Made by a program: the position numbers and the translations under genes. From contig NZ_JAALJI010000001.1 of assembly GCF_011064595.1 (NCBI RefSeq), positions 62,001 to 126,000 of the forward strand: a stretch of DNA of 64,000 nt, read 5' to 3'. The notes below the pieces were generated by a model, which was given only the letters and a program-made list of their open reading frames with translations, was not told the origin of the DNA and ran no database searches. Each line of letters begins with the position of its first letter. Within the stretch, counting starts at the first letter, position 1. The DNA comes from Paludisphaera soli. Its GTDB lineage: Bacteria; Planctomycetota; Planctomycetia; Isosphaerales; Isosphaeraceae. Positions 1-64,000 of this stretch are shown piece after piece.

Positions 1-196
1 CAGCGGTGAGAAGCTTGCTTATCCGCGGGCGGGATACGTCGGGGGAGGGCGACCGGGCCGGAGGGTGTCTCGGCCCGGGGGCGCGACGCGAGGCGCCGCG
101 GCGGATGGTCGCCGTGATCCCACGATACCAGGCGGGGCGTCCCGTGTTGAGGCGCCACCCCCCCGGCGGCCGGAATGCGGGATTTGCCTGCCGCGG
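1..196. other. window edge, no gene recognised
   Basis: GC-rich sequence downstream of the small lipoprotein gene. Reading frames crossing it translate to Arg/Gly/Pro-rich strings typical of out-of-frame high-GC DNA. I see no RNA gene or clear signal here. Confidence 0.4.
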
Positions 197-418
197 TCAC
201 TCGGCCTTGGGGGCCTCGGGCTCGGGGGCCGGCTTGGGGGGATCGCCGGGGGCGCCCGAGGGATCGACGGGGTCGGCGGGGGTCTCCGCCGGGGCCTCGG
301 CCGGGGCGGCGGTCCCCGGCGGGACCACGACGGCGTCGCCCACCTCGGGCGAGCCGCCGCAGCCGGGAAGGCCGACGCCGATCGAGGCGGCCAGGGCGAA
401 GAGCTTGCGCGTGCGCAT
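197..418 (-). CDS. small proline-rich putative lipoprotein
   Basis: A 73-residue protein starting at ATG with GGAG about 8 bases upstream. The N-terminus is MRTRK followed by a short hydrophobic stretch and the lipobox-like LPGC at residues 17-20, so Cys20 is the likely lipidated residue. The rest is low-complexity Pro/Ala/Glu sequence ending PEPEAPKAE, which looks like a disordered tether rather than a folded domain. Small lipoproteins of this style are common in planctomycetes. No function can be assigned. It lies 59 bases downstream of the small membrane protein on the same strand and may share its transcript. Confidence 0.6.
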   Translation of the reverse strand: MRTRKLFALAASIGVGLPGCGGSPEVGDAVVVPPGTAAPAEAPAETPADPVDPSGAPGDPPKPAPEPEAPKAE

Positions 419-477
419 GGTGTCGTCTCCGGTCAGGATCGGGTGGTGGGGAAAGCCCCCGGCCCGCCGGCGGCCCG

Positions 478-786
478 TCAGCCCGACTTCCGCCGTTCGC
501 GCGCCTGGCGTCTCGCCCGGTCGCGGCGGCCGTCGATCAGGATCATCAGGGCCGAGGCGGGCAGCATCAGCGCCAACTCGGCGGCCAGGAGCCGGGGGCC
601 GTAGCGGTCGAGCCAGAGGGCGGCTCGCCGCGAGGCCCCGGCCTGGGGGGCGGAGCGGGCCGGGTCGAGGGCGGGCCCGGCGGCCAGGTACGCCAGGGCC
701 GTGAGCACGAACGCGGCGCTCACGGCCAGGAGGCCCAGGTGGAAGGGGTTCGTCAGGACGTCGCCCTTGCGGGGGTGCGGGGCCAT
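478..786 (-). CDS. small two-helix membrane protein, unknown function
   Basis: A 102-residue protein with an AAAGGG ribosome-binding site upstream of its ATG. It has two hydrophobic segments, about residues 14-36 (GLLAVSAAFVLTALAYLAAG) and 67-84 (LLAAELALMLPASALMIL), separated by a charged loop. The C-terminus is strongly basic (RRDRARRQARERRKSG), as expected for a cytoplasmic tail. No domain is recognised. It sits 36 bases downstream of ndk on the same strand and could be co-transcribed with it. A spurious ORF is unlikely, because the hydrophobic and charged segments are well separated and the start has a Shine-Dalgarno site. Confidence 0.65.
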   Translation of the reverse strand: MAPHPRKGDVLTNPFHLGLLAVSAAFVLTALAYLAAGPALDPARSAPQAGASRRAALWLDRYGPRLLAAELALMLPASALMILIDGRRDRARRQARERRKSG

Positions 787-822
787 GCGGCGACCCTTTC
801 GTCCGGCCGGGGGCCGCTGCGG

Positions 823-1278
823 TCAGGCGCCGTCGAAGACCCACTGGGAGCCGGCGATCGCGTAGTCGACGATCTCCTCGGGCTTGAACCAGAGGGCCAT
901 CTCGCGGGCGGCGGACTCGGGGCTGTCGCTCCCGTGGATCAGGTTGTTCTGCTTGCTGATCGAGTAGTCGCCGCGGATGGTGCCGGGGGCGGCGGCGGTC
1001 CCGTTGGTGGCGCCCAGCATGGTGCGCACGACGGCGATCGCCTCGTTCCCCTCCAGCACGCCGACGACGACCGGGCCGCCGGTGATGAAGTCGATCAGGC
1101 CGTCGAAGAAGGGCTTGCCGGCGTGCTCGCCGTAGTGCTTCTCGCCCAGGGCGCGGTCGACCTGCAGCAGCTTGAGGGCGGCGACCCGCAGCCCCTTGGC
1201 CTCGAACCGGGCGAGGATCTCGCCCACCAGCCGGCGCTGGACGCAGTCCGGCTTGAAGATGATCAGGGTCTTCTGCAT
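823..1278 (-). CDS. ndk: nucleoside diphosphate kinase
   Basis: Transfers the gamma phosphate from ATP to nucleoside diphosphates through a phosphohistidine, balancing NTP and dNTP pools. The 151-residue length is typical of the bacterial enzyme. The N-terminal TLIIFKPDCVQR block with Lys9 and the active-site NxxHGSDS block (His115) are both present, as is the RxxxGAT-like segment (RTMLGATNG). The start chosen is the ATG giving MQKTLIIFKPD; a longer frame upstream translates to low-complexity sequence and is rejected. It is followed by the small membrane protein and preceded by the JAMM gene, all on the minus strand. Cytoplasmic housekeeping enzyme. Confidence 0.96.
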   Translation of the reverse strand: MQKTLIIFKPDCVQRRLVGEILARFEAKGLRVAALKLLQVDRALGEKHYGEHAGKPFFDGLIDFITGGPVVVGVLEGNEAIAVVRTMLGATNGTAAAPGTIRGDYSISKQNNLIHGSDSPESAAREMALWFKPEEIVDYAIAGSQWVFDGA

Positions 1279-1369
1279 GAGAGGGACTCGCGGCGCGTCG
1301 CGCGCCGTTTCATTAAGGGGAAACAAAGGGGTGTGCGTCGGTCGGAAACGGATTTTTCCGCGACGTAGT

Positions 1370-1843
1370 CTATTCGCCGGCGGGCGGCTCGTGCAACGCC
1401 GGGTCGACGCCCACGACCCAGGAGAGCTCCCGGTAGTCGTCGGCCTCGAGCCGCCAGACGCGGACGTCGGGGGGCTCGCACAGCAGCGAGACGATGATCC
1501 GCGGGACGGCGCCGTAGTGGTTCTCTTCGAGGTCGGTCCGGCTGGGGACGGCCTCCCATCGCGGGTGCGAGTGGTAGATGGCCAGGATCTCGGCGTCGCG
1601 GCGGCGGAGTTCGACGACGGCGTCGATGAGGTCGCGGGGGTCGGCGTCGTAGCGGGTCTCGGCGCTCGGCGCGGCGTTCCGCAGCGGGTGGAACGACGAG
1701 ACGAGTGGGGGGACGCCACCCAGCAGGCCGCAGCACTCCCGGGGGGCCTCGCGGCGGCAATGGGCGATCATGGCCTCGACGACGCCCGGGGGGATCTCCA
1801 GGGGGCCGTCGAAGCCCTCGGGGTCGAAGGCCGGTCGCGCCAC
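1370..1843 (-). CDS. JAMM/Mov34 metalloprotease (Mec-like)
   Basis: A 157-residue single-domain zinc metalloprotease of the prokaryotic JAB/MPN family. The complete JAMM signature is visible: Glu36 in the RECCGLLGG segment, then H91-S-H93, seven residues, S101, two residues, D104. These supply the zinc ligands and catalytic Glu. In actinobacteria the homologue Mec cleaves cysteine from the sulfur carrier CysO and is encoded with a cysteine synthase. Here cysK ends 4 bases upstream of this start, so the same partnership is likely. No ThiS/CysO-like carrier is encoded next to the pair; the carrier would have to lie elsewhere. Function in sulfur transfer is inferred from context; the fold assignment is firm. 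Confidence 0.85.
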   Translation of the reverse strand: MARPAFDPEGFDGPLEIPPGVVEAMIAHCRREAPRECCGLLGGVPPLVSSFHPLRNAAPSAETRYDADPRDLIDAVVELRRRDAEILAIYHSHPRWEAVPSRTDLEENHYGAVPRIIVSLLCEPPDVRVWRLEADDYRELSWVVGVDPALHEPPAGE

Positions 1844-1847
1844 GGGC

Positions 1848-2822
1848 TCAGGCCTCGGGGAACAGGGGCGTCGACAGGTAGCGCTCGCCGAGGTCGGGGA
1901 GGAGGACCACGATGAGCTTGCCGGCGTACTCGGGCTTCTTCGCCAGGCTGATCGCCGCGAAGGCGGCCGCTCCGCACGAGATCCCGCAGAGCATCCCTTC
2001 CTCGCGGGCGAGCCGGCGGGTGGTCTCGAAGGCGTCGTCGTCGCGGACGGTCAGCACCTCGTCGAGCACGCCGAGGTCGAGCACGTCGGGGATGAACCCC
2101 GCGCCGATCCCCTGGATCTTGTGCTGGCCGGGCCGCATCGGGTCGTTCCGCCGGAACTGCGAGATGACGGCCGAATTGGCCGGCTCGACGCCGACGACCT
2201 TCACCGACGGCTTCAGCTCCTTGAGGACGTGGCCGACGCCCGTGATGGTCCCGCCCGTCCCCACGCCGGCGACGAAGACGTCGACCGCGCCGTCGGTGTC
2301 GCGCCAGATCTCCTGGGCGGTCGTGCGGCGGTGGATCTCGGGGTTCGCCGGGTTCTTGAACTGCTGGGGCATGAAGGCCTTGGGGAACGTCTTGAGGAGT
2401 TCCTCGGCCTTGCGGACGGCGCCCGGCATCCCTTCGGAGGCCGGCGTCAGCATGATCTCGGCCCCGAACGCCTTGATCAGTCGGCGACGTTCCAGGCTCA
2501 TGCTCTCGGGCATGGTCACGATCAGCCGGTAGCCCCGCGCCGCGCAGGTGAAGGCCAGGGCGATGCCGGTGTTGCCGCTGGTGGGCTCGATGATCACCGT
2601 TTCCGGGTCGATCAGCCCCTCGTCCTCGGCCGCGTCGATCATGGCGACGCCGATCCGGTCCTTCACGGACCAGAGCGGGTTGAAGTTCTCCATCTTCGCC
2701 GCGACGGTCGCCTTCGCGCCGTCGACGACCCGACGGAGCCGGATCAGCGGCGTGCCGCCGATGGTCTGCGTGATGTCGTCGTAGATCCGACCGTGCGCCC
2801 GCACCTGCTCCCCGGCTTTCAT
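1848..2822 (-). CDS. cysK: cysteine synthase (PLP-dependent)
   Basis: Fold-type II PLP enzyme that makes cysteine from O-acetylserine (or O-phosphoserine) and sulfide or a protein thiocarboxylate. The start at 2822 gives [12 protein letters not shown] and has GGGGGAAGGAC just upstream, giving 324 residues. Visible motifs are the PLP lysine in SVKDRIG (Lys54), the substrate loop TSGNTG (81-86) and the phosphate-binding [10 protein letters not shown] (186-195). A longer in-frame extension to 2939 lacks these signals. The downstream neighbour is the JAMM protease after 4 bases, suggesting that this enzyme may use a carrier-bound sulfur donor like mycobacterial CysM. The sequence alone does not separate CysK from CysM. 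Confidence 0.93.
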
Positions 2823-3108
2823 GTCCTTCCCCCCCGACCTTCCCTCGCCAATCCTTGACCCTCTGAAGATCGGCTGCGACTCGCCGCGCGATTCACAACG
2901 CTTCCCTCGAGTTTTCCGGTCAAGCCAGTATGACCCCACCTCGACCGCCAGGCAAGAGTCGCTCTCTCATCGCTTTTCGTGAGCGGCAGTTGCGACGCGA
3001 AATCCGAAACCGACATCCCGAGAGCCTCAAGAGCCGACGCGACGGCCCCGCCCCGTCGCGACCCGGGATCGCGGAGGGAGGGCCGTCGCCGCGTGCGAAA
3101 TGGTCGCG

Positions 3109-5682
3109 TCAGGGCCGACGGGCGGCGGTCTTCGCGTCGCCCCGGGTCAGGAGGAAGGCGACGAGGTCCTGGACCTCCTCCTCCGTCAGGCTGTCGAGCA
3201 GGCCCACGGGCATCTGCGAGATCGACGAGGCCTTCATCTCCTCGATGTCCTCACGCTTGACGTTGGTGGCGTGGCCGGGGTCGAACATGTCCTCGATCAC
3301 GCTCAGGTTGTCGCCGAAGAGGTTCCCCACCCGGCCGGTTACGACCTGGCCGTCGGTCTTGGCGATCACGACGGCCGCGTACTGGTCGCTGATCACCTTG
3401 CTGGGCTCGACGATCGATTCGAGCAGGTCGCGGACGCCGAACCTGCCGGCGACGGCGGTCAACTCGGGGCCGACGCCCCCCCCTTCCGACCCGAAGCGGT
3501 GGCAGGTCGCGCAGGCCACCGCCCCATACAGCCGGCGTCCGCGCTCCAGGTCCCGATTCTCCTCCAGGCCGCGTTCCACGATCGGGGCCAGCTCGGCGAC
3601 GGTCCAGTTCTTGACGAGCTTCCGGGAGGCCAGCAGCTCGCGAGGCGACTTGCCCGTCGGCGCGGCGTTGAGGATCGGCTTCAGCGCCGTCCGTTCCTCA
3701 TCGCTCAGCGCCGCGATCGCCTGGTCCTTCATCGTCTTGAGCGAGCTGGCGAAGGTGTTGCCGCCGCGGTATCCCGCGGCCACGTCGACGAACCACCGGA
3801 AGTATTCCTCGCGGAGCGCCGGCGTCCAGCCCGCCTTCAGGTTGCGGAGGATCAGGGCGTACTGGATCTGCTCCTCCTGGGAGTTTGCCTCGCGGAGCGC
3901 CGTCATGATCTTCGCGGCGGCGGTGGGCGCCTGGAGGTAGGCGAGGATCTCGGCCAGGAGGAAGTCGGACTCCACGGCCTTCGTCGGGAACATGGGGTCG
4001 AACCTCGCGACCAACCGGGCGATCGCCTCGTCGATCGGCCGTCCCAGGCGGCTATACGCCAGGGCGTACGCGCGCAGCAGGTCGACGCGGTCGGCCGGGG
4101 CCAGCTGCGAGGCGTCGATCGCGTCGAGGGTCGCCAGGATCTCCGCCTGGAGCTTGGGATCGGGCTCGGGGTCGCCCGGCTTGCGATGGGCCTGATCCTT
4201 GCCGCTCGAGCGGGACAAGGCCACGAGGGCCGCTATGGCCTTGCGGGGGTCTTTCTCGGCCAGGGCCTTCGCCCGCCATTGCGACGGGTCCTGCCACTCC
4301 AGGGCGATGCGGGCGGCGTAGCGGATCGCCCGGTCCTGGTCGGACAGGTAGGGCCAGGCGGCCTCGACGGCCCCCTCGACGGGGCGGCCGTGATAGGCTT
4401 CGAGCTTGCGCCGAACGTCGCGCTTCGCGGCGGCCTGGGGGTCGGCCGGCGGGAGAGCGGGCGTCTCGGCCTCGCCGCCGACGTAGGTCGCGCGGTAAAG
4501 GGCCGACTGGGCGCCTCGGCCGCCGACGGCCAGATACATGGCGCCGTCCTTGGGGTTGATCACGACGTCGGTGACCGGCAGCGGCTGGCCGCTGATGAAT
4601 TCCTCCACCTCGGCCGTGTAGCTGGCGCCCTCGGGCCTCAGGTGGACGGCGCGGAGCTTGCCGAAGCTCCAGTCGCTGATGAACAGGGCGTCCTGATACT
4701 TCTTCGGGAACTTCGCCCCGTAGCCGAAGGTGATGCCCGTGGGCGAGCCGGGGCCGACGTCGACCGCCGCGCCGAAGCTGTCGAGGTAGTACGCGGGCCA
4801 CTTGCCCGAGCCGTTGCGGAATCCGTACTCCGCGCCACTGATCACGTGGTTGACGCGGGTGGGGCGGTACCAGGGCTCGCCGATGTCCCACTCCATGTCG
4901 GCGTCGTAGGTGAACAGCTCGCCGTCGCGGTCGAACGCGATGTCGAACGGGTTCCGCAGCCCGGCGGCGATCAACTCCCACTTCGCGCCGTCCGGGTCGG
5001 TGCGGGCGATGTAGCCCTGGGGCGCGAGCGAGTCGTCCATGAAGCCGGTGGGGATGCGGGTGGCCAGGTTGTCCTCGCCCCAGGTGAGCGGGAGCCGCGA
5101 CGAGTCGACCTCGGTCAGGGCCGTCGAGTTGCCGCAGACGACGTACAGCGACTGGCCGTCGGGCGAGAGGGCGATCGAGTGCATGCCGTGCTCGCCGCCC
5201 CCCTTGATCTCGCGGAGGAGCTTCACCTCGTCGTAGCGGTCGTCGCCGTCGGTGTCGCGGACCCGGTAGAGGCCGTGGACCCTCTTCCCTTCGTTGATCA
5301 TCACGTAGAGGCTGTCGAAGGCGTAGAGCAGGCCGTGGGCCCCGCCGAGGTCCACGCCCAGCGGCTCGGGCTCGACGGGGGCCTGGCCGTCGAGCGGCGG
5401 CGGCGTCATCCGATAGAGCAGGCCGTTCTGGTCGGCGGCGATGAGCCGGCCTTTCGGGTCGACGCAGAGGGCCACCCACGATCCCTGGGTCTGCTTCGGG
5501 ACCGAATAGATCTGGTCGAGCTTGAAGCCCGGCGCGACCCGTACGTTGCCGGCGGCCTCGGCGGCCGGTCGTCGCGGCCCGGAGGCGGCCTCTTGCGAGC
5601 GGGCGGGCGGGGATGCGAACCAGCCCATCAGGGCGAGCGCCGCGAGGGCGGCCGATCTCAGGTCGAATGACGCGATCTGCAT
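3109..5682 (-). CDS. PVC-type beta-propeller haem protein with HEAT-like middle and C-terminal cytochrome c
   Basis: An 857-residue exported protein. The start MQIASFDLRSA at 5682 is preferred because GGAGAG lies just upstream; an ATG at 5700 is the alternative. A signal peptide (residues 1 to about 30) is followed by a beta-propeller like the L-sorbosone dehydrogenase/glucose dehydrogenase fold (about 40-420, with GLRNPFDIAFDRDGELFTYD and HGMHSIALSPDG blades). A helical HEAT-like region follows, then a cytochrome c domain with CATCH at 724-728. This architecture is a planctomycete hallmark and such proteins are thought to oxidise sugars or polyols in the periplasm. It is divergent from the DUF1549 gene across 206 bases. 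Substrate unknown. Confidence 0.88.
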   Translation of the reverse strand: MQIASFDLRSAALAALALMGWFASPPARSQEAASGPRRPAAEAAGNVRVAPGFKLDQIYSVPKQTQGSWVALCVDPKGRLIAADQNGLLYRMTPPPLDGQAPVEPEPLGVDLGGAHGLLYAFDSLYVMINEGKRVHGLYRVRDTDGDDRYDEVKLLREIKGGGEHGMHSIALSPDGQSLYVVCGNSTALTEVDSSRLPLTWGEDNLATRIPTGFMDDSLAPQGYIARTDPDGAKWELIAAGLRNPFDIAFDRDGELFTYDADMEWDIGEPWYRPTRVNHVISGAEYGFRNGSGKWPAYYLDSFGAAVDVGPGSPTGITFGYGAKFPKKYQDALFISDWSFGKLRAVHLRPEGASYTAEVEEFISGQPLPVTDVVINPKDGAMYLAVGGRGAQSALYRATYVGGEAETPALPPADPQAAAKRDVRRKLEAYHGRPVEGAVEAAWPYLSDQDRAIRYAARIALEWQDPSQWRAKALAEKDPRKAIAALVALSRSSGKDQAHRKPGDPEPDPKLQAEILATLDAIDASQLAPADRVDLLRAYALAYSRLGRPIDEAIARLVARFDPMFPTKAVESDFLLAEILAYLQAPTAAAKIMTALREANSQEEQIQYALILRNLKAGWTPALREEYFRWFVDVAAGYRGGNTFASSLKTMKDQAIAALSDEERTALKPILNAAPTGKSPRELLASRKLVKNWTVAELAPIVERGLEENRDLERGRRLYGAVACATCHRFGSEGGGVGPELTAVAGRFGVRDLLESIVEPSKVISDQYAAVVIAKTDGQVVTGRVGNLFGDNLSVIEDMFDPGHATNVKREDIEEMKASSISQMPVGLLDSLTEEEVQDLVAFLLTRGDAKTAARRP

Positions 5683-5812
5683 GAGTCTCTCCTTCCACAT
5701 GGGCCCATGAAGATACCTGACGAGACGCCTCGATACGAGAAGTCCCTCCGATTCGCCGGGCGCGAGCCGGCTCCCCCCGGAGACGGGACTCGACGGATCG
5801 CCGTCGATGGGG

Positions 5813-5824
5813 TTTAAATAATGG
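5813..5824. promoter_or_regulatory. AT-rich element in divergent intergenic region
   Basis: TTTAAATAATGG stands out in the otherwise very GC-rich 206-base gap between the haem-dehydrogenase gene (minus) and the DUF1549 gene (plus). It could hold a -10 element for either gene. I found no convincing -35 partner, so the direction is unresolved. Confidence 0.3.
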
Positions 5825-5888
5825 TTGAACAGGCCGATCCCGACCCCGGCCGGCTCCTCGCGCCGGCCGAGACCCAGGACGCAAGCCC

Positions 5889-8800
5889 ATGCCGCTCCCT
5901 CCCCGCCTCCGGTCCGTCCCCTGGATCTCGGCGCTCGTCCTGAGCGGGGCGTGCGTGAATCCCGAGGCGCGTGGCGACGGCGCGGCCGACTATCTCGCCC
6001 GGGTCAAGCCGATCCTCAAGGAGCACTGCTACGCCTGCCACGGTGCCCTGAAGGCGGCCGGGGGGCTGCGGCTCGACACCGGCCGCGCCGTCCTCAAGGG
6101 GGGCGACGGCGGGCCCGCGGTCGAGCCGGGGAGCCCGGACGAGAGCCCGCTCCTCGAACGGGTGCTGGAGACCGACGAGGCCCTGCGGATGCCGCTGGAG
6201 GCCCCCGCCCTCGCGCCGGAGAAGCTCGCCGCCCTTCGCGAATGGGTCGCGGCCGGCGCGCCTTCGCCCGACGGCGAGGAGCCCGAACGCAGCCCCCGGG
6301 ACCACTGGTCGTTCCGGCCCTTGGCCAGGCCTCCCGTCCCGGCGACCGCCGACCTAAGCTGGGCCGCGAACCCCGTCGACGCGTTCGTGGCCGCCGGGCA
6401 CGCGGCCCACGATCTCTCGCCCCGGCCCCCGGCGGACCGCGCGACGCTGCTCCGCCGCGTCTCCCTCGACCTCTCCGGCCTGCCTCCGACCCCCGAAGAG
6501 CAGCGCGAATTCCTGGCCGACGAGTCCCCCGACGCTTACGGGAAGGTCGTCGACCGGCTCCTCGCCAGCCCGCGATACGGCGAGCGCTGGGGCCGGCACT
6601 GGATGGACGTCTGGCGTTACAGCGACTGGTTCGGCCGCCGCATGGTCCCCGACGTCTGGAACAGCGCCCCGCAGATCTGGCGATGGCGGGACTGGATCGT
6701 CCGCTCCTTGAACGACGACAAGGGGTACGACCTGATGGTCCGCGAGATGCTCGCCGCCGACGAGATCGCCCCCGAGGACGACGAGGCGGCCGTCGCGACC
6801 GGCTTCCTCATCCGCAACTGGTACGCCCTGAACCCCAACCAGTGGATGCGGGAGAACGTCGAGCACACCGCCAAGGCGTTCCTCGGCCTGACGTTCAATT
6901 GCGCCCACTGCCACGACCACAAGTACGACCCGATCCGCCACGACGACTACTTCCGCCTTCGCGCGTTCTTCGAGCCGATCGGCATCCGCCAGGACCGCGT
7001 CGTCGGCCAGGCCGATCCTGGACCCTTCCAGGAATACGACTATCTGACGTTACGCAAGGTCGTCCGCCTGGGTGCCGTACGGATCTTCGACAAGACGGCG
7101 GACGCGCCGACGTGGTTCTACACCGGCGGCGACGAGCGGAACCGGGTCGAGGGCCGGGGGGCGATCGAGCCCGGCGTCCCCGCATTCCTGGGCGAGGCCC
7201 CGCCGATCCGGCCGGTGGAACTCGCGCCCGTCGCGTTCTACCCGGGCCTGCGTCCGGCCGTGATCGAGGCCGAGGCCGCGGCTTGTCGCGAGGCCGCCCG
7301 CCAGGCGGAGTCCGACCTGGCCCGGGCCGTCGAGGCCGGTTCGGACGCGTCTCCGGAACTCACCGAGGAGTTGGCGCGGGCCGAGGCGGACCTGGAAGCG
7401 GCGTTCGCCTCCGCCGAGGCGGCCGGCGCGGTCGTCGCCCTGGAGGGGCGGCAGTCGCTGATCCTCGACGCCACCACGGGCCGTCGTATCCTGCACAACG
7501 GGGTGAAGGAGCTGGGGCCGATCCGCGACGGGACGACCCTCTCCTTCCGCCTGATGATCCTGAGCGACGCCCACGTCAACTTCCAGCTGGCGCGGGACGT
7601 CACCAAGGGGCTGACGGCCGGCTACATCGGGTTCAACAAGGGCCGGATCGTCGCCTACCGCCCCGGCGGCTTCGTCGAGTTCGACGCCGGCCGCTACGAC
7701 TTCAAGGCGGGCCAGTCCCGTTTCGACGTGCGGATCGCCTTCGAGCCGGGGGCCGACCGCGGGCTCTTGACAGTCGTCTCCACGGCCGACGGCGCGACCC
7801 TGGTCGAAGGGGTCCCCATCGCGATCAACGCCTGGAACCCGGCGGAGACCCCGGGCCAGGCGATCACGCTCGACGCCCAGGCCGGGAGCGTCGCGGCGTT
7901 CGACGCGATCGAGATCGCGGCCCCGGATCGGGTCGTCCGCTTCGACTTCGAGCGCCCGAAGCACGCGATCGGCGACGACGTGATCGGCGGCGACGGCTGG
8001 TCCGTCTCGCCCGGAGGATCGGTGCCGGCGACCTCCCTCGTCTCGATCGTCGACCGCTCGGGGGCGACCGACGTGGCGCGTCGGCGCGTGGAGGCGGCCC
8101 AGCGCGCGGTCGAGGCCCGGGAACTCCCGAGGGCGTCCGCCGAGGCCCGGCTGATCGCGGCCCGTTCCCGCCTGGCGAGCCTGGAGGCCCGCGTATCGAT
8201 CGAGCGGGCGAAGCACGGACTGGCTCCGGCCGAGGGCGTCACGGCCGAGGCCGCGAGCCGGGCCGAGCGCCAGTCCGATCTCGACGCCGCCGAGGCGAAG
8301 CGTCTCGAAGGGCGTCTGGCCCTGATCGAGGCCGAGGCCAGGCCCGCCGACGACAAGGCCCGCGGCGCGAAGCTCGCCGAGGCGGGCAAGCTGCGCGACC
8401 AGGCCGAGGCCGCGCTGGCGAAGGCCCGCGCCGCCCTCGTCGACCCGGCGGCCGAGGGCCGCTACACGCCCCTGAGCCCGGTCTATCCGAAGCAGAGCAC
8501 CGGTCGCCGTCGCTCGCTGGCCGATTGGATCGTCGGCCGCGAGAATCCCCTGACGGCCCGCGTGGCGATCAACCACATCTGGGCGCGCCACTTCCACGCC
8601 CCGCTCGTCGCCACGGTCTTCGACTTCGGCCGCAACGGCGCCGACCCCACGCATCCCGAGCTGCTCGACTGGCTGGCGGCCGAGCTGGTCGACTCCGGCT
8701 GGAGCATGAAGCGGATCCATCGGCTGATCGTCACCAGCCGGACCTACTGCATGAGTTCTGCCCAGGGGGACGCCGCCGATCTCGCCGCCCGTGACCCGGA

Positions 8801-9350
8801 GAACGCCTTCCTCTGGAGGATGAACCCCGGCCGGATGGAGGCCGAGGCCGTCCGCGACAGCCTGCTCGCCTGCGCGGGGGTGCTCGACGAGACGATGGGC
8901 GGTCAGGAGTTGGAGAACTCCGAGGCGCCGACCTCGCGGCGTCGCGGCCTGTATTTCAGCTGCCACCCGGAGTCCGGCGGCAAGAGCGAGTTCGGCGCGA
9001 TCTTCGACGCCCCCGACGCGAACGAATGCTACCGGCGGACCCGCAGCGTCGTCCCCCAGCAGGCCCTGGCGCTGACCAACAACCCGCTGATCCACGAGCT
9101 GAGCGTCCGGCTCGCCGCCGAGGTCGGCCGGGCCGAGCCGACCCCCGGACGCGTCGTCGCGGCCCTGTACGAGCGGATCCTCTCCCGCGCCCCGACCGAC
9201 GCCGAGCGCGATGTCTGCCTCGGGTTCCTCGACTCTCAGGCGGAGCGGCTCCGCGACCAGGGGGTCGCCGAGGCCGACGCCCGGGGGCGCGCCCGCGAGG
9301 CGCTGACGCGGGCCCTGTTCAACCACAACGACTTCCTGACGATCCGCTGA
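5889..9350 (+). CDS. PSCyt1-DUF1549-DUF1553 planctomycete cytochrome protein
   Basis: An 1153-residue secreted protein with the standard planctomycete order. An N-terminal export signal comes first, then a cytochrome-like domain with CYACH at 47-51, then DUF1549 (PSCyt2; around PVDAFV...LLRRVSLDLSGLPPTPEE and the CAHCHDHKYDPI motif), a long middle insertion and C-terminal DUF1553 (PSD1; from about LADWIVGRENPLTARVAINH). The middle insertion carries a beta-rich section around residues 510-690 resembling a concanavalin/LamG-like fold, followed by a charged coiled-coil-like stretch. The DUF1501 gene follows after 18 bases, and the two are almost always paired in this phylum. They are suspected to act in polysaccharide breakdown or periplasmic redox, but the function is not established. 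Confidence 0.9.
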   Translation: MPLPPRLRSVPWISALVLSGACVNPEARGDGAADYLARVKPILKEHCYACHGALKAAGGLRLDTGRAVLKGGDGGPAVEPGSPDESPLLERVLETDEALRMPLEAPALAPEKLAALREWVAAGAPSPDGEEPERSPRDHWSFRPLARPPVPATADLSWAANPVDAFVAAGHAAHDLSPRPPADRATLLRRVSLDLSGLPPTPEEQREFLADESPDAYGKVVDRLLASPRYGERWGRHWMDVWRYSDWFGRRMVPDVWNSAPQIWRWRDWIVRSLNDDKGYDLMVREMLAADEIAPEDDEAAVATGFLIRNWYALNPNQWMRENVEHTAKAFLGLTFNCAHCHDHKYDPIRHDDYFRLRAFFEPIGIRQDRVVGQADPGPFQEYDYLTLRKVVRLGAVRIFDKTADAPTWFYTGGDERNRVEGRGAIEPGVPAFLGEAPPIRPVELAPVAFYPGLRPAVIEAEAAACREAARQAESDLARAVEAGSDASPELTEELARAEADLEAAFASAEAAGAVVALEGRQSLILDATTGRRILHNGVKELGPIRDGTTLSFRLMILSDAHVNFQLARDVTKGLTAGYIGFNKGRIVAYRPGGFVEFDAGRYDFKAGQSRFDVRIAFEPGADRGLLTVVSTADGATLVEGVPIAINAWNPAETPGQAITLDAQAGSVAAFDAIEIAAPDRVVRFDFERPKHAIGDDVIGGDGWSVSPGGSVPATSLVSIVDRSGATDVARRRVEAAQRAVEARELPRASAEARLIAARSRLASLEARVSIERAKHGLAPAEGVTAEAASRAERQSDLDAAEAKRLEGRLALIEAEARPADDKARGAKLAEAGKLRDQAEAALAKARAALVDPAAEGRYTPLSPVYPKQSTGRRRSLADWIVGRENPLTARVAINHIWARHFHAPLVATVFDFGRNGADPTHPELLDWLAAELVDSGWSMKRIHRLIVTSRTYCMSSAQGDAADLAARDPENAFLWRMNPGRMEAEAVRDSLLACAGVLDETMGGQELENSEAPTSRRRGLYFSCHPESGGKSEFGAIFDAPDANECYRRTRSVVPQQALALTNNPLIHELSVRLAAEVGRAEPTPGRVVAALYERILSRAPTDAERDVCLGFLDSQAERLRDQGVAEADARGRAREALTRALFNHNDFLTIR

Positions 9351-9368
9351 CGCGGCTGGGACCGACTC

Positions 9369-10862
9369 ATGACCGATCGCGCGTTCCCTCGCGGCTGTTG
9401 CTCCCGCACCCGGCGGACCTTCCTGGCCGACCTCGGCATGGGGTTCACCGGGCTCGCCCTGGGCTCGATGCTGGCCGACGACGGCGTCGTGAGGGCCGCC
9501 GAGCAGACCGCCGGGCCGGTCCCCGACGGCCGCCCTCACTTCGCGCCCAGGGCGAAGTCGGTCATCTGGATCTTCCTGTCCGGCGGCTACAGCCACGTCG
9601 AGACCTTCGACCCCAAGCCCGCCCTGACGAAGCACGCCGGCAAGACGTTCGACAAGACGCCGTTCGAGAATCCGGTCCTCTCGCCGCTGCACAAGAAGCG
9701 GTTCCGGCAGGTGCAAGCGGCGGAGATCAACGTCCGCGACGTGTATCCGACCATCTACCCCATGCAGGTCGGCTTCAAGAAGGCGGGCCAGGCCGGGATC
9801 GAGATCAGCGACTGGTGGCCCCACCTGGCGACCTGCGTGGACGACCTCTGCTTCGTCCGCAACATGTGGACGACCGACAACGACCACGCGGCCGAGAACC
9901 AGATCCACACCGGCCGCCACCGGCTCGACGAGGTCCAGCCGTCGATCGGCTCCTGGGTCCATTACGGGCTCGGCAGCCTCAACGACGACCTGCCGAAGTT
10001 CACGGTGGTCGGCGGACCGGGGAACTCGACCCTGCGGCCGTCGATCGACTCCTACTACCTGGGCCCGCAGCATTCGGGCGTGCCCCTGGCCCTCGACCCC
10101 GCCAACCCCCTCCCCTTCGGCCGTCGGCCCGAGACCCAGTCCGAGGCCGATCAACGCCACGAGTACGAGCTGATCGGCCGGCTCAACGCGCTGTCCGCCG
10201 TCGAGTACCCCGAGGACCAGGCGCTCCGCGCCCGCATCCAGGCCTACGAGCTGGCCTTCCGCATGCAGGCGGCCGTCCCCGAGGCGCTCGACTTCAAGCC
10301 CGAGTCCGAGGCGACCACGCGGCTCTACGGCCTGGACCGCGACGCCACCCGCGTCGCCGGCCAGCGGCTCCTCACGGCGCGGCGGCTGGTCGAGCGCGGG
10401 GTGCGGTTCGTGCAGGTCTACCCCTCGGCCAACGGCTCGTGGGACTCGCACCAGAAGCTCCGCGAGAACCACACGAAGCTCTGCTCCGAGGTCGACCTGC
10501 CGGTCGCCGGCCTGCTGAAGGACCTGAAGGCCCGCGGGCTCCTGGAAGAGGTGGTCGTCGTCTTCTGCACCGAGTTCGGCCGCACGCCCGGCCTGGAGCT
10601 ACGGGCCGGCGGGACGGACGGCCGCGACCACCACCCCAACGGCTTCACCATCTGGATGGCCGGCGCCGGGTTGAAGCGCGGGTACGTCCACGGCGAGACC
10701 GACGAGCTGGGCTACCACGCCCTGGGCGAGGGCCACTACGTCACCGACCTCCACGCCACGGTGCTCCACCTCCTCGGCGTCGACGGCCGCCGCCTGGAAG
10801 TCCCCGGCCGCCGCCGCCTGGAGATCGACCACGGCCGGCCGATCCAGGAAATCCTCGCCTGA
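9369..10862 (+). CDS. DUF1501 protein, Tat-exported
   Basis: A 497-residue protein of the DUF1501 family, distantly related to alkaline phosphatase/sulfatase-like hydrolases. The N-terminus has a twin-arginine signal (RTRRTFLADLGMGFTGLALGS). Family blocks are visible: KSVIWIFLSGGYSHVETFDPKP early, GRHRLDEVQPSIGSWVHYGLG, and near the C-terminus CTEFGRTPG and GRDHHPNGFTIWMAGAG, then the DLHATVLHLLGVD tail. The conserved Asp/His/Glu residues could bind metal. It is the obligate partner of the DUF1549 gene upstream, 18 bases away, and is almost certainly in the same operon. Biochemical role unknown. Confidence 0.9.
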   Translation: MTDRAFPRGCCSRTRRTFLADLGMGFTGLALGSMLADDGVVRAAEQTAGPVPDGRPHFAPRAKSVIWIFLSGGYSHVETFDPKPALTKHAGKTFDKTPFENPVLSPLHKKRFRQVQAAEINVRDVYPTIYPMQVGFKKAGQAGIEISDWWPHLATCVDDLCFVRNMWTTDNDHAAENQIHTGRHRLDEVQPSIGSWVHYGLGSLNDDLPKFTVVGGPGNSTLRPSIDSYYLGPQHSGVPLALDPANPLPFGRRPETQSEADQRHEYELIGRLNALSAVEYPEDQALRARIQAYELAFRMQAAVPEALDFKPESEATTRLYGLDRDATRVAGQRLLTARRLVERGVRFVQVYPSANGSWDSHQKLRENHTKLCSEVDLPVAGLLKDLKARGLLEEVVVVFCTEFGRTPGLELRAGGTDGRDHHPNGFTIWMAGAGLKRGYVHGETDELGYHALGEGHYVTDLHATVLHLLGVDGRRLEVPGRRRLEIDHGRPIQEILA

Positions 10863-10889
10863 GCCGGCCGGATCCGGGCCGAGCCCCGG

Positions 10890-12578
10890 TCAGACCGCCT
10901 TGGGCGGCGCGACGTGAGGATCGGGCTCGATCGCCGGCCTCTCGGCGAACCGGGCGAGGATCAGCACGGCCAGCGCCATCGTCGCGTAGGCTGCGGACCA
11001 GTAGTAGGGGGTCTGGTAGGCCGAAGCCGCCCCTCGGCCAGTCGCCTCCAGCTCGGCGACCACCGCGGCCGGCGGCATCACCGCGCCCGACGGCAAGGGG
11101 GAGTGGATCACCCCGAACCAGGCGAAGGCCGCCCCCAACAGCAGGACGGCCACCGTCGCGCGGACGCGGCCGTCGATCAGGGTCGCCAGCCCCGCGCCCC
11201 AGAGCAGGCTCGTGACGATGAAGCCGCCGGAGAGCGTGGTGACCGACACGATCCAGTGCTGGACGTTCGGCGGCAGCTGGTCGAACGGCTTGCCGACCTC
11301 GGGGAGCACCTGGTTCACCGCCAGCAGCGCCAGGTACGCCAGCGCCGGCACGCACGCGAAGGCGACCGCCGGGTAGTGGCGGAACGGCGTCGCCTGGAAC
11401 GACTGCGCGGTGATCTCCAGGCCGATGAAGACCAGGATCGGGAAGACGACGGCCTTGGGGATCAGGAAGAAGATCCAATCGAAGCAGCCGAACACCCCCA
11501 CGGCGCCGATGAAGAGGGCCGTCCCCAGCGTGTACCCCGCGCGGGCGCCCATCGCCTTGTAGGCCGGGTGGCCGATGTACGGGGTCGACTGGATCACCCC
11601 CCCCAGGCCGCCGCCGACGAGCGTCGCCAGCCCCTCAGCGGCCACGATCAGGCCGGTCGGGTATTCGTCGCCGACGGCCGCCGCGCTTTCGGTGCAGTCG
11701 ACGCCGCCGACGACGGTGGCCAAGGCCAGCGGGATCGCCACCGGCAGGTAGCCCGCGGCCTCGCGCCAGTTCGCCTGGAACCAGGCCCACCAGCCGGCCA
11801 TCGGGAAGGGGAGCGAGAACCGCAGCCAGCCCTCGGGACGCCCCCCCTCGGCCCCGGGCCCGAGGCCGGCCAGGTGCATCCCGTAGTAGATGGCGCACCC
11901 CGCCGCCACCGCGCAGAGGACGCCCGGGGCGCGGTCGGGGAGCTTCCAGCGGGCCGACATCGTCGCCAGGATCACAGCCAGCGAGGCCAGCCCCGCCACC
12001 GGCTGCGCCGCGACGTCCAGGAGCGGCAGGAAGCTGATCAGCACCAGCGCGATCGCCGACAGCGAGCCCAGCAGCCCGGCGCGCGGCACCACCCGGCGGA
12101 TCCAGCCGCAGAACGGGGCGCAGGCCAGCTTGAACAGGCCGGAGGCCAGCAGCATGGCGATCCCCAGATACCAGGCGTGCTCGGCCGCCGCCGAGGCGTC
12201 CAGCCCACGGGCCTTCGCGGCGACGAACGCCGGCCCGAGGATCAGGAAGACCGAGCCGAACGTGCTGGGCGTGTCCAGCCCCAGCGGCATCGCCGTGACG
12301 TTCGAGCGGCCCGTGCGCCTGGCCAGGGCGAAGGCCATACCCGTGAAGATCAGGTCCCCCACCAGCACGCCGACGGCCGTCCCAGGGATCATCCGCGTGA
12401 GCACGAACTCGCGCGGGAACCCGAAGGCGACGACCAGCAGGCTGGTCATGAGGATCATGTCGCCGATGTTGTCGATCATCAGCCCGAAGAAGGCGTTCAC
12501 GTCGCCCGACCGGGCCCAGTCGTAGCGGACGCGGTCTTCGCGAGTGGGGGCGGGTGCGGGTGCGGCGGCGGTGCTCAA
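10890..12578 (-). CDS. NCS2/AzgA-like permease
   Basis: A 562-residue polytopic membrane protein with about 12-14 hydrophobic segments. The N-terminal segment (FFGLMIDNIGDMILMTSLLV), the block NVTAMPLGLDTPSTFG and the later block GGVDCTESAAAVGDEYPTG resemble the xanthine/uracil (NCS2, AGZA branch) permeases, which move nucleobases with protons. The start is TTG at 12578 with GAGGGGA about 10 bases upstream; no nearby ATG fits. It faces the DUF1501 gene convergently with a 27-base gap. The substrate is uncertain: a nucleobase is the family default, but divergent members with unknown substrates exist. Confidence 0.75.
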   Translation of the reverse strand: MSTAAAPAPAPTREDRVRYDWARSGDVNAFFGLMIDNIGDMILMTSLLVVAFGFPREFVLTRMIPGTAVGVLVGDLIFTGMAFALARRTGRSNVTAMPLGLDTPSTFGSVFLILGPAFVAAKARGLDASAAAEHAWYLGIAMLLASGLFKLACAPFCGWIRRVVPRAGLLGSLSAIALVLISFLPLLDVAAQPVAGLASLAVILATMSARWKLPDRAPGVLCAVAAGCAIYYGMHLAGLGPGAEGGRPEGWLRFSLPFPMAGWWAWFQANWREAAGYLPVAIPLALATVVGGVDCTESAAAVGDEYPTGLIVAAEGLATLVGGGLGGVIQSTPYIGHPAYKAMGARAGYTLGTALFIGAVGVFGCFDWIFFLIPKAVVFPILVFIGLEITAQSFQATPFRHYPAVAFACVPALAYLALLAVNQVLPEVGKPFDQLPPNVQHWIVSVTTLSGGFIVTSLLWGAGLATLIDGRVRATVAVLLLGAAFAWFGVIHSPLPSGAVMPPAAVVAELEATGRGAASAYQTPYYWSAAYATMALAVLILARFAERPAIEPDPHVAPPKAV

Positions 12579-12692
12579 GGCGGCGTCCCCTCGTGGCGTG
12601 TTGGAAGCCGAAAGCCGCCCGGCGCGCGTGCGGAGGGTCCACGTTTCCGACGGCGAGGAGAGGGCCGGGATGATCGCGATGGCTGAGCCAGT

Positions 12693-13529
12693 CTAACGCG
12701 CGGGCGAGTCCGCGTCCCGGGCCTCGTGCTCCTTCTTCGCCTCGGCCAGCTTGCGGAAGTCCTCGGCCAGGTTGAAGGCCTCGACCGACCCCGACTCCCA
12801 GAGGGGCCGCCGACGCTCCAGGGCCTCCTCGGACTTTCGGAAGTCGCCCCGTTCGCAGGCGAAGCGGGACAGTCGGGCGAGCGCTCCGTCGAGGCCCCTA
12901 CGCCCCCCCAGGTCGTGAGGCGCGAACGCGACTAGGGCCTGAGCTGCGTCGATCGTCGGCCCCAGCGCCTCGGACGTCCCGACGATGTCGCCCCCCTGCC
13001 AGCAGGCCTTCGTCGTCTGCGCCCAGGCCCATGTGAGCGCATGCAGTCGGGCCGCGACCAGGCGTTCCGGGATCGACGGCGCCAGGGCCTCCAACCCCGC
13101 CCTGGAGATCGCGCAGAGCTGCACGGCCCGCGGCAGGTCGCCTTCCTGCCGACGGGCCGCGGCTGCGAAGGCGAGGCCGTGCGCGAGCGTAATCCGCCCT
13201 TCGATTCCCCCTTCCCGGCCCAGCCTCTCGACGCCGCGCTCCAGGAACTCAACCGCGTAGGCAGCGTTGGTCGATCTCCCGCCGATCAGCGCCTCGGGCG
13301 CCCAGGCCGAGGCGGGTTCGACGACGATGGTCTCGGTCGCCGAGGCCAACCAGCCGCCGTCGACCGGGGGCCCGACGTCGGTCAATTCGGCCTCGATCGC
13401 CGCGTCCAACCGTCCCGCGAAGTCGGACCAGTCCTCCCGCTTGCGTTCCCGCTCGAGCCTCCGCCCAAGCACGGCCCAGGCGGCCAGCTCGGATTCACGA
13501 CCCCGGAGGCGCGCGGTCGAGCGGCCCAC
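12693..13529 (-). CDS. TPR-like tail fragment of the disrupted kinase gene
   Basis: A 278-residue helical, Ala/Leu/Arg-rich segment (repeated helices such as LARLSRFACERGDFRKSEEALERRRPLW). It resembles the C-terminal TPR tail of planctomycete Ser/Thr kinases. The only available start is GTG at 13529 and it has no good ribosome-binding site. The reading frame is continuous with the segment upstream through a single TAG at 13587-13589: the codons after the TAG read SRALDEVDALVRDQTERIAV and run straight into this ORF. I therefore take it as the end of one ancestral kinase gene. It may or may not still be translated on its own. Confidence 0.55.
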   Translation of the reverse strand: MGRSTARLRGRESELAAWAVLGRRLERERKREDWSDFAGRLDAAIEAELTDVGPPVDGGWLASATETIVVEPASAWAPEALIGGRSTNAAYAVEFLERGVERLGREGGIEGRITLAHGLAFAAAARRQEGDLPRAVQLCAISRAGLEALAPSIPERLVAARLHALTWAWAQTTKACWQGGDIVGTSEALGPTIDAAQALVAFAPHDLGGRRGLDGALARLSRFACERGDFRKSEEALERRRPLWESGSVEAFNLAEDFRKLAEAKKEHEARDADSPAR

Positions 13530-13586
13530 CGCGATGCGTTCCGTCTGATCCCGGACCAGTGCGTCGACCTCGTCGAGGGCGCGCGA

Positions 13587-14073
13587 CTAGGCTTCGGGGT
13601 CCGACGTCCATCGGGCGGCGTCGAGCAGGGACTCCGCGAGCAGTCTCCCGTCGAAGGTGGAGTCGGGGGCGAGCGCCAGGGAGTGGCGATGGGGCCCCAC
13701 GGCTTCGGCGTAACGGCCGTCGCCGTGGTAGGCCTGGCCGAGGAATCGCCACAGCTCCGCGGAATCGGGAGTCCGCCGGAGGGCCGCCCGGATCGCGTCG
13801 CGGGCCTCGGCGAAGGCCCGGCGAGCCTCCGCGAATCGGCCCGCCTCGCAGAGGACCTGCGCCCTCACGACCCGGGAATGGAGCAGCGACTCGATCGCGC
13901 CAGGGAGGTCGACGATCGGCGCGAGATGGTCGACGTGGAGGGCGAAAGCCCGCAGGCTCTCGTCGTGCCGCCGAGCCTGGCGCAACACGGACCCTCGATT
14001 GAACAGGATCGGGGCCGTCGCCCGGCGCGCCTGGGGGTCGTCGAGGCTGAGTTGGAGGATCGGCCCCACGCGT
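13587..14073 (-). pseudogene. middle fragment of the disrupted kinase (TPR-like)
   Basis: In the frame after the frameshift the sequence reads VGPILQLSLDDPQARRATAP and continues with TPR-like helices (RRHDESLRAFALHVDHL, AELWRFLGQAYHGDGRYAEA), ending DPEA before TAG. The sequence is protein-like, while the competing frame of the same stretch (ending at 13865) becomes Ser/Arg-rich junk. This identifies where the true frame moves. There is no start signal of its own. Confidence 0.6.
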
Positions 14074-15553
14074 GCTTCGCCTCCTCGCTCAGCATGTCGA
14101 CCTGATCGTATCGACCCAGGCGATTCTCCATCAGGCTCAGCCCGTAGGTCAGATTGGCGCGGGCGAGCTGCAGGCGGGCGTCCGTCGATCCCCGCTCGGT
14201 CAGCGGCCGCGACGCTCCGAGGATCGTCCTGGCCTGGTCCGCCACCTGGAGGAAGTGCCAGGGGGGCGGGTCGCCGGGCGTCTGCCCCACAGAGAGCACC
14301 ATCGACGCAGCAGCCTCGGTCCGGCCGCGGATCTCGGCCGCCGCCGTCGCGTCGGCCTCGATCCGGCGGGCCGCCGCCGGCGCGGCGGGGGCGGCGTCGA
14401 GCCGTTTCGCGCCGACGTCCCTCGCCCGGTCGCCCGCGACCGTCGCGACGAGGGACGCGGCGGCGATCGCCGCGACGAAGGGGGTCCGGGGGCGCGAAAG
14501 CCTTCGAGAGACGCGGCGGGCGGCGACCGGCCGGCCTTCGAGGAAGCGCCGGAGGTCCTCCGCCAGGGCAGCGGCCGAGTCGTAGCGGTCCTTCGGCCGG
14601 CGGCGGAGGCATCCGGCGATCACCGCCTCGAGCGCGCGGGGGACGCCGGGGGCGACCGTACCGACGGCCGGGGCTTCGGCGTCGAGCGTCAAGCGGACCG
14701 TCTCCAGGGGGCTCCGGCCGGCAAAGGGGGGGCGGCCGGCGACGAGCCGGAAGAGGATCGCCCCCAGGGCGAAGACGTCGGCCGCCTCGCCTACCTCCTC
14801 GGGCGGGGACTCGATCTGCTCGGGCGCCATGTAGCCCGGGGCGCCGCGGACGTGCAGGCCGTCGGACGTCGGCTCGTCGCTGATCTCCCGCGCCAGGCCG
14901 AAGTCCCCGACCACCGGGAGGCAGGCCTCCAGGGCGACCCCCTTCGGGCCGTGGATCAGCACGTTCGACGGCTTGAAATCGCGGTGGACCAGGCCTTCGC
15001 GGTGGATCGCCTCGGCCGCCTCGGCGAGCGGGACCACCAGCCGGGCCGCGACCTCGGGAGCGACCACGCCCCCCTTCCCCAGCCGATCGGCGAGCGTCCC
15101 CGCCTCGAAGTACTCCATGACGATGTAGGGCGTGCCCTCCGCCAGGCCGACCTCGAACATCCGGACGATGTTCGGGTGCCGCACCCTGGCCGCCGCCCTC
15201 GCCTCCCGGACGATCCGCCTGCCGCCCGAGCGCGAGCCCGCCTTCGGGAACTTCACCGCCACCCACTGGTCGAGGCCCTCGCGACGGGCCCGGTACACGA
15301 CCCCCGCCCCCCCCGCGCCGATCTCCTGGAAGTCGACCAGGCCCGATATGCGAGGCAGGGGGACGGCCTCCCCTTGCGGGTCGGCCTCGTGCGTCGCGGC
15401 GTCGTCGGTCGTCTCGCGTAGCATCCGACTCAGGTCGTCCCGGCATCGGTCGCAGCGTTCGACGTGGGCCGCGACCACGAGGTCCGCGTCTTGCAGGACC
15501 GCCGCCTCGGCGAGTCCTCGGAGCGACGCGGGGGGCGGACATCCGTCAGTCAA
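13865..15553 (-). CDS. Ser/Thr protein kinase with N-terminal zinc-finger-like motif
   Basis: A 562-codon ORF starting TTG at 15553, overlapping the end of the ECF sigma gene by 8 bases, which implies translational coupling. Residues 30-37 carry H-x3-C-x2-C (HVERCDRC), the zinc motif of anti-sigma-like zf-HC2 domains. The kinase domain follows: glycine loop GAGGAG near 79, Lys101 in VAVKF, HRDFKPSN at 190-197, DFGLA from Asp217, and GYMAPEQ. A transmembrane helix follows the kinase (FVAAIAAASLVATVAG). Roughly the last 65 residues, after the frameshift at about 14067, are out of frame. Known planctomycete sigma-kinase pairs suggest it regulates the adjacent sigma factor; this is inferred. Confidence 0.75.
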   Translation of the reverse strand: MTDGCPPPASLRGLAEAAVLQDADLVVAAHVERCDRCRDDLSRMLRETTDDAATHEADPQGEAVPLPRISGLVDFQEIGAGGAGVVYRARREGLDQWVAVKFPKAGSRSGGRRIVREARAAARVRHPNIVRMFEVGLAEGTPYIVMEYFEAGTLADRLGKGGVVAPEVAARLVVPLAEAAEAIHREGLVHRDFKPSNVLIHGPKGVALEACLPVVGDFGLAREISDEPTSDGLHVRGAPGYMAPEQIESPPEEVGEAADVFALGAILFRLVAGRPPFAGRSPLETVRLTLDAEAPAVGTVAPGVPRALEAVIAGCLRRRPKDRYDSAAALAEDLRRFLEGRPVAARRVSRRLSRPRTPFVAAIAAASLVATVAGDRARDVGAKRLDAAPAAPAAARRIEADATAAAEIRGRTEAAASMVLSVGQTPGDPPPWHFLQVADQARTILGASRPLTERGSTDARLQLARANLTYGLSLMENRLGRYDQVDMLSEEAKHAWGRSSNSASTTPRRAGRRPRSCSIEGPCCARLGGTTRACGLSPSTSTISRRSSTSLARSSRCSIPGS

Positions 15554-16175
15554 GGCCGTCGCCTCCCGGGGCCGTCGCGTCGTCGATGTCCGCCCGACCC
15601 GCCTCCTCCAGCTTCCGCTTGATCCGGTCGACGGCCCGATAGACGGCGGCGTACTGCATGCCCAGGTCCCTCGCCACGTCGGCGATCGGCTCGTCGCCGA
15701 TCGCGCAGCGGCGGAAGGCCGCCCAGGACGTCTCGTGGAACCGGGCCCTCACGGATTCCTCGATCCGACGGCCCCGCTCGGCGAGAGGGTCGGGACCTCC
15801 CCGCCCGGCCTCCGGAGCGGCCGCCTCCGGGATCCGGTCGAGCGGGACCTCGACGAAGGCGCGACGACGCGATCGGAGGAAGTCCACGGAGGCGTTCGCG
15901 GCGACCCGGCGGAGCCAGCCCCGGAAACGCCTGGAGGGATCGTATGCGAAGCCCCGGATGCGGCCCGCCAGCCGCAGCCAGACCCCCTGGACGACGTCGT
16001 CCAGGTCGTCGCGGCCGACCCCCGCCATGCGGCACCAGCCGCGGACCAGCGAATCGTAGCGGCCCACCAGGTCGTCCCAGGCGCAATCGTCCCGCCAGTC
16101 CCGGACCCGCGCCAGCAGGATGCCGTCGGTGGACGGTTCGTCATGGGCCGAGAACTTCCGATCGGCGTCGGGCAT
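15546..16175 (-). CDS. ECF-type RNA polymerase sigma factor
   Basis: A 209-residue sigma-70 family protein. The start MPDADRKFSAHD at 16175 has GGGAGA upstream; a longer frame to 16301 lacks support. Region 2 is visible (DDLVGRYDSLVRGWCR...DDLDDVVQGVWLRL...FRGWLRRVAANASVDFLRSRRR) and region 4 is a helix-turn-helix (PIADVARDLGMQYAAVYRAVDRIKRKLEEAG). It directs RNA polymerase to a specific promoter set. The kinase start overlaps its stop by 8 bases, so kinase and sigma are one unit. A perfect inverted repeat lies 130 bases upstream in the divergent region and could be part of its own control. Confidence 0.9.
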   Translation of the reverse strand: MPDADRKFSAHDEPSTDGILLARVRDWRDDCAWDDLVGRYDSLVRGWCRMAGVGRDDLDDVVQGVWLRLAGRIRGFAYDPSRRFRGWLRRVAANASVDFLRSRRRAFVEVPLDRIPEAAAPEAGRGGPDPLAERGRRIEESVRARFHETSWAAFRRCAIGDEPIADVARDLGMQYAAVYRAVDRIKRKLEEAGRADIDDATAPGGDGLD

Positions 16176-16304
16176 GGATTTCTCCCGGGCGCGTTCAGGC
16201 TCGCCGTAGATGTCGATGGGGACGGCGCGATCCGCGGTCGCAGGCCGCCTAGGAAAGCCACCGATCGCCGCGGTTGGGCATCCAAACCTAACAGCACGCA
16301 TTCA

Positions 16305-16321
16305 GAAATCAACCCGATTTC
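16305..16321. promoter_or_regulatory. inverted repeat, putative operator
   Basis: GAAATC-AACCC-GATTTC is a perfect 6-5-6 inverted repeat in the 180-base gap between the ECF sigma gene (minus) and the delta-60 repeat gene (plus). The surrounding stretch is AT-rich for this genome. It could be an operator or part of a promoter for either gene. No regulator can be named. Confidence 0.35.
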
Positions 16322-16355
16322 GACATGTAACGGCATTTTGCGAGGCAACCTCGAA

Positions 16356-18086
16356 ATGAAGCGTCCGCGATCGTTCCGCGCGTGCCCTGCACTCCAGGCC
16401 CTGGAGCCGCGAGGGCTCCTGAACGGCTCCCTCGACGCCACGTTCGGCGGCGACGGCCGCGTCTTGATCGATCTGCCCCCCAGGGAGGACGGCTCGCCGC
16501 AGCTGCCCACCGCGTTCGCCGCCGCCATCCAGGCCGACGGCAAGATCCTCGTCGCCGGTGAGGACCTGCACGGGCAGTCCTTCGTCGTCGCCCGCCTGAA
16601 TACCAACGGCACGCTGGACGCGTCGTTCGGCGTGGGAGGTGCGACCACGATCCCGATCCCCGGCGGTGTGCGCGGAGGGGAGGAGATCCTCGTCCGCGAC
16701 GACGGCAAGATCTTGATCGTCGGGTCCACCGGGGGATCCACCGAGTCGTTCGCGATCGCGCGCCTGGAACGCGACGGCACCCCCGACGTCACCTTCGACT
16801 CCGACGGCGTCGTCGTCGTCGGTGAGACGAGCTCGGTCGGGGGGGCCGCCTTGACGCCGGACGGCGGCATCCTGATCGGGGGCGAGCGGACGCGGTCGAT
16901 GGGCGCGACGATCCTGGTCCGTCTGTGTGCCGACGGCTCACTCGACCCCTCGTTCGGCGACGGCGGCCGGCTCGGCTCCGATGCCTTGCCCCCGCGAATG
17001 CGCGGGATCGACGCCCTGGCGGTCCAGTTCGACGGCGCGATCGTGGTCGCGGCGACGGGCCTCGGGGGGGGCCTCCTGGAATACGCCGAAGGCTATCTGG
17101 TCGCCCGGCTGGGGCCCTCGGGTTCGCTCGACACGAGGTTCGGCGTCGCCGGGATGGCAACCATCGACTTCGGCGTGTCGGGCGAAGTGCTCCACGACCT
17201 CGCGATCCAGGCGGACGGCAAGATCGTGGTGGCGGGCGAGGCGGGCGAGGGATTCGCGGTCGCCCGCCTCGGCCCGGATGGGACCGCCGACGTCGCATTC
17301 GACGGCGACGGCCGGGCGGTGATCGCCTTCGCCGATACGAGCGCCGCGCGGTCGGTGGCGATCGACGCCGACGGCCGAGTGATCCTCGCCGGGTTCGTCA
17401 ATGCGGCCGGGGTGACGGGTGCCTTCGGCTGGGACTTCGCCGTCGCCCGCCTGACCTCCGCCGGGGCGCTCGACCTCTCGTTCAGTTCGGATGGTCGGGC
17501 TACGGTCGATTTCGGCGAGAGCAACGCCCCGCGATCGGACGAGGCCGTCGCCGTGGCGCTTCAGGCCGAGGACGGCAAAATCGTCGTGATGGGCAGCTCG
17601 GACGACGTGCCGGGCTTCAGGACCGAGGCCCCATACATGTTCGCGGTCGCGCGACTCAAGGTCGTGGCTGATGGGGTGGACGAGCCTCCTATCGAGCGAG
17701 ATCCGCCCGAAAAGCCGATACCACGTCCCCGTCCCCGACCCTTCCCCGACCCACGGATCCACTTCTTTTACGGCCTCAGCAAGCGCCGGCGCCCTCACCC
17801 GTCCCGGTCCCCCGAACTCCGAGGTTTCCGAGGCGGATACCCCGGGACCTCTCGGCCGGCAGGATCGCGTCGGTTCGGCCGCGGCTCGCGGCCCTCCAGG
17901 AGGCTGCGGACGCCGCGGAAGGGGTGGACGCTTCGCCCCGCCTGGCCGCGCGTCCGGCGCGGCTCGGGTCGATGCGATGAGGTCGGTCGACGCCCCGGGC
18001 CGCCTCGGCGAGGGCGGCTCGGGGTGTTCGAAGCCGGCTTCAGTCGCCCTGCCGGACCCAGCTCTCGGGGAAGGTGGCGTGCATGA
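16356..18086 (+). CDS. LEPR-type delta-60 repeat beta-propeller protein
   Basis: A 576-residue surface or exported protein. The N-terminus MKRPRSFRACPALQALEPRGLLNG has the LEPR-xLL motif found at the start of many planctomycete secreted proteins. At least seven delta-60 (DUF5122) repeats follow, each built as ADGKILVAGE...FVVARLNTNGTLDASFG..G. The repeats fold as a beta-propeller of unknown ligand. After about residue 440 the sequence becomes Pro/Arg-rich (PRPRPRPFPDPR) and then Arg/Ser/Gly-rich, running 47 bases into the convergent sialidase gene. That tail looks like read-through past a lost stop. The start is ATG at 16356; the upstream extension of the frame lies over the sigma gene and is rejected. 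Confidence 0.8.
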   Translation: MKRPRSFRACPALQALEPRGLLNGSLDATFGGDGRVLIDLPPREDGSPQLPTAFAAAIQADGKILVAGEDLHGQSFVVARLNTNGTLDASFGVGGATTIPIPGGVRGGEEILVRDDGKILIVGSTGGSTESFAIARLERDGTPDVTFDSDGVVVVGETSSVGGAALTPDGGILIGGERTRSMGATILVRLCADGSLDPSFGDGGRLGSDALPPRMRGIDALAVQFDGAIVVAATGLGGGLLEYAEGYLVARLGPSGSLDTRFGVAGMATIDFGVSGEVLHDLAIQADGKIVVAGEAGEGFAVARLGPDGTADVAFDGDGRAVIAFADTSAARSVAIDADGRVILAGFVNAAGVTGAFGWDFAVARLTSAGALDLSFSSDGRATVDFGESNAPRSDEAVAVALQAEDGKIVVMGSSDDVPGFRTEAPYMFAVARLKVVADGVDEPPIERDPPEKPIPRPRPRPFPDPRIHFFYGLSKRRRPHPSRSPELRGFRGGYPGTSRPAGSRRFGRGSRPSRRLRTPRKGWTLRPAWPRVRRGSGRCDEVGRRPGPPRRGRLGVFEAGFSRPAGPSSRGRWRA

Positions 18087-19248
18087 TCGTGCTCTTCTTG
18101 GCCGTGCCGTTACCGAGGCCGAGGGAGTAGGTGTACGTCGCGTGGATCGCGCCGTCGCGGGCCTGGGTCATCGAGGGGTAGTGGAAAGACGAGCCGGGCT
18201 TGTCCAGCTCGACGTGGCGGGTGACGGGCCAGGTGGCGCCCTCGTCGTCGGAGAGGGAGACGGCCAGCGAGTGGCGGCCGCGCGAGAGGTCGTTGTGGAT
18301 CATCGCCCAGGCCCCGCTCTCCAGGCGGATCGCCTCGATCCCCGCGCCGGGATTGGGGAGGTCGGTGTCGACGACGTCGGTCCACGTCTTCCCCTCGTCG
18401 GGTGAGGTGGCCATGCGGATCTTGTTGTGCGGGCCGTTGTCGCGGAAGAAGGCGACGAGGGTCCCGTCGTTCTTCCGCACGACGCTGGGCTGGATCGCGC
18501 CGAAGCCCACCGTCGACTCGCCGGTCTGCCAGGTCTTCCCCTGATCGTCGCTGATGGCCATGAGCGACAGGGAGAAGGTGTCGCAGTAGAGCGGCAGGAG
18601 CCAGCGGCCCGAGGGAAGCACGATCCCCCGGACCCGGGGCATCCACCCCAGGCGCTGGTAGAGCAGGTCGGACGCCCGCGCGGTGAACGGCTCCAGCTCC
18701 TTGGCGTACTTGGTCCGCTCCTCGTCGGTGAGCTTGGCGACCGAGTCGGCGACGGCCTTCTCGAACTTGGCGCCGTCGGGCGTGAGGTGCAGGACGTTCG
18801 AGGTCTCCCACGTGATCGGCCCCGGCGGGGCCTGCGAGGGATCGGCCACGGCGTACTTGAGAAGGGCGCTCTCCCAGCGATGGTCGAGGATCGTGGGCCA
18901 GAACATCCAGACCCGTCCGTCCGGCGCCGAGAGGAGGGCCGGGTTGCAGTCGGGGTAGTTCGGGGTGTCGGCAGTCTGGAACCGGGGGCTCCAGGCGTCG
19001 GCGCCCTTGGGGAGCCAGGCGGCCTGGATCACCACGTCGTCCGCCCGGCGCTCGCCGGTGCCGGAGTACCAGACGGCGAGCATGTCGCCCTTGGGGGTCT
19101 CGGTCACGCAGGAGGCGTGGTTGTGCTTCGCCTCGGGCTCGAAGATCGCCCGCTTGACCAGCTCCGGCGGCGCGGCCGACGCGGTCATCGCGCCCAGCGC
19201 CCCCGCGATCCAGAGCCATCCGACAGCCTTCGTCGTCGATCGCGTCAT
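18040..19248 (-). CDS. exo-alpha-sialidase family protein (BNR/Asp-box)
   Basis: A 402-residue exported protein with a Sec signal peptide (about 1-25, ending ASA). Asp-box repeats typical of the six-bladed sialidase propeller are visible: SDDQGKTW, SPDEGKTW and SDDEGATW. The N-terminal SCVTETPKGDMLAVWYSGTGERR and the central GWMPRVRGIVLPSGRWLLPLYCD segments match planctomycete proteins annotated as exo-alpha-sialidases. These may act on glycans other than sialic acid. The gene faces the delta-60 gene convergently. True sialidase activity is not certain, since a full catalytic Arg triad cannot be confirmed by eye. Confidence 0.85.
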   Translation of the reverse strand: MTRSTTKAVGWLWIAGALGAMTASAAPPELVKRAIFEPEAKHNHASCVTETPKGDMLAVWYSGTGERRADDVVIQAAWLPKGADAWSPRFQTADTPNYPDCNPALLSAPDGRVWMFWPTILDHRWESALLKYAVADPSQAPPGPITWETSNVLHLTPDGAKFEKAVADSVAKLTDEERTKYAKELEPFTARASDLLYQRLGWMPRVRGIVLPSGRWLLPLYCDTFSLSLMAISDDQGKTWQTGESTVGFGAIQPSVVRKNDGTLVAFFRDNGPHNKIRMATSPDEGKTWTDVVDTDLPNPGAGIEAIRLESGAWAMIHNDLSRGRHSLAVSLSDDEGATWPVTRHVELDKPGSSFHYPSMTQARDGAIHATYTYSLGLGNGTAKKSTIMHATFPESWVRQGD

Positions 19249-19343
19249 CGTCGTCTCGTCCCCGTTTCTGGCCGCGTGAGAGGCGGAGGTGCAACGGCCC
19301 CGAGTCTAGCGCGTCGGCGGGGGACGGGCAAGGCGCCGGCGCG

Positions 19344-19766
19344 TCAGGCCTCCGGGCCCGACGTCGCGGCCTTCCGCCAGTTCTCCTCGACGGCCGCGCC
19401 GTGGCGTTGGGCCCATTCGTGCAGCCCGGCCAGGGCCGGCATCAGGGTACGGCCCAGGTCGGTCAGCCGGTACTCGACCCGCGGCGGGACCTCGGCGAAG
19501 GCCTCGCGGTGCACCAGTCCCGAGCGTTCCAGCTCGCGGAGCCGCTTGGTCAGCTCCTTCTGGGTGATCGGGGCCGTCTCGCGCTGGAGCCGACGGAACC
19601 GGACCGGTCCGCCGTTTCGATGCAGGGCGAACAGGATGTGGATGGTCCACTTGTGGGCTACCAGCTCCATGGCGAACGCCGCCGGGCAGGCCGACGGCGC
19701 GGGCCGGCCGAGATCGCCCGCGTGTTCGGGGATGGGGCGGGGGTCGGCCTGGAGCGGGATGGTCAT
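19344..19766 (-). CDS. HxlR-family transcriptional regulator
   Basis: A 140-residue winged helix protein. The HxlR pattern is clear: CPAAFAMELVAHKWTIHILFAL near the N-terminus (with the Cys often used for redox sensing in this family), then VRFRRLQRETAPITQKELTKRLRELERSGLVHRE as the recognition helix and wing, and VEYRLTDLGRTLMPAL. It is divergent from wrbA, and an inverted repeat lies directly upstream of its start. The likely role is a repressor responding to quinone or electrophile stress, as YodB/HypR-type HxlR members do. The redox mechanism is inferred from the family; Cys27 is the candidate sensor. Confidence 0.9.
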   Translation of the reverse strand: MTIPLQADPRPIPEHAGDLGRPAPSACPAAFAMELVAHKWTIHILFALHRNGGPVRFRRLQRETAPITQKELTKRLRELERSGLVHREAFAEVPPRVEYRLTDLGRTLMPALAGLHEWAQRHGAAVEENWRKAATSGPEA

Positions 19767-19773
19767 GGCCCTT

Positions 19774-19808
19774 GGTATCCATTCGGTGCCTACTTGCCAG
19801 CGGATACC
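19774..19808. promoter_or_regulatory. inverted repeat between HxlR gene and wrbA, probable operator
   Basis: GGTATCC at 19774-19780 and GGATACC at 19802-19808 form a perfect 7-base inverted repeat with a 21-base spacer. The spacer contains the HxlR-site-like TACTTGCC. The repeat begins 8 bases upstream of the HxlR start and lies about 100 bases before wrbA, a position suited to controlling both genes. Confidence 0.5.
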
Positions 19809-19911
19809 GAGACTCTAGTCTTGGTGGGGCCCCGAGTGAAGGCCCGCCCGGTCGAGATCCTTCGCGCGGGGGAGCCGCGTCCACGTCGCATGTTCGTTCA
19901 AGGAGCCTTTC

Positions 19912-20529
19912 ATGGCGGTCAAGGTGCACATCGTCTTCTACAGCCTCTACACCCACGTCTATCAGCTCGCCCAGGCCGTCGCCGAGGGGGCGAAGGAGGC
20001 CGGAGCCGAGGTGACGCTCGCGCAGGTCCCCGAGCTGCTCTCGCCCGAGATCCTGGAGAAGATGGGCGCGACCGAGGCCAAGAAGTCGTTCGCCCACGTC
20101 CCCATCGCCGACCCTCAGGCGCTGGCGGAGGCCGACGCCGTGCTCCTCGGCACGCCGACCCGCTTCGGGGCCGCCGCGGCGTCGATGCAGGCCTTCATGG
20201 ACGCCACCGGCGGCCTCTGGGCGCAGGGGAAGCTCGTCGGGAAGGTCGGCGGGGCCTTCACCTCGACCGCCACCCAGCACGGCGGCCAGGAGACGACGCT
20301 CGTCCACATGCACACCTTCTTCTACCATCACGGGATGGTCGTCGCCGGCGTCCCGTACGCCGCCAAGGAGCTGTCGAACCTGGACGAGATCACCGGCGGC
20401 ACCCCCTACGGGGCCTCGACCATCGCCGGCACCCGCGGCGAGCGCACCCCGACCGCCAACGAACTCGCCATCGCCCGCTACCAGGGCCGCCACACCGCCC
20501 AGATCGCCGCCAAGCTCGCGGGGAAGTGA
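19912..20529 (+). CDS. wrbA: NAD(P)H:quinone oxidoreductase, WrbA type
   Basis: A 205-residue flavodoxin-fold FMN enzyme that reduces quinones by two electrons, avoiding semiquinones. The start has a strong AAGGAG site. The sequence matches WrbA along its length: KVHIVFYSLYTHVYQLAQAVAEGA (FMN phosphate loop), GTPTRFGAAAASMQAFMD, the GKVGGAFTSTATQHGGQETT block and GGTPYGASTIAG. The length agrees with the family (about 200). It is divergent from the HxlR gene, a common pairing in which quinone stress relieves repression. Cytoplasmic. Confidence 0.95.
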   Translation: MAVKVHIVFYSLYTHVYQLAQAVAEGAKEAGAEVTLAQVPELLSPEILEKMGATEAKKSFAHVPIADPQALAEADAVLLGTPTRFGAAAASMQAFMDATGGLWAQGKLVGKVGGAFTSTATQHGGQETTLVHMHTFFYHHGMVVAGVPYAAKELSNLDEITGGTPYGASTIAGTRGERTPTANELAIARYQGRHTAQIAAKLAGK

Positions 20530-20754
20530 CGATCCGAGGGTGCGTGGACGACCGAGCGGGTGGTCGTCCTCGCCATCGGGGGAGGCCGCGGTCGAGGATC
20601 CCGTCGGCCGACCGCCCGCTGCGGTTTCGTCCCCAGCGGTGCGACCATCGCGGAAAGGTCTGGGTCGAACAGGCCCGCCTGGACGGGTCGCGATCGAGGA
20701 TCGGGAGCCGGATGGCCGACCCGGATCCCCGGCCGCAGTCGTCCCGGCGGAACC

Positions 20755-21396
20755 TCATCTGCAGAAGGCTTCAATCCGGCGATCAAGGGCTTCGGCGAAG
20801 CGGTCGGCCTCGTAGCCGGCCACGCGGGGCATGACGAAGAGGGTGGCGGCGACGTTGGCGCGTCGGAAAAAGAGCTTGCCCGAGAGCGTCCACTTGCCGA
20901 CTTCATTGCCCACGCAGGCCGCGTCGCCGAGGCCTCCAGGATGGGCGTCGGCCTCTCCCGCCGAAATCCTCGCCTCCAGCGCCGGCCAGACGGCCTCGCA
21001 GCTCGACACGTCGGCGAACACGGTCACGTCGGCGAAGCAGGACGGCGCGTCCGCCCCGCCCGAGCGGGGGGAGAGGTCGGCCTCGCAAAGCCGCACGATG
21101 CGGTGCGATCGCAGCAGGTCGGGCAGGTCCACCCGCGGCTGGCGATGAATCATCGCCAGGGCGCTCAGCCGTTTCATCCGCCACTGCGACACCGGTGCGT
21201 CGACCGACTCGACCAACGCGTAATACCGGGCGCGCCAGTCGGCCGCGGGAAGGACTCCCGACATCAGGTCGCGCATCGATCCGTGGCAGATCGGCCGGTC
21301 GTCGATCGATTCGATCCCGGCCCTGGCGGCGACCGCAGGGCCGAGCAGGGCCAGGCCTAAGAAGTCGCGACGGCTCAGCTGGTGGAACTCGTTCAT
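20755..21396 (-). CDS. Tat-exported protein of unknown function
   Basis: A 213-residue protein with a twin-arginine signal (SRRDFLGLALLGPAVAARA, residues 8-26). The mature part has six cysteines and ends in EALDRRIEAFCR. The segment DAPSCFADVTVFADVSSCEAVWPALEARI is suggestive of a folded periplasmic domain. I recognise no family. The gene stands alone: 225 bases lie between it and wrbA with nothing visible, and 312 bases separate it from the beta-helix gene. The cysteine content could mean disulfides or metal binding; that is speculation. Confidence 0.65.
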   Translation of the reverse strand: MNEFHQLSRRDFLGLALLGPAVAARAGIESIDDRPICHGSMRDLMSGVLPAADWRARYYALVESVDAPVSQWRMKRLSALAMIHRQPRVDLPDLLRSHRIVRLCEADLSPRSGGADAPSCFADVTVFADVSSCEAVWPALEARISAGEADAHPGGLGDAACVGNEVGKWTLSGKLFFRRANVAATLFVMPRVAGYEADRFAEALDRRIEAFCR

Positions 21397-21708
21397 GGGA
21401 TTCGGGCTCCTCCGTCGGGCGCGCTACTCGATACGGAAGACCCGTCTCGGGGCCGAGCGGTTCACACTCCGGCGAAACCCAACGGGCGACCGGTGCCGCG
21501 CCCTCGATGCATTCCAGACTTTCTTCATCGCGAATCGACGACCGAGGTGACGAGTTGCGGCTCATTCCTTCGGCTTCCCGGCCGACGCTCGTCGCGCGAG
21601 GCCGATGACCCACCGCATGCGCCGATTCGAGGCTTTCGATAGCGGCGAGGCTGGGGAATGAGGAGGTCGGCGCGGCCGGAAGCCGACCGCGGACGACCCA
21701 AGCTCTCG
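21397..21708. other. 312-base intergenic stretch, nothing recognised
   Basis: Lies between the start of the Tat-exported orphan and the stop of the beta-helix gene. It contains moderately AT-richer patches around 21515-21545. No open frame with a plausible start, RNA gene or inverted repeat was recognised. Confidence 0.4.
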
Positions 21709-24561
21709 CTATCTTCGCACGCCCGGCGAGGCCCCGGAGGCAGGGCGGGCGTCGGCGCGGGGGAGGTCGGAGGACTTGTCCTGCGTCGGCCGCCCGTTCA
21801 CGTCGGCGGCGCGGATGAGCAGCGAGGGGCCGGGGTGGCGGCCGGGGGGGGCGTCGAGCGTGTTGCGCGCGGCGGTCACCCGCAGCTCCTTCGGGTCGCG
21901 CGAGTGGGGCTCGCCGACGACGACCCCCACCAGCGGGCGGTCGCCGGGCTTGCCGGCCGTCCGCGAGGCGGCGATCCGTCGCAGGAACGGCTCGGTCCAG
22001 CGGACGACGTTCTCCTCGACGATCGCCGACATGTACACGCGGCCCGCATTGAAGCGGATGTGCTTGGGCTCGTGGGCCACGAACAGGCTCAGGCTTTCGC
22101 GGACGTCCTCGAACGTGTTCCCCCGGATGACCATCTCCATCGCCGGGCAGTGGGACCAGCCCCAGTGGACGGGCTCCTCCGACGCGCACGCCTCGGCCTT
22201 CAACCCCTGCGCGCCGCCGAGGAAGTGGTTCTTCTCGACCACTGTGCCGAACTGGTTCCCCGGCAGGATCAGGCTGTAGGACGTGGAACTGCCGCGGATG
22301 TCGACCGTGTTGTTCGCGAACCGGAGTCCGTGCAGGCCGTCGACGATGGAGACGTGGCCGGTCTCCTTCGGGAGCGGGGCGTCGAGCACGATCGTCGTCT
22401 GGTCGATCGGCTGCGAGACCCGGCGGTACGTCCCCGCAGCCGGGCCGGTGAGGATCGCCACGAACTGGCCGGCGTGGATCGTCTCGCCCTGACGCTCGCC
22501 GATGCGGATCAGGAGGCCGTCGGGCGAGACGGCGCGCACCGCGCCTTCGTAGCCGATCCGGTAGGACTCCGACAGCATGATCTCGGGCGAATTCACGCGC
22601 GGCACGCCGTCGTCGTCCATCTCGCCGGCGCCCTCGACGACGTTGTCCTCCACCACCGCGTTCCGCGCCATGTGCGTCAGCACGAGGAACCGCCAGAGCT
22701 TGCCCGATGGCTCCGCCTTGACCCGATTCCCCCGGACGACCACGTCGTTGACGTAGTGCCCGGCGATCGCCGCCGAGGAGGTCGTCTTCGCCGAGGCGCC
22801 TCGGAACGTGTTGTCGACGAACCTCCAGGGGCCGTTGAAGAACTCGATCGGCCCGCCGAGCAGCCTGTTCCCCTCGACGCGGCCGCCGTTGGCGTTGGTG
22901 AATCGCATCAGCTTCACCGCGTCGGTCCACTTGCTCGGGTCGGCTGAGGCCGGCCCCTCGATGTCCAGCTTCGAGATCACGATCCCCGTCTTCCGCCCCC
23001 AGGGGTCCGGGTCGCGGGTGTCGCTGGTGCCGATGACGGCCGGGCCGTAGCCGACCTGCTCGTCCCAGCGGAAGGGCCCCTCGAAGCGGATCGCGAAGCC
23101 TTCGAGCGTCGTCCGGCCCTTGTGGATCTTCACGGCCGCCGTCCACGGCTCCGCGCCGGGGGGCTGCGAGAAGACGAGCGTCGCGCCGGGCTCTGCCGTC
23201 AGGACGACGGGCTTGTTCAGCGTCAGCGTCCGGGTGAGGCGATACGTCCCGGCGGCGAGCTTCACGGTCCCGCCCTGATCGACGAGCTTCTGGAGGTCGT
23301 CGCCGGGTTTCGCCTGGCGGCGGGCCGCGTCCGGGGCGGGCAGGCGCTTGTCCGTGTCGCACGGGCCGCCGGGAAAGCGCGCGAAGGTCGACCGGCCGTC
23401 GCGGCCGATCAGGCGGAGGGTGAACGTGGCGTCGGTCTCGTCGCGATAGGGGGGGAAGAACAGGTCGAACGTCCCCGCGCCGGTGCCGGGCCGGACGGCG
23501 AGCGCCTCGGCCCCGTTCCACTCGGGCGACGACTTCAGGGCGTCGAAGCCGGGCGACTGGTAGATCCACGAGCCCCGCGACGAGTCGGTGAGCACCGCGC
23601 CCGCGAGGTCGCGAGGGGCGTCGAGCCCCGCGAGGGCGACGTGGACATCGCCGGGCCCCACGGCGTCGCCGCCGTCCTGCCCCAGCCATTTCGCCTTCGC
23701 CTCGACCAAACGCACGGCCGGTGCCGGGAGGTCGGGCATCTTCTTCTTCGGGTCGATCCGGCCGGCGGCGACCGTCGCGCGGTCTCCGGTGTCGTTCTCG
23801 TAGAGGATGCGGATCGCGAGCGACTTGCCCGCCAGGTCGCGGGCGGGCTGGAAGAACAGGTCGCCTTCGCCGGGCTTCGCGGGGTCCATGCGGAACTCGC
23901 AAGCGGGGAGCATCTCCGGGTTGACGTGGCTCTCCCACTTCGCGCCGTCGGGGCCGTCGATGCGGACGGCCTTGATCTTCACGGCCTTGGAGACGCCGGT
24001 CAGGCGGATGCGGACGTCCTGCAACCCGTCGGGGCCGATGCTCGGCCCGGGGCCCACGGCGTCGCGGCCGTCCTGCCCCATCCAGACGACCTTCATCGCC
24101 GCGGCGGCCGTGCGGAGGCCGGGGTCGACCTGGCGGCCCTGGATCGCGAGCTTATGCTCGCGGCCGTCGTCGTAACGGATCGTCATCTCATACTTGCGCG
24201 CGGCCCGGTACGCCGAGGGCTCGATGTAGAGGTCGGCCCGGGGCGACCCCTTCTCGCGGACGAGCGCGGCCTTCCACGAGAACGAATCGGCGTTGTACTG
24301 CCACTGGTTGTGCTCGCCGCCCACGGCCAGCAGGTCGACGAACGTCACCTCGCGGCGGGGGTCCAGCCCGGCGATCGCGATGTGCACGTCCTGCACGTCG
24401 CTCGGCTCGACGCGGTTGTGCGGGCCGACGAAGTCCTTGCCGTCCTGGCCGACCCAGCGGACGGCCGGTGTGCCCCTCCCCGCGACCTGCCCGACCGCCT
24501 CGCCCGCCAGCAGCCCCAGCCCCAGGACGATCGTCCCGCCCGCCGCGCGCAGCACGTCCAT
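21709..24561 (-). CDS. right-handed beta-helix protein with three N-terminal GQDG modules
   Basis: A 950-residue exported protein. The start MDVLRAAGGTIVLGLGLLAGEAVGQ at 24561 has GGGGAGG upstream; the frame extends further to 24708 without support. After the signal peptide come three tandem modules of about 110-130 residues, each opening W-x-GQDGxDxVGP (VRWVGQDGKDFVGP, VVWMGQDGRDAVGP, AKWLGQDGGDAVGP). These resemble carbohydrate-binding beta-sandwiches. From about residue 400 the protein becomes a pectate-lyase-like parallel beta-helix (GTVKLAAGTYRLTRTLTLNKP, then many short repeats such as VVVRGNRV and MVIRGNTF). It is likely to bind or cleave a polysaccharide outside the cell. Substrate and catalytic residues are not identifiable by eye. 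Confidence 0.82.
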   Translation of the reverse strand: MDVLRAAGGTIVLGLGLLAGEAVGQVAGRGTPAVRWVGQDGKDFVGPHNRVEPSDVQDVHIAIAGLDPRREVTFVDLLAVGGEHNQWQYNADSFSWKAALVREKGSPRADLYIEPSAYRAARKYEMTIRYDDGREHKLAIQGRQVDPGLRTAAAAMKVVWMGQDGRDAVGPGPSIGPDGLQDVRIRLTGVSKAVKIKAVRIDGPDGAKWESHVNPEMLPACEFRMDPAKPGEGDLFFQPARDLAGKSLAIRILYENDTGDRATVAAGRIDPKKKMPDLPAPAVRLVEAKAKWLGQDGGDAVGPGDVHVALAGLDAPRDLAGAVLTDSSRGSWIYQSPGFDALKSSPEWNGAEALAVRPGTGAGTFDLFFPPYRDETDATFTLRLIGRDGRSTFARFPGGPCDTDKRLPAPDAARRQAKPGDDLQKLVDQGGTVKLAAGTYRLTRTLTLNKPVVLTAEPGATLVFSQPPGAEPWTAAVKIHKGRTTLEGFAIRFEGPFRWDEQVGYGPAVIGTSDTRDPDPWGRKTGIVISKLDIEGPASADPSKWTDAVKLMRFTNANGGRVEGNRLLGGPIEFFNGPWRFVDNTFRGASAKTTSSAAIAGHYVNDVVVRGNRVKAEPSGKLWRFLVLTHMARNAVVEDNVVEGAGEMDDDGVPRVNSPEIMLSESYRIGYEGAVRAVSPDGLLIRIGERQGETIHAGQFVAILTGPAAGTYRRVSQPIDQTTIVLDAPLPKETGHVSIVDGLHGLRFANNTVDIRGSSTSYSLILPGNQFGTVVEKNHFLGGAQGLKAEACASEEPVHWGWSHCPAMEMVIRGNTFEDVRESLSLFVAHEPKHIRFNAGRVYMSAIVEENVVRWTEPFLRRIAASRTAGKPGDRPLVGVVVGEPHSRDPKELRVTAARNTLDAPPGRHPGPSLLIRAADVNGRPTQDKSSDLPRADARPASGASPGVRR

Positions 24562-24799
24562 GCGTCGACCTCCCCGTGTCGGGAACGCCCTCCACCCTCG
24601 CCACGACCTTCTCGGGAGCTTACCAGGCATCGAGATGCGCGCGAACCCTCCGCGCGAGTTCGCCCCCCGGGTGCAGCCCCCGGAATATAGGTCGAGTCGG
24701 AATCTCATGGACTTGAATCGATCGACCGACGCCGCACGTCGCGACAGCGGGTCGCGCCTCTCAGGATAGGTCCGACAGGGAGCCGTCGCGGGCGCCCCG

Positions 24800-24808
24800 T
24801 GCTACAAT
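24800..24808 (+). promoter_or_regulatory. extended -10 promoter element upstream of rarA
   Basis: TGCTACAAT is an extended -10 (TG-N-TACAAT, one mismatch to TATAAT) 52 bases before the rarA start. No good -35 hexamer stands at the standard distance, consistent with an extended -10 promoter. Confidence 0.45.
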
Positions 24809-24859
24809 GGACGGTTGGAGAGGGGCGGCGGGTGGAACGCTGGCGAAGGGTGAGACTTC

Positions 24860-26188
24860 ATGCGTCGCGAATCGACGGGCTCCTTGTTCGGGGGATCGGA
24901 CGAGCCGGAATGGTCCGAGGAATCGGACCTCGGCGCGGCCGCCGACGCCCCGCTGGCGGAGCGGATGCGGCCCAGGTCGCTGGAAGAGTACGTCGGCCAG
25001 GAGCACCTCGTCGGCGAGGGGCGGCTGATCCGTCGGCTGGTCCAGGGGGGCGGGCCGCTCCCGTCCTTGATCTTCTGGGGAGGCCCGGGCGCGGGGAAGA
25101 CGACGCTCGCCAGGCTGGTCGCCGGGCCTAGCGGCGCGCGGTTCGTGCAACTCTCGGCCGTGCTCTCGGGCGTCAAGGAGCTGCGCGAGGCCGTCGCCGA
25201 GGCCCGCGCCCGACGGTCGCGGGGCGTGCGGACCGTGCTCTTCATCGACGAGATCCATCGCTACAACAAGGGCCAGCAGGACGCGCTCCTGCAGGCGGTC
25301 GAGGACGGGACCGTCATCCTGATCGGCGCGACCACCGAGAACCCCTCGTTCGAGGTCAATTCGGCTCTGCTCTCCCGCTCGCGGGTCCTGACGCTGAACC
25401 CGCTCACCGCCGACGACGTGGCGACGATCCTCCGCCGCGCGCTGGCCGACCCCGATCGCGGCCTCGGCGGCCTCCACGCCACGGTCGACGACGCCGAGAT
25501 CGGCCGCCTGGCGAAGGCCGCGGCCGGCGACGCCCGGGTCGCCTTGACCGCCCTGGAGACGGCCGTCCTGGCGACGCCCCCCGCCGCCAACGGCTCGCGC
25601 CAGGTCGACGCCGAGACGCTCGTCGAGGCCCTCGGCCGCGCCCGATACGCCTACGACAAGGGGGGCGAGGACCACTACAACCTGGCCTCGGCCCTCATCA
25701 AGAGCCTGCGCAACTCCGACGCCGACGCCGCCCTGTACTGGCTGGCGCGGCTCATCGAGGGGGGGGCCGATCCGGTCTTCATCGCCCGCCGGCTCTGCAT
25801 CCTGGCCTCCGAGGACGTGGGCCTGGCCGACCCCCAGGCGATCGTCCAGGCCTCGGCCGCGGCGCAGATCGTCCAGATGATCGGTCTGCCGGAAGGGCTT
25901 TATCCGCTCAGCCAGGCGACGATCTACCTGGCGAACGCCCCCAAGTCCAACGCGATCAAGCGAGCCTATTTCGCCGCCGCGGCCGACGCCGCCGCCACCG
26001 CTCGCGAGCCCGTGCCGCTCCACCTGCGCAACGCCGTCACGTCGCTGATGAAAGCGTCGGGCTACGGCCAGGGCTATCGCTACGTCCACGACGACCCGGC
26101 CGCGAAGGGCGAGATGGCCTGCCTTCCCGAGGCGCTGGCCGGCCGGGTCTACTTCGATCGCGACGACTCTCCGGGTCGGCGTCAGTAG
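24860..26188 (+). CDS. rarA: replication-associated recombination protein A (AAA ATPase)
   Basis: A 442-residue AAA+ ATPase of the RarA/MgsA/WRNIP1 family, which acts at stalled replication forks. The N-terminal MRPRSLEEYVGQEHLVGEG block, Walker A GGPGAGKTT (74-82), Walker B LFIDEIHR (127-134) and sensor 1 GATTENPSFEVN are all present. The C-terminal RarA-specific region is also present, with KSLRNSDADAALYWLARLIEGGADPVFIARRL and the HLRNAVTSLMKASGYGQGYRYVHD tail. The full length matches the family. It is convergent with the DUF1559 gene, overlapping by 7 bases. Cytoplasmic genome-maintenance protein. Confidence 0.96.
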   Translation: MRRESTGSLFGGSDEPEWSEESDLGAAADAPLAERMRPRSLEEYVGQEHLVGEGRLIRRLVQGGGPLPSLIFWGGPGAGKTTLARLVAGPSGARFVQLSAVLSGVKELREAVAEARARRSRGVRTVLFIDEIHRYNKGQQDALLQAVEDGTVILIGATTENPSFEVNSALLSRSRVLTLNPLTADDVATILRRALADPDRGLGGLHATVDDAEIGRLAKAAAGDARVALTALETAVLATPPAANGSRQVDAETLVEALGRARYAYDKGGEDHYNLASALIKSLRNSDADAALYWLARLIEGGADPVFIARRLCILASEDVGLADPQAIVQASAAAQIVQMIGLPEGLYPLSQATIYLANAPKSNAIKRAYFAAAADAAATAREPVPLHLRNAVTSLMKASGYGQGYRYVHDDPAAKGEMACLPEALAGRVYFDRDDSPGRRQ

Positions 26189-27228
26189 GCGTCGGATCCG
26201 ACGATCTCGCCGTCCGCCACCGAGCCGAGCGCCCTCCAGGTCGGCCCGGCGATGCCGTCCTTGATGAAACGGACGCTGCCGTCGGCGATCAGGGCGTTGA
26301 CCCCGCCGGGGTGATGGCTCCTGGCGGTGATGGCGGCGAAGGTCGGCCCCCCCATCTTCTCGCGCTGGCCGGTGATGTCGAGGTCGAGCGGCTGGCCCGC
26401 GGGGGAAGAACCGACCGACCGCTTGTTCGGCGTCCAGGCGGTCGTGAACCCCGTGTGGTGGGCCTGGCCGTCGGACCATTCGGAGTGGCCGGTCTTGAAC
26501 TCGCAGCGGCCCCCCGCGTATTCCGGCGCGACGTCCAGCGGCGAGCGCTCGGCGCCGGGGATGTTCGACGGGTCGTTCACGTTCGCGAGGCCGCCGCAGT
26601 CCCGGTAGAGGGGCTGCTTGGCCTTGCCCTCGGAGGCGAACAGGGTGTTGCTCAGGCCGTCGACGAAATCGCCCAGGCGTCGGCTCCGGTTCGGGCCGAA
26701 GGCGCAGCGGTTCTGGGGCCCGCCGAAGCCCCCCCACACGAACCAGTCGCCCATGCAGAAGCCGTAATTCGTGACGTTGGAGATTCCCACGTTCGCGGCG
26801 GCCGGGCGCGGGTCGGGCTCGCTCGGGCAGAGGAACGCGGCGATGCTCAGCGAGGCGACCGTGATGTTCTGCGGGCTCTCTCCCGAATGGTTGAAATTGA
26901 TGGCGTGGAACGTCGAGCCCCCTTCCATGAACGGTAGGACGCGGCCGTGGACGCTCCAGCCGATCCAGGTGCTCACGATGTTGCCCTTACCGCTCAGGAC
27001 CCCCGAGGGGGGCAGCGCGCCCGCCACGCCTTCGTAGTTGTGCAGCCCAAGGCCGATCTGCTTCAGGTTGTTCGTGCACTGGATGCGGCGGGCGGCCTCG
27101 CGTGCGGCCTGGACGGCGGGGAGGAACAGGGCGATCAGGACCGCGATGATGGCGATCACCACCAGCAGCTCGATCAGGGTGAAGCCCGCGCGGGGCGCGC
27201 GACGGCCGATGCGGTGAAGGTTGCTCAG
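26182..27228 (-). CDS. DUF1559 prepilin-like protein, probable CTG start
   Basis: A 348-residue planctomycete pseudopilin. The type IV prepilin signal RAPRAGFTLIELLVVIAIIAVL lies near the N-terminus, cut before Phe, followed by the DUF1559 block (FLPAVQAAREAARRIQCTNN) and the C-terminal HPGGVNALIADGSVRFIKDGI typical of the family. No ATG, GTG or TTG lies between the upstream stop-free region and the signal. The best start is CTG at 27228 (LSNLHRIGRR) with GAGGA 7 bases upstream. Starting at the first internal ATG would lose the prepilin helix. These proteins form surface or periplasmic fibres of unclear role. The frame continues upstream to 28779 but that part is shadow of the DUF362 gene. 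Confidence 0.85.
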   Translation of the reverse strand: MSNLHRIGRRAPRAGFTLIELLVVIAIIAVLIALFLPAVQAAREAARRIQCTNNLKQIGLGLHNYEGVAGALPPSGVLSGKGNIVSTWIGWSVHGRVLPFMEGGSTFHAINFNHSGESPQNITVASLSIAAFLCPSEPDPRPAAANVGISNVTNYGFCMGDWFVWGGFGGPQNRCAFGPNRSRRLGDFVDGLSNTLFASEGKAKQPLYRDCGGLANVNDPSNIPGAERSPLDVAPEYAGGRCEFKTGHSEWSDGQAHHTGFTTAWTPNKRSVGSSPAGQPLDLDITGQREKMGGPTFAAITARSHHPGGVNALIADGSVRFIKDGIAGPTWRALGSVADGEIVGSDAY

Positions 27229-27564
27229 CGGAGGGTCCTCGGGCTGGAGGGCGGCGGGTGTTTTCCGGGGGCCTCCAGGATAACGCCACGTCCTCGGGCT
27301 TCTATGAATCAGCGAGGAAACCCGCGGGAAACTTCGGGGAAGGGCCCGCCCTCGAGGCCCGCCTCGGAACCGGGCCGGAATTTCTGATGGACCGGGGCCG
27401 ATCGGTCGACATATCCTGGATCGCGTGGACCGTGACGGGCCGGATCGGCCGGCGGCGGTCGCGCGTCTCGGACGGCCGGATCTCAGGATGGACGCGGCGA
27501 GGGCCTTCGCCCTCGCGCCCCGGCGCAACTCCCGAACGACCCTCACACGAAGGACGAGAGCCTG
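27229..27564. other. 336-base divergent intergenic region
   Basis: Separates the DUF1559 gene (minus) from the DUF362 gene (plus), so it should hold promoters for both. I see GC-rich sequence with a few AT-richer spots (around 27408-27420). No hexamer pair is convincing, and there is no gene. Confidence 0.4.
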
Positions 27565-28797
27565 ATGAGCGATCGCTATCCTTGCGGCACCTTGAAGCGT
27601 CGTGGGTTCCTGGGCGCGGCGGCCGCGGCGGTCGGGGCCGCCTCGATGGGCGGGAGGTCGGCCCGCGGCGACGAGGCCGCGGCCGTCGCCGGCGCGACGA
27701 TCCACGGCCCGAAGGCCGAGAAGAGCAAGTTCGACCTGCCGGGCCTCTATCCCGGCCGCGTGGTCGAGGTCAAGAACCCGGCCATGATCCGCGAGGGCAA
27801 GAAGGACCGCGAGGCCATCAAGGCGAGCCTGGACAAGGGCCTGACCTCGCTGACCGGCGCCGACGACGCCGTCGAGGCGTGGAAGACCTTCTTCGAGCCC
27901 GGCGACGTCGTCGGCATCAAGGTCGTCCCCAACGGCTACCCCCACGCCTTCTCCTCGCACGAGCTGGTGCTGGAGACGATCGAGGGCCTCAAGGCGGCCG
28001 GCGTGAAGCCCCGCGACATCTTCGTCTACGAGCGATTCCGCTCCGAGATGCTGGACGCCAAATACGATAAGATCCTGCCGGACGGCATCCGCTGGGGGGG
28101 CCTGACGGCCACCGGGGCCCCCCAGATCGCCATGGAGTTCGAAGGGTTCAAGGACGACCCGATCGCCGGCTACGATCGCGACGCGTTCATCCAGATGGAC
28201 CTCGTCCACTACGGCGAGGACCCGAAGGACGACAGGCAGTACCGCTCCCACCTGGGCAAGCTGCTGACCAAGGTCGTCAACAAGGTCGTCGCGATCCCCT
28301 GCCTGAAGGACCACCGCTCGGCGGGCGTCACCGGCGCCTTGAAGAACATCAGCCACGGCTCCGTGAACAACGTGGCGCGGTCGCACGCCAACCACTTCAC
28401 CAACACCTGCAACCAGTTTATCCCCCAGGTGGTCAGCCACCCCGTCCTCAAGTCCAAGTTCGTCCTCCAGATCATGGACGGCGTGCGCGGGGTGTTCCAC
28501 GGCGGGCCCACCTCGGTGCAGAACGGCCGCTGGACCTGGGACAACAACGCCCTGCTCTTCGCCACCGACGCGGTCGCCCTGGACCGCGTGGAGTGGCAGC
28601 TCATCGACGCCAAGCGGAAGGCGGAGAACCTCCCGCCGGTCGCCGCCTCGGGCAAGACGGCCCTCGACCCGACCGGCATCGAGGGCTTCGACGTCCGCCA
28701 GCCGCAGCACATCGCCCTGGCGGCGACGCTCGGCCTGGGCGCCTACCTCTTCGAAGGCAAGGGCGCGCTGATCCGTCACGACGTGATCACGATCTGA
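27565..28797 (+). CDS. DUF362 domain protein, Tat-exported
   Basis: A 410-residue protein. The N-terminus carries a twin-arginine signal (KRRGFLGAAAAAVGAASMGG). The body matches DUF362: GDVVGIKVVPNGYPHAFSSHELVLETIEGLKAAGV, then VVNKVVAIPCLKDHRSAGVTGALKNISHGSVNNV, and the later LLFATDAVALDRVEWQLID. The family is often linked to iron-sulfur proteins, but this member shows no ferredoxin-type CxxCxxC cluster. The role is unknown, with periplasmic location inferred. The start has an AAGGA site. The gene ends 11 bases into the convergent VWA gene. Confidence 0.82.
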   Translation: MSDRYPCGTLKRRGFLGAAAAAVGAASMGGRSARGDEAAAVAGATIHGPKAEKSKFDLPGLYPGRVVEVKNPAMIREGKKDREAIKASLDKGLTSLTGADDAVEAWKTFFEPGDVVGIKVVPNGYPHAFSSHELVLETIEGLKAAGVKPRDIFVYERFRSEMLDAKYDKILPDGIRWGGLTATGAPQIAMEFEGFKDDPIAGYDRDAFIQMDLVHYGEDPKDDRQYRSHLGKLLTKVVNKVVAIPCLKDHRSAGVTGALKNISHGSVNNVARSHANHFTNTCNQFIPQVVSHPVLKSKFVLQIMDGVRGVFHGGPTSVQNGRWTWDNNALLFATDAVALDRVEWQLIDAKRKAENLPPVAASGKTALDPTGIEGFDVRQPQHIALAATLGLGAYLFEGKGALIRHDVITI

Positions 28798-29998
28798 TCG
28801 GAGACGATCCCGGATCCGAACGCCTCAGCCGCGCCGGCAGGAACGCCAGCGCGGCGAGGCCCGCGGCCAGCGCCAGGAACAGGGGCGACCAGCCCGCCGC
28901 CGGCACGACCATGCCGGGGATGAAGACGGCCGTCTCTCCGGCCTGGCGGCTCCCCCGGTGGAACACCCGCACCGGGCGGAGCGTCCCGTCCGGGATCCGC
29001 CGATCGCTCTGGTAGACGAGCGAGTACCCCGCGCCGAGGCGCTCGGCGATCGCCTCGTATACCTTCCGCAGCTCGTCGGCCCGGCGCGAGGGGTAGTACT
29101 CCCCGCGCGTGGCCTTCGCCAGTTGCTCCAGCTCGCGTCCGGCGATGGCCCGCTCGTCACCCAGGCCCAGCGTGTAGATCGGCAGGCCGAGCCGATTCGC
29201 CGCGTCGGCGTTCTCGTCGAGCGTGGTCGCGCTCGACGTGTCCTGTCCGTCCGTCAGCGCGATCACAACGCGACGGCCCGACTGCTCCGCGAGCAGCTCC
29301 AACGCCAGGGCGACGGCGTCGTGGAACCGCGTCGGGCCGTCGGCGAACAGGTCGTCGACCGCCCGGCGGATCTTCTCGCGGTCGGTCGTGAAGGGGCGGA
29401 TCAGCTCCACCTGGCCGCTGAACGCCACCACGGCCACCTTGGACCCTTGCGGCATCTTCTCGACGAACCGCGCGACGGCGGCCTTGAGCGAGGCCAGCCG
29501 CGCCTCCTCGTTCATGCTGCCGCTGCGGTCGACGACCAGGACGATCGTCGTCGCCACCTCCTCGGTCGACAGCGGCGCCTGGAACTCCAGGATCGGCCGC
29601 TCCTGGCCCTCCTCGGTCACCCAGAACTCGTCCCGCTTCGCATCGCGGACGAACGTCCCGTCCGGCCGGCGCAGCTCGAACTGCACCCCGATGCGCGGGA
29701 AGTCGTCCTGGCTCGCCCCGGTCACGACCACCGAGAGGTCGTCGGCGGCTTTCGGCTCGGCTTCCTGCGCGCGGGCGAGGCTCAGGCACGAGAGCGCGAA
29801 CACGAGCGCCGCGACCAGAGCGAAACTCCGTTCTCCCCTCGTGGGATAGGGTGGCCGAAGGCCGGATGAGGGGGGCACCTCGAAAGGCCGTTGCTGCTCC
29901 GAGAAGTCCGCCTTGCTGGTCCCCCTCATCCGCCCCTTCGGGGCACCTTCCCCCACCAGGAGGGAAGGGAAATTCAACACGGCCCGACCGTGGCTCAT
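28787..29998 (-). CDS. VWA-domain membrane protein with repeat-derived N-terminus
   Basis: A 403-residue protein, last gene of the Hsp70/FHA operon. Its ATG overlaps the TGA of the FHA gene (ATGA), so translation is coupled. Residues 10-56 are encoded by a RIME-like repeat pair. A hydrophobic signal (FALVAALVFALSCLSLARA, about 59-77) follows, then a beta-sandwich-like region and a VWA domain with a complete MIDAS (DRSGS, the Thr of GPTRFHD, and LTDGQD), and a C-terminal transmembrane helix (SPLFLALAAGLAALAFLPARLRR). VWA domains bind ligands through a metal. The internal position of the signal peptide is odd and may impair export. Function in the operon is unknown. Confidence 0.85.
   Translation of the reverse strand: MSHGRAVLNFPSLLVGEGAPKGRMRGTSKADFSEQQRPFEVPPSSGLRPPYPTRGERSFALVAALVFALSCLSLARAQEAEPKAADDLSVVVTGASQDDFPRIGVQFELRRPDGTFVRDAKRDEFWVTEEGQERPILEFQAPLSTEEVATTIVLVVDRSGSMNEEARLASLKAAVARFVEKMPQGSKVAVVAFSGQVELIRPFTTDREKIRRAVDDLFADGPTRFHDAVALALELLAEQSGRRVVIALTDGQDTSSATTLDENADAANRLGLPIYTLGLGDERAIAGRELEQLAKATRGEYYPSRRADELRKVYEAIAERLGAGYSLVYQSDRRIPDGTLRPVRVFHRGSRQAGETAVFIPGMVVPAAGWSPLFLALAAGLAALAFLPARLRRSDPGSSPIRS
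29831..29970. repeat. RIME-like inverted repeat pair inside the VWA gene
   Basis: Two copies of a roughly 45-50-base element face each other: 29831-29875 and 29920-29970, with about 44 bases between. Each has the pattern of a CCTTCCCCC..GGGGAAGG-type palindrome next to GCCCCTTCGGGGC or GGCCGAAGGCC and a CCCCTCATCC motif. This resembles the widely spread RIME1-type intergenic element. A second locus in this window is at 62151-62250. Here the element lies in the first 56 codons of a gene, in frame. Confidence 0.75.
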
Positions 29999-31470
29999 GG
30001 CTGCTCCTTCCGACTCGGCGGGAACGCGAGGTAGGAGACGCCCGCCAGAGCGAGTCCCAGCGCCAGGGCCGCGAACGTCGGCGAGCCGAAGACGGGCTCG
30101 ACGCTGCGGACGGTCGCGAAGACCAGGGACGACGACAGGACGCCGACGACCGCGCCGGCGAAGGCCGAGGCGATCGCGTCGAGGACGCCCCCGCGCGAGC
30201 CCACGGCCCAGCCGACGACCCCCCCGGCCAGCGCCGGCATCGCCGAGGCGCCGAGGAGCCGCGGATCGCCCCCGCTCGCGAGGTAGGGGAGTCGATTCCC
30301 CAGCGCGATAAGGCCCCGGAGGATCAACACCGCCAGGGGAAACGTCCAGAGCCGTCGGGCGAGCGAAAGCCCCTCCAGCCGCTCTCCGAGCGAGTCCGCC
30401 GGGGACCAGCCCGGCCCGGCGACGGCCGCGTCGGGGCCCTGGGGGATCGTCTCGACCCGGGGCCGTTCGACCCGCACGGCCACGCGCCGGGTCTTCCCGC
30501 CGGCGGAGACGACGATCGCGCCGAGCGTGACGTCGAAGGCGTTCTCGGGGGGCTCGATCTCGACGACGACCTCGGTCTCGTCGATCGTCAGGATGACCTT
30601 GCCTCGCTGTTGCGGTGCCAGGCGGATCGCGTCGGGCATGCCGACGGCGGGCTCGATCGCGACGGTCGGCCGCAGGATCCGGTAGCCGACGTTGGCGATC
30701 CGGAACGACCGCCGCGTCACGCCGCCGACGGCCGACACGGGAACGACCAGGGAGTCGGGATGGACGTCCAACTCGGGCGCGGACGATCGCGAGGTCGGCA
30801 GTCGGCCCAGCCAGTCGTCGAGCGTCTCGTCGGCCGTCCAGCCCGGTTCGCGGCGCGGCAGGAGGTCGTCCCTCCCCGTGCGACGGAGGTGCTCGCCCAG
30901 GCGGCCTGAGGCCAGCTCGTCGCGGATCATCGCCCAGCGCTGGGACGAGAGCGTCAGGAAGTCGTCCCAGGAGCGCGACGCCGATCCGTCGGGGAAGGTG
31001 TACGGGGCGGCGAGGGGGGCCGTGCGCGAGGCCGGCGGCCTGGCCGTCGACGGGGTGGCTTTCGCCGGCCCTTTTGGCTCGACCGCCGCGGGCCGCGCCG
31101 GCTTCTCGGATTCGGGCTTGCTCGCCTGTTCACGCCTGACGACGAGCTGGACCGAGCCGACCTGGACGACGTCGCCGGGGAGGAGCGCCCGCTCTTGGCC
31201 GGTGAACAGCCGCTGGCGGTTGACGAACGTCCCGCCGGGGCTGTCGAGGTCGCGAATCGCCAGGCCGTCGCTCTCGCGCCGGAGGGCGGCCTGACGCTCG
31301 GCCATCCGACGCGGGGATTCGCCCTCCTGGTCGGCGAGGCTGAGATGGCCGGGGGCCCAGGGGCCGTTGCCGATCGTGGTCTCGTCGCGTTCGAGCGCGT
31401 AGCGCCGACCGGGCTCGCGGCCTTTGGCGATCTCCAGGCTCCATCGGGTCTTGGCAGCGGTCGTGGGCAT
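29995..31470 (-). CDS. FHA-like domain membrane protein
   Basis: A 491-residue protein. The N-terminal FHA-like domain (about 8-112) keeps the DLDSPGGTFVNRQRL and LPGDVVQVGSVQLVVRR strands. It lacks the usual phosphothreonine-pocket residues: the GR is GN, and the SRxH block reads AERQ. A Pro/Ala linker follows, then a short WDDFLTLSSQRWAMIRDELASG helix region and an Ig-like beta domain (SLVVPVSAVGGVTRRSFRIANVGYR...VTLGAIVVSAGGKTRRVAVRVERP). About four C-terminal hydrophobic segments come last, from LWTFPLAVLILRGL to LALGLALAGVSYLAF. It lies 6 bases downstream of the other FHA gene and overlaps the VWA gene by ATGA. The Ig-like part may be a protein-binding module. Confidence 0.82.
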   Translation of the reverse strand: MPTTAAKTRWSLEIAKGREPGRRYALERDETTIGNGPWAPGHLSLADQEGESPRRMAERQAALRRESDGLAIRDLDSPGGTFVNRQRLFTGQERALLPGDVVQVGSVQLVVRREQASKPESEKPARPAAVEPKGPAKATPSTARPPASRTAPLAAPYTFPDGSASRSWDDFLTLSSQRWAMIRDELASGRLGEHLRRTGRDDLLPRREPGWTADETLDDWLGRLPTSRSSAPELDVHPDSLVVPVSAVGGVTRRSFRIANVGYRILRPTVAIEPAVGMPDAIRLAPQQRGKVILTIDETEVVVEIEPPENAFDVTLGAIVVSAGGKTRRVAVRVERPRVETIPQGPDAAVAGPGWSPADSLGERLEGLSLARRLWTFPLAVLILRGLIALGNRLPYLASGGDPRLLGASAMPALAGGVVGWAVGSRGGVLDAIASAFAGAVVGVLSSSLVFATVRSVEPVFGSPTFAALALGLALAGVSYLAFPPSRKEQP

Positions 31471-31476
31471 GGTTCC

Positions 31477-32385
31477 TTATCGCCGTCGAAAGATCAGGGA
31501 GGTCTTCCCCAGCTCGATCCGGTCGCCGTCGCCCAATCGGCGGTCGCCGGCGCAGGGGGCCCCGTTGACGCGGGTCGCGCCCGAACGCGAGAGGTTGCGA
31601 AGGACGTAGCCGTCGCCCGAGCGGACGATCTCGGCGTGGGCCCGCTCGACGGCCGGGTCGCCGAAGATCCCCACGTCGGCCTTCTCGTCGAGCCCCAGCC
31701 GGCAGGTCGGACGGGCCAGGAGGTAGATCCGCCCCTCCTGCCGGCCGCTGGCGACCTGGACCCAGGCCCGCCGAAGGGCCTGCTCGACCAGGGCCAGGAA
31801 CAGCCCCAGCCCGCCGCCGAGGATCACCACGCCGAGCGCCTGGCTGAGGTCGTAGCGGTTCCCCAGCGCGATGCGGAGGGCCTCGAAGCAGAGCCCGCCG
31901 ATGAAGCCGCCGAGCCCGCCGCCGATCAGCCCGAACGTCAGCCGCTGGAACGAACGGTCGGCGATCCCCTGCCCCAGCCCGATCCCCAGGCCCAGCACCG
32001 TCCACGACGCCGCCCGCCCCAGCAACCCCCCCTGGAAGGCGCCGATGACGAACTCGCCGAGCACCAGGCCGACGGCCCCGCCGACCGCCGAGGCCGGCGT
32101 GGCCCTCGCCGCGGCGCGGGCCATCCGTCGCCACGATCCGTCGCGCAGCGGGCCCCAGGCGTTGAGGAAGAAGCCGATCGCGCCGCCGAGGATCGCGCCG
32201 GCCCAGGCGTCGCGGACGTAGACCGATTTCGCCTCCACCGTCTCGACGTAGAGGTAGAGCCCGAACAGCCCGCCGAGCGCGCCCGCCAGCGCCAGGTCGT
32301 AAGCCTGCCGGGCGCTCGCCCCGATCCGGCCGGTCCGGGCGGCCTCGGCCATGACGTGCGCCTTCGCGGTCGATGCGGCGCTCAT
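31477..32385 (-). CDS. membrane protein with C-terminal FHA domain
   Basis: A 302-residue protein starting MSAASTAKAHVMAEAARTG at 32385, overlapping the stop of the Hsp70-VWA gene by ATGA. The first two thirds hold about six glycine-rich hydrophobic segments (LALAGALGGLFGLYLYV, AILGGAIGFFLNAWG, VGGAVGLVLGEFVIGAFQGGLL and so on) resembling glycine-zipper helices. The C-terminal 90 residues form an FHA domain (GRIYLLARPTCRLGLDEKADVGIFGDPAVERAHAEIV...ATRVNGAPC). The Asn-Gly is kept, but the pThr-binding Ser is Glu (VERAHA). It is probably a membrane anchor for the complex; the role is inferred from operon context. Confidence 0.82.
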   Translation of the reverse strand: MSAASTAKAHVMAEAARTGRIGASARQAYDLALAGALGGLFGLYLYVETVEAKSVYVRDAWAGAILGGAIGFFLNAWGPLRDGSWRRMARAAARATPASAVGGAVGLVLGEFVIGAFQGGLLGRAASWTVLGLGIGLGQGIADRSFQRLTFGLIGGGLGGFIGGLCFEALRIALGNRYDLSQALGVVILGGGLGLFLALVEQALRRAWVQVASGRQEGRIYLLARPTCRLGLDEKADVGIFGDPAVERAHAEIVRSGDGYVLRNLSRSGATRVNGAPCAGDRRLGDGDRIELGKTSLIFRRR

Positions 32386-34469
32386 CGGCTCAGGACCCTC
32401 AAGGAGCGGCCCCCCTCGGCGATCACGCGGGCGATGTGGCCGAAGGTCTGCACCAGCTCGCCCCCCTTGACGAAGATCGACGCGGCCTCGCTGCTGGCGA
32501 GCCGGCTCAGGTACTCGCGATCGGCCGAGCCCATGCCGATCGCCACGACCTCGATCCCCTGCGCCCGAGCGGCCTCGGCCTGCTCCACCGCGCTCTCGGC
32601 GGCGTCGGGATAGCCGTCGGTCAGCAGGACGATATAGCGACGGGCGTCGTCGGCCACCAGTTCGCCTCGGGCCAGCTCCAGGGCGTCCGAGAGGTTCGTG
32701 CTCCCCTCGGCCTCCAGGCGGTGGATCGCCGCGTGCACGCGTCGGACGTTGCTGGTCGCGGGGGCCTGCAGGGCCACGATCGTCGCGAACGAGATCAGGC
32801 CGACCTCCATCGTGGTGAAGTCGCAGCGGTCGAGGAACTCGCGCGCCGCGTTCTGGGCCTCGATCAGCGGGTCGCCCATCATGCTGGACGAGCAGTCGAC
32901 CAGCAGCATGACGCGGATCTTGCCGCCGATCGAGTCCTCCGCGACGGTCCGCGGCGGGCCGGCGAGCCACGACAAATCGTCCGGCACGGGCTCGACGGTC
33001 ATCGACAATCGGTGCCCGCTGTCGCGCTGGGTGGCGCGGACCTGGACCACGCCGTCGGCGTCGTACGAGAGGCCGACGTCCACCGCGACCTCGGCGTCGG
33101 TCGCGGCGATGCCGTGGAAGACGTACTTGCCGAGGATCGTGCAGTCGAGCGGCGCGGCGCTCTCGCCCTGGGTCAGGTAGACTTCCAGCTTCGCGTTCTC
33201 GCCGCCATGGGTCGCATGCAGATAAGTGCGCACGTCTTCGGCGGGGATCGCCAGGTTGCGGCGGATGACGACGTCGTTGACGTAGGCCGAGCCGTCGGCC
33301 GAGACGGCGACGACGCCCAGGCTGTGCGACATCACGTCGATCACGCGGCGGGCCGGCGGGGGGCTCGCGCCCATGCCGAGCGTGAACTTCGGCAGGGCGT
33401 CGCCGATGGTCTCGCCGGCCTCCATCGCCGCCTGGACGGCCGCGCCCAGGGCGACGACCTCGTCGACGTTCACGCCGGTCCGGGGGGCCTTGCCGGCCAT
33501 CTTCGCGACGTACGTCCGCACCATCGGCATGCGGGTGGAGCCGCCGACGAGCAGGACGCCGTCGAGCCGGTGCCACGAGAGGCCGGCCTCGCCGAGCGCC
33601 TCCTCGGTGAGCCTCCGCGTGCGGTCCATGAGCGGCGCGGTCATGGCCTCGAACTCGTCGCGGGTGACCTCGAACGTCTTCCGCTCGGCGCCGAGCTGGA
33701 GGGTCACGCGGGCGGCGCTCCGCTCCGAGAGGGTCCATTTCGCCTGCTCGCTGCGGATGAGGACCTCGTTCAGGGCGACGGGGTCGTCGAGCGGGTCGAA
33801 GCCGGTCTCGTCGGCGAACTTCTCGGCCAGGAACGTGGCGATGCGGTCGTCCCAGTTCTTGCCGCCCAGGTCGTGGTCGCCGGCCGTGGCGAGCACGGCC
33901 ACGTCCGCCGGCGTGATCCGCGCGACGGTGACGTCGAACGTGCCGCCGCCGAGGTCGTAGATCAGGACCGTCTCGTCCCCGTCCTGGGAGCGGTTGAGGC
34001 CGTATGCGAGGCTCGCGGCGGTCGGCTCGTTGACGATCCGCATGACGCGGAGCCCGGCCGCCTCGCCGGCGGCGATCGTCGCCTTGCGCTGGGCGTCGCC
34101 GAAGTAGGCCGGCACGGTGATCACCGCGCGGTCGACCTCCTCGCCCATCGCGGCCTCGGCGTCCTCCTTCAGCCTCTTGAGGACCAGGGCGGAGAGGTCG
34201 GCGGCCGAGTAGGGCTTGCCGTGGAATTCCAGCTGATACAGCGGGCTCCCCATGTGGGGCTTGAAGAAGCTGGCGATCTCGGAGTCGCCCAGCCGGGCCC
34301 ACTCCTTCGCCTCCTGCCCCACCGCCGGCGGGTCGACGCCGAAGTAGATCACCGACGGCGTGATGTTCGCCCCCTCGCGGTTCGCGACCACCTCCGGCCG
34401 CCCGTACGCGTTCCGCCGCGCCACGACCGAGTTCGTCGTCCCCAGGTCGATCCCCACGAACGCGGCCAT
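32382..34469 (-). CDS. Hsp70-VWA fusion protein
   Basis: A 695-residue protein. Residues 1 to about 370 are a full Hsp70 ATPase domain: GIDLGTTNSVV, VITVPAYFGDAQR, NEPTAASLAYGL, YDLGGGTFDVTV and VLLVGGSTRMPMV. A beta-type substrate-binding domain follows (VMSHSLGVVAVSADG...LSYDADGVVQVRATQRDSGHRLSMTVEP). From about 518 to the end is a VWA domain with a complete MIDAS (DCSSS at 525, the Thr in EGSTNLSDAL, and LTDGYPD). The helical lid of DnaK is absent and replaced by the VWA. No signal peptide, so cytoplasmic. It lies 3 bases downstream of the Uma2-like gene and overlaps the FHA gene. Likely a regulated chaperone or assembly factor, unlike housekeeping DnaK. Confidence 0.92.
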   Translation of the reverse strand: MAAFVGIDLGTTNSVVARRNAYGRPEVVANREGANITPSVIYFGVDPPAVGQEAKEWARLGDSEIASFFKPHMGSPLYQLEFHGKPYSAADLSALVLKRLKEDAEAAMGEEVDRAVITVPAYFGDAQRKATIAAGEAAGLRVMRIVNEPTAASLAYGLNRSQDGDETVLIYDLGGGTFDVTVARITPADVAVLATAGDHDLGGKNWDDRIATFLAEKFADETGFDPLDDPVALNEVLIRSEQAKWTLSERSAARVTLQLGAERKTFEVTRDEFEAMTAPLMDRTRRLTEEALGEAGLSWHRLDGVLLVGGSTRMPMVRTYVAKMAGKAPRTGVNVDEVVALGAAVQAAMEAGETIGDALPKFTLGMGASPPPARRVIDVMSHSLGVVAVSADGSAYVNDVVIRRNLAIPAEDVRTYLHATHGGENAKLEVYLTQGESAAPLDCTILGKYVFHGIAATDAEVAVDVGLSYDADGVVQVRATQRDSGHRLSMTVEPVPDDLSWLAGPPRTVAEDSIGGKIRVMLLVDCSSSMMGDPLIEAQNAAREFLDRCDFTTMEVGLISFATIVALQAPATSNVRRVHAAIHRLEAEGSTNLSDALELARGELVADDARRYIVLLTDGYPDAAESAVEQAEAARAQGIEVVAIGMGSADREYLSRLASSEAASIFVKGGELVQTFGHIARVIAEGGRSLRVLSR

Positions 34470-34472
34470 CGA

Positions 34473-35144
34473 TCAGCCCTCCTCGGGGTGCTGGACGTTC
34501 TCGCGAAGCCAGGACCGGAAGTCGAGCGTCCAGGCCGTGTCGTTGCCCAGCATATGCCTCTGGAGGAAACGCGGGATCTCAGCGAGAGGCGCGAGCGGGA
34601 GAGCGAGACTCGCATCGACGGCCTGATAAGATTCGCCGACCAGCCGGAGGACCTGAAGACGCTCGCCGTCGAACCGCCAGATTTCGGGGATCTTCAGACC
34701 GGCGTAAACGCCTATGCGAAGGGACGAATCGCTCGTGACGTCGATCTCGACCGCGAGGTCGAGGGGCGGATCGACGTCCAGGTCGACGCGCGACCAGTCG
34801 GCGACCTTGCCGGCGTTTCCGAAGTAGTAGCATTGATCCGGTTCCAGCCCGCGCCGGGCGTCCTCGCGACGGAGCGTCGTCGAGCCCATCGCGACGACCC
34901 GCACGCCCCACTCCATAGTCATGACATCGATCATCCTTCCGATGAGCATTTTGTAACGTTCATGGATCGAGAGCGGCGTCATGAGTTCGAGCGTCCCGCG
35001 GTCGAAGGTGATGCGAAGCCGTCGATCGGCGAAAAGCTCCAGGAGCGATGCGTACTGCTCCCAGGAGACGCCTCCCAGGACGAGCCGGCCGCCGTCCTCC
35101 CGCGATCGTGAGCCGGCATCCGTTTTTCGAGCCACCGTGGACAT
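34473..35144 (-). CDS. Uma2-family (DUF820) putative endonuclease
   Basis: A protein of about 223 residues with the Uma2/DUF820 restriction-nuclease-like fold: GVSWEQYASLLELFADRRLRITFDRGTLELMTP, then DLAVEIDVTSDSS and KIPEIWRFDGERLQVL. The acidic PD-(D/E)xK core is recognisable (Asp and Glu of LDLAVEID), though the usual Lys position is hard to place. The start MSTVARKTD at 35144 is preferred; an in-frame GTG or ATG 8 codons earlier (35168) sits inside a 9-base tandem repeat. Uma2 genes are abundant and mobile in planctomycetes and cyanobacteria, and this one may have inserted into the Hsp70 operon. No activity is established for the family. Confidence 0.82.
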   Translation of the reverse strand: MSTVARKTDAGSRSREDGGRLVLGGVSWEQYASLLELFADRRLRITFDRGTLELMTPLSIHERYKMLIGRMIDVMTMEWGVRVVAMGSTTLRREDARRGLEPDQCYYFGNAGKVADWSRVDLDVDPPLDLAVEIDVTSDSSLRIGVYAGLKIPEIWRFDGERLQVLRLVGESYQAVDASLALPLAPLAEIPRFLQRHMLGNDTAWTLDFRSWLRENVQHPEEG

Positions 35145-35150
35145 GATCGT

Positions 35151-35177
35151 CGCCCCCATCGCCCCCATCGCCCCCGA
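35151..35177. repeat. 9-base tandem repeat, three copies, before the Uma2-like start
   Basis: CGCCCCCAT is present twice and CGCCCCCGA once, in tandem, 7 bases upstream of the probable ATG of the Uma2-like gene (GGGGGCGAT on the coding strand). It covers the region where the ribosome-binding site would be. Copy-number change would shift the spacing in steps of 9 bases or lengthen the alternative N-terminus by three residues per copy. Confidence 0.6.
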
Positions 35178-35189
35178 CGCCGTCGGTCG

Positions 35190-36869
35190 TCACGACACCG
35201 TCAGCAGCCGCAGGGCCGTGGAGCGTTCCTCGACGGCTTCGGAGTCGGAGACGGCCTCGGTCTGGAAGTCGACCTCGATGGCGCCGCCGGCGGTGAGGTC
35301 GACGGCCGAGACGTTCAGGCGGCCGTCGCGGGTGATGGTGAACTTGACGCGGATCGGGCTGTGGGCTGGGAGCCGCTCGGGGAGGTTCAGGGTCGCCACG
35401 CCGACCTCCTGGCAGTCGGCCGGCTCCGGGCTGTCGCGCTCGCCGGACATCACGCGGATGTCGACGGCCGCCTGGTTGTCGGCGTCGGTGCCGAAGTCGG
35501 TCGAGCGTTCGAAGGGGACCTCGGTGTTGCGCGGGAGGAGATAGACGACGACCTCCTTGCGCGCGTCGTCGAGCGCGACGACGCCCAGGCTCTTGGACAG
35601 CACGTTGACGATCTTCGTGCCGACCAGCTCGCGGACCGGGCCGGTGAGCGTGAAGCCGAGTTGGCGTTCCAGGCGGTCGAGGGCCTCGGCCACCTCCGCC
35701 TCCGGCACCTCGGCCAGGTCGATCGGGGCCCGGTCGTCGTCGGCCGATCCGCCCGCCCCGGCGTCGGCGGCGAGGATCCCCTGCACCCCCTGCTGGAGCG
35801 ACTCCTTCAGCCCGTAGAGCGCCGCGCCCTTGGCGACGGCCTCGTCGGGGTCGTAGGTCTCGGGCTCGACGTTGAACTCGGCGACGATCCGGTCGCGGAC
35901 CTGGGGCATGCGGGTGGCGCCGCCGACGAGGATGATCTTGTCGAAGGCCGCGGAGCCCTTGGCGCGGGCGTCCTCCAGCATCTCGCGGGTCAGCTCGATC
36001 GTGCGGTCGAGCAGGTGCTTCGTGACCTCCTCGAACTTCGCCCGGTCCAGCTCGACGCGGGCCTGCTTGCCGGCGTGGGTCACGCGGAACGGGGCCTTGT
36101 CGCGCTGGGAGAGGGTCTTCTTGCCGCGCTCGGCCTGGAGGGTCAGGTCGTTGAGGACCTCGGGGTCGTCGAGCGGGTCGGACTCCTCGCCGGTCTGCTC
36201 GCGGAACTGCTCGGCCAGGTACATGACCACGGCCTCGTCCCAGAGCGCGCCGCCCAGGCGGTGGTCGCCGCCGGTGCAGACGACGCGGATCAGCCGGTCC
36301 TTGATCTCGATCATGGTGACGTCGAACGTGCCGCCCCCCAGGTCGTAGACGAGCACCGTCTGGTCCGACGCCTGCTCCAGCCCGTAGGCGATCGCGGCGG
36401 CGGTGGGCTCGTTCAAAACGGCGCGGACGTTCAGTCCGGCGAGGCGGCCGGCGTTGGCGGTGGCCTCGCGCTCGGGGGTGCCGAAGTAGGCCGGGCAGGT
36501 GATGACGACGTCGGTAATCGGCTCGCCCAGGGCGACCTCGGCGTCGCCGACGACCTTGCGGAGGATGAACGACGAGACGTCCTCGGCGTTGTAGGTCTTC
36601 CCCTCGCTCTCGAAGACGAAATTGGGGTCGCCCATGTGCTGCTTCACCCGCGCGACGACCCGGTGGGGCTCCACCTTGGCCGACTCCTTGGCCGTGTCGC
36701 CCACGATCACCGACTCGCCGTCGAACAGGACGACGGAGGGGGTGATCCGCTCGCTCTCCTGGTTCGGCACCACGACCGCCTTGCCGTGCTCGTCGACGTA
36801 CGAGATGACCGAATAGGTCGTCCCCAGGTCGATCCCGAAGACGCGCTTCAAACCCTCGGCCTGAGACAT
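35190..36869 (-). CDS. Hsp70-family chaperone, lid-less DnaK-like
   Basis: A 559-residue Hsp70. The start MSQAEGLKRVFGIDLGTTYSV at 36869 has GGAG upstream. The ATPase domain is complete (VITCPAYFGTPEREAT, NEPTAAAIAYGL, YDLGGGTFDVTMIE, IILVGGATRMPQVRDRI). After it comes an acidic insertion of about 60 residues (QGVQGILAADAGAGGSADDDRAPIDLAEVPEAEV...) where DnaK has its short linker, then a beta substrate-binding domain ending soon after. The C-terminal helical lid is missing, as in other short Hsp70-like proteins. It is the first gene of the minus-strand operon with Uma2, Hsp70-VWA and FHA genes. No dnaJ or grpE is adjacent, so it is probably not the housekeeping DnaK. Confidence 0.92.
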   Translation of the reverse strand: MSQAEGLKRVFGIDLGTTYSVISYVDEHGKAVVVPNQESERITPSVVLFDGESVIVGDTAKESAKVEPHRVVARVKQHMGDPNFVFESEGKTYNAEDVSSFILRKVVGDAEVALGEPITDVVITCPAYFGTPEREATANAGRLAGLNVRAVLNEPTAAAIAYGLEQASDQTVLVYDLGGGTFDVTMIEIKDRLIRVVCTGGDHRLGGALWDEAVVMYLAEQFREQTGEESDPLDDPEVLNDLTLQAERGKKTLSQRDKAPFRVTHAGKQARVELDRAKFEEVTKHLLDRTIELTREMLEDARAKGSAAFDKIILVGGATRMPQVRDRIVAEFNVEPETYDPDEAVAKGAALYGLKESLQQGVQGILAADAGAGGSADDDRAPIDLAEVPEAEVAEALDRLERQLGFTLTGPVRELVGTKIVNVLSKSLGVVALDDARKEVVVYLLPRNTEVPFERSTDFGTDADNQAAVDIRVMSGERDSPEPADCQEVGVATLNLPERLPAHSPIRVKFTITRDGRLNVSAVDLTAGGAIEVDFQTEAVSDSEAVEERSTALRLLTVS

Positions 36870-37317
36870 GGCTGGCGCTCCGCGTGGGAATCCGGATGGG
36901 TCGGCGATCGAGCGAGGTGCGACGTCGCGTCGGCGGAAGGGCGACGAGCCGCGCCGGCGGCGTCCGCCCGTCGTGGTCTTCGCCCCCGTCGCGCGATTCT
37001 TCTGGGACGACTCCTTATTATTAAGTTCGCGGGGACCCGTTGGAAGCGCCCGGAGATCCACCGAGCCGGATCGGCGGGGCCCGCCAGGTCTCGCCAGGCG
37101 ATCGGGGGCCTGGCGACGTCCGGCGATCGGTACTGGACGCCCGACGGGGGAATCCCTACCCTAGAGGGGGCGTTGGATCGCGCCCGTCGCGGAGGCCGCG
37201 TCCGGAGAACCCCGGCGACCCGTCCTGGACCGGGTTTCGCTCAATTAAGCGGGTAGGACGTGGGCCTCGAAGCGGCGGACCCAGGGACACCAACCGGGAC
37301 GGGACGACGATTCGGCT
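36870..37317. other. 448-base divergent intergenic region (Hsp70 operon / ptsI)
   Basis: No gene seen. An AT-rich patch at 37014-37026 (TTATTATTAAGTT on plus) reads TAATAA on the minus strand, with TTCCAA 16 bases farther out. It is a weak promoter candidate for the Hsp70 operon about 150 bases before its start. A second AT patch, TCAATTAAG at 37241-37249, lies about 70 bases before ptsI. No CIRCE heat-shock repeat was found. Confidence 0.4.
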
Positions 37318-39093
37318 ATGCATAAAGGCATCGGTGTCAGCCCTGGCGTGGTGGTGGGCGTGGCCTATCGGGTGGAGTCGGTCCTCGGCTCCGGCGAGCC
37401 GCAGACGCTCGACGACCCGGCGCGGATCCCCGACGAGATCGCCCGGTTCGACCGCGCGGTGGAAGACACCGCCGCCGAGCTGGAGACCTTCGTCCAGCGG
37501 ATCGCCCTGGAGCTGGGGACGCCGGCGGCCGAGATCTTCAAGTCGCACCTGCAGATCGTCAACGACCCCGAGCTGGGCGCCCGCGTGCACGCGGGGATCC
37601 AGAAGCAGAAGCTGACCGCGTTCTCCGCCCTGCAGGTCGTGATGAACGCCTACGCGGCGCAGTTCGCCCGGATCGACCACGAATACTTCCGCGAGCGGAT
37701 CACCGACGTCCGCGACGTGATGACCCGGATCGGCTCGCACCTGACCCACAAGCCGGGCTCCGCCGACAACGGCAACGGCTCGATCGACTCGCACCCCGGC
37801 GAGGAGCCGGTCATCCTCGTCGCCCACGAGATCCTCCCCAGCCAGGCGATGAACCTGGGCGACCTGCCGATCGCCGCCATCGTCACCGAGATCGGCGGCT
37901 CGACCAGCCACGCCGCGATCCTGGCGAGGAGCCGCGGCATCCCGGCCGTCTCGGGCGTCGAGGGGATCATGAACGACGTCGTGGCCGGCGACCTGATGGT
38001 CGTCGACGGCCGCGAGGGCCACGTCATCGTCCGCCCCGACCGCGAGGCCACCGCCGCCTACCGCAAGGTCCAGCGCGAGTTCTTCAACTTCAAGGACAGC
38101 CTGGTCGCCAACCGCGACCAGCCCGCGGTGAGCTGCGACGGCACCCAGATCGAGTTGCTGGCCAACATCAACAACGTGGCCGACGCCAACGCCGCCGAGA
38201 CCGTGGGCGCCTCCGGGGTCGGCCTCTTCCGGACCGAGTACCTCTTCCTCACCCACCACGACGTCCCGGGCGAGGAGGAGCAGTACGAGTACTACCGCCA
38301 GATCGTCCTGAACTCGCCGAACAAGACCGCCACGATCCGCACCCTGGACCTCGGCGGCGACAAGACCGTCCCCTACCTCGGCCGTCGCAACGAGCCCAAC
38401 CCGTTCATGGGATGGCGGTCGGTCCGCATCTTCTTCGAGAACCCCAAGCTCCTGGTCACGCAGATCCGCGCGATCCTCCGCGCCGGCCGGCACGGCAAGG
38501 TCTCGATGCTCTTCCCGATGATCACCACCGTGGAGGAGCTGCGGCGGCTCAACACGATGGTCAAGGAGGCCCGCAGCAACCTCAAGCGCGAGGGCGTTCC
38601 GTTCGCCGAGGACGTCAAGACCGGCGTGATGGTCGAGGTCCCCGCCGCCGCCGTCTGCATCGACGCCCTGCTCCGCGAGACCGACTTCATCTCGATCGGC
38701 TCCAACGACCTGATCCAGTACCTGGTCGCCGCCGACCGCGACAATCCCAAGGTCGCCCACCTCTGCGAGCCCCTGAGCCCGTCCATCTTCCGCGTGATCC
38801 ACATGGTGCTCGAGGCCTGCCAGCGCACCGGGACCCCGGTGACCGTCTGCGGCGAGATGGCCGGCCAGTCGCGCTCGGCCCTGGTCCTCTTCGGGATGGG
38901 CCTGCGCCGCTTCAGCATGAGCCCGGCGTTCATCCCCCAGGTCAAGGCCCTGATCTCCTCGGTCACCACCGCGCAGGCCGAGAGGTTCGCCCACCACGTC
39001 ATGCAGCTCTCCACCAGCGAGGAGATCCGCACCTACCTGTCCGAGCGGCTCCGCGAGGTCTCCACCCTCCTGGAGGCGCTCGACTCGGCGTGA
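37318..39093 (+). CDS. ptsI: phosphoenolpyruvate-protein phosphotransferase (PTS enzyme I)
   Basis: A 591-residue enzyme I that takes phosphate from PEP and passes it to HPr. The swivelling His domain has EIGGSTSHAAILARSRGIPAVSG with active His198. The PEP-binding barrel shows GVGLFRTEYLFL, the LDLGGDKTVPYLG block, GVMVEVPAAAV, SIGSNDLIQYLVAADRDN and VCGEMAGQ. The length fits (E. coli enzyme I is 575). No GAF domain precedes it, so it is not PtsP-type. No HPr or enzyme II gene is nearby, so in this organism it could feed a regulatory PTS. The next gene is an unrelated NIPSNAP protein 51 bases on. Confidence 0.95.
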   Translation: MHKGIGVSPGVVVGVAYRVESVLGSGEPQTLDDPARIPDEIARFDRAVEDTAAELETFVQRIALELGTPAAEIFKSHLQIVNDPELGARVHAGIQKQKLTAFSALQVVMNAYAAQFARIDHEYFRERITDVRDVMTRIGSHLTHKPGSADNGNGSIDSHPGEEPVILVAHEILPSQAMNLGDLPIAAIVTEIGGSTSHAAILARSRGIPAVSGVEGIMNDVVAGDLMVVDGREGHVIVRPDREATAAYRKVQREFFNFKDSLVANRDQPAVSCDGTQIELLANINNVADANAAETVGASGVGLFRTEYLFLTHHDVPGEEEQYEYYRQIVLNSPNKTATIRTLDLGGDKTVPYLGRRNEPNPFMGWRSVRIFFENPKLLVTQIRAILRAGRHGKVSMLFPMITTVEELRRLNTMVKEARSNLKREGVPFAEDVKTGVMVEVPAAAVCIDALLRETDFISIGSNDLIQYLVAADRDNPKVAHLCEPLSPSIFRVIHMVLEACQRTGTPVTVCGEMAGQSRSALVLFGMGLRRFSMSPAFIPQVKALISSVTTAQAERFAHHVMQLSTSEEIRTYLSERLREVSTLLEALDSA

Positions 39094-39144
39094 GGCCCGA
39101 CCCGACCCTCTCCCCCCCCTCGTCCGTCCCCGGAGACGACCGCG

Positions 39145-39549
39145 ATGCTACGCCCCCTGACCGCCGCCCTGCTCCTGTTCGGGACCGCCGCGACCGTCGC
39201 CGCCGACGAACCGGCCCGGGTCTTCGAGCTGCGGACCTACCACACCCCCGACGGCAAGCTCGCGGACCTCCACAAGCGGTTCCGCGACCACACCTGCGCT
39301 CTCCTCAAGAAGCACGGGGCCGAGCTGGTCGGCTTCTGGACGCCCCAGGACGACAAGGACGGCAAGGCGAAGACCCTCGTCTACCTCGTCGCCTTTCCCA
39401 GCCGCGAGGCCGCGACCAAGACCTGGAAGGCCTTCGGCGAGGACCCTGAGTGGCAGAAGGCCAAGGCCGAGAGCGAGAAGGCCGGCCGCCTCGTCGAGAA
39501 GGTCGAGTCCGTCTTCCTCGAACCGACCGACTACAGCGCGATGAAGTGA
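39145..39549 (+). CDS. NIPSNAP family protein, exported
   Basis: A 134-residue protein with a signal peptide (MLRPLTAALLLFGTAATVAA) and one NIPSNAP/ferredoxin-like domain: VFELRTYHTPDGKLADLHKRFRDHT, ELVGFWTPQDDKDG, LVYLVAFPSREAATKTWKAF and the C-terminal VESVFLEPTDYS. GGAGAC precedes the ATG. NIPSNAP domains are alpha-beta dimeric folds of unclear function in bacteria, common as small periplasmic proteins in planctomycetes. It could be read through from ptsI, but a new promoter for the next operon lies downstream. Confidence 0.9.
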   Translation: MLRPLTAALLLFGTAATVAADEPARVFELRTYHTPDGKLADLHKRFRDHTCALLKKHGAELVGFWTPQDDKDGKAKTLVYLVAFPSREAATKTWKAFGEDPEWQKAKAESEKAGRLVEKVESVFLEPTDYSAMK

Positions 39550-39921
39550 GCCGCCGCCCGGCCGGCCCCGCCCGGCCGCTGCGGAGTTGAACGCCAGGGC
39601 CTCCGGTGCTAGGCTGGTGTTCGTCCGACGCCCCCGCCGCGACACGGCGATTCGGGGGCGTACGGCGGGGGTTCGCGGTCGCTCGGAGTCGGCCCCGGCG
39701 GCCCCCGCTTGCCGCCAGGGACCGGTCGTCGGGATTGCGAGATTCCGACCCAGGGCCCTCGACGACGAGGCCCCCCCAAGCAGGCCGACTCCCCCCTCTC
39801 GGGGACGTCCTCGACGCCCCGAGAGCCTCGCGGCGAGCCCACGCCTCGACCGCCGCGGCGAGGGCCGAGGTCGACCCATGACCGCGACGGTGATTCGAGC
39901 CAGATAGGCCGGAAACGAACG
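39550..39921. other. 372-base upstream region of the b6f-like operon
   Basis: No gene. It contains a good promoter-like sequence at 39587-39615, which would give a leader of about 300 bases before the Rieske ATG. The remainder is GC-rich and shows no recognised riboswitch. Frames crossing it give Arg/Pro-rich strings. Confidence 0.4.
39587..39615 (+). promoter_or_regulatory. sigma-70-like promoter for the Rieske/cytochrome b operon
   Basis: TTGAAC (39587-39592), a 17-base spacer, then TAGGCT (39610-39615) preceded by TG at 39607-39608, that is an extended -10. The -35 matches TTGACA at four of six positions and spacing is optimal. It is the best hexamer pair I found in the window. Confidence 0.55.
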
Positions 39922-41565
39922 ATGGCGAAACGACCGAGCGTCCAGGAGATCTTGCAAGCCGCCCGCGGCGGAGGCCCCACCCCCTCCCCGGTCGCCGAGG
40001 CCGCCGAGTCGCCGAGCGAGCAGCCCGCGCCGACGCCCGTCTCCCATGTCGGAGTCCGCCCCGGCGCTCCCCGCCCCCGGCTCTCCCTCCAGGAGAAGCT
40101 CGCGAAGGCGCAGGCCGAGCGCGAGGCCCGCGCCGCCGGTCCCCCGCCCTCGCCAGTCCGGCTGACGCTCCAGGAGAAGCTGGCGAAGGCTCAGGCCGAG
40201 CGCGAGGCCCGCGCGACGGGCTCGACCGCCGCGGCGCCGACGGCGAAGGCCCCGGTCGAGGCTCTCCCGGGCGGGACGCCCCCCCGGCTCACGCTCCAGG
40301 AGAAGCTGGCCGCCGCCCGAGGCAAGCAGCCGGCCGCCCCCTCGGCCCCCGCCCCGCCGCCGGCCGCGCCCGCGGCCGAGTCGTCCGGCCCCGGTCGGTT
40401 GTCGTTGCAGGAGAAACTGGCCGCCGCCCGATCCGGGAAGTCCGCCCCGCCGCCGGCGTCGGTGAAGCCCGCGCCGGAGGCGGCCGGCGAGGCGTCGGCG
40501 AGACCGCTTTCGATGCAGGAGAAGCTGGCCGCCGCCCGCTCCGGCGGGTCGGCCCGGCCGACGCCCCCTCCCGCATCCGCGTCGCCCGCCCCCCCGATCG
40601 CCGGCGAGGGCGGAAAGGCGATGTCGGTCAAGGACAAGCTCGCGGCCGCGCGATCCGACGCCGCGTCGACGCCCGCCGGGCCGGCCCCGGACGCTCCCCC
40701 GACCGAGGCCGCCTCGCCGGCGAAGTCGATGTCGGTCAAGGACAAGCTCGCCGCCGCGCGCGGCCAGTCGCCCGCGGCCGCCGAGACGACGCCGGCCCCG
40801 GCGACGGCGCCGCCCGCGGCGCCTCGGACCGCCTCCGCCGATCGGGTCCTGCCGCCGCTGGCCGAGATGACCGATCCCAAGGACCTCGCCGAGGCCCTCC
40901 GCCGCACCGGGGCCCGGAAGGCCGCCGAGGCCGCCGCCGCGCCGGCCGTCGCGAAGGCCCCGGGCCGTCCCGCCACGTTCGTCCCGCCCGATCCCGCCGC
41001 CCGCGCCGCCGTCGCGGAAGCGCCGCTCGAACGGCCGACGCGGTCTCAGGTTCGGGTCGACCGCCGGGGGTTGCTCGTGTACGCGTCGTGGTGGGTCGTG
41101 ATCGCCTGGGTGGCGCTGGCCGCGACGATCGGCCTCCTGTCGATGATGGTCCTGCGGTTCCTCTTCCCCAACGCCAGCCCCGAGCCCCCCAGCACGGTCC
41201 GGTTGGGCTTCCCCTCCGATTACGAGCCGGGCGAGGTCAGCGAGCGGTTCAAGGACCGCTGGGGCTTCTGGGTCGTGCGCGACCGCGACCCGAAGGGCCA
41301 GGAGGTCCTCTATGCCCTGCAGACCTACTGCACCCACCTGGGCTGCCCGCCGAGCTGGCTCCCCGGCGAGCGGAAGTTCAAGTGCCCCTGCCACGGCAGC
41401 GGGTTCTCCAAGGACGGCGTGAACTTCGAAGGTCCCGCCCCCCGCCCCCTGGAACGCTACAAGATCGGCCTCGCCGACGACGGCTCGATCGTCGTGGACA
41501 AGGGCCAGACGTTCCGCAAGGACCTGGACCAGTGGTCCGACCCCGACAGCTTCCTCGCCGTCTAG
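39922..41565 (+). CDS. Rieske iron-sulfur protein with repetitive N-terminal extension
   Basis: A 547-residue Rieske subunit of a b6f/bc-type quinol oxidase. The start MAKRPSVQEILQAARGG at 39922 follows GGAAACGAACG. Residues 1 to about 345 are Ala/Pro-rich and contain eight copies of a short motif: SVQEILQAAR, then LSLQEKLAKAQ, LTLQEKLAAAR and MSVKDKLAAAR variants. A transmembrane helix (LLVYASWWVVIAWVALAATIGLLSMMV) precedes the Rieske domain with C470-T-H472-L-G-C475 and C488-P-C490-H491, the full [2Fe-2S] ligand and disulfide set. It transfers electrons from quinol to cytochrome c. Typical Rieske proteins are about 180 residues, so the extension is exceptional; its function is unknown. Confidence 0.9.
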   Translation: MAKRPSVQEILQAARGGGPTPSPVAEAAESPSEQPAPTPVSHVGVRPGAPRPRLSLQEKLAKAQAEREARAAGPPPSPVRLTLQEKLAKAQAEREARATGSTAAAPTAKAPVEALPGGTPPRLTLQEKLAAARGKQPAAPSAPAPPPAAPAAESSGPGRLSLQEKLAAARSGKSAPPPASVKPAPEAAGEASARPLSMQEKLAAARSGGSARPTPPPASASPAPPIAGEGGKAMSVKDKLAAARSDAASTPAGPAPDAPPTEAASPAKSMSVKDKLAAARGQSPAAAETTPAPATAPPAAPRTASADRVLPPLAEMTDPKDLAEALRRTGARKAAEAAAAPAVAKAPGRPATFVPPDPAARAAVAEAPLERPTRSQVRVDRRGLLVYASWWVVIAWVALAATIGLLSMMVLRFLFPNASPEPPSTVRLGFPSDYEPGEVSERFKDRWGFWVVRDRDPKGQEVLYALQTYCTHLGCPPSWLPGERKFKCPCHGSGFSKDGVNFEGPAPRPLERYKIGLADDGSIVVDKGQTFRKDLDQWSDPDSFLAV

Positions 41566-41601
41566 CCCCGGCCGAGCCGGCCCCCAGCCTTCGAGACCCC
41601 C

Positions 41602-42375
41602 ATGCCGATCCTGGAACGCCTCGCGAAGACGCAGGCCTGGAAGAGCCTCTTCCGCCACCCGATGCCGACCGATCGTCGCAGCCGGGTCCAGGTCATGCTG
41701 TCGAACTTCTTCCTGCACGTGCACCCGGTCAGCGTCCGCAAGCAGGGGATCGCGCTCAGCTACACCTGGTGCATGGGGGGGGCGACGTTCTTCCTGTTCC
41801 TCGTCGAGGTCGTCACCGGCGTCCTCCTGATGTTCTACTACCGGCCGACGCTGGAGCACGCCTACAACGACGTCCTGGCCCTCCGCGACGTGACCACCCT
41901 CGGCGTGCTCCGAGAGCTTCACCGCTGGGCGGCCCACGCCATGGTCATCGCCGTCTGGCTGCACATGTACCGGGTCTTCCTGACCGGCAGCTACAAGCCC
42001 CCGCGCGAGTTCAACTGGGTCATCGGCGTGATGCTCCTGGTGCTGACGCTGCTCCTGTCGTTCACCGGCTACCTGCTGCCCTGGGACCAGCTCGCCGTCT
42101 GGGCGATCACCGTCGGCTCGAACATGGCGAGCGCGACGCCGGGCCTGGGCGTCGAGGGCCCCGGCTCCGGATTCCTGACGCTCAACGGCGTGAAGCTGAT
42201 CACGCCGACGTCGGACGCCCGGTACGCGATGCTCGGCGGGGCGAGCGTCGGCGAGGCGGCGCTCAACCGCTTCTACGTCCTCCACTGCGTGGCGATCCCG
42301 CTGGCCGCGTCGCTGCTCATCATGGTCCACTTCTGGCGCGTCCGGAAGGACGGCGGGATCAGCGGCCCCCTGTGA
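41602..42375 (+). CDS. cytochrome b N-terminal half (b6-like)
   Basis: A 257-residue diheme cytochrome b with four transmembrane helices. The haem-ligand histidines are visible in helix B (H107 and H121, spacing 14) and helix D (H228 and H243, spacing 15), the latter spacing being b6-like. Cys57 in [10 protein letters not shown] aligns with the cytochrome b6 cysteine that binds haem c_n (YCLGG context), and the following [13 protein letters not shown] also matches b6. It is the core of the quinol oxidation complex with the Rieske gene 36 bases upstream and the subunit IV-like gene 18 bases downstream. Inner membrane. The c_n assignment is from motif alignment only. Confidence 0.92.
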
Positions 42376-42393
42376 CGTGAACGCGAGCGCGAC

Positions 42394-43977
42394 ATGCACG
42401 AAGACGCCAACCCCGACGTCCTGGCCGGCCTGGCCTGGTACTACCTGCTGGCCTCGACCCTGAACGCGGCGGCCGCTTGCCGCTTCGCCTACCACGAGAT
42501 GGTCTCCGAAGGGGCCTCGCGCGAGGGCTGCTCGCCCCGGACGCGGCGTCCCCCCGCCTGGCTCGCGCCGACCTCGATCGCGCTCTACGCCCTGGCCCTC
42601 GGCGCGGCCCCGCTCCGCGGCCTCCTGCCGGGCGGCCTGACGCTGGCCTACGGGCTCGTCGCGCTGGCCAACGGCCTGCTGGCGCTCGCGGCCGGGGCCG
42701 ACTCGGCGCACTTCGCGGAGGTCCGGGCGTCGTCCGGCGTCCACGCCGACGAGCGGGAAGGCCGGCCCACGCTCGACGACCACATCCCGGCGGTCGGGCT
42801 CGGCGGGCCGATCAATCGCACGCTCTGGTCGCTGGTCGCCGCGGTGATCGCGGTGGTCTACCTGGCGATCGGCCTGACGTATCTCTTCAACGGCACGCTG
42901 GTGCTGCCGGGCTTCGTCCGCGCGGCGGTCGATTCGGCCGCCGGGCCGACCTCGTTCTTCCTGGGGGCGACGCTCCTGCTCGCCGGCCTCTTCGCGTTCC
43001 GTCGCGCGTTCGCCAGCGGGCTGGTCGCGTTCGGGATCGCCAACGGGGCGATCCTCGCCTTCGGCCTGAGCCTCACCGACGCCGACTTCCGCGAGATCGT
43101 CGCCCGGCCGGACAACGTGCCGATCGTCGGCATGATCGTCCTGGTGGCCGCGTTCACCTGGCTGGCCCTCCGCCGCGCCGTCATCAACGACGCACGCCGC
43201 GAGGCCGGGCTCCCCGTGCTGGAGGAGCTGGAGCCGGACAAGGTGCTGACCTGGCCCGACCTGGTCTACGTCGAGCTGATCTGCATGGTCGCCCTGACCC
43301 TGTTCCTGATCGCCTGGGCCGTGGCCCTCCCCGCCCCGCTGGAGCAGCCGGCGCGGGCGACCGAGGCCCCGAACCCGTCGAAGGCCCCCTGGTATTTCCT
43401 GGGCCTCCAGGAGATGCTCGTCTACTTCGACCCCTGGCTGGCCGGCGTCGCCTTGCCGGTTCTCATCATCGTCGGCCTCTGCGCGATCCCCTACCTCGAC
43501 ACGAACAAGGACGGCGCGGGCTATTACACGATCGCCTCGCGACCGTTCGCGTACGCGGTCTTCCAGTTCGGGTTCCTGGTGCTCTGGATCGTCCTGATCG
43601 TCTTGGGGACGTTCCTCCGCGGGCCCAACTGGAACTTCTACGGGCCCTACGAGCGCTGGGACCCCCACAAGGTCGTCCCGCTCAACAACGTCGACCTGTC
43701 CGACCTCGTCTGGGTGCGGGCGCTGGGCCGGGCGAAGCCCTCGTGGGCCCTGGTCCGCGAGCTGCCCGGCCTCACCCTCCTGGCCCTCTATCTCGTGGCC
43801 CTGCCGACGCTGCTCCTGAGGACGGCCTTCAAGGACTACGCCGCGAGGTCCGGCCGCACCCGGGCCGTGGTGACGGTCGTCCTGCTGCTGCTGATGGCCG
43901 GCCTGCCCCTCAAGATGATCCTCCGCTGGACCTTGAACCTGAAATACCTGATCGCCGTCCCCGGATTCAACATCTGA
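42394..43977 (+). CDS. cytochrome b C-terminal half / subunit IV-like membrane protein
   Basis: A 527-residue membrane protein. The first part (to about 310) has several hydrophobic helices not found in ordinary subunit IV. The later part resembles cytochrome b C-terminal domain: NPSKAPWYFLGLQEMLVYFDPWLAGVALPVL, PYLDTNKDG, then GPNWNFYGPYERWDPHKV and final helices. The Qo-site PEWY motif reads APWY, without the Glu. Together with the b6-like gene 18 bases upstream it forms a split cytochrome b. The N-terminal extension may be a fusion with an additional membrane subunit. Inner membrane, part of the quinol:cytochrome c oxidoreductase. Confidence 0.85.
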   Translation: MHEDANPDVLAGLAWYYLLASTLNAAAACRFAYHEMVSEGASREGCSPRTRRPPAWLAPTSIALYALALGAAPLRGLLPGGLTLAYGLVALANGLLALAAGADSAHFAEVRASSGVHADEREGRPTLDDHIPAVGLGGPINRTLWSLVAAVIAVVYLAIGLTYLFNGTLVLPGFVRAAVDSAAGPTSFFLGATLLLAGLFAFRRAFASGLVAFGIANGAILAFGLSLTDADFREIVARPDNVPIVGMIVLVAAFTWLALRRAVINDARREAGLPVLEELEPDKVLTWPDLVYVELICMVALTLFLIAWAVALPAPLEQPARATEAPNPSKAPWYFLGLQEMLVYFDPWLAGVALPVLIIVGLCAIPYLDTNKDGAGYYTIASRPFAYAVFQFGFLVLWIVLIVLGTFLRGPNWNFYGPYERWDPHKVVPLNNVDLSDLVWVRALGRAKPSWALVRELPGLTLLALYLVALPTLLLRTAFKDYAARSGRTRAVVTVVLLLLMAGLPLKMILRWTLNLKYLIAVPGFNI

Positions 43978-44045
43978 GGCGAGGGCGCGAAGGCACCCGC
44001 CCGGCCCGCGACGACGCGGAACCGCCGATCGAAGGATTCCCCGCC

Positions 44046-49806
<5,761 letters not shown>

Positions 49807-49899
49807 GATAGCGCGACGAGACTTTTGTAAGGACGACCCGGCGAGCCGCGTACCCCTCGCGGCGTCGTCGACCGGAGCTAGGAACAGAAGGGGGATCCC

Positions 49900-50328
49900 A
49901 TGGCCAGCCTCCCCGTCGCGGTCAAGTTCTTCCTGAACCAGCGAAAGATCGTCGTCATCGGCGTGCTGAGGAACCCGAGCCCGAACAAGCTTCGAGTCCT
50001 GAGGACCGCCCAGATGCTGGCCAAGCTTCCCGACGGATCGGAGCGGTCCGTCGGCGTGGGGCGGGCGAAGATCGTCGACCCGGGCGGCACCGGCCCCTTC
50101 CGCCTGATGCTCGCCACCTTCCAGTACGCCAACGCCCTCGGCGCCTTCACCGACGAGTGCGAGGAGGTCGAGGACCCTAGGGGCACGCCCGCCCAGCTCA
50201 AGATCACGATCAAGAACACCCCCGAGGGGACCAACGACGAGGAGGAATTGCCCATCATCGTCGACGACCCCGACCCGAACCAGGGCGGCAACCCCCCGTT
50301 GGACGGGCCGATCGACCTCTATGCGTGA
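49900..50328 (+). CDS. small protein of unknown function, paralogue 1
   Basis: A 142-residue protein with an AAGGGG site before its ATG. It opens MASLPVAVKFFLNQRKIVVIGVL and ends in an acidic Pro/Asp tail (DDPDPNQGGNPPLDG). It is recognisably related to the next gene: both start (A/G)VKFFL, share a strand LK(I/V)TI(K/T)NTP, and finish with acid-rich tails. The core alternates beta-strand-like segments with charged turns. No known family recognised, no signal peptide. It lies 93 bases after ligA and 77 bases before its paralogue, so a two-gene unit is likely. Confidence 0.75.
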   Translation: MASLPVAVKFFLNQRKIVVIGVLRNPSPNKLRVLRTAQMLAKLPDGSERSVGVGRAKIVDPGGTGPFRLMLATFQYANALGAFTDECEEVEDPRGTPAQLKITIKNTPEGTNDEEELPIIVDDPDPNQGGNPPLDGPIDLYA

Positions 50329-50405
50329 GGGGCTCCGACAGAAGAGGAACGTCCTCGAACTACCCCGGGATGCGAGAGCGAAACTACCGCGAAAGGAACG
50401 ATTTC

Positions 50406-50813
50406 ATGGCAAGGCGGAATGCAGGGGTCAAGTTCTTCCTCGAGGCTCAGAAGGCCATCGCCACTGTGACGGTCAAGAGGGGGAGGATCGACGTCGGGGC
50501 GGCGCAGGTCTTCGTGGAGAGTCAGGGCCGGCGCGTCGACGCGGTGCAGCACCGGAAGGTCAATCTCGGCGGCGCTTCGGACCATGTCGTCCTGGTCGTC
50601 ATCGTCCCCTATTATGAGCCGAACGGCGACGTCCTGGACGAGCCCAAGGACCCCGACATCCTGGGGGTCACGGCCAATCTGAAGGTGACGATCACCAACA
50701 CCCCCCCGGCCGGCGAGCCGGAGGAAGTCGTGATCGACGAGACGGATTCGGACGCCGAGGACCTGCCGGGGGACGACCCCGACGCGCCGACCGAGCCCGC
50801 CCTCGTGGCTTGA
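50406..50813 (+). CDS. small protein of unknown function, paralogue 2
   Basis: A 135-residue protein. The start MARRNAGVKFFLEAQKA at 50406 follows GAAAGGAACG; the frame extends upstream to 50325 but without signals. The body has beta-strand-like stretches (AIATVTVKRGRIDV, HVVLVVIVPYYEP), a LGVTANLKVTITNTPP strand and an acidic tail (DETDSDAEDLPGDDPD). It is paralogous to the gene just upstream, with similar length and the same start and end motifs, implying tandem duplication and divergence. It faces the large kinase gene convergently with 16 bases between. Function unknown. Confidence 0.75.
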   Translation: MARRNAGVKFFLEAQKAIATVTVKRGRIDVGAAQVFVESQGRRVDAVQHRKVNLGGASDHVVLVVIVPYYEPNGDVLDEPKDPDILGVTANLKVTITNTPPAGEPEEVVIDETDSDAEDLPGDDPDAPTEPALVA

Positions 50814-50829
50814 ATGAATCGCCCCGTCA

Positions 50830-53800
50830 TCACTCTGGGGCGTCGGGCGCTGCCTTCATCGCCTCGTCGAACTCCGCGCGGGCCTTGAGGTCCGCCGGGT
50901 TCTTCGGGTTCGCCGCGAGCGAGACGTCCAGAAGCTCCACGGCGCGAGTCAGTCGAGGGCGGGCGGCCTGCGGGTCGCCCGCCGCGGCGTCCAGCAATCC
51001 GAGGCGGCCGACGACCCGACCCAGCAGGCTGGAGTAGGCGGGGCGTTTCGGGGAGGCCCGCAGCAGCCCTTCGGCCAGCCCCAGCGCCCGGTTCAGGTCG
51101 TTGCGGGCCTCGGCCGGGGCCTGACGGCCGACGTGCAGGGCGGCGCGGTCCAGGTGGGCCTCCGCGAGGATCTTGGTGTAGAGGACGATCTCGGGCGAGA
51201 GGCGGAGCAGCCGATCGAAGCCCGCGACGGCCTCGTCGATCGTCGCCTTCGCGTCGTCGCCCCGGCCTTCGATCGCGGCGAGCGCCCGCGCCCGTTTCAT
51301 GAGGGCCTGGGACTTGACGAACCCAACGTCGTCCGTCGGGGCCTGGAGGGACAGGGCCTCGGCTCTCCGGATCGCCTCCCCCAGCGCCGCGGCCGCCTCC
51401 TCCGGTCGGGCGAGTCCCAGGAGCGCCTCGCCCTGGCTGTCCAGGTAGAGGATCATTTCCAGGTGGTCGTTCGGGAACGCCTTGTCGGAGTCGGCGAAGT
51501 CCTTCGTAATCCGCACGGCGTTCTCGGCCAGTCGGGCGGCCTCAGCGAAGTCGCCGACGGCCAGCCGCTGGTTCGCCACGTAGTTATGGACCCGGGCTTC
51601 GGTGCGGAGGTAGGCGGGGGAGTCCGGAAACTGCTCGCGAAGACCGATCGTCAACTCCAGGGCCCTCCGGAGGAGCGGCCCGGCCTCGACTTCTTTCCCC
51701 GCGAGCTGGAGCGAGCCGGCGTAGTCCTGGAGCGTCTCGGCCAGGGCGTCGCGATAGCTCGGCTCGTCGGGCCGGGACTTCACGATCGGCTCCAGAAGTC
51801 CCACGGCGCGCCGATACGGCGCGCCGTCGTCACGTCCCAGGAGCCTGAGGATGTTCGCCAGCTCGCGGTAGCCGCTCGAGGCGACGACCCGGACGCCGGG
51901 ATCTTCGGGCTTTTGCTTCCAGAGCTTCTCCAGGAACTTCGTCGCCTCGGAAGCCACGGTTCGGCGTAGGGCGGTCGTCCCCGGCAGCGTGGGCAGGTCC
52001 TCGGCGGCGACCGGGATCAGCAAGTTCTGGACGACCGCCAGCGAGTCGCGGAAGTTCGTCTCGGCCTCCTCGCGGGCCTCCACGGCCTGACCACGGGCCT
52101 CCTCGGCCGCGTCGCGAGCGGCGATGAGCTGGTCGTTCTTCTGCGAGAGCGTCGCGTTGGCGCGGCGGGCCTGGACGTTGAGGGCTGCCAGGGCGAGGAG
52201 CGTGCAGGTGGCGAGGGTCGCCGCGGCGACGGCCGCCGTGCGATGCCGCCGCAGCCAGCGGCCGGCGCGGACGTTCCACGGCTCGGGGTAGGCGAGCGTC
52301 GGCTCGTCGTCCAGCCAGTGCTCCACGTCGCGCGCCAGCCCGGCGGCCGATTCGTAGCGGTCGTCCGGGTCGAACTGCATGGCCTTCAGGCAGATCGCCT
52401 CCAGCGCGGGGGGGACGTCGCGGCGGACCGCCGAGGGCCTCGGGAAGTCGCCGCGGCGGACCTTGGCGAGCCTCATCGCATCGTCCTTGTCCGCGTACGG
52501 GGCCCGTCCGGTCAGGATGGCGTAGAGGATCGCTCCCAGGGCGAAGACGTCGCTCCGGGGGCCCATCTTCGCCCGCAGCCCCAGGCCCTGCTCCGGGCTC
52601 ATGTACGAGAGCGTCCCCACCACCACGCCGTCGGCGCTGAAGGCCGAATCCCGGCCGATCGGCAGCTTCAGGGAATCGTCGCCGGCCCCCTCCCCCTCCC
52701 GCTTGTCGAAGGTCATCGCCAGGCCCCAGTCGACCACGAGGGTCTCGCCGAAGGGGCCCAGCATCACGTGATCCGGCTTCAGGTCCCGGTGCAGGATCCG
52801 ACGATTGTGGGCGTAGGCCATCGCCTGGCAGGCCTGGACGAAGTGGCGCAGCAGCTTCGGTAGCGTGGGGGGGGCCTCCCCCTCGGCGAGCGGTTTGGCC
52901 TTGTCCGAGCCGTGGAGCTGCTTGAGCTTGTCCGTGAGGCTCGGCCCCTGGATGAATCGCATCGCGTAGAACAGGCGGCCGTCCCGGCGCTTGCCCAGGC
53001 TGTAAACCGGCACGATGCCCGGGTGCTCCAGGGCCCCGGTCACCATCCCTTCCAGCACGAACTGGTCGCGGTTCACCGGGTGGTGGACGTGCTTCTCCTG
53101 GATCTCCTTCAGCGCGACGTTGCGGTGCAGCTCCTTGTCCAGGGCGAGGAAGACCTTGCCGAGCGCCCCGGCGTTGTGGAAGCTCAGGACCTGGAACCGC
53201 GAGGCCGACGCCTCGCCCGCCAGGTCCTCGTCCGCCGCCTCTTCCCCGCCCTCGGGCGTGATCGAGGTCGTGGCGTCGGGGTCCTCCCGGCCGGAGGGGG
53301 CCTTCACGGTGAGGCCGGCCGCGACCTCCTCGTCGCCCAGGCCCTTCACGGCTCGAAGGACCGGGGCCATCGCGCCGAACGCGGCGAGGCTTTTCGGCAG
53401 GTCGTCGCCGTGCCGGCGGCGATGCTCGGTCGCCAGGGCTTCCAGCAGGGCCAGCGTCGGGGTGTCGAGTTTGCCCGTCTCCAGCAGGATCGCCCCGATC
53501 GGCCGTCGCTTGTCGGCCGACCACTCCTGGATCGCGGCGATCAGGGCGATGTGGTCGATGAAGCCGTTCTGGAGCCCCAGGATCCCGATCAGCAGGTTGT
53601 GCGACGACCCCCCCGGCGACCCGCCTCCCGGCGGGGCCTCCGGCGGACGGCCCGGCGGATTCGATGGAGTCGACGGCGGCGGGGCGGCGGCGGCCTCGCC
53701 CGCCGTCGATTGCTCGGCGAACGCGGCCTCGACGATCCCGCGCGAGCCGGGGAACCGCGCAAGGTACTCGTCCGGCGACGGCGGCTCGCCGGCCTCGACC

Positions 53801-53994
53801 CGCAGGGACACCTCCAGCGACAGCAGCTGCTCCAGCAGTTCGTCGCCGTCGATCGCGTCGAGGCCCAGGCTCTCCTCGATCCGGGGCCGTTCGCCCCGCC
53901 GCCAGGCGGACTCGAACCGCGCGCAGGCCTCGGCGAACTGGTCCAGCTTCGAAGGGGAGGGCCCCTCGGTCTGCTCGTTGCATTCCTCGCTCAT
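50830..53994 (-). CDS. Ser/Thr protein kinase with N-terminal extension and TPR-like tail
   Basis: A kinase of about 1054 residues. The start MSEECNEQTEGPSP at 53994 is preferred; an in-frame ATG at 54075 adds 27 Arg-rich residues. The N-terminal 270 residues are an acidic/helical region with a Pro/Gly linker. The kinase domain follows: glycine loop FHNAGALGKVFLA, Lys in NVALKEIQ, HRDLKPDHVML, DWGLA in place of DFG, and GTLSYMSPEQGLG. A transmembrane helix (AAVAAATLATCTLLALAALNV) and a long helical TPR-like tail (periplasmic if the topology is standard) come next. DWG variants occur in planctomycete kinases. The substrate is unknown, and no sigma factor lies next to it. Confidence 0.9.
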   Translation of the reverse strand: MSEECNEQTEGPSPSKLDQFAEACARFESAWRRGERPRIEESLGLDAIDGDELLEQLLSLEVSLRVEAGEPPSPDEYLARFPGSRGIVEAAFAEQSTAGEAAAAPPPSTPSNPPGRPPEAPPGGGSPGGSSHNLLIGILGLQNGFIDHIALIAAIQEWSADKRRPIGAILLETGKLDTPTLALLEALATEHRRRHGDDLPKSLAAFGAMAPVLRAVKGLGDEEVAAGLTVKAPSGREDPDATTSITPEGGEEAADEDLAGEASASRFQVLSFHNAGALGKVFLALDKELHRNVALKEIQEKHVHHPVNRDQFVLEGMVTGALEHPGIVPVYSLGKRRDGRLFYAMRFIQGPSLTDKLKQLHGSDKAKPLAEGEAPPTLPKLLRHFVQACQAMAYAHNRRILHRDLKPDHVMLGPFGETLVVDWGLAMTFDKREGEGAGDDSLKLPIGRDSAFSADGVVVGTLSYMSPEQGLGLRAKMGPRSDVFALGAILYAILTGRAPYADKDDAMRLAKVRRGDFPRPSAVRRDVPPALEAICLKAMQFDPDDRYESAAGLARDVEHWLDDEPTLAYPEPWNVRAGRWLRRHRTAAVAAATLATCTLLALAALNVQARRANATLSQKNDQLIAARDAAEEARGQAVEAREEAETNFRDSLAVVQNLLIPVAAEDLPTLPGTTALRRTVASEATKFLEKLWKQKPEDPGVRVVASSGYRELANILRLLGRDDGAPYRRAVGLLEPIVKSRPDEPSYRDALAETLQDYAGSLQLAGKEVEAGPLLRRALELTIGLREQFPDSPAYLRTEARVHNYVANQRLAVGDFAEAARLAENAVRITKDFADSDKAFPNDHLEMILYLDSQGEALLGLARPEEAAAALGEAIRRAEALSLQAPTDDVGFVKSQALMKRARALAAIEGRGDDAKATIDEAVAGFDRLLRLSPEIVLYTKILAEAHLDRAALHVGRQAPAEARNDLNRALGLAEGLLRASPKRPAYSSLLGRVVGRLGLLDAAAGDPQAARPRLTRAVELLDVSLAANPKNPADLKARAEFDEAMKAAPDAPE

Positions 53995-54145
53995 CGGCTG
54001 GGCGTCCCCCGCGTCGCGATCGGCCCGCGGTCGACCGACCGGGCGCTCGTGGATCGAAACGGACGATTCTAGCATCCGTACGAACGCGGGTCGGGACGGA
54101 AAATGGCGACGGTTCGCAATTCGACGTCGACGTGCGGGGCCGGCG

Positions 54146-55099
54146 TCAGCCCTTCTTCTTCGGGACGACCAAGCCCATGGCTCGCATGAGCATTTGCAGG
54201 TCCTCCCACGCGTCCTTCTTGGCGGCGGGGTTGCGCAGCAGGTAGGCGGGATGGTAGGTGGCGATCGCGGGGATGCCGAAGACGCGGTGCCAGCGGCCCC
54301 GGAGCCGGCCCATGCTGAGCGCGGTGTTCAGAAGGGTGCCGGCGGAGATCCGTCCCAACAGGCAGAGGTACTCGGGGCGGACGATCTCGATCTGGCGTTC
54401 CAGATAGGGGAAGCAGTTCGAGGATTCGTGGGGCAGCGGGTCGCGATTCTCGGGGGGGCGGCACTTGAGGATGTTGGCGATGTACACGTCCTCGCGGCGC
54501 AGGCCCATCCCCTTCGTGATCATGTCGGTGAGGAGCTGGCCGGCCTTGCCGATGAACGGGACGCCGCGACGGTCCTCGTCGGCGCCGGGGGCCTCGCCGA
54601 TGAACATCAGCCGCGCCGTCGGGCTGCCGTCGGCGAAGACGGTCTGGGTCCGCGAGGCCGCCAGCTCGGCGCAGCGGACGCATCCCGCGACCTCCTCGGC
54701 CAGCAGCGCCAACGCCGCGGGCCGGTCCGCCGGCTCGATGAACGGCGACTTGAACTCCGTCGCGCCGAACAGCGAGGCCGCCGCTGGGGCCGCTGGGGCC
54801 GGGGTCGGCGCCGGCCGGGTCCTGGTCGTGGGTGTGGTCGTGGGCTGCGGGGCGGGCTCCGGCCGCGTCGCGGCGGGCGGGGGCGCCGCCGGTTCCGGGG
54901 CAGGCGGCGGCTCGACGACGACCCGGGCGGCGACGGCCGACCTGGGGACGTGCGGGCGCTCGGGCGACCTGGGCAGGAGATCGACCCCGGCGCGTGCCAG
55001 CGATTCGAGCCGTTGTCGGACCTCGCGGATCAGCCGGAGGCGCTCGGCGTCGTAATCGTCGTCGGAATCCGTCGCCGCCGCGGCGTCAGCCTCGATCAA
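54146..55099 (-). CDS. uracil-DNA glycosylase, family 4 type, with disordered N-terminus
   Basis: A 317-residue enzyme that removes uracil from DNA. The start is TTG at 55099 (IEADAAAATDSDDD), because GGGAGG sits 6 bases upstream; a TTG at 55165 is the alternative. Residues 1 to about 120 are Pro/Ala/Thr-rich and disordered. The catalytic domain shows CVRCAELAASRTQTV, FIGEAPGADEDRRGVPFIGKAGQLL, the CRPPENRDP cluster cysteine and ESSNC, and the final ATYHPAYLLRNP motif. The four cysteines fit the [4Fe-4S] cluster of family 4. It follows the HEAT-like gene on the same strand with a gap of 73 bases. Cytoplasmic DNA repair. Confidence 0.92.
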   Translation of the reverse strand: MIEADAAAATDSDDDYDAERLRLIREVRQRLESLARAGVDLLPRSPERPHVPRSAVAARVVVEPPPAPEPAAPPPAATRPEPAPQPTTTPTTRTRPAPTPAPAAPAAASLFGATEFKSPFIEPADRPAALALLAEEVAGCVRCAELAASRTQTVFADGSPTARLMFIGEAPGADEDRRGVPFIGKAGQLLTDMITKGMGLRREDVYIANILKCRPPENRDPLPHESSNCFPYLERQIEIVRPEYLCLLGRISAGTLLNTALSMGRLRGRWHRVFGIPAIATYHPAYLLRNPAAKKDAWEDLQMLMRAMGLVVPKKKG

Positions 55100-55172
55100 T
55101 GCCGCCTCCCTCGTCCCGATGGATCGTCGAGCCCGAATGGTACGCCGGGGCCCGCGATCGATCAAGCCAGGC

Positions 55173-56546
55173 TCAGGGCTGCGGGACGCGGCGGGCGGGG
55201 GCGGGACGGGGGTTGAACGACCGGGCGACCCAGGCGCGCCAGCGGGCCACGTCGTACTCGAAGTCCTGCCCCGTGAGACGGTTCAGCGCCGCGAGCACCT
55301 CCACGTTCCGCGACGTGTAGGTCATGAGGGCGGGCTGAGGTCCCCGATCGGCGCCGACCGGGCCGGTATACCCCGGCGCGTTCCCGGCCCCGATCGGCGC
55401 GCCGTTATACGGGTCGATCCCGACGGTGTACGGGACGACGTAGGCCCCGTAGGCCACCGCCCCCGGCGCCACCACCGGGCCCGACATGTAGGCGGCCGAG
55501 CTGCCGTTGAAGGCGATGAGCGGATCGGGCCCGCGATTGGGATACGCGGCGCCCCCGGTCGGGACCAGCACCACCCGCTCTTCCGAGGTGACCAGCACGT
55601 CCAGCAGCCGGGGCACGGCCGAGAACACGTCGAGGTTCCCGAGCGCCCAGGCGGCCCGGTTGATCACCCGGACGTCGGACGACTTGAGGGCGCGGACCAG
55701 CCGGTTCGGGACGATCGGCTCCTCCCGGCGCTTCAGCCGGTCGAGCACGACGCCCCGCACGGCGTCCTCGGCCTCGCCCAGCAGCTGGTCCACCAGCGCC
55801 TTCGCGGCGGCCTCGCCGGGGATCTCGCCGAGGGCCATCGCCAGGAGCGAGCGGAGGTCTTCGTCCTCGGAGCCCAGCACCTTGACCAGCGGGCCGACGG
55901 CCTCCGGGTCGCGCAACTCCAGGAGCTGCGTCTCGGCCTCGCGGCGGCGGGCTGCGTCGTCCGACCGCACGCCCTGGGCCAGCACCTTGATCCGGCGGAC
56001 CCACGAGGCGAAGCCGGCCGTGTTCTGGGCCTCCTCGTCGTCCCTGGCCTTCTCGTCCTCGGTGACCCAGCGCCCCTTGTGGAGGACCAGGCCCTTCGCC
56101 TTGCGCTGCTCGTCGGGCGAGAGCCAACGGCCGTCCTGCTCGACGTGGCCGAGCTTCGTCCGGGCCTCGGCGAACTCCGGGTCGCGGCGGAGCGCGGCCT
56201 CGAAGTGGACCTCGGCCAGGTCGGGAAGCTCGTTCGCCTCGCACCAGGCGCCCAGGTCGTAGTCGGCCCTCGCGGTGGGGGCGAGCTTCGCCCGGCGGGT
56301 CGCGTACTCGTCGAGCGGGCCGGGCTTGGCCAGGATTTCGACGATCTGGTCCTTGCGGAGCGACAGCGGGGTCTTGCCGCGAGGCAGCACCACCAGCACG
56401 CGCTCGCCCTTCTTGGCCTCCGGGTCGGGGACGACCTTCCCCTGGACCTGGCCCCCGCCCCGCAGGACGATCACGTCGGCCCGGGCGGGGCCGACGGCCA
56501 AAGCCAGCAGGATCGAAAGACCGACGCCCCGCGTTCCTCGATCCAT
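55173..56546 (-). CDS. exported HEAT-like repeat protein
   Basis: A 457-residue protein starting MDRGTRGVGLSILLALAVGPARA at 56546 with GAGG upstream; residues 1-23 are a signal peptide. An SH3-like start (DVIVLRGGGQVQGKVVPDP) is followed by TPR/HEAT-like helices (AEVHFEAALRRDPEFAEARTKLGH, then EAVGPLVKVLGSEDEDLRSLLAMALGEIPGE and VRVINRAAWALGNLDVFSAVPRLLDVLV). A Gly/Pro/Tyr-rich segment (about 350-420) then leads to a basic tail. Such proteins are common in planctomycete periplasms and serve as scaffolds. No enzyme motif is seen. It precedes the UDG gene on the same strand. Confidence 0.85.
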   Translation of the reverse strand: MDRGTRGVGLSILLALAVGPARADVIVLRGGGQVQGKVVPDPEAKKGERVLVVLPRGKTPLSLRKDQIVEILAKPGPLDEYATRRAKLAPTARADYDLGAWCEANELPDLAEVHFEAALRRDPEFAEARTKLGHVEQDGRWLSPDEQRKAKGLVLHKGRWVTEDEKARDDEEAQNTAGFASWVRRIKVLAQGVRSDDAARRREAETQLLELRDPEAVGPLVKVLGSEDEDLRSLLAMALGEIPGEAAAKALVDQLLGEAEDAVRGVVLDRLKRREEPIVPNRLVRALKSSDVRVINRAAWALGNLDVFSAVPRLLDVLVTSEERVVLVPTGGAAYPNRGPDPLIAFNGSSAAYMSGPVVAPGAVAYGAYVVPYTVGIDPYNGAPIGAGNAPGYTGPVGADRGPQPALMTYTSRNVEVLAALNRLTGQDFEYDVARWRAWVARSFNPRPAPARRVPQP

Positions 56547-56809
56547 GGCGACCTCGCTTCCCCGCCGACGTCCGCGCCGAGCACCCCCACCTCCGTCCAT
56601 TGTAGAAGCGGCGATGACGCCTCGACAACCTTCGATCCGAGCTCCGGCGAGGTTCGACGCGGCCGTCGCGTCACAGCGGGCAAGCTGGGCGATCCGCGAG
56701 GCCGGGCGCTCGCCGGCCGCGTCCATCCGTTGCGATCCCGACGAATGTTGAATACACTTTGGACATGATACGTGGACGATCCGACGCCTCGGGACGCAGG
56801 GGACGCGCC

Positions 56810-59800
56810 ATGACCGCCGATCGGCCGAGGGGCCTCGCCTGGACGGGAATCCTGCTGGCCCTGGCCGCGACTCCCGCCCTCGGGGACGACGCGTTCGAGG
56901 CCCAGGTCCGGCCCCTCCTGGTCGAACGCTGCCAGTCCTGCCATGGCCCCGAGAAGCAGAAGGCCGGGCTCCGGCTCGACGCCCGCGCGGCCTTGATCGA
57001 GGGCGGCGACACCGGCCCGGCGATCGTCCCCGGCGATCCCGCGAACAGCCTGCTGATCGAGGCCGTCCGGCAGACGGGCGACCTCCAGATGCCGCCGAAG
57101 GGGAAGCTTCCCCCCGAGCAGATCGCCGCCCTCGAGCGTTGGGTCGCCGCCGGGGCGCCCTGGCCGGAAGGCTCGTCGCCCGCCGTGGCGTCCCGCAAGG
57201 ACGCCTGGGCGCGGCACTGGGCGTTTCAGCCCGTCGTCGACCCGCCCGTCCCGACCGTCTCCGACCCGTCCCGCGTCCGCACCCCGGTCGACGCGTTCGT
57301 CCAGGCGCGGCTCGACGCCGACGGCATCGCGACGGCGCCCGAGGCCGACCGCCGCACCCTGATCCGCCGCGTCTCCTACGACCTGACCGGCCTGCCGCCG
57401 ACGATCGAGGAGGTCGAGGCGTTCGCCGCGGACGAGTCGCCCGACGCCTACGAGAAGCTCGTCGACCGCCTGCTTGCCTCGCGACGCTACGGCGAACACT
57501 GGGGCCGGCTCTGGCTGGACGTGGCTCGGTATTCGGACACCAAGGGCTACGTCTACGCCCGCGAGGAACGGTTCCTGGTCCAGGCTCCGACGTACCGCGA
57601 CTGGGTCGTCCGGGCGTTCAACGACGACATGCCGTACGACCGCTTTCTGGTGGATCAGATCGCCGCCGACCAGCAGGCCGGGCCGGTCGACCCGGATCTC
57701 GCGGCCATGGGGTTCCTGACGATCGGCCGGCGGTTCCTGGGCGTCACCCGCGACGTGATCGACGACCGGATCGACGTGGTGACGCGGGGCACGATGGGCC
57801 TGACGGTCGGCTGCGCCCGCTGCCACGACCACAAGTACGACCCGATCCCCACCGCCGACTACTACTCGCTCTACGGCGTGTTCATGAATTGCACCGAGCG
57901 ATTCGTCCGCCTGGGCGAGCCGGCGCTCCAGGGCGCCGAGCGCGAGGCGTTCGAGGCCGAGCTGCGCAAGCGTCAGGACGCCCTCCGCGACGGCATGGCC
58001 GCCAGCCGCGCGACGGCCTCGGAGCGGGCGCGGGGGAAGGTCGCCGAGTATTTGCTGTTGCAGCTCGACATGAGCCAGGTGCCGCAGGAGGGATTCGACA
58101 TCGTGGTCGGCAAGGACGACGTGGTGCCGGCCTTCGCCCGCCGCTGGTCGGCCTACCTGGAAGATCGCGCCCGGGCCGACGACCCCATCTTCCGCCCCTG
58201 GCGCCGGCTGGCGGCGATCCCCGAGGCTTCGTTCGCCGCCGAGGCCCCCCGGGCGCTCGCCGAGCCTGCCGCGCCGGGCGCGACGGCGCTCAACGTCCGC
58301 GTCGCGTCGGCCTTCGCCACAACTCCGGCGACGATCCGGGAGGCCGCCGCGCGCTACGCCGGGCTGTTCGCCGAGGTCGACGCAGCCTGGCGAGCCGCAC
58401 TCGCGGCGTCCCCCGGCGCGACGGCCCTGCCCGACCCCGAAGCCGAGGCGCTCCGCCAGGTGCTCTACGCCGAGGACTCCCCCTGCCGCGTGCCCGACGA
58501 GCCGATCGTGTCGAGCGAATGGTACTTCGACACCGACACCATCAACGCGATGTGGAAACTCCAGGGGGACGTCGACCGCTGGCTGATCCAGCCCCCGGCC
58601 CCGCCCTTCGCCGTCGCCCTGGCCGATCGAGCCGAGATCGACGAGGCCCGCGTCTTCAAGCGCGGCAACCCCGCGACCCCGGGCGACGAGGTCCCGCGGC
58701 GTTTCCTCCAGGTCGTCGCCGGCCCCGACGCCCCGCCGTTCGAGCGGGGCAGCGGCCGGCTCGAACTGGCGAAGGCCATCGTCGACCCGTCCAACCCGCT
58801 GACCGCCCGCGTGTGGGTCAACCGGATCTGGGCGCGGCACTTCGGCGCCGGCCTGGTCCGCACTCCCAGCGACTTCGGCCTCCGCGCCGAGGCGCCCAGC
58901 CACCCCGAGCTGCTCGACTGGCTGGCGAGCCGGCTGGTCGAGCGGGGGTGGAGCACCAAGGCGATCCACCGCCTGATCGTCCTGTCGTCGGCCTATCGCC
59001 GCGGCCCCGAGGGCCCCGCCGATCCCGAGGCCCGCGCCCGGGCCGAGCTGGCGGACCCCGAGAACCGGCTGCACTGGCGGTCGAACCCGCATCGCCTGAC
59101 GTTCGAGGAATTCCGCGACTCCCTGCTGGCAGCCTCCGGCGACCTGGACGAGCGGCCGGGCGGCCGCGCCGCGGCCCTCTTCGACGCCGCGCCGAACGCG
59201 CGCCGCACGCTCTACGGGCTGGTCGACCGCCAGTTCCTGGCGGAGGTCTTCCGCACGTTCGACTTCGCCAACCCCGACCTGCACACGCCGGCCCGCAGCG
59301 AGACCACCGTGCCGCAGCAGGCCCTCTTCAGCCTGAACCACCCGTTCGTCGCCGACCGCGCCCGGTCGATCGCCGCCGCTCTGCCGAAGGACGACCCCGA
59401 GGCTGCCGTCCGGGCGCTCTATTGCCGGGTCTACCAGCGCGAGCCGACCGCCGAGCAGGCCGCGGCGGCCGTCGCCTTCGTCGTCTCGGCCGCCTCCGCG
59501 GGCGAGGCCGGCCCGCCCCCGGAGACGCTCGCCTGGACCTACGGCTTCGGCCCGGTCGACCCCGCCTCGGGCCCGAACGGGAAGGCGTTCACCCCCCTGC
59601 CCCACTTCAACGGCGAGGGCTGGGGGGGCGGCCCCGCCTGGCCCGACGCCAAACTCGGCTGGGCCCGGATCACCGCCGACGGGGGCCACCCCGGCGACGA
59701 CCTCGCGCGCTCGGTCTTCCGGCGCTGGACTTCGCCGATCCGGGGCGAGGTCGCCGTCACCTCGACCTTGATCCATGAGCATGCCGCCGGCGACGGCGTG

Positions 59801-60118
59801 CGGGGCTGGCTCGTCCACAGCCGCCAAGGCGTGCTCAAGTCGGCCGCCGTGCACGACGGCCGCGAGGACTTCTCGGCGGAGTCGGTGGAAGTCGAGCCGG
59901 GCGATACGATCGACTTCGTGGTCGACGTCCGCGACAACCTGAACAGCGACGACCACCTCTGGGCCCCGGTCGTCCGCGTCGTCCGGGCGGAGTCGCCCGC
60001 GATCGCCTCGTGGGACGCCCGCCGCGACTTCGTCGGGCCGTCGCCGCGATCGCTCGGCCCCTGGGAGCAGCTCGCCCAGGTGCTCCTGATGTCCAACGAG
60101 TTCGCCTTCGTCGATTGA
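56810..60118 (+). CDS. PSCyt1-DUF1549-DUF1553 planctomycete cytochrome protein
   Basis: An 1102-residue protein. The start MTADRPRGLAWTG at 56810 has AGGGGA upstream; ATG at 56765 and a TTG at 56759 are alternatives. A signal peptide precedes the cytochrome-like domain with CQSCH at 41-45, then DUF1549 (LIRRVSYDLTGLPPTIEEVEAF and CARCHDHKYDPI) and DUF1553 (LELAKAIVDPSNPLTARVWVNRIW). A C-terminal extension of about 200 residues (YGFGPVDPASGPNG...WTSPIRGEVAVTSTLIHEHAAGDG) looks like a beta-sandwich module not present in the 5.9-kb paralogue. The DUF1501 partner follows after 19 bases. Periplasmic; biochemical role unproven. Confidence 0.9.
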   Translation: MTADRPRGLAWTGILLALAATPALGDDAFEAQVRPLLVERCQSCHGPEKQKAGLRLDARAALIEGGDTGPAIVPGDPANSLLIEAVRQTGDLQMPPKGKLPPEQIAALERWVAAGAPWPEGSSPAVASRKDAWARHWAFQPVVDPPVPTVSDPSRVRTPVDAFVQARLDADGIATAPEADRRTLIRRVSYDLTGLPPTIEEVEAFAADESPDAYEKLVDRLLASRRYGEHWGRLWLDVARYSDTKGYVYAREERFLVQAPTYRDWVVRAFNDDMPYDRFLVDQIAADQQAGPVDPDLAAMGFLTIGRRFLGVTRDVIDDRIDVVTRGTMGLTVGCARCHDHKYDPIPTADYYSLYGVFMNCTERFVRLGEPALQGAEREAFEAELRKRQDALRDGMAASRATASERARGKVAEYLLLQLDMSQVPQEGFDIVVGKDDVVPAFARRWSAYLEDRARADDPIFRPWRRLAAIPEASFAAEAPRALAEPAAPGATALNVRVASAFATTPATIREAAARYAGLFAEVDAAWRAALAASPGATALPDPEAEALRQVLYAEDSPCRVPDEPIVSSEWYFDTDTINAMWKLQGDVDRWLIQPPAPPFAVALADRAEIDEARVFKRGNPATPGDEVPRRFLQVVAGPDAPPFERGSGRLELAKAIVDPSNPLTARVWVNRIWARHFGAGLVRTPSDFGLRAEAPSHPELLDWLASRLVERGWSTKAIHRLIVLSSAYRRGPEGPADPEARARAELADPENRLHWRSNPHRLTFEEFRDSLLAASGDLDERPGGRAAALFDAAPNARRTLYGLVDRQFLAEVFRTFDFANPDLHTPARSETTVPQQALFSLNHPFVADRARSIAAALPKDDPEAAVRALYCRVYQREPTAEQAAAAVAFVVSAASAGEAGPPPETLAWTYGFGPVDPASGPNGKAFTPLPHFNGEGWGGGPAWPDAKLGWARITADGGHPGDDLARSVFRRWTSPIRGEVAVTSTLIHEHAAGDGVRGWLVHSRQGVLKSAAVHDGREDFSAESVEVEPGDTIDFVVDVRDNLNSDDHLWAPVVRVVRAESPAIASWDARRDFVGPSPRSLGPWEQLAQVLLMSNEFAFVD

Positions 60119-60137
60119 GACCGAGAGGAACCCGCCG

Positions 60138-61562
<1,425 letters not shown>

Positions 61563-61587
61563 GCAGGCCCGATCCAGGAGGATCGCC

Positions 61588-62118
61588 ATGAATCCGAGCC
61601 CGTCCGTCGCCGAGCATCGCGCCGACGCGCCGTCCTCGCTGAACCTGGCCGTCTTGACGGTTTCCGACACGAGGACGACCGCCACGGATTCGTCCGGCGC
61701 CCTGATCGTGGAACTCGCCGAATCGGCCGGCCATCGCGTCGTCGTCCGCAGGATCGTCCCGGATGAGCCGGAGGCCCAGCGCGGCTTCCTGGAGGCCCAC
61801 TCGCGAGCCCGGCCCGGCGAGCCCGAGGTCCACGCGATCCTCCTCACCGGCGGCACGGGGATCAGCCCGCGCGACCAGACGTACGAGACCGTCTCGGCCT
61901 TACTCACCAAACCCTTGCCCGGCTTCGGCGAGCTGTTCCGGATGCTCAGCTACGAGCAGATCGGCCCCGCCTGCATCCTCAGTCGCGCCGTCGGCGGCCT
62001 CGTCGACCGGACCGTCGTCCTCGTCATGCCCGGCTCCCGCGCGGCCGTCGAGCTGGCCATGACCCGGATCATCCTCCCCGAACTCCCGCACCTCGTCCGC
62101 GAGGCGCGGAAGTTGTGA
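61588..62118 (+). CDS. moaB: molybdenum cofactor biosynthesis protein MoaB/MogA
   Basis: A 176-residue protein of the MoCF-binding fold, which adenylates molybdopterin before molybdate insertion. A strong AGGAGG site precedes its ATG. Family motifs: LAVLTVSDTRTTATDSSGALI, HAILLTGGTGISPRDQTYE, the FGELFRMLSYEQIGPACILSRAVGG block and VLVMPGSRAAVELAM. The fit is best with MoaB-type proteins; MogA cannot be excluded by eye. No other moa or moe gene is nearby. The RIME-like repeat follows. Confidence 0.93.
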   Translation: MNPSPSVAEHRADAPSSLNLAVLTVSDTRTTATDSSGALIVELAESAGHRVVVRRIVPDEPEAQRGFLEAHSRARPGEPEVHAILLTGGTGISPRDQTYETVSALLTKPLPGFGELFRMLSYEQIGPACILSRAVGGLVDRTVVLVMPGSRAAVELAMTRIILPELPHLVREARKL

Positions 62119-62150
62119 CGTCGATCTATCCAGGCATGAAATCATAAAGT

Positions 62151-62250
62151 CCTTCCCCCCTGGCGGGGGAAGGTGGCCCGAAGGGCCGGATGAGGGGGGG
62201 ACGAGCACGAACGCCGTCGCCGATCGTCCTTCTCCCACCAGGGGAGAAGG
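62151..62250. repeat. RIME-like palindromic repeat
   Basis: The main copy covers 62151-62201: a 9-5-9 palindrome (CCTTCCCCC / GGGGGAAGG at 62151-62173), then GGCCCGAAGGGCC and GGATGAGGGG. A partial inverted copy at 62228-62250 is itself a near-perfect palindrome (CCTTCTCC / GGGGAGAAGG). The organisation matches the pair at 29831-29970. Here it lies between moaB and the convergent methyltransferase gene, where it could also act as a transcript-end hairpin. Confidence 0.75.
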
Positions 62251-62268
62251 AAGTCCGTGATGAGCGGA

Positions 62269-63717
62269 TCAGCCCCGCGCCCGCCGCGACCACGCATAGA
62301 GCGCCACGGCCGTCGCCGTCGCCGCGTTGAGGGATTCGACGCCCTCGGCGATCGGGATGCGCCGCCTCGGCCCCCGTCGCAAGTGCTCGGGGAGGCCGGG
62401 GCCCTCGACGCCCACGACCAGGCCGAAGGTCGCCGGGAAGGGCTCGGCGTCCAGGTCCTCGCCGGCGGCGTCGAGTGCGATCAAGGGGGTCGAGGAGTGC
62501 AGCTCGCGAATCGACGGGCCCGTCATCAGTTCGGTCTGGAACAGCGCCGGGCCGGCGGCGCGGCTGGCGCGGGGGTGGAACGGGTGGGCCGCTTCTTGCA
62601 GGAGGACCACGCGCGGGACGCCGAAGGCCGCAGCCGACCGGATCACCGCGCCCACGTTCTCCGGGTCCTGGAACGGCACGAACAGGGTGCAGCCCTCAGG
62701 CCAGGGATCGGCGTCCGACCACGAAGGGATCGCCCGGGCCACGACGAGCAGGAGGGGCGCGTGCGTGCCGGCCGCGTCGAGGGTCTTGAACAGGGGCGTC
62801 GACAGGCGGTGCCAGGTCCACGAGGCGTCGGCCGGGGGGGGGCCTTCGGAGTCGGTGATCCAGCCGACGACGCGGTCGGGGAAGCGTTCGGCGACCTCGG
62901 CGGTGATCCTCGGGCCCGAAAGAATCGCCTGGCCGTGCTTGCGGACGCCCCGGCCGGTCAGCAGGTCGGAGAGCTGGCGAAACGTCGCGTTCGACTCGCT
63001 GGTGATCTCGCGGACGACCCCTTCGAAGGCCCGCGCGGCGCGCGCCGGGGCGTCCCTCGAGGAGAGCGGCGGGTCGGCGTCGGTCCGCTCGTAGACGACC
63101 AGCCGGCGGTCGTGGGTCGTGCCGGGGATCGAGTAGGCGTGGTCGGCCTCCAGGCGGAACTGGGCCTTCCAGTCGCGGTCGGCCTCCTCGATCTCGGGGT
63201 CGCAGCCGGGCCCCTTCATGAAGATCATCCGGCCGCCGGGCTCGATGCACGCGGCGACCCGCTCGAACGTCTCGGGGATCGAGGCCACCGCCCGGGTGAT
63301 GATCCCCCGGACCTTTCCGGGGTAATCCGGCCCCAGCTTGTGGGCGTAGACCTCGGTGCCCTCGAACCCCAGCCGCTCGCAGACCTGCCCCAGAAACTCG
63401 GCGCGGGCCGACCGGGGCTCGCACAGGATCATGTGGACTTCGGGCCGGGCGATCTTGAGCGGCACGCCGGGCAGCCCAGGGCCGGAGCCCATGTCGATCA
63501 GCGGCGAGGGGAGGTCGACGAACTGGAGGACCAGCAGGCTGTCGACGTAGTGCTTGAGGACCATGTTCTCGAAGTTGTGGATCCGCGTCATGTTCAACGC
63601 CGGATTCGCCGCGCGGAGCATCTGGTGATAGGTCCAGAGGGCGTCGTACTGGTCCGACGCCAGTTCCACGCCGCAATCGCGCAAGAGGGCCTCCAGGCCG
63701 CCACGTCCAGGTCTCAA
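62269..63717 (-). CDS. rsmG: RsmG-SpoU fusion: 16S rRNA G527 methyltransferase plus RNA 2'-O-methyltransferase
   Basis: A 482-residue two-domain protein. The start is TTG at 63717, preferred for the GGGGGAGG 6 bases upstream; GTG at 63747 is the alternative. Residues 1 to about 212 are RsmG/GidB (LNMTRIHNFENMVLKHYVDSL, SAM loop DMGSGPGLPG around 75-84). From about 235 to the end is a SPOUT TrmH-type domain with PFQDPENVGAVIRSAAAFG (349-367), VVGVEGPGLP and IPIAEGVESLNAATATAVALY, the three SpoU motifs. One protein thus carries two different methyltransferase folds. The target of the SPOUT half is unknown. Usually RsmG stands alone at about 210 residues. Confidence 0.9.
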   Translation of the reverse strand: MRPGRGGLEALLRDCGVELASDQYDALWTYHQMLRAANPALNMTRIHNFENMVLKHYVDSLLVLQFVDLPSPLIDMGSGPGLPGVPLKIARPEVHMILCEPRSARAEFLGQVCERLGFEGTEVYAHKLGPDYPGKVRGIITRAVASIPETFERVAACIEPGGRMIFMKGPGCDPEIEEADRDWKAQFRLEADHAYSIPGTTHDRRLVVYERTDADPPLSSRDAPARAARAFEGVVREITSESNATFRQLSDLLTGRGVRKHGQAILSGPRITAEVAERFPDRVVGWITDSEGPPPADASWTWHRLSTPLFKTLDAAGTHAPLLLVVARAIPSWSDADPWPEGCTLFVPFQDPENVGAVIRSAAAFGVPRVVLLQEAAHPFHPRASRAAGPALFQTELMTGPSIRELHSSTPLIALDAAGEDLDAEPFPATFGLVVGVEGPGLPEHLRRGPRRRIPIAEGVESLNAATATAVALYAWSRRARG

Positions 63718-63902
63718 CGACGCCTCCCCCAACCGCTCGAACCGCACGAATGCCCGTCGCGTCGCGGGCGCGGCTCCATCGTACCCGCCCCGCGTCGAAG
63801 CGACGACGTCAAGAGCCGCCGGAACGGCTCGGCCGGCGAGTCGGCCGACTCGCGGGAGCCTCTCGATGCCGAGCGTCGGCTGTTTTCGTCTCGCCCGTCC
63901 GG

Positions 63903-63908
63903 TAGAAT
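63903..63908 (+). promoter_or_regulatory. -10-like element near window end
   Basis: TAGAAT (five of six to TATAAT) lies 52 bases before the possible GTG start at 63960, divergent from the methyltransferase gene. No clear -35 was seen. Confidence 0.35.
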
Positions 63909-63959
63909 CGTCTCGTCTGGGCCGCCCTTTTTGCCAACGTCGCAGGAGATGGTTCGCTC

Positions 63960-64000
63960 GTGGATAAACGACAGATCTCGCGGCGGCTCGCCTTTCTGAG
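63960..64000 (+). CDS. possible start of a gene truncated by the window end
   Basis: GTG at 63960 opens VDKRQISRRLAFL and stays open to the end. AGGAG lies 11 bases upstream and a -10-like element precedes it. An ATG at 63949 in another frame closes after 16 codons. Too little is visible to name a product. Confidence 0.35.
   Translation, partial: MDKRQISRRLAFL

Follow-up and report, generated by a model that had tools for sequence, protein, structure and literature searches.

The gene at 41602..42375 (plus strand, 257 aa) of the window, by which we mean the whole 64,000-nucleotide stretch of Paludisphaera soli DNA analysed here, very probably encodes the cytochrome b, of b6 type, in an oxidoreductase of four subunits that transfers electrons from menaquinol to cytochrome c or another high-potential acceptor, with a haem c_n site made up of Cys57 of this protein and Glu294 of the neighbouring subunit IV. 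In such a complex menaquinol would be oxidised at the p-side, one electron passing via the Rieske cluster to a membrane-anchored octahaem cytochrome that stands in the place of cytochrome f, and the other via the two haems b to an n-side quinone site, in a probable Q cycle. A third haem, haem c_n, would sit at this n-side site, attached to Cys57 through a single thioether bond and ligated by Glu294 of subunit IV. Menaquinol is the likely substrate since MqnC, of the futalosine route to menaquinone, is found above its cut-off in the same genome, where MenD gives a sub-cut-off match only.

The cytochrome b gene is the second of four genes (39922 to 47732), in the order Rieske protein, cytochrome b, subunit IV-like protein and octahaem cytochrome c, which are followed by a gene that reads, by eye, as a DNA ligase. 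The Rieske protein (39922..41565, plus strand, 547 aa; PF00355) has, judging from hydropathy and domain matches, a long Pro/Ala-rich N-terminus, one transmembrane helix and a C-terminal Rieske domain, the latter matching 9rk3 best in the PDB (144.3 bits, versus 63.5 bits for 9rk4 and 53.5 bits for the b6f PetC chain 1q90_C). Inspection of its N-terminal part showed seven repeats of the LSLQEKLAAAR type (40081..40761, plus strand), and EKLAAAR or ILAAAR repeats are also present in the Rieske tails of several other loci (e.g. L054, L057, L060, L084 and L009). The subunit IV-like protein (42394..43977, plus strand, 527 aa) is encoded by the gene directly after cytochrome b and matches PF00032 with 23.0 bits (cut-off 20.7 bits), which bears out the split cytochrome b of the original prediction; its PDB matches to b6f subunit 4 are weak (E 0.0009-0.005). 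Hydropathy indicates an N-terminal membrane extension of ~230 residues in this protein (42394-43100), and lengths in the family, counted from stop to stop, range from ~250 aa in the anammox-type loci to >500 aa. The last of the four genes (44046..47732, plus strand) encodes a c-type cytochrome of 1228 aa with a hydrophobic helix close to the N-terminus (residues 17-35) and eight CxxCH motifs, at residues 259, 323, 378, 406, 518, 705, 859 and 1109. Its residues 54-211 have a weak SMC match (17.5 bits, E 0.0007, far below the cut-off), and this segment appears to be coiled-coil-like.

The composition of the operon bears on the type of enzyme. The Pfam matches of the octahaem protein are cytochrome c models, including FixO (39.5 bits, above the cut-off) and Cytochrome_CBB3, which represent c-type subunits of cbb3 oxidases and not the oxygen-reducing subunit, and the four proteins include neither an oxygen-reducing haem-copper subunit nor a bd catalytic subunit; the term quinol oxidase used in the original prediction is therefore wrong, and quinol:cytochrome c reductase fits. 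Cytochrome f was absent from the Pfam hits of the octahaem protein at E 0.001 and from the four operon proteins, its place being taken by the octahaem cytochrome, and thus the description of the complex as b6f-like, and not a mitochondrial-type bc1, is valid for the membrane core only, for which both sequence and fold agree with it.

With regard to this membrane core, the four-helix cytochrome b matches the Pfam models PF00033 (142 bits) and PF13631 (N-terminal cytochrome b, 114.3 bits). The PDB sequence ranking is headed by the b6 chains 1q90_B (156 bits) and 6rqf_I (150.4 bits), versus 94.7 bits for the top bc1 chain, and in a fold search with the AlphaFold model the b6 chain 4ogq_A came first (Z 20.7, 184 residues at 2.2 A), the top bc1 chain being 8asi_B (Z 18.7). 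The model was built from 92 aligned family rows (pLDDT 81.3), with a 13-row model (pLDDT 58.6) discarded; as residues 40-43 and 49-53 are below 50 and block 31-40 has a mean of 58, it gives no support for the placing of His39 or His41. The four haem b ligands His107, His121, His228 and His243 (span 41920..42330, plus strand) are conserved in 180/180 (His107, His121) and 179/180 (His228, His243) distinct homologues. The top NCBIfam models were NF040969 (ExtP) for cytochrome b and NF040970 (ExtQ) for subunit IV, named for proteins of selenite/tellurite operons, both with scores under the curated cut-offs (258.6 versus 290 bits for NF040969), which places the window cytochrome b outside ExtP.

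An ordinary bc1-type complex is highly improbable, even though the proteins belong to the same superfamily and bc1 chains fit the model with Z up to 18.7. The helix-D histidine spacing, which had been put forward as b6-like, does correspond to b6 (H228-H243), but is found by eye in the bc1-type cytochrome b of the same genome (L001) as well, and was rejected as evidence for b6 since it does not discriminate. Against a bc1-type complex stand the split subunit IV, the c_n cysteine, the first rank of b6 chains in both searches and the separate bc1-type copy L001 itself, which is preceded by its own Rieske gene, has a frame that continues as a cytochrome c portion containing two CxxCH motifs, and has a Val at the position of Cys57. 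A mitochondrial-type bc1 identity was likewise rejected, the cytochrome b being split and carrying the c_n cysteine and not forming a single chain without it.

Cys57 (codon 41770..41772, plus strand) is one of only two cysteines in the protein and lies in the context TWCMGG, followed by FYYRPT. In all five HMMER alignments printed it falls on the C of the b6 motif FYC(I/L)GG, paired with residue 35 of 1q90_B, 6rqf_I, 2zt9_A and 1vf5_A and with residue 42 of 7r0w_I. The proposed match with b6 Cys35 is thus upheld by the alignment with b6 that had been suggested as part of a check, which puts Cys57 on the c_n site and not away from it, and at the level of sequence it is confirmed that this cytochrome b carries a c_n-type cysteine site, the place of putative haem c_n attachment. 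Conservation was assessed in 190 cytochrome b sequences, or 180 distinct ones after merging of 10 identical sequences, comprising the best 80 of at least 591 matches to the Cys-row alignment and loci hand-picked among the matches listed; with such sampling, biased towards near relatives, the proportions given are not frequencies in nature. Position 57 is C in 147, G in 31 and V in one (L001) of these, with one gap, and this retention makes chance a poor explanation for Cys57.

The partner residue, Glu294 of subunit IV (codon 43273..43275, plus strand), aligns in a weak PDB alignment (best E 0.0009) on the Phe following LLYV, residue 40 of b6f subunit IV, and we take this Phe40 to be the b6f residue for which a Phe-Tyr mutant has been made. 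A glutamate is present at this position in 145/146 loci with Cys57, the remaining one (L106) having a gap, and also in 21/21 members of one group with Gly57 and in L127 and L190, and in a mostly fused Gly57 lineage the position is E in 6/8 and I in 2/8. According to PMC12954380, a Phe-Tyr mutant is known at the equivalent b6f position, and a glutamate is the second ligand of the low-potential c_N haems in models of the Kuenenia complexes; this c_N-ligand glutamate is probably the equivalent of Glu294.

The Kuenenia complexes also allow the window operon to be placed. The PDB entry 9rk3 matches the Rieske protein of locus L037 over its whole length (273.6 bits), as does 9rk4 that of locus L034 (195.7 bits). 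L037 combines genes for a Rieske protein, cytochrome b and subunit IV with genes for an octahaem cytochrome and for a pyridine nucleotide oxidoreductase that has FeS domains, and L034 has such an oxidoreductase plus cytochromes with six and eight CxxCH motifs. Because these Rieske matches and the gene content, which is the one given for Kustd1480-1485 and Kuste4569-4574 in PMC12954380, agree, both loci probably derive from anammox bacteria. The octahaem cytochrome of the window is related to that of L037 (E 3e-62, 26% identity). Kustd1480-1485 of Kuenenia stuttgartiensis and the window have in common a b6-like cytochrome b with a c_N site, a separately encoded subunit IV whose ligand position is occupied by Glu, an octahaem cytochrome c, a Rieske protein of the 9rk3 type and the equivalent of His39. 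Kustd1480-1485 includes an NAD(P) oxidoreductase gene, whereas the operon of the window, with its four genes between 39922 and 47732, has none and is therefore a relative without the NAD(P) module. Two further differences from the Kustd1480-1485 type are the length of subunit IV (527 aa versus ~284 in the L037 ORF) and an extra N-terminal extension of ~370 residues on the Rieske protein. With the b6f complex the window shares a b6 protein of four helices carrying the Cys of position 35, the split subunit IV and the haem b histidines, whereas it has the octahaem cytochrome for cytochrome f, Glu for Phe40 and, from the alignment, a loop between helices 3 and 4 that is ~20 residues longer than in b6. 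The menaquinol:cytochrome c reductase QcrABC of Bacillus also has a b6-type cytochrome b with covalent haem and uses menaquinol, covalent haem binding by the Bacillus subtilis cytochrome b having reportedly been described by Yu and Le Brun in 1998; its c-type subunit differs in kind from the octahaem cytochrome of the window.

Among the titles and abstract openings listed in the literature searches, PMC12954380 alone could be recognised as treating complexes of this kind. In it, c_N haems ligated by glutamate are present in the models of both Kuenenia complexes, and hence the planctomycete haem c_n site is not new: the original prediction, which confined haem c_n to b6f complexes and some Firmicutes, understated its occurrence, and what the window adds is a form with four genes in which the NAD(P) module is absent. 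The site is ordinary for its family, and the family is known from anammox bacteria.

Within this family the operon is recurrent. Rieske, subunit IV and multihaem genes lie beside the cytochrome b gene in 99/113 loci with enough flanking sequence, and an ORF with eight CxxCH motifs in 92/113 of these, being the second, HAO-like one in loci of the L034 kind; a Rieske gene was found near 158/180 distinct cytochrome b genes. The operon is also carried by a cultured planctomycete, Adhaeretor mobilis (L084). In a number of loci (L041, L042, L152, L153, L155, L186 and L104) cytochrome b and subunit IV were seen with no Rieske or multihaem gene nearby, and for L041 a Pfam search of nine neighbouring ORFs gave no redox partner. 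In the phylum draw, 165/294 genomes had a cytochrome b match at 1e-10, distant bc1-type matches included, as had 94/155 of the genomes that were >=90% complete and <=5% contaminated. The named records among the matches listed include metagenome-assembled genomes labelled Acidobacteria, Vicinamibacteria, Thermoanaerobaculia, Gemmatimonadota, Latescibacterota, Omnitrophota, Woeseiaceae and Bacteriovorax, labels which can be wrong. Three GTDB records (L056, L058 and L069) carry the title 'Candidatus Kuenenia stuttgartiensis', but their cytochrome b shares 78-83% identity with that of the window, against 58-59% in L037 and L034, the loci of anammox type, and these titles look wrong. A plasmid search gave 99 records, all at <60% identity.

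The Gly found at residue 57 in 31/180 homologues, including the kinds represented by L047 and L053, shows that the cysteine is not indispensable in the family. Its distribution was followed on a tree of 57 rows, from which column 57 was excluded, consisting of 54 family rows (40 Cys, 14 Gly; mutual identity <80%, length >=200 residues), L001 as outgroup and two b6 chains. Three changes between Cys and Gly are needed on this tree, the bootstrap of which had not settled, and as many are already forced by its starred branches, versus ~12.5 needed on average with shuffled labels; the tree gives the number of changes, with loss and gain being indistinguishable. Cys is the residue found in b6. The first Gly group has split genes and comprises 21 sequences, four of which are in the tree as one starred clade, and sits among rows of families f45 and f76, which hold the anammox-type loci. 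The second consists of nine mostly fused proteins of cytochrome b and subunit IV (support 93/97, not starred), including L175, which was assigned by its place in the tree and has two split genes, and with L173 and L176 cut by a contig end, and the third is the single locus L127. The other cysteine of the window protein, Cys229 (codon 42286-42288), directly follows the haem b ligand His228; it is kept in 146/147 rows with Cys57 (the other being a gap) and in 21/21 of the first Gly group, and is replaced by Val in all nine of the mostly fused lineage.

These data also bear on the possibility that Cys57 is a structural or relic residue to which no haem is attached. This would be in line with the Gly-bearing homologues and with the genome itself, in which searches for CCB1 and CCB2/CCB4, maturation factors for c_n of the chloroplast type, found nothing; in controls with 14 genomes these factors were found in Synechococcus only, with Bacillus subtilis being negative too. 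The retention of Cys in 147 of the 180 homologues, together with that of the glutamate in all but one of the Cys-bearing loci, argues against such a role and makes it improbable, as does position 64, on the same helix as Cys57, which is F (142) or L (5) in all 147 Cys rows and differs in the Gly rows, being Y or W in 20/21 of the first group, Y in L127 and S, V or A in 8/9 of the fused lineage. Since there are few independent changes, this apparent covariation of positions 57 and 64 is suggestive only.

A covalently bound haem c_n at Cys57 thus stays the preferred reading, and a further histidine raises the matter of additional haem on the n-side. PMC12954380 describes a haem b that AlphaFold3 predicts at the interface of the dimer, with His62 (Kustd1481) or His43 (Kuste4571) as its ligand and Arg266/Lys267 (Kustd1481) or Arg247 (Kuste4571) nearby. 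If starts at Met2 (L037) and Met20 (L034) are assumed, these numbers coincide exactly with the His that opens HLHP and the Arg of RKDGG in both loci, at a His-Arg distance of 204 residues, and the window equivalents are His39 (codon 41716..41718, plus strand) and Arg248/Lys249. His39 is H in 178/180 distinct homologues, the exceptions being the bc1-type L001 (R) and L190, whose sequence is cut off before this position, and is invariant in the 92-row alignment A2 (from which L001 was left out), where Cys57 varies. To our knowledge b6 has no His at this position, in a region that lies outside the b6 alignments made here. Arg248 is R in 180/180 distinct homologues and is common to b6 as well; in a smaller alignment, L001 has a Y there. 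The sequences therefore show that the predicted interface ligand also occurs outside the complexes that have an NAD(P) reductase, and conservation does not by itself prove the haem.

This is relevant to a scheme, put forward for the anammox complexes, in which the Q cycle is not the main route and the n-side is where the low-potential electron leaves or enters via haem c_n, possibly with the interface haem, a soluble carrier or NAD(P) being the acceptor of an electron that leaves. The near-invariance of His39 fits such a scheme, as do the NAD(P) oxidoreductase genes of L034 and L037 and redox modules fused to Rieske proteins elsewhere in the family. A search of the ORFs of 193 loci with one query domain of each kind gave a ferredoxin-like domain at the Rieske N-terminus of five loci (L016, L108, L116, L117 and L133), all with Cys57. 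Of the four scanned with Pfam, L016, L117 and L133 reached the PF13370 cut-off and L108 had no Pfam match, the L016 domain matching L108 at 1.6e-49 and L116, which was not Pfam-scanned, at 2.9e-24. A flavodoxin domain was found at the same end in four loci of family f26 with Gly57 (L043, L142, L143 and L144; the cytochrome b of L142 is identical to that of L043), with a PF00258 match of 73.5 bits in L143, which the other three match at 1.8e-107 to 2.9e-104. The Rieske helix runs N-in in known complexes, and if it does so here both kinds of domain would lie on the n-side. This is also the side on which the anammox NAD(P) reductase is placed (PMC12954380). The window operon itself lacks such a module, and Pfam gave no redox domain in its Rieske N-terminus at E 0.001, so that for the window complex n-side exit or entry is rather unlikely and a menaquinol:cytochrome c reductase with a Q cycle is preferred.

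For the family as a whole, we tentatively consider it possible that all members have a dimer-bridging haem b at His39, forming an n-side electron port together with haem c_n and serving varied low-potential partners, with non-covalent haem at the c_n site in the Gly lineages. The latter may apply since the covalent anchor is absent and the glutamate present in at least two lineages. If true, the NAD(P) reductase, ferredoxin and flavodoxin would be alternative partners attached by evolution to the same n-side port. A second look is merited by the near-invariance of His39, by the recurrent Cys/Gly changes in which the glutamate mostly persists, and by the fusions with ferredoxin and flavodoxin. 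What haem c_n does has long been a question in the b6f field. The family described here is a respiratory one with Cys in some members and Gly in others, in operons that are otherwise much the same, and with a predicted ligand of an extra haem, the fifth histidine, that is nearly invariant; this variation and the fifth histidine together may make the roles of the n-side haems comparable between natural, non-photosynthetic complexes.
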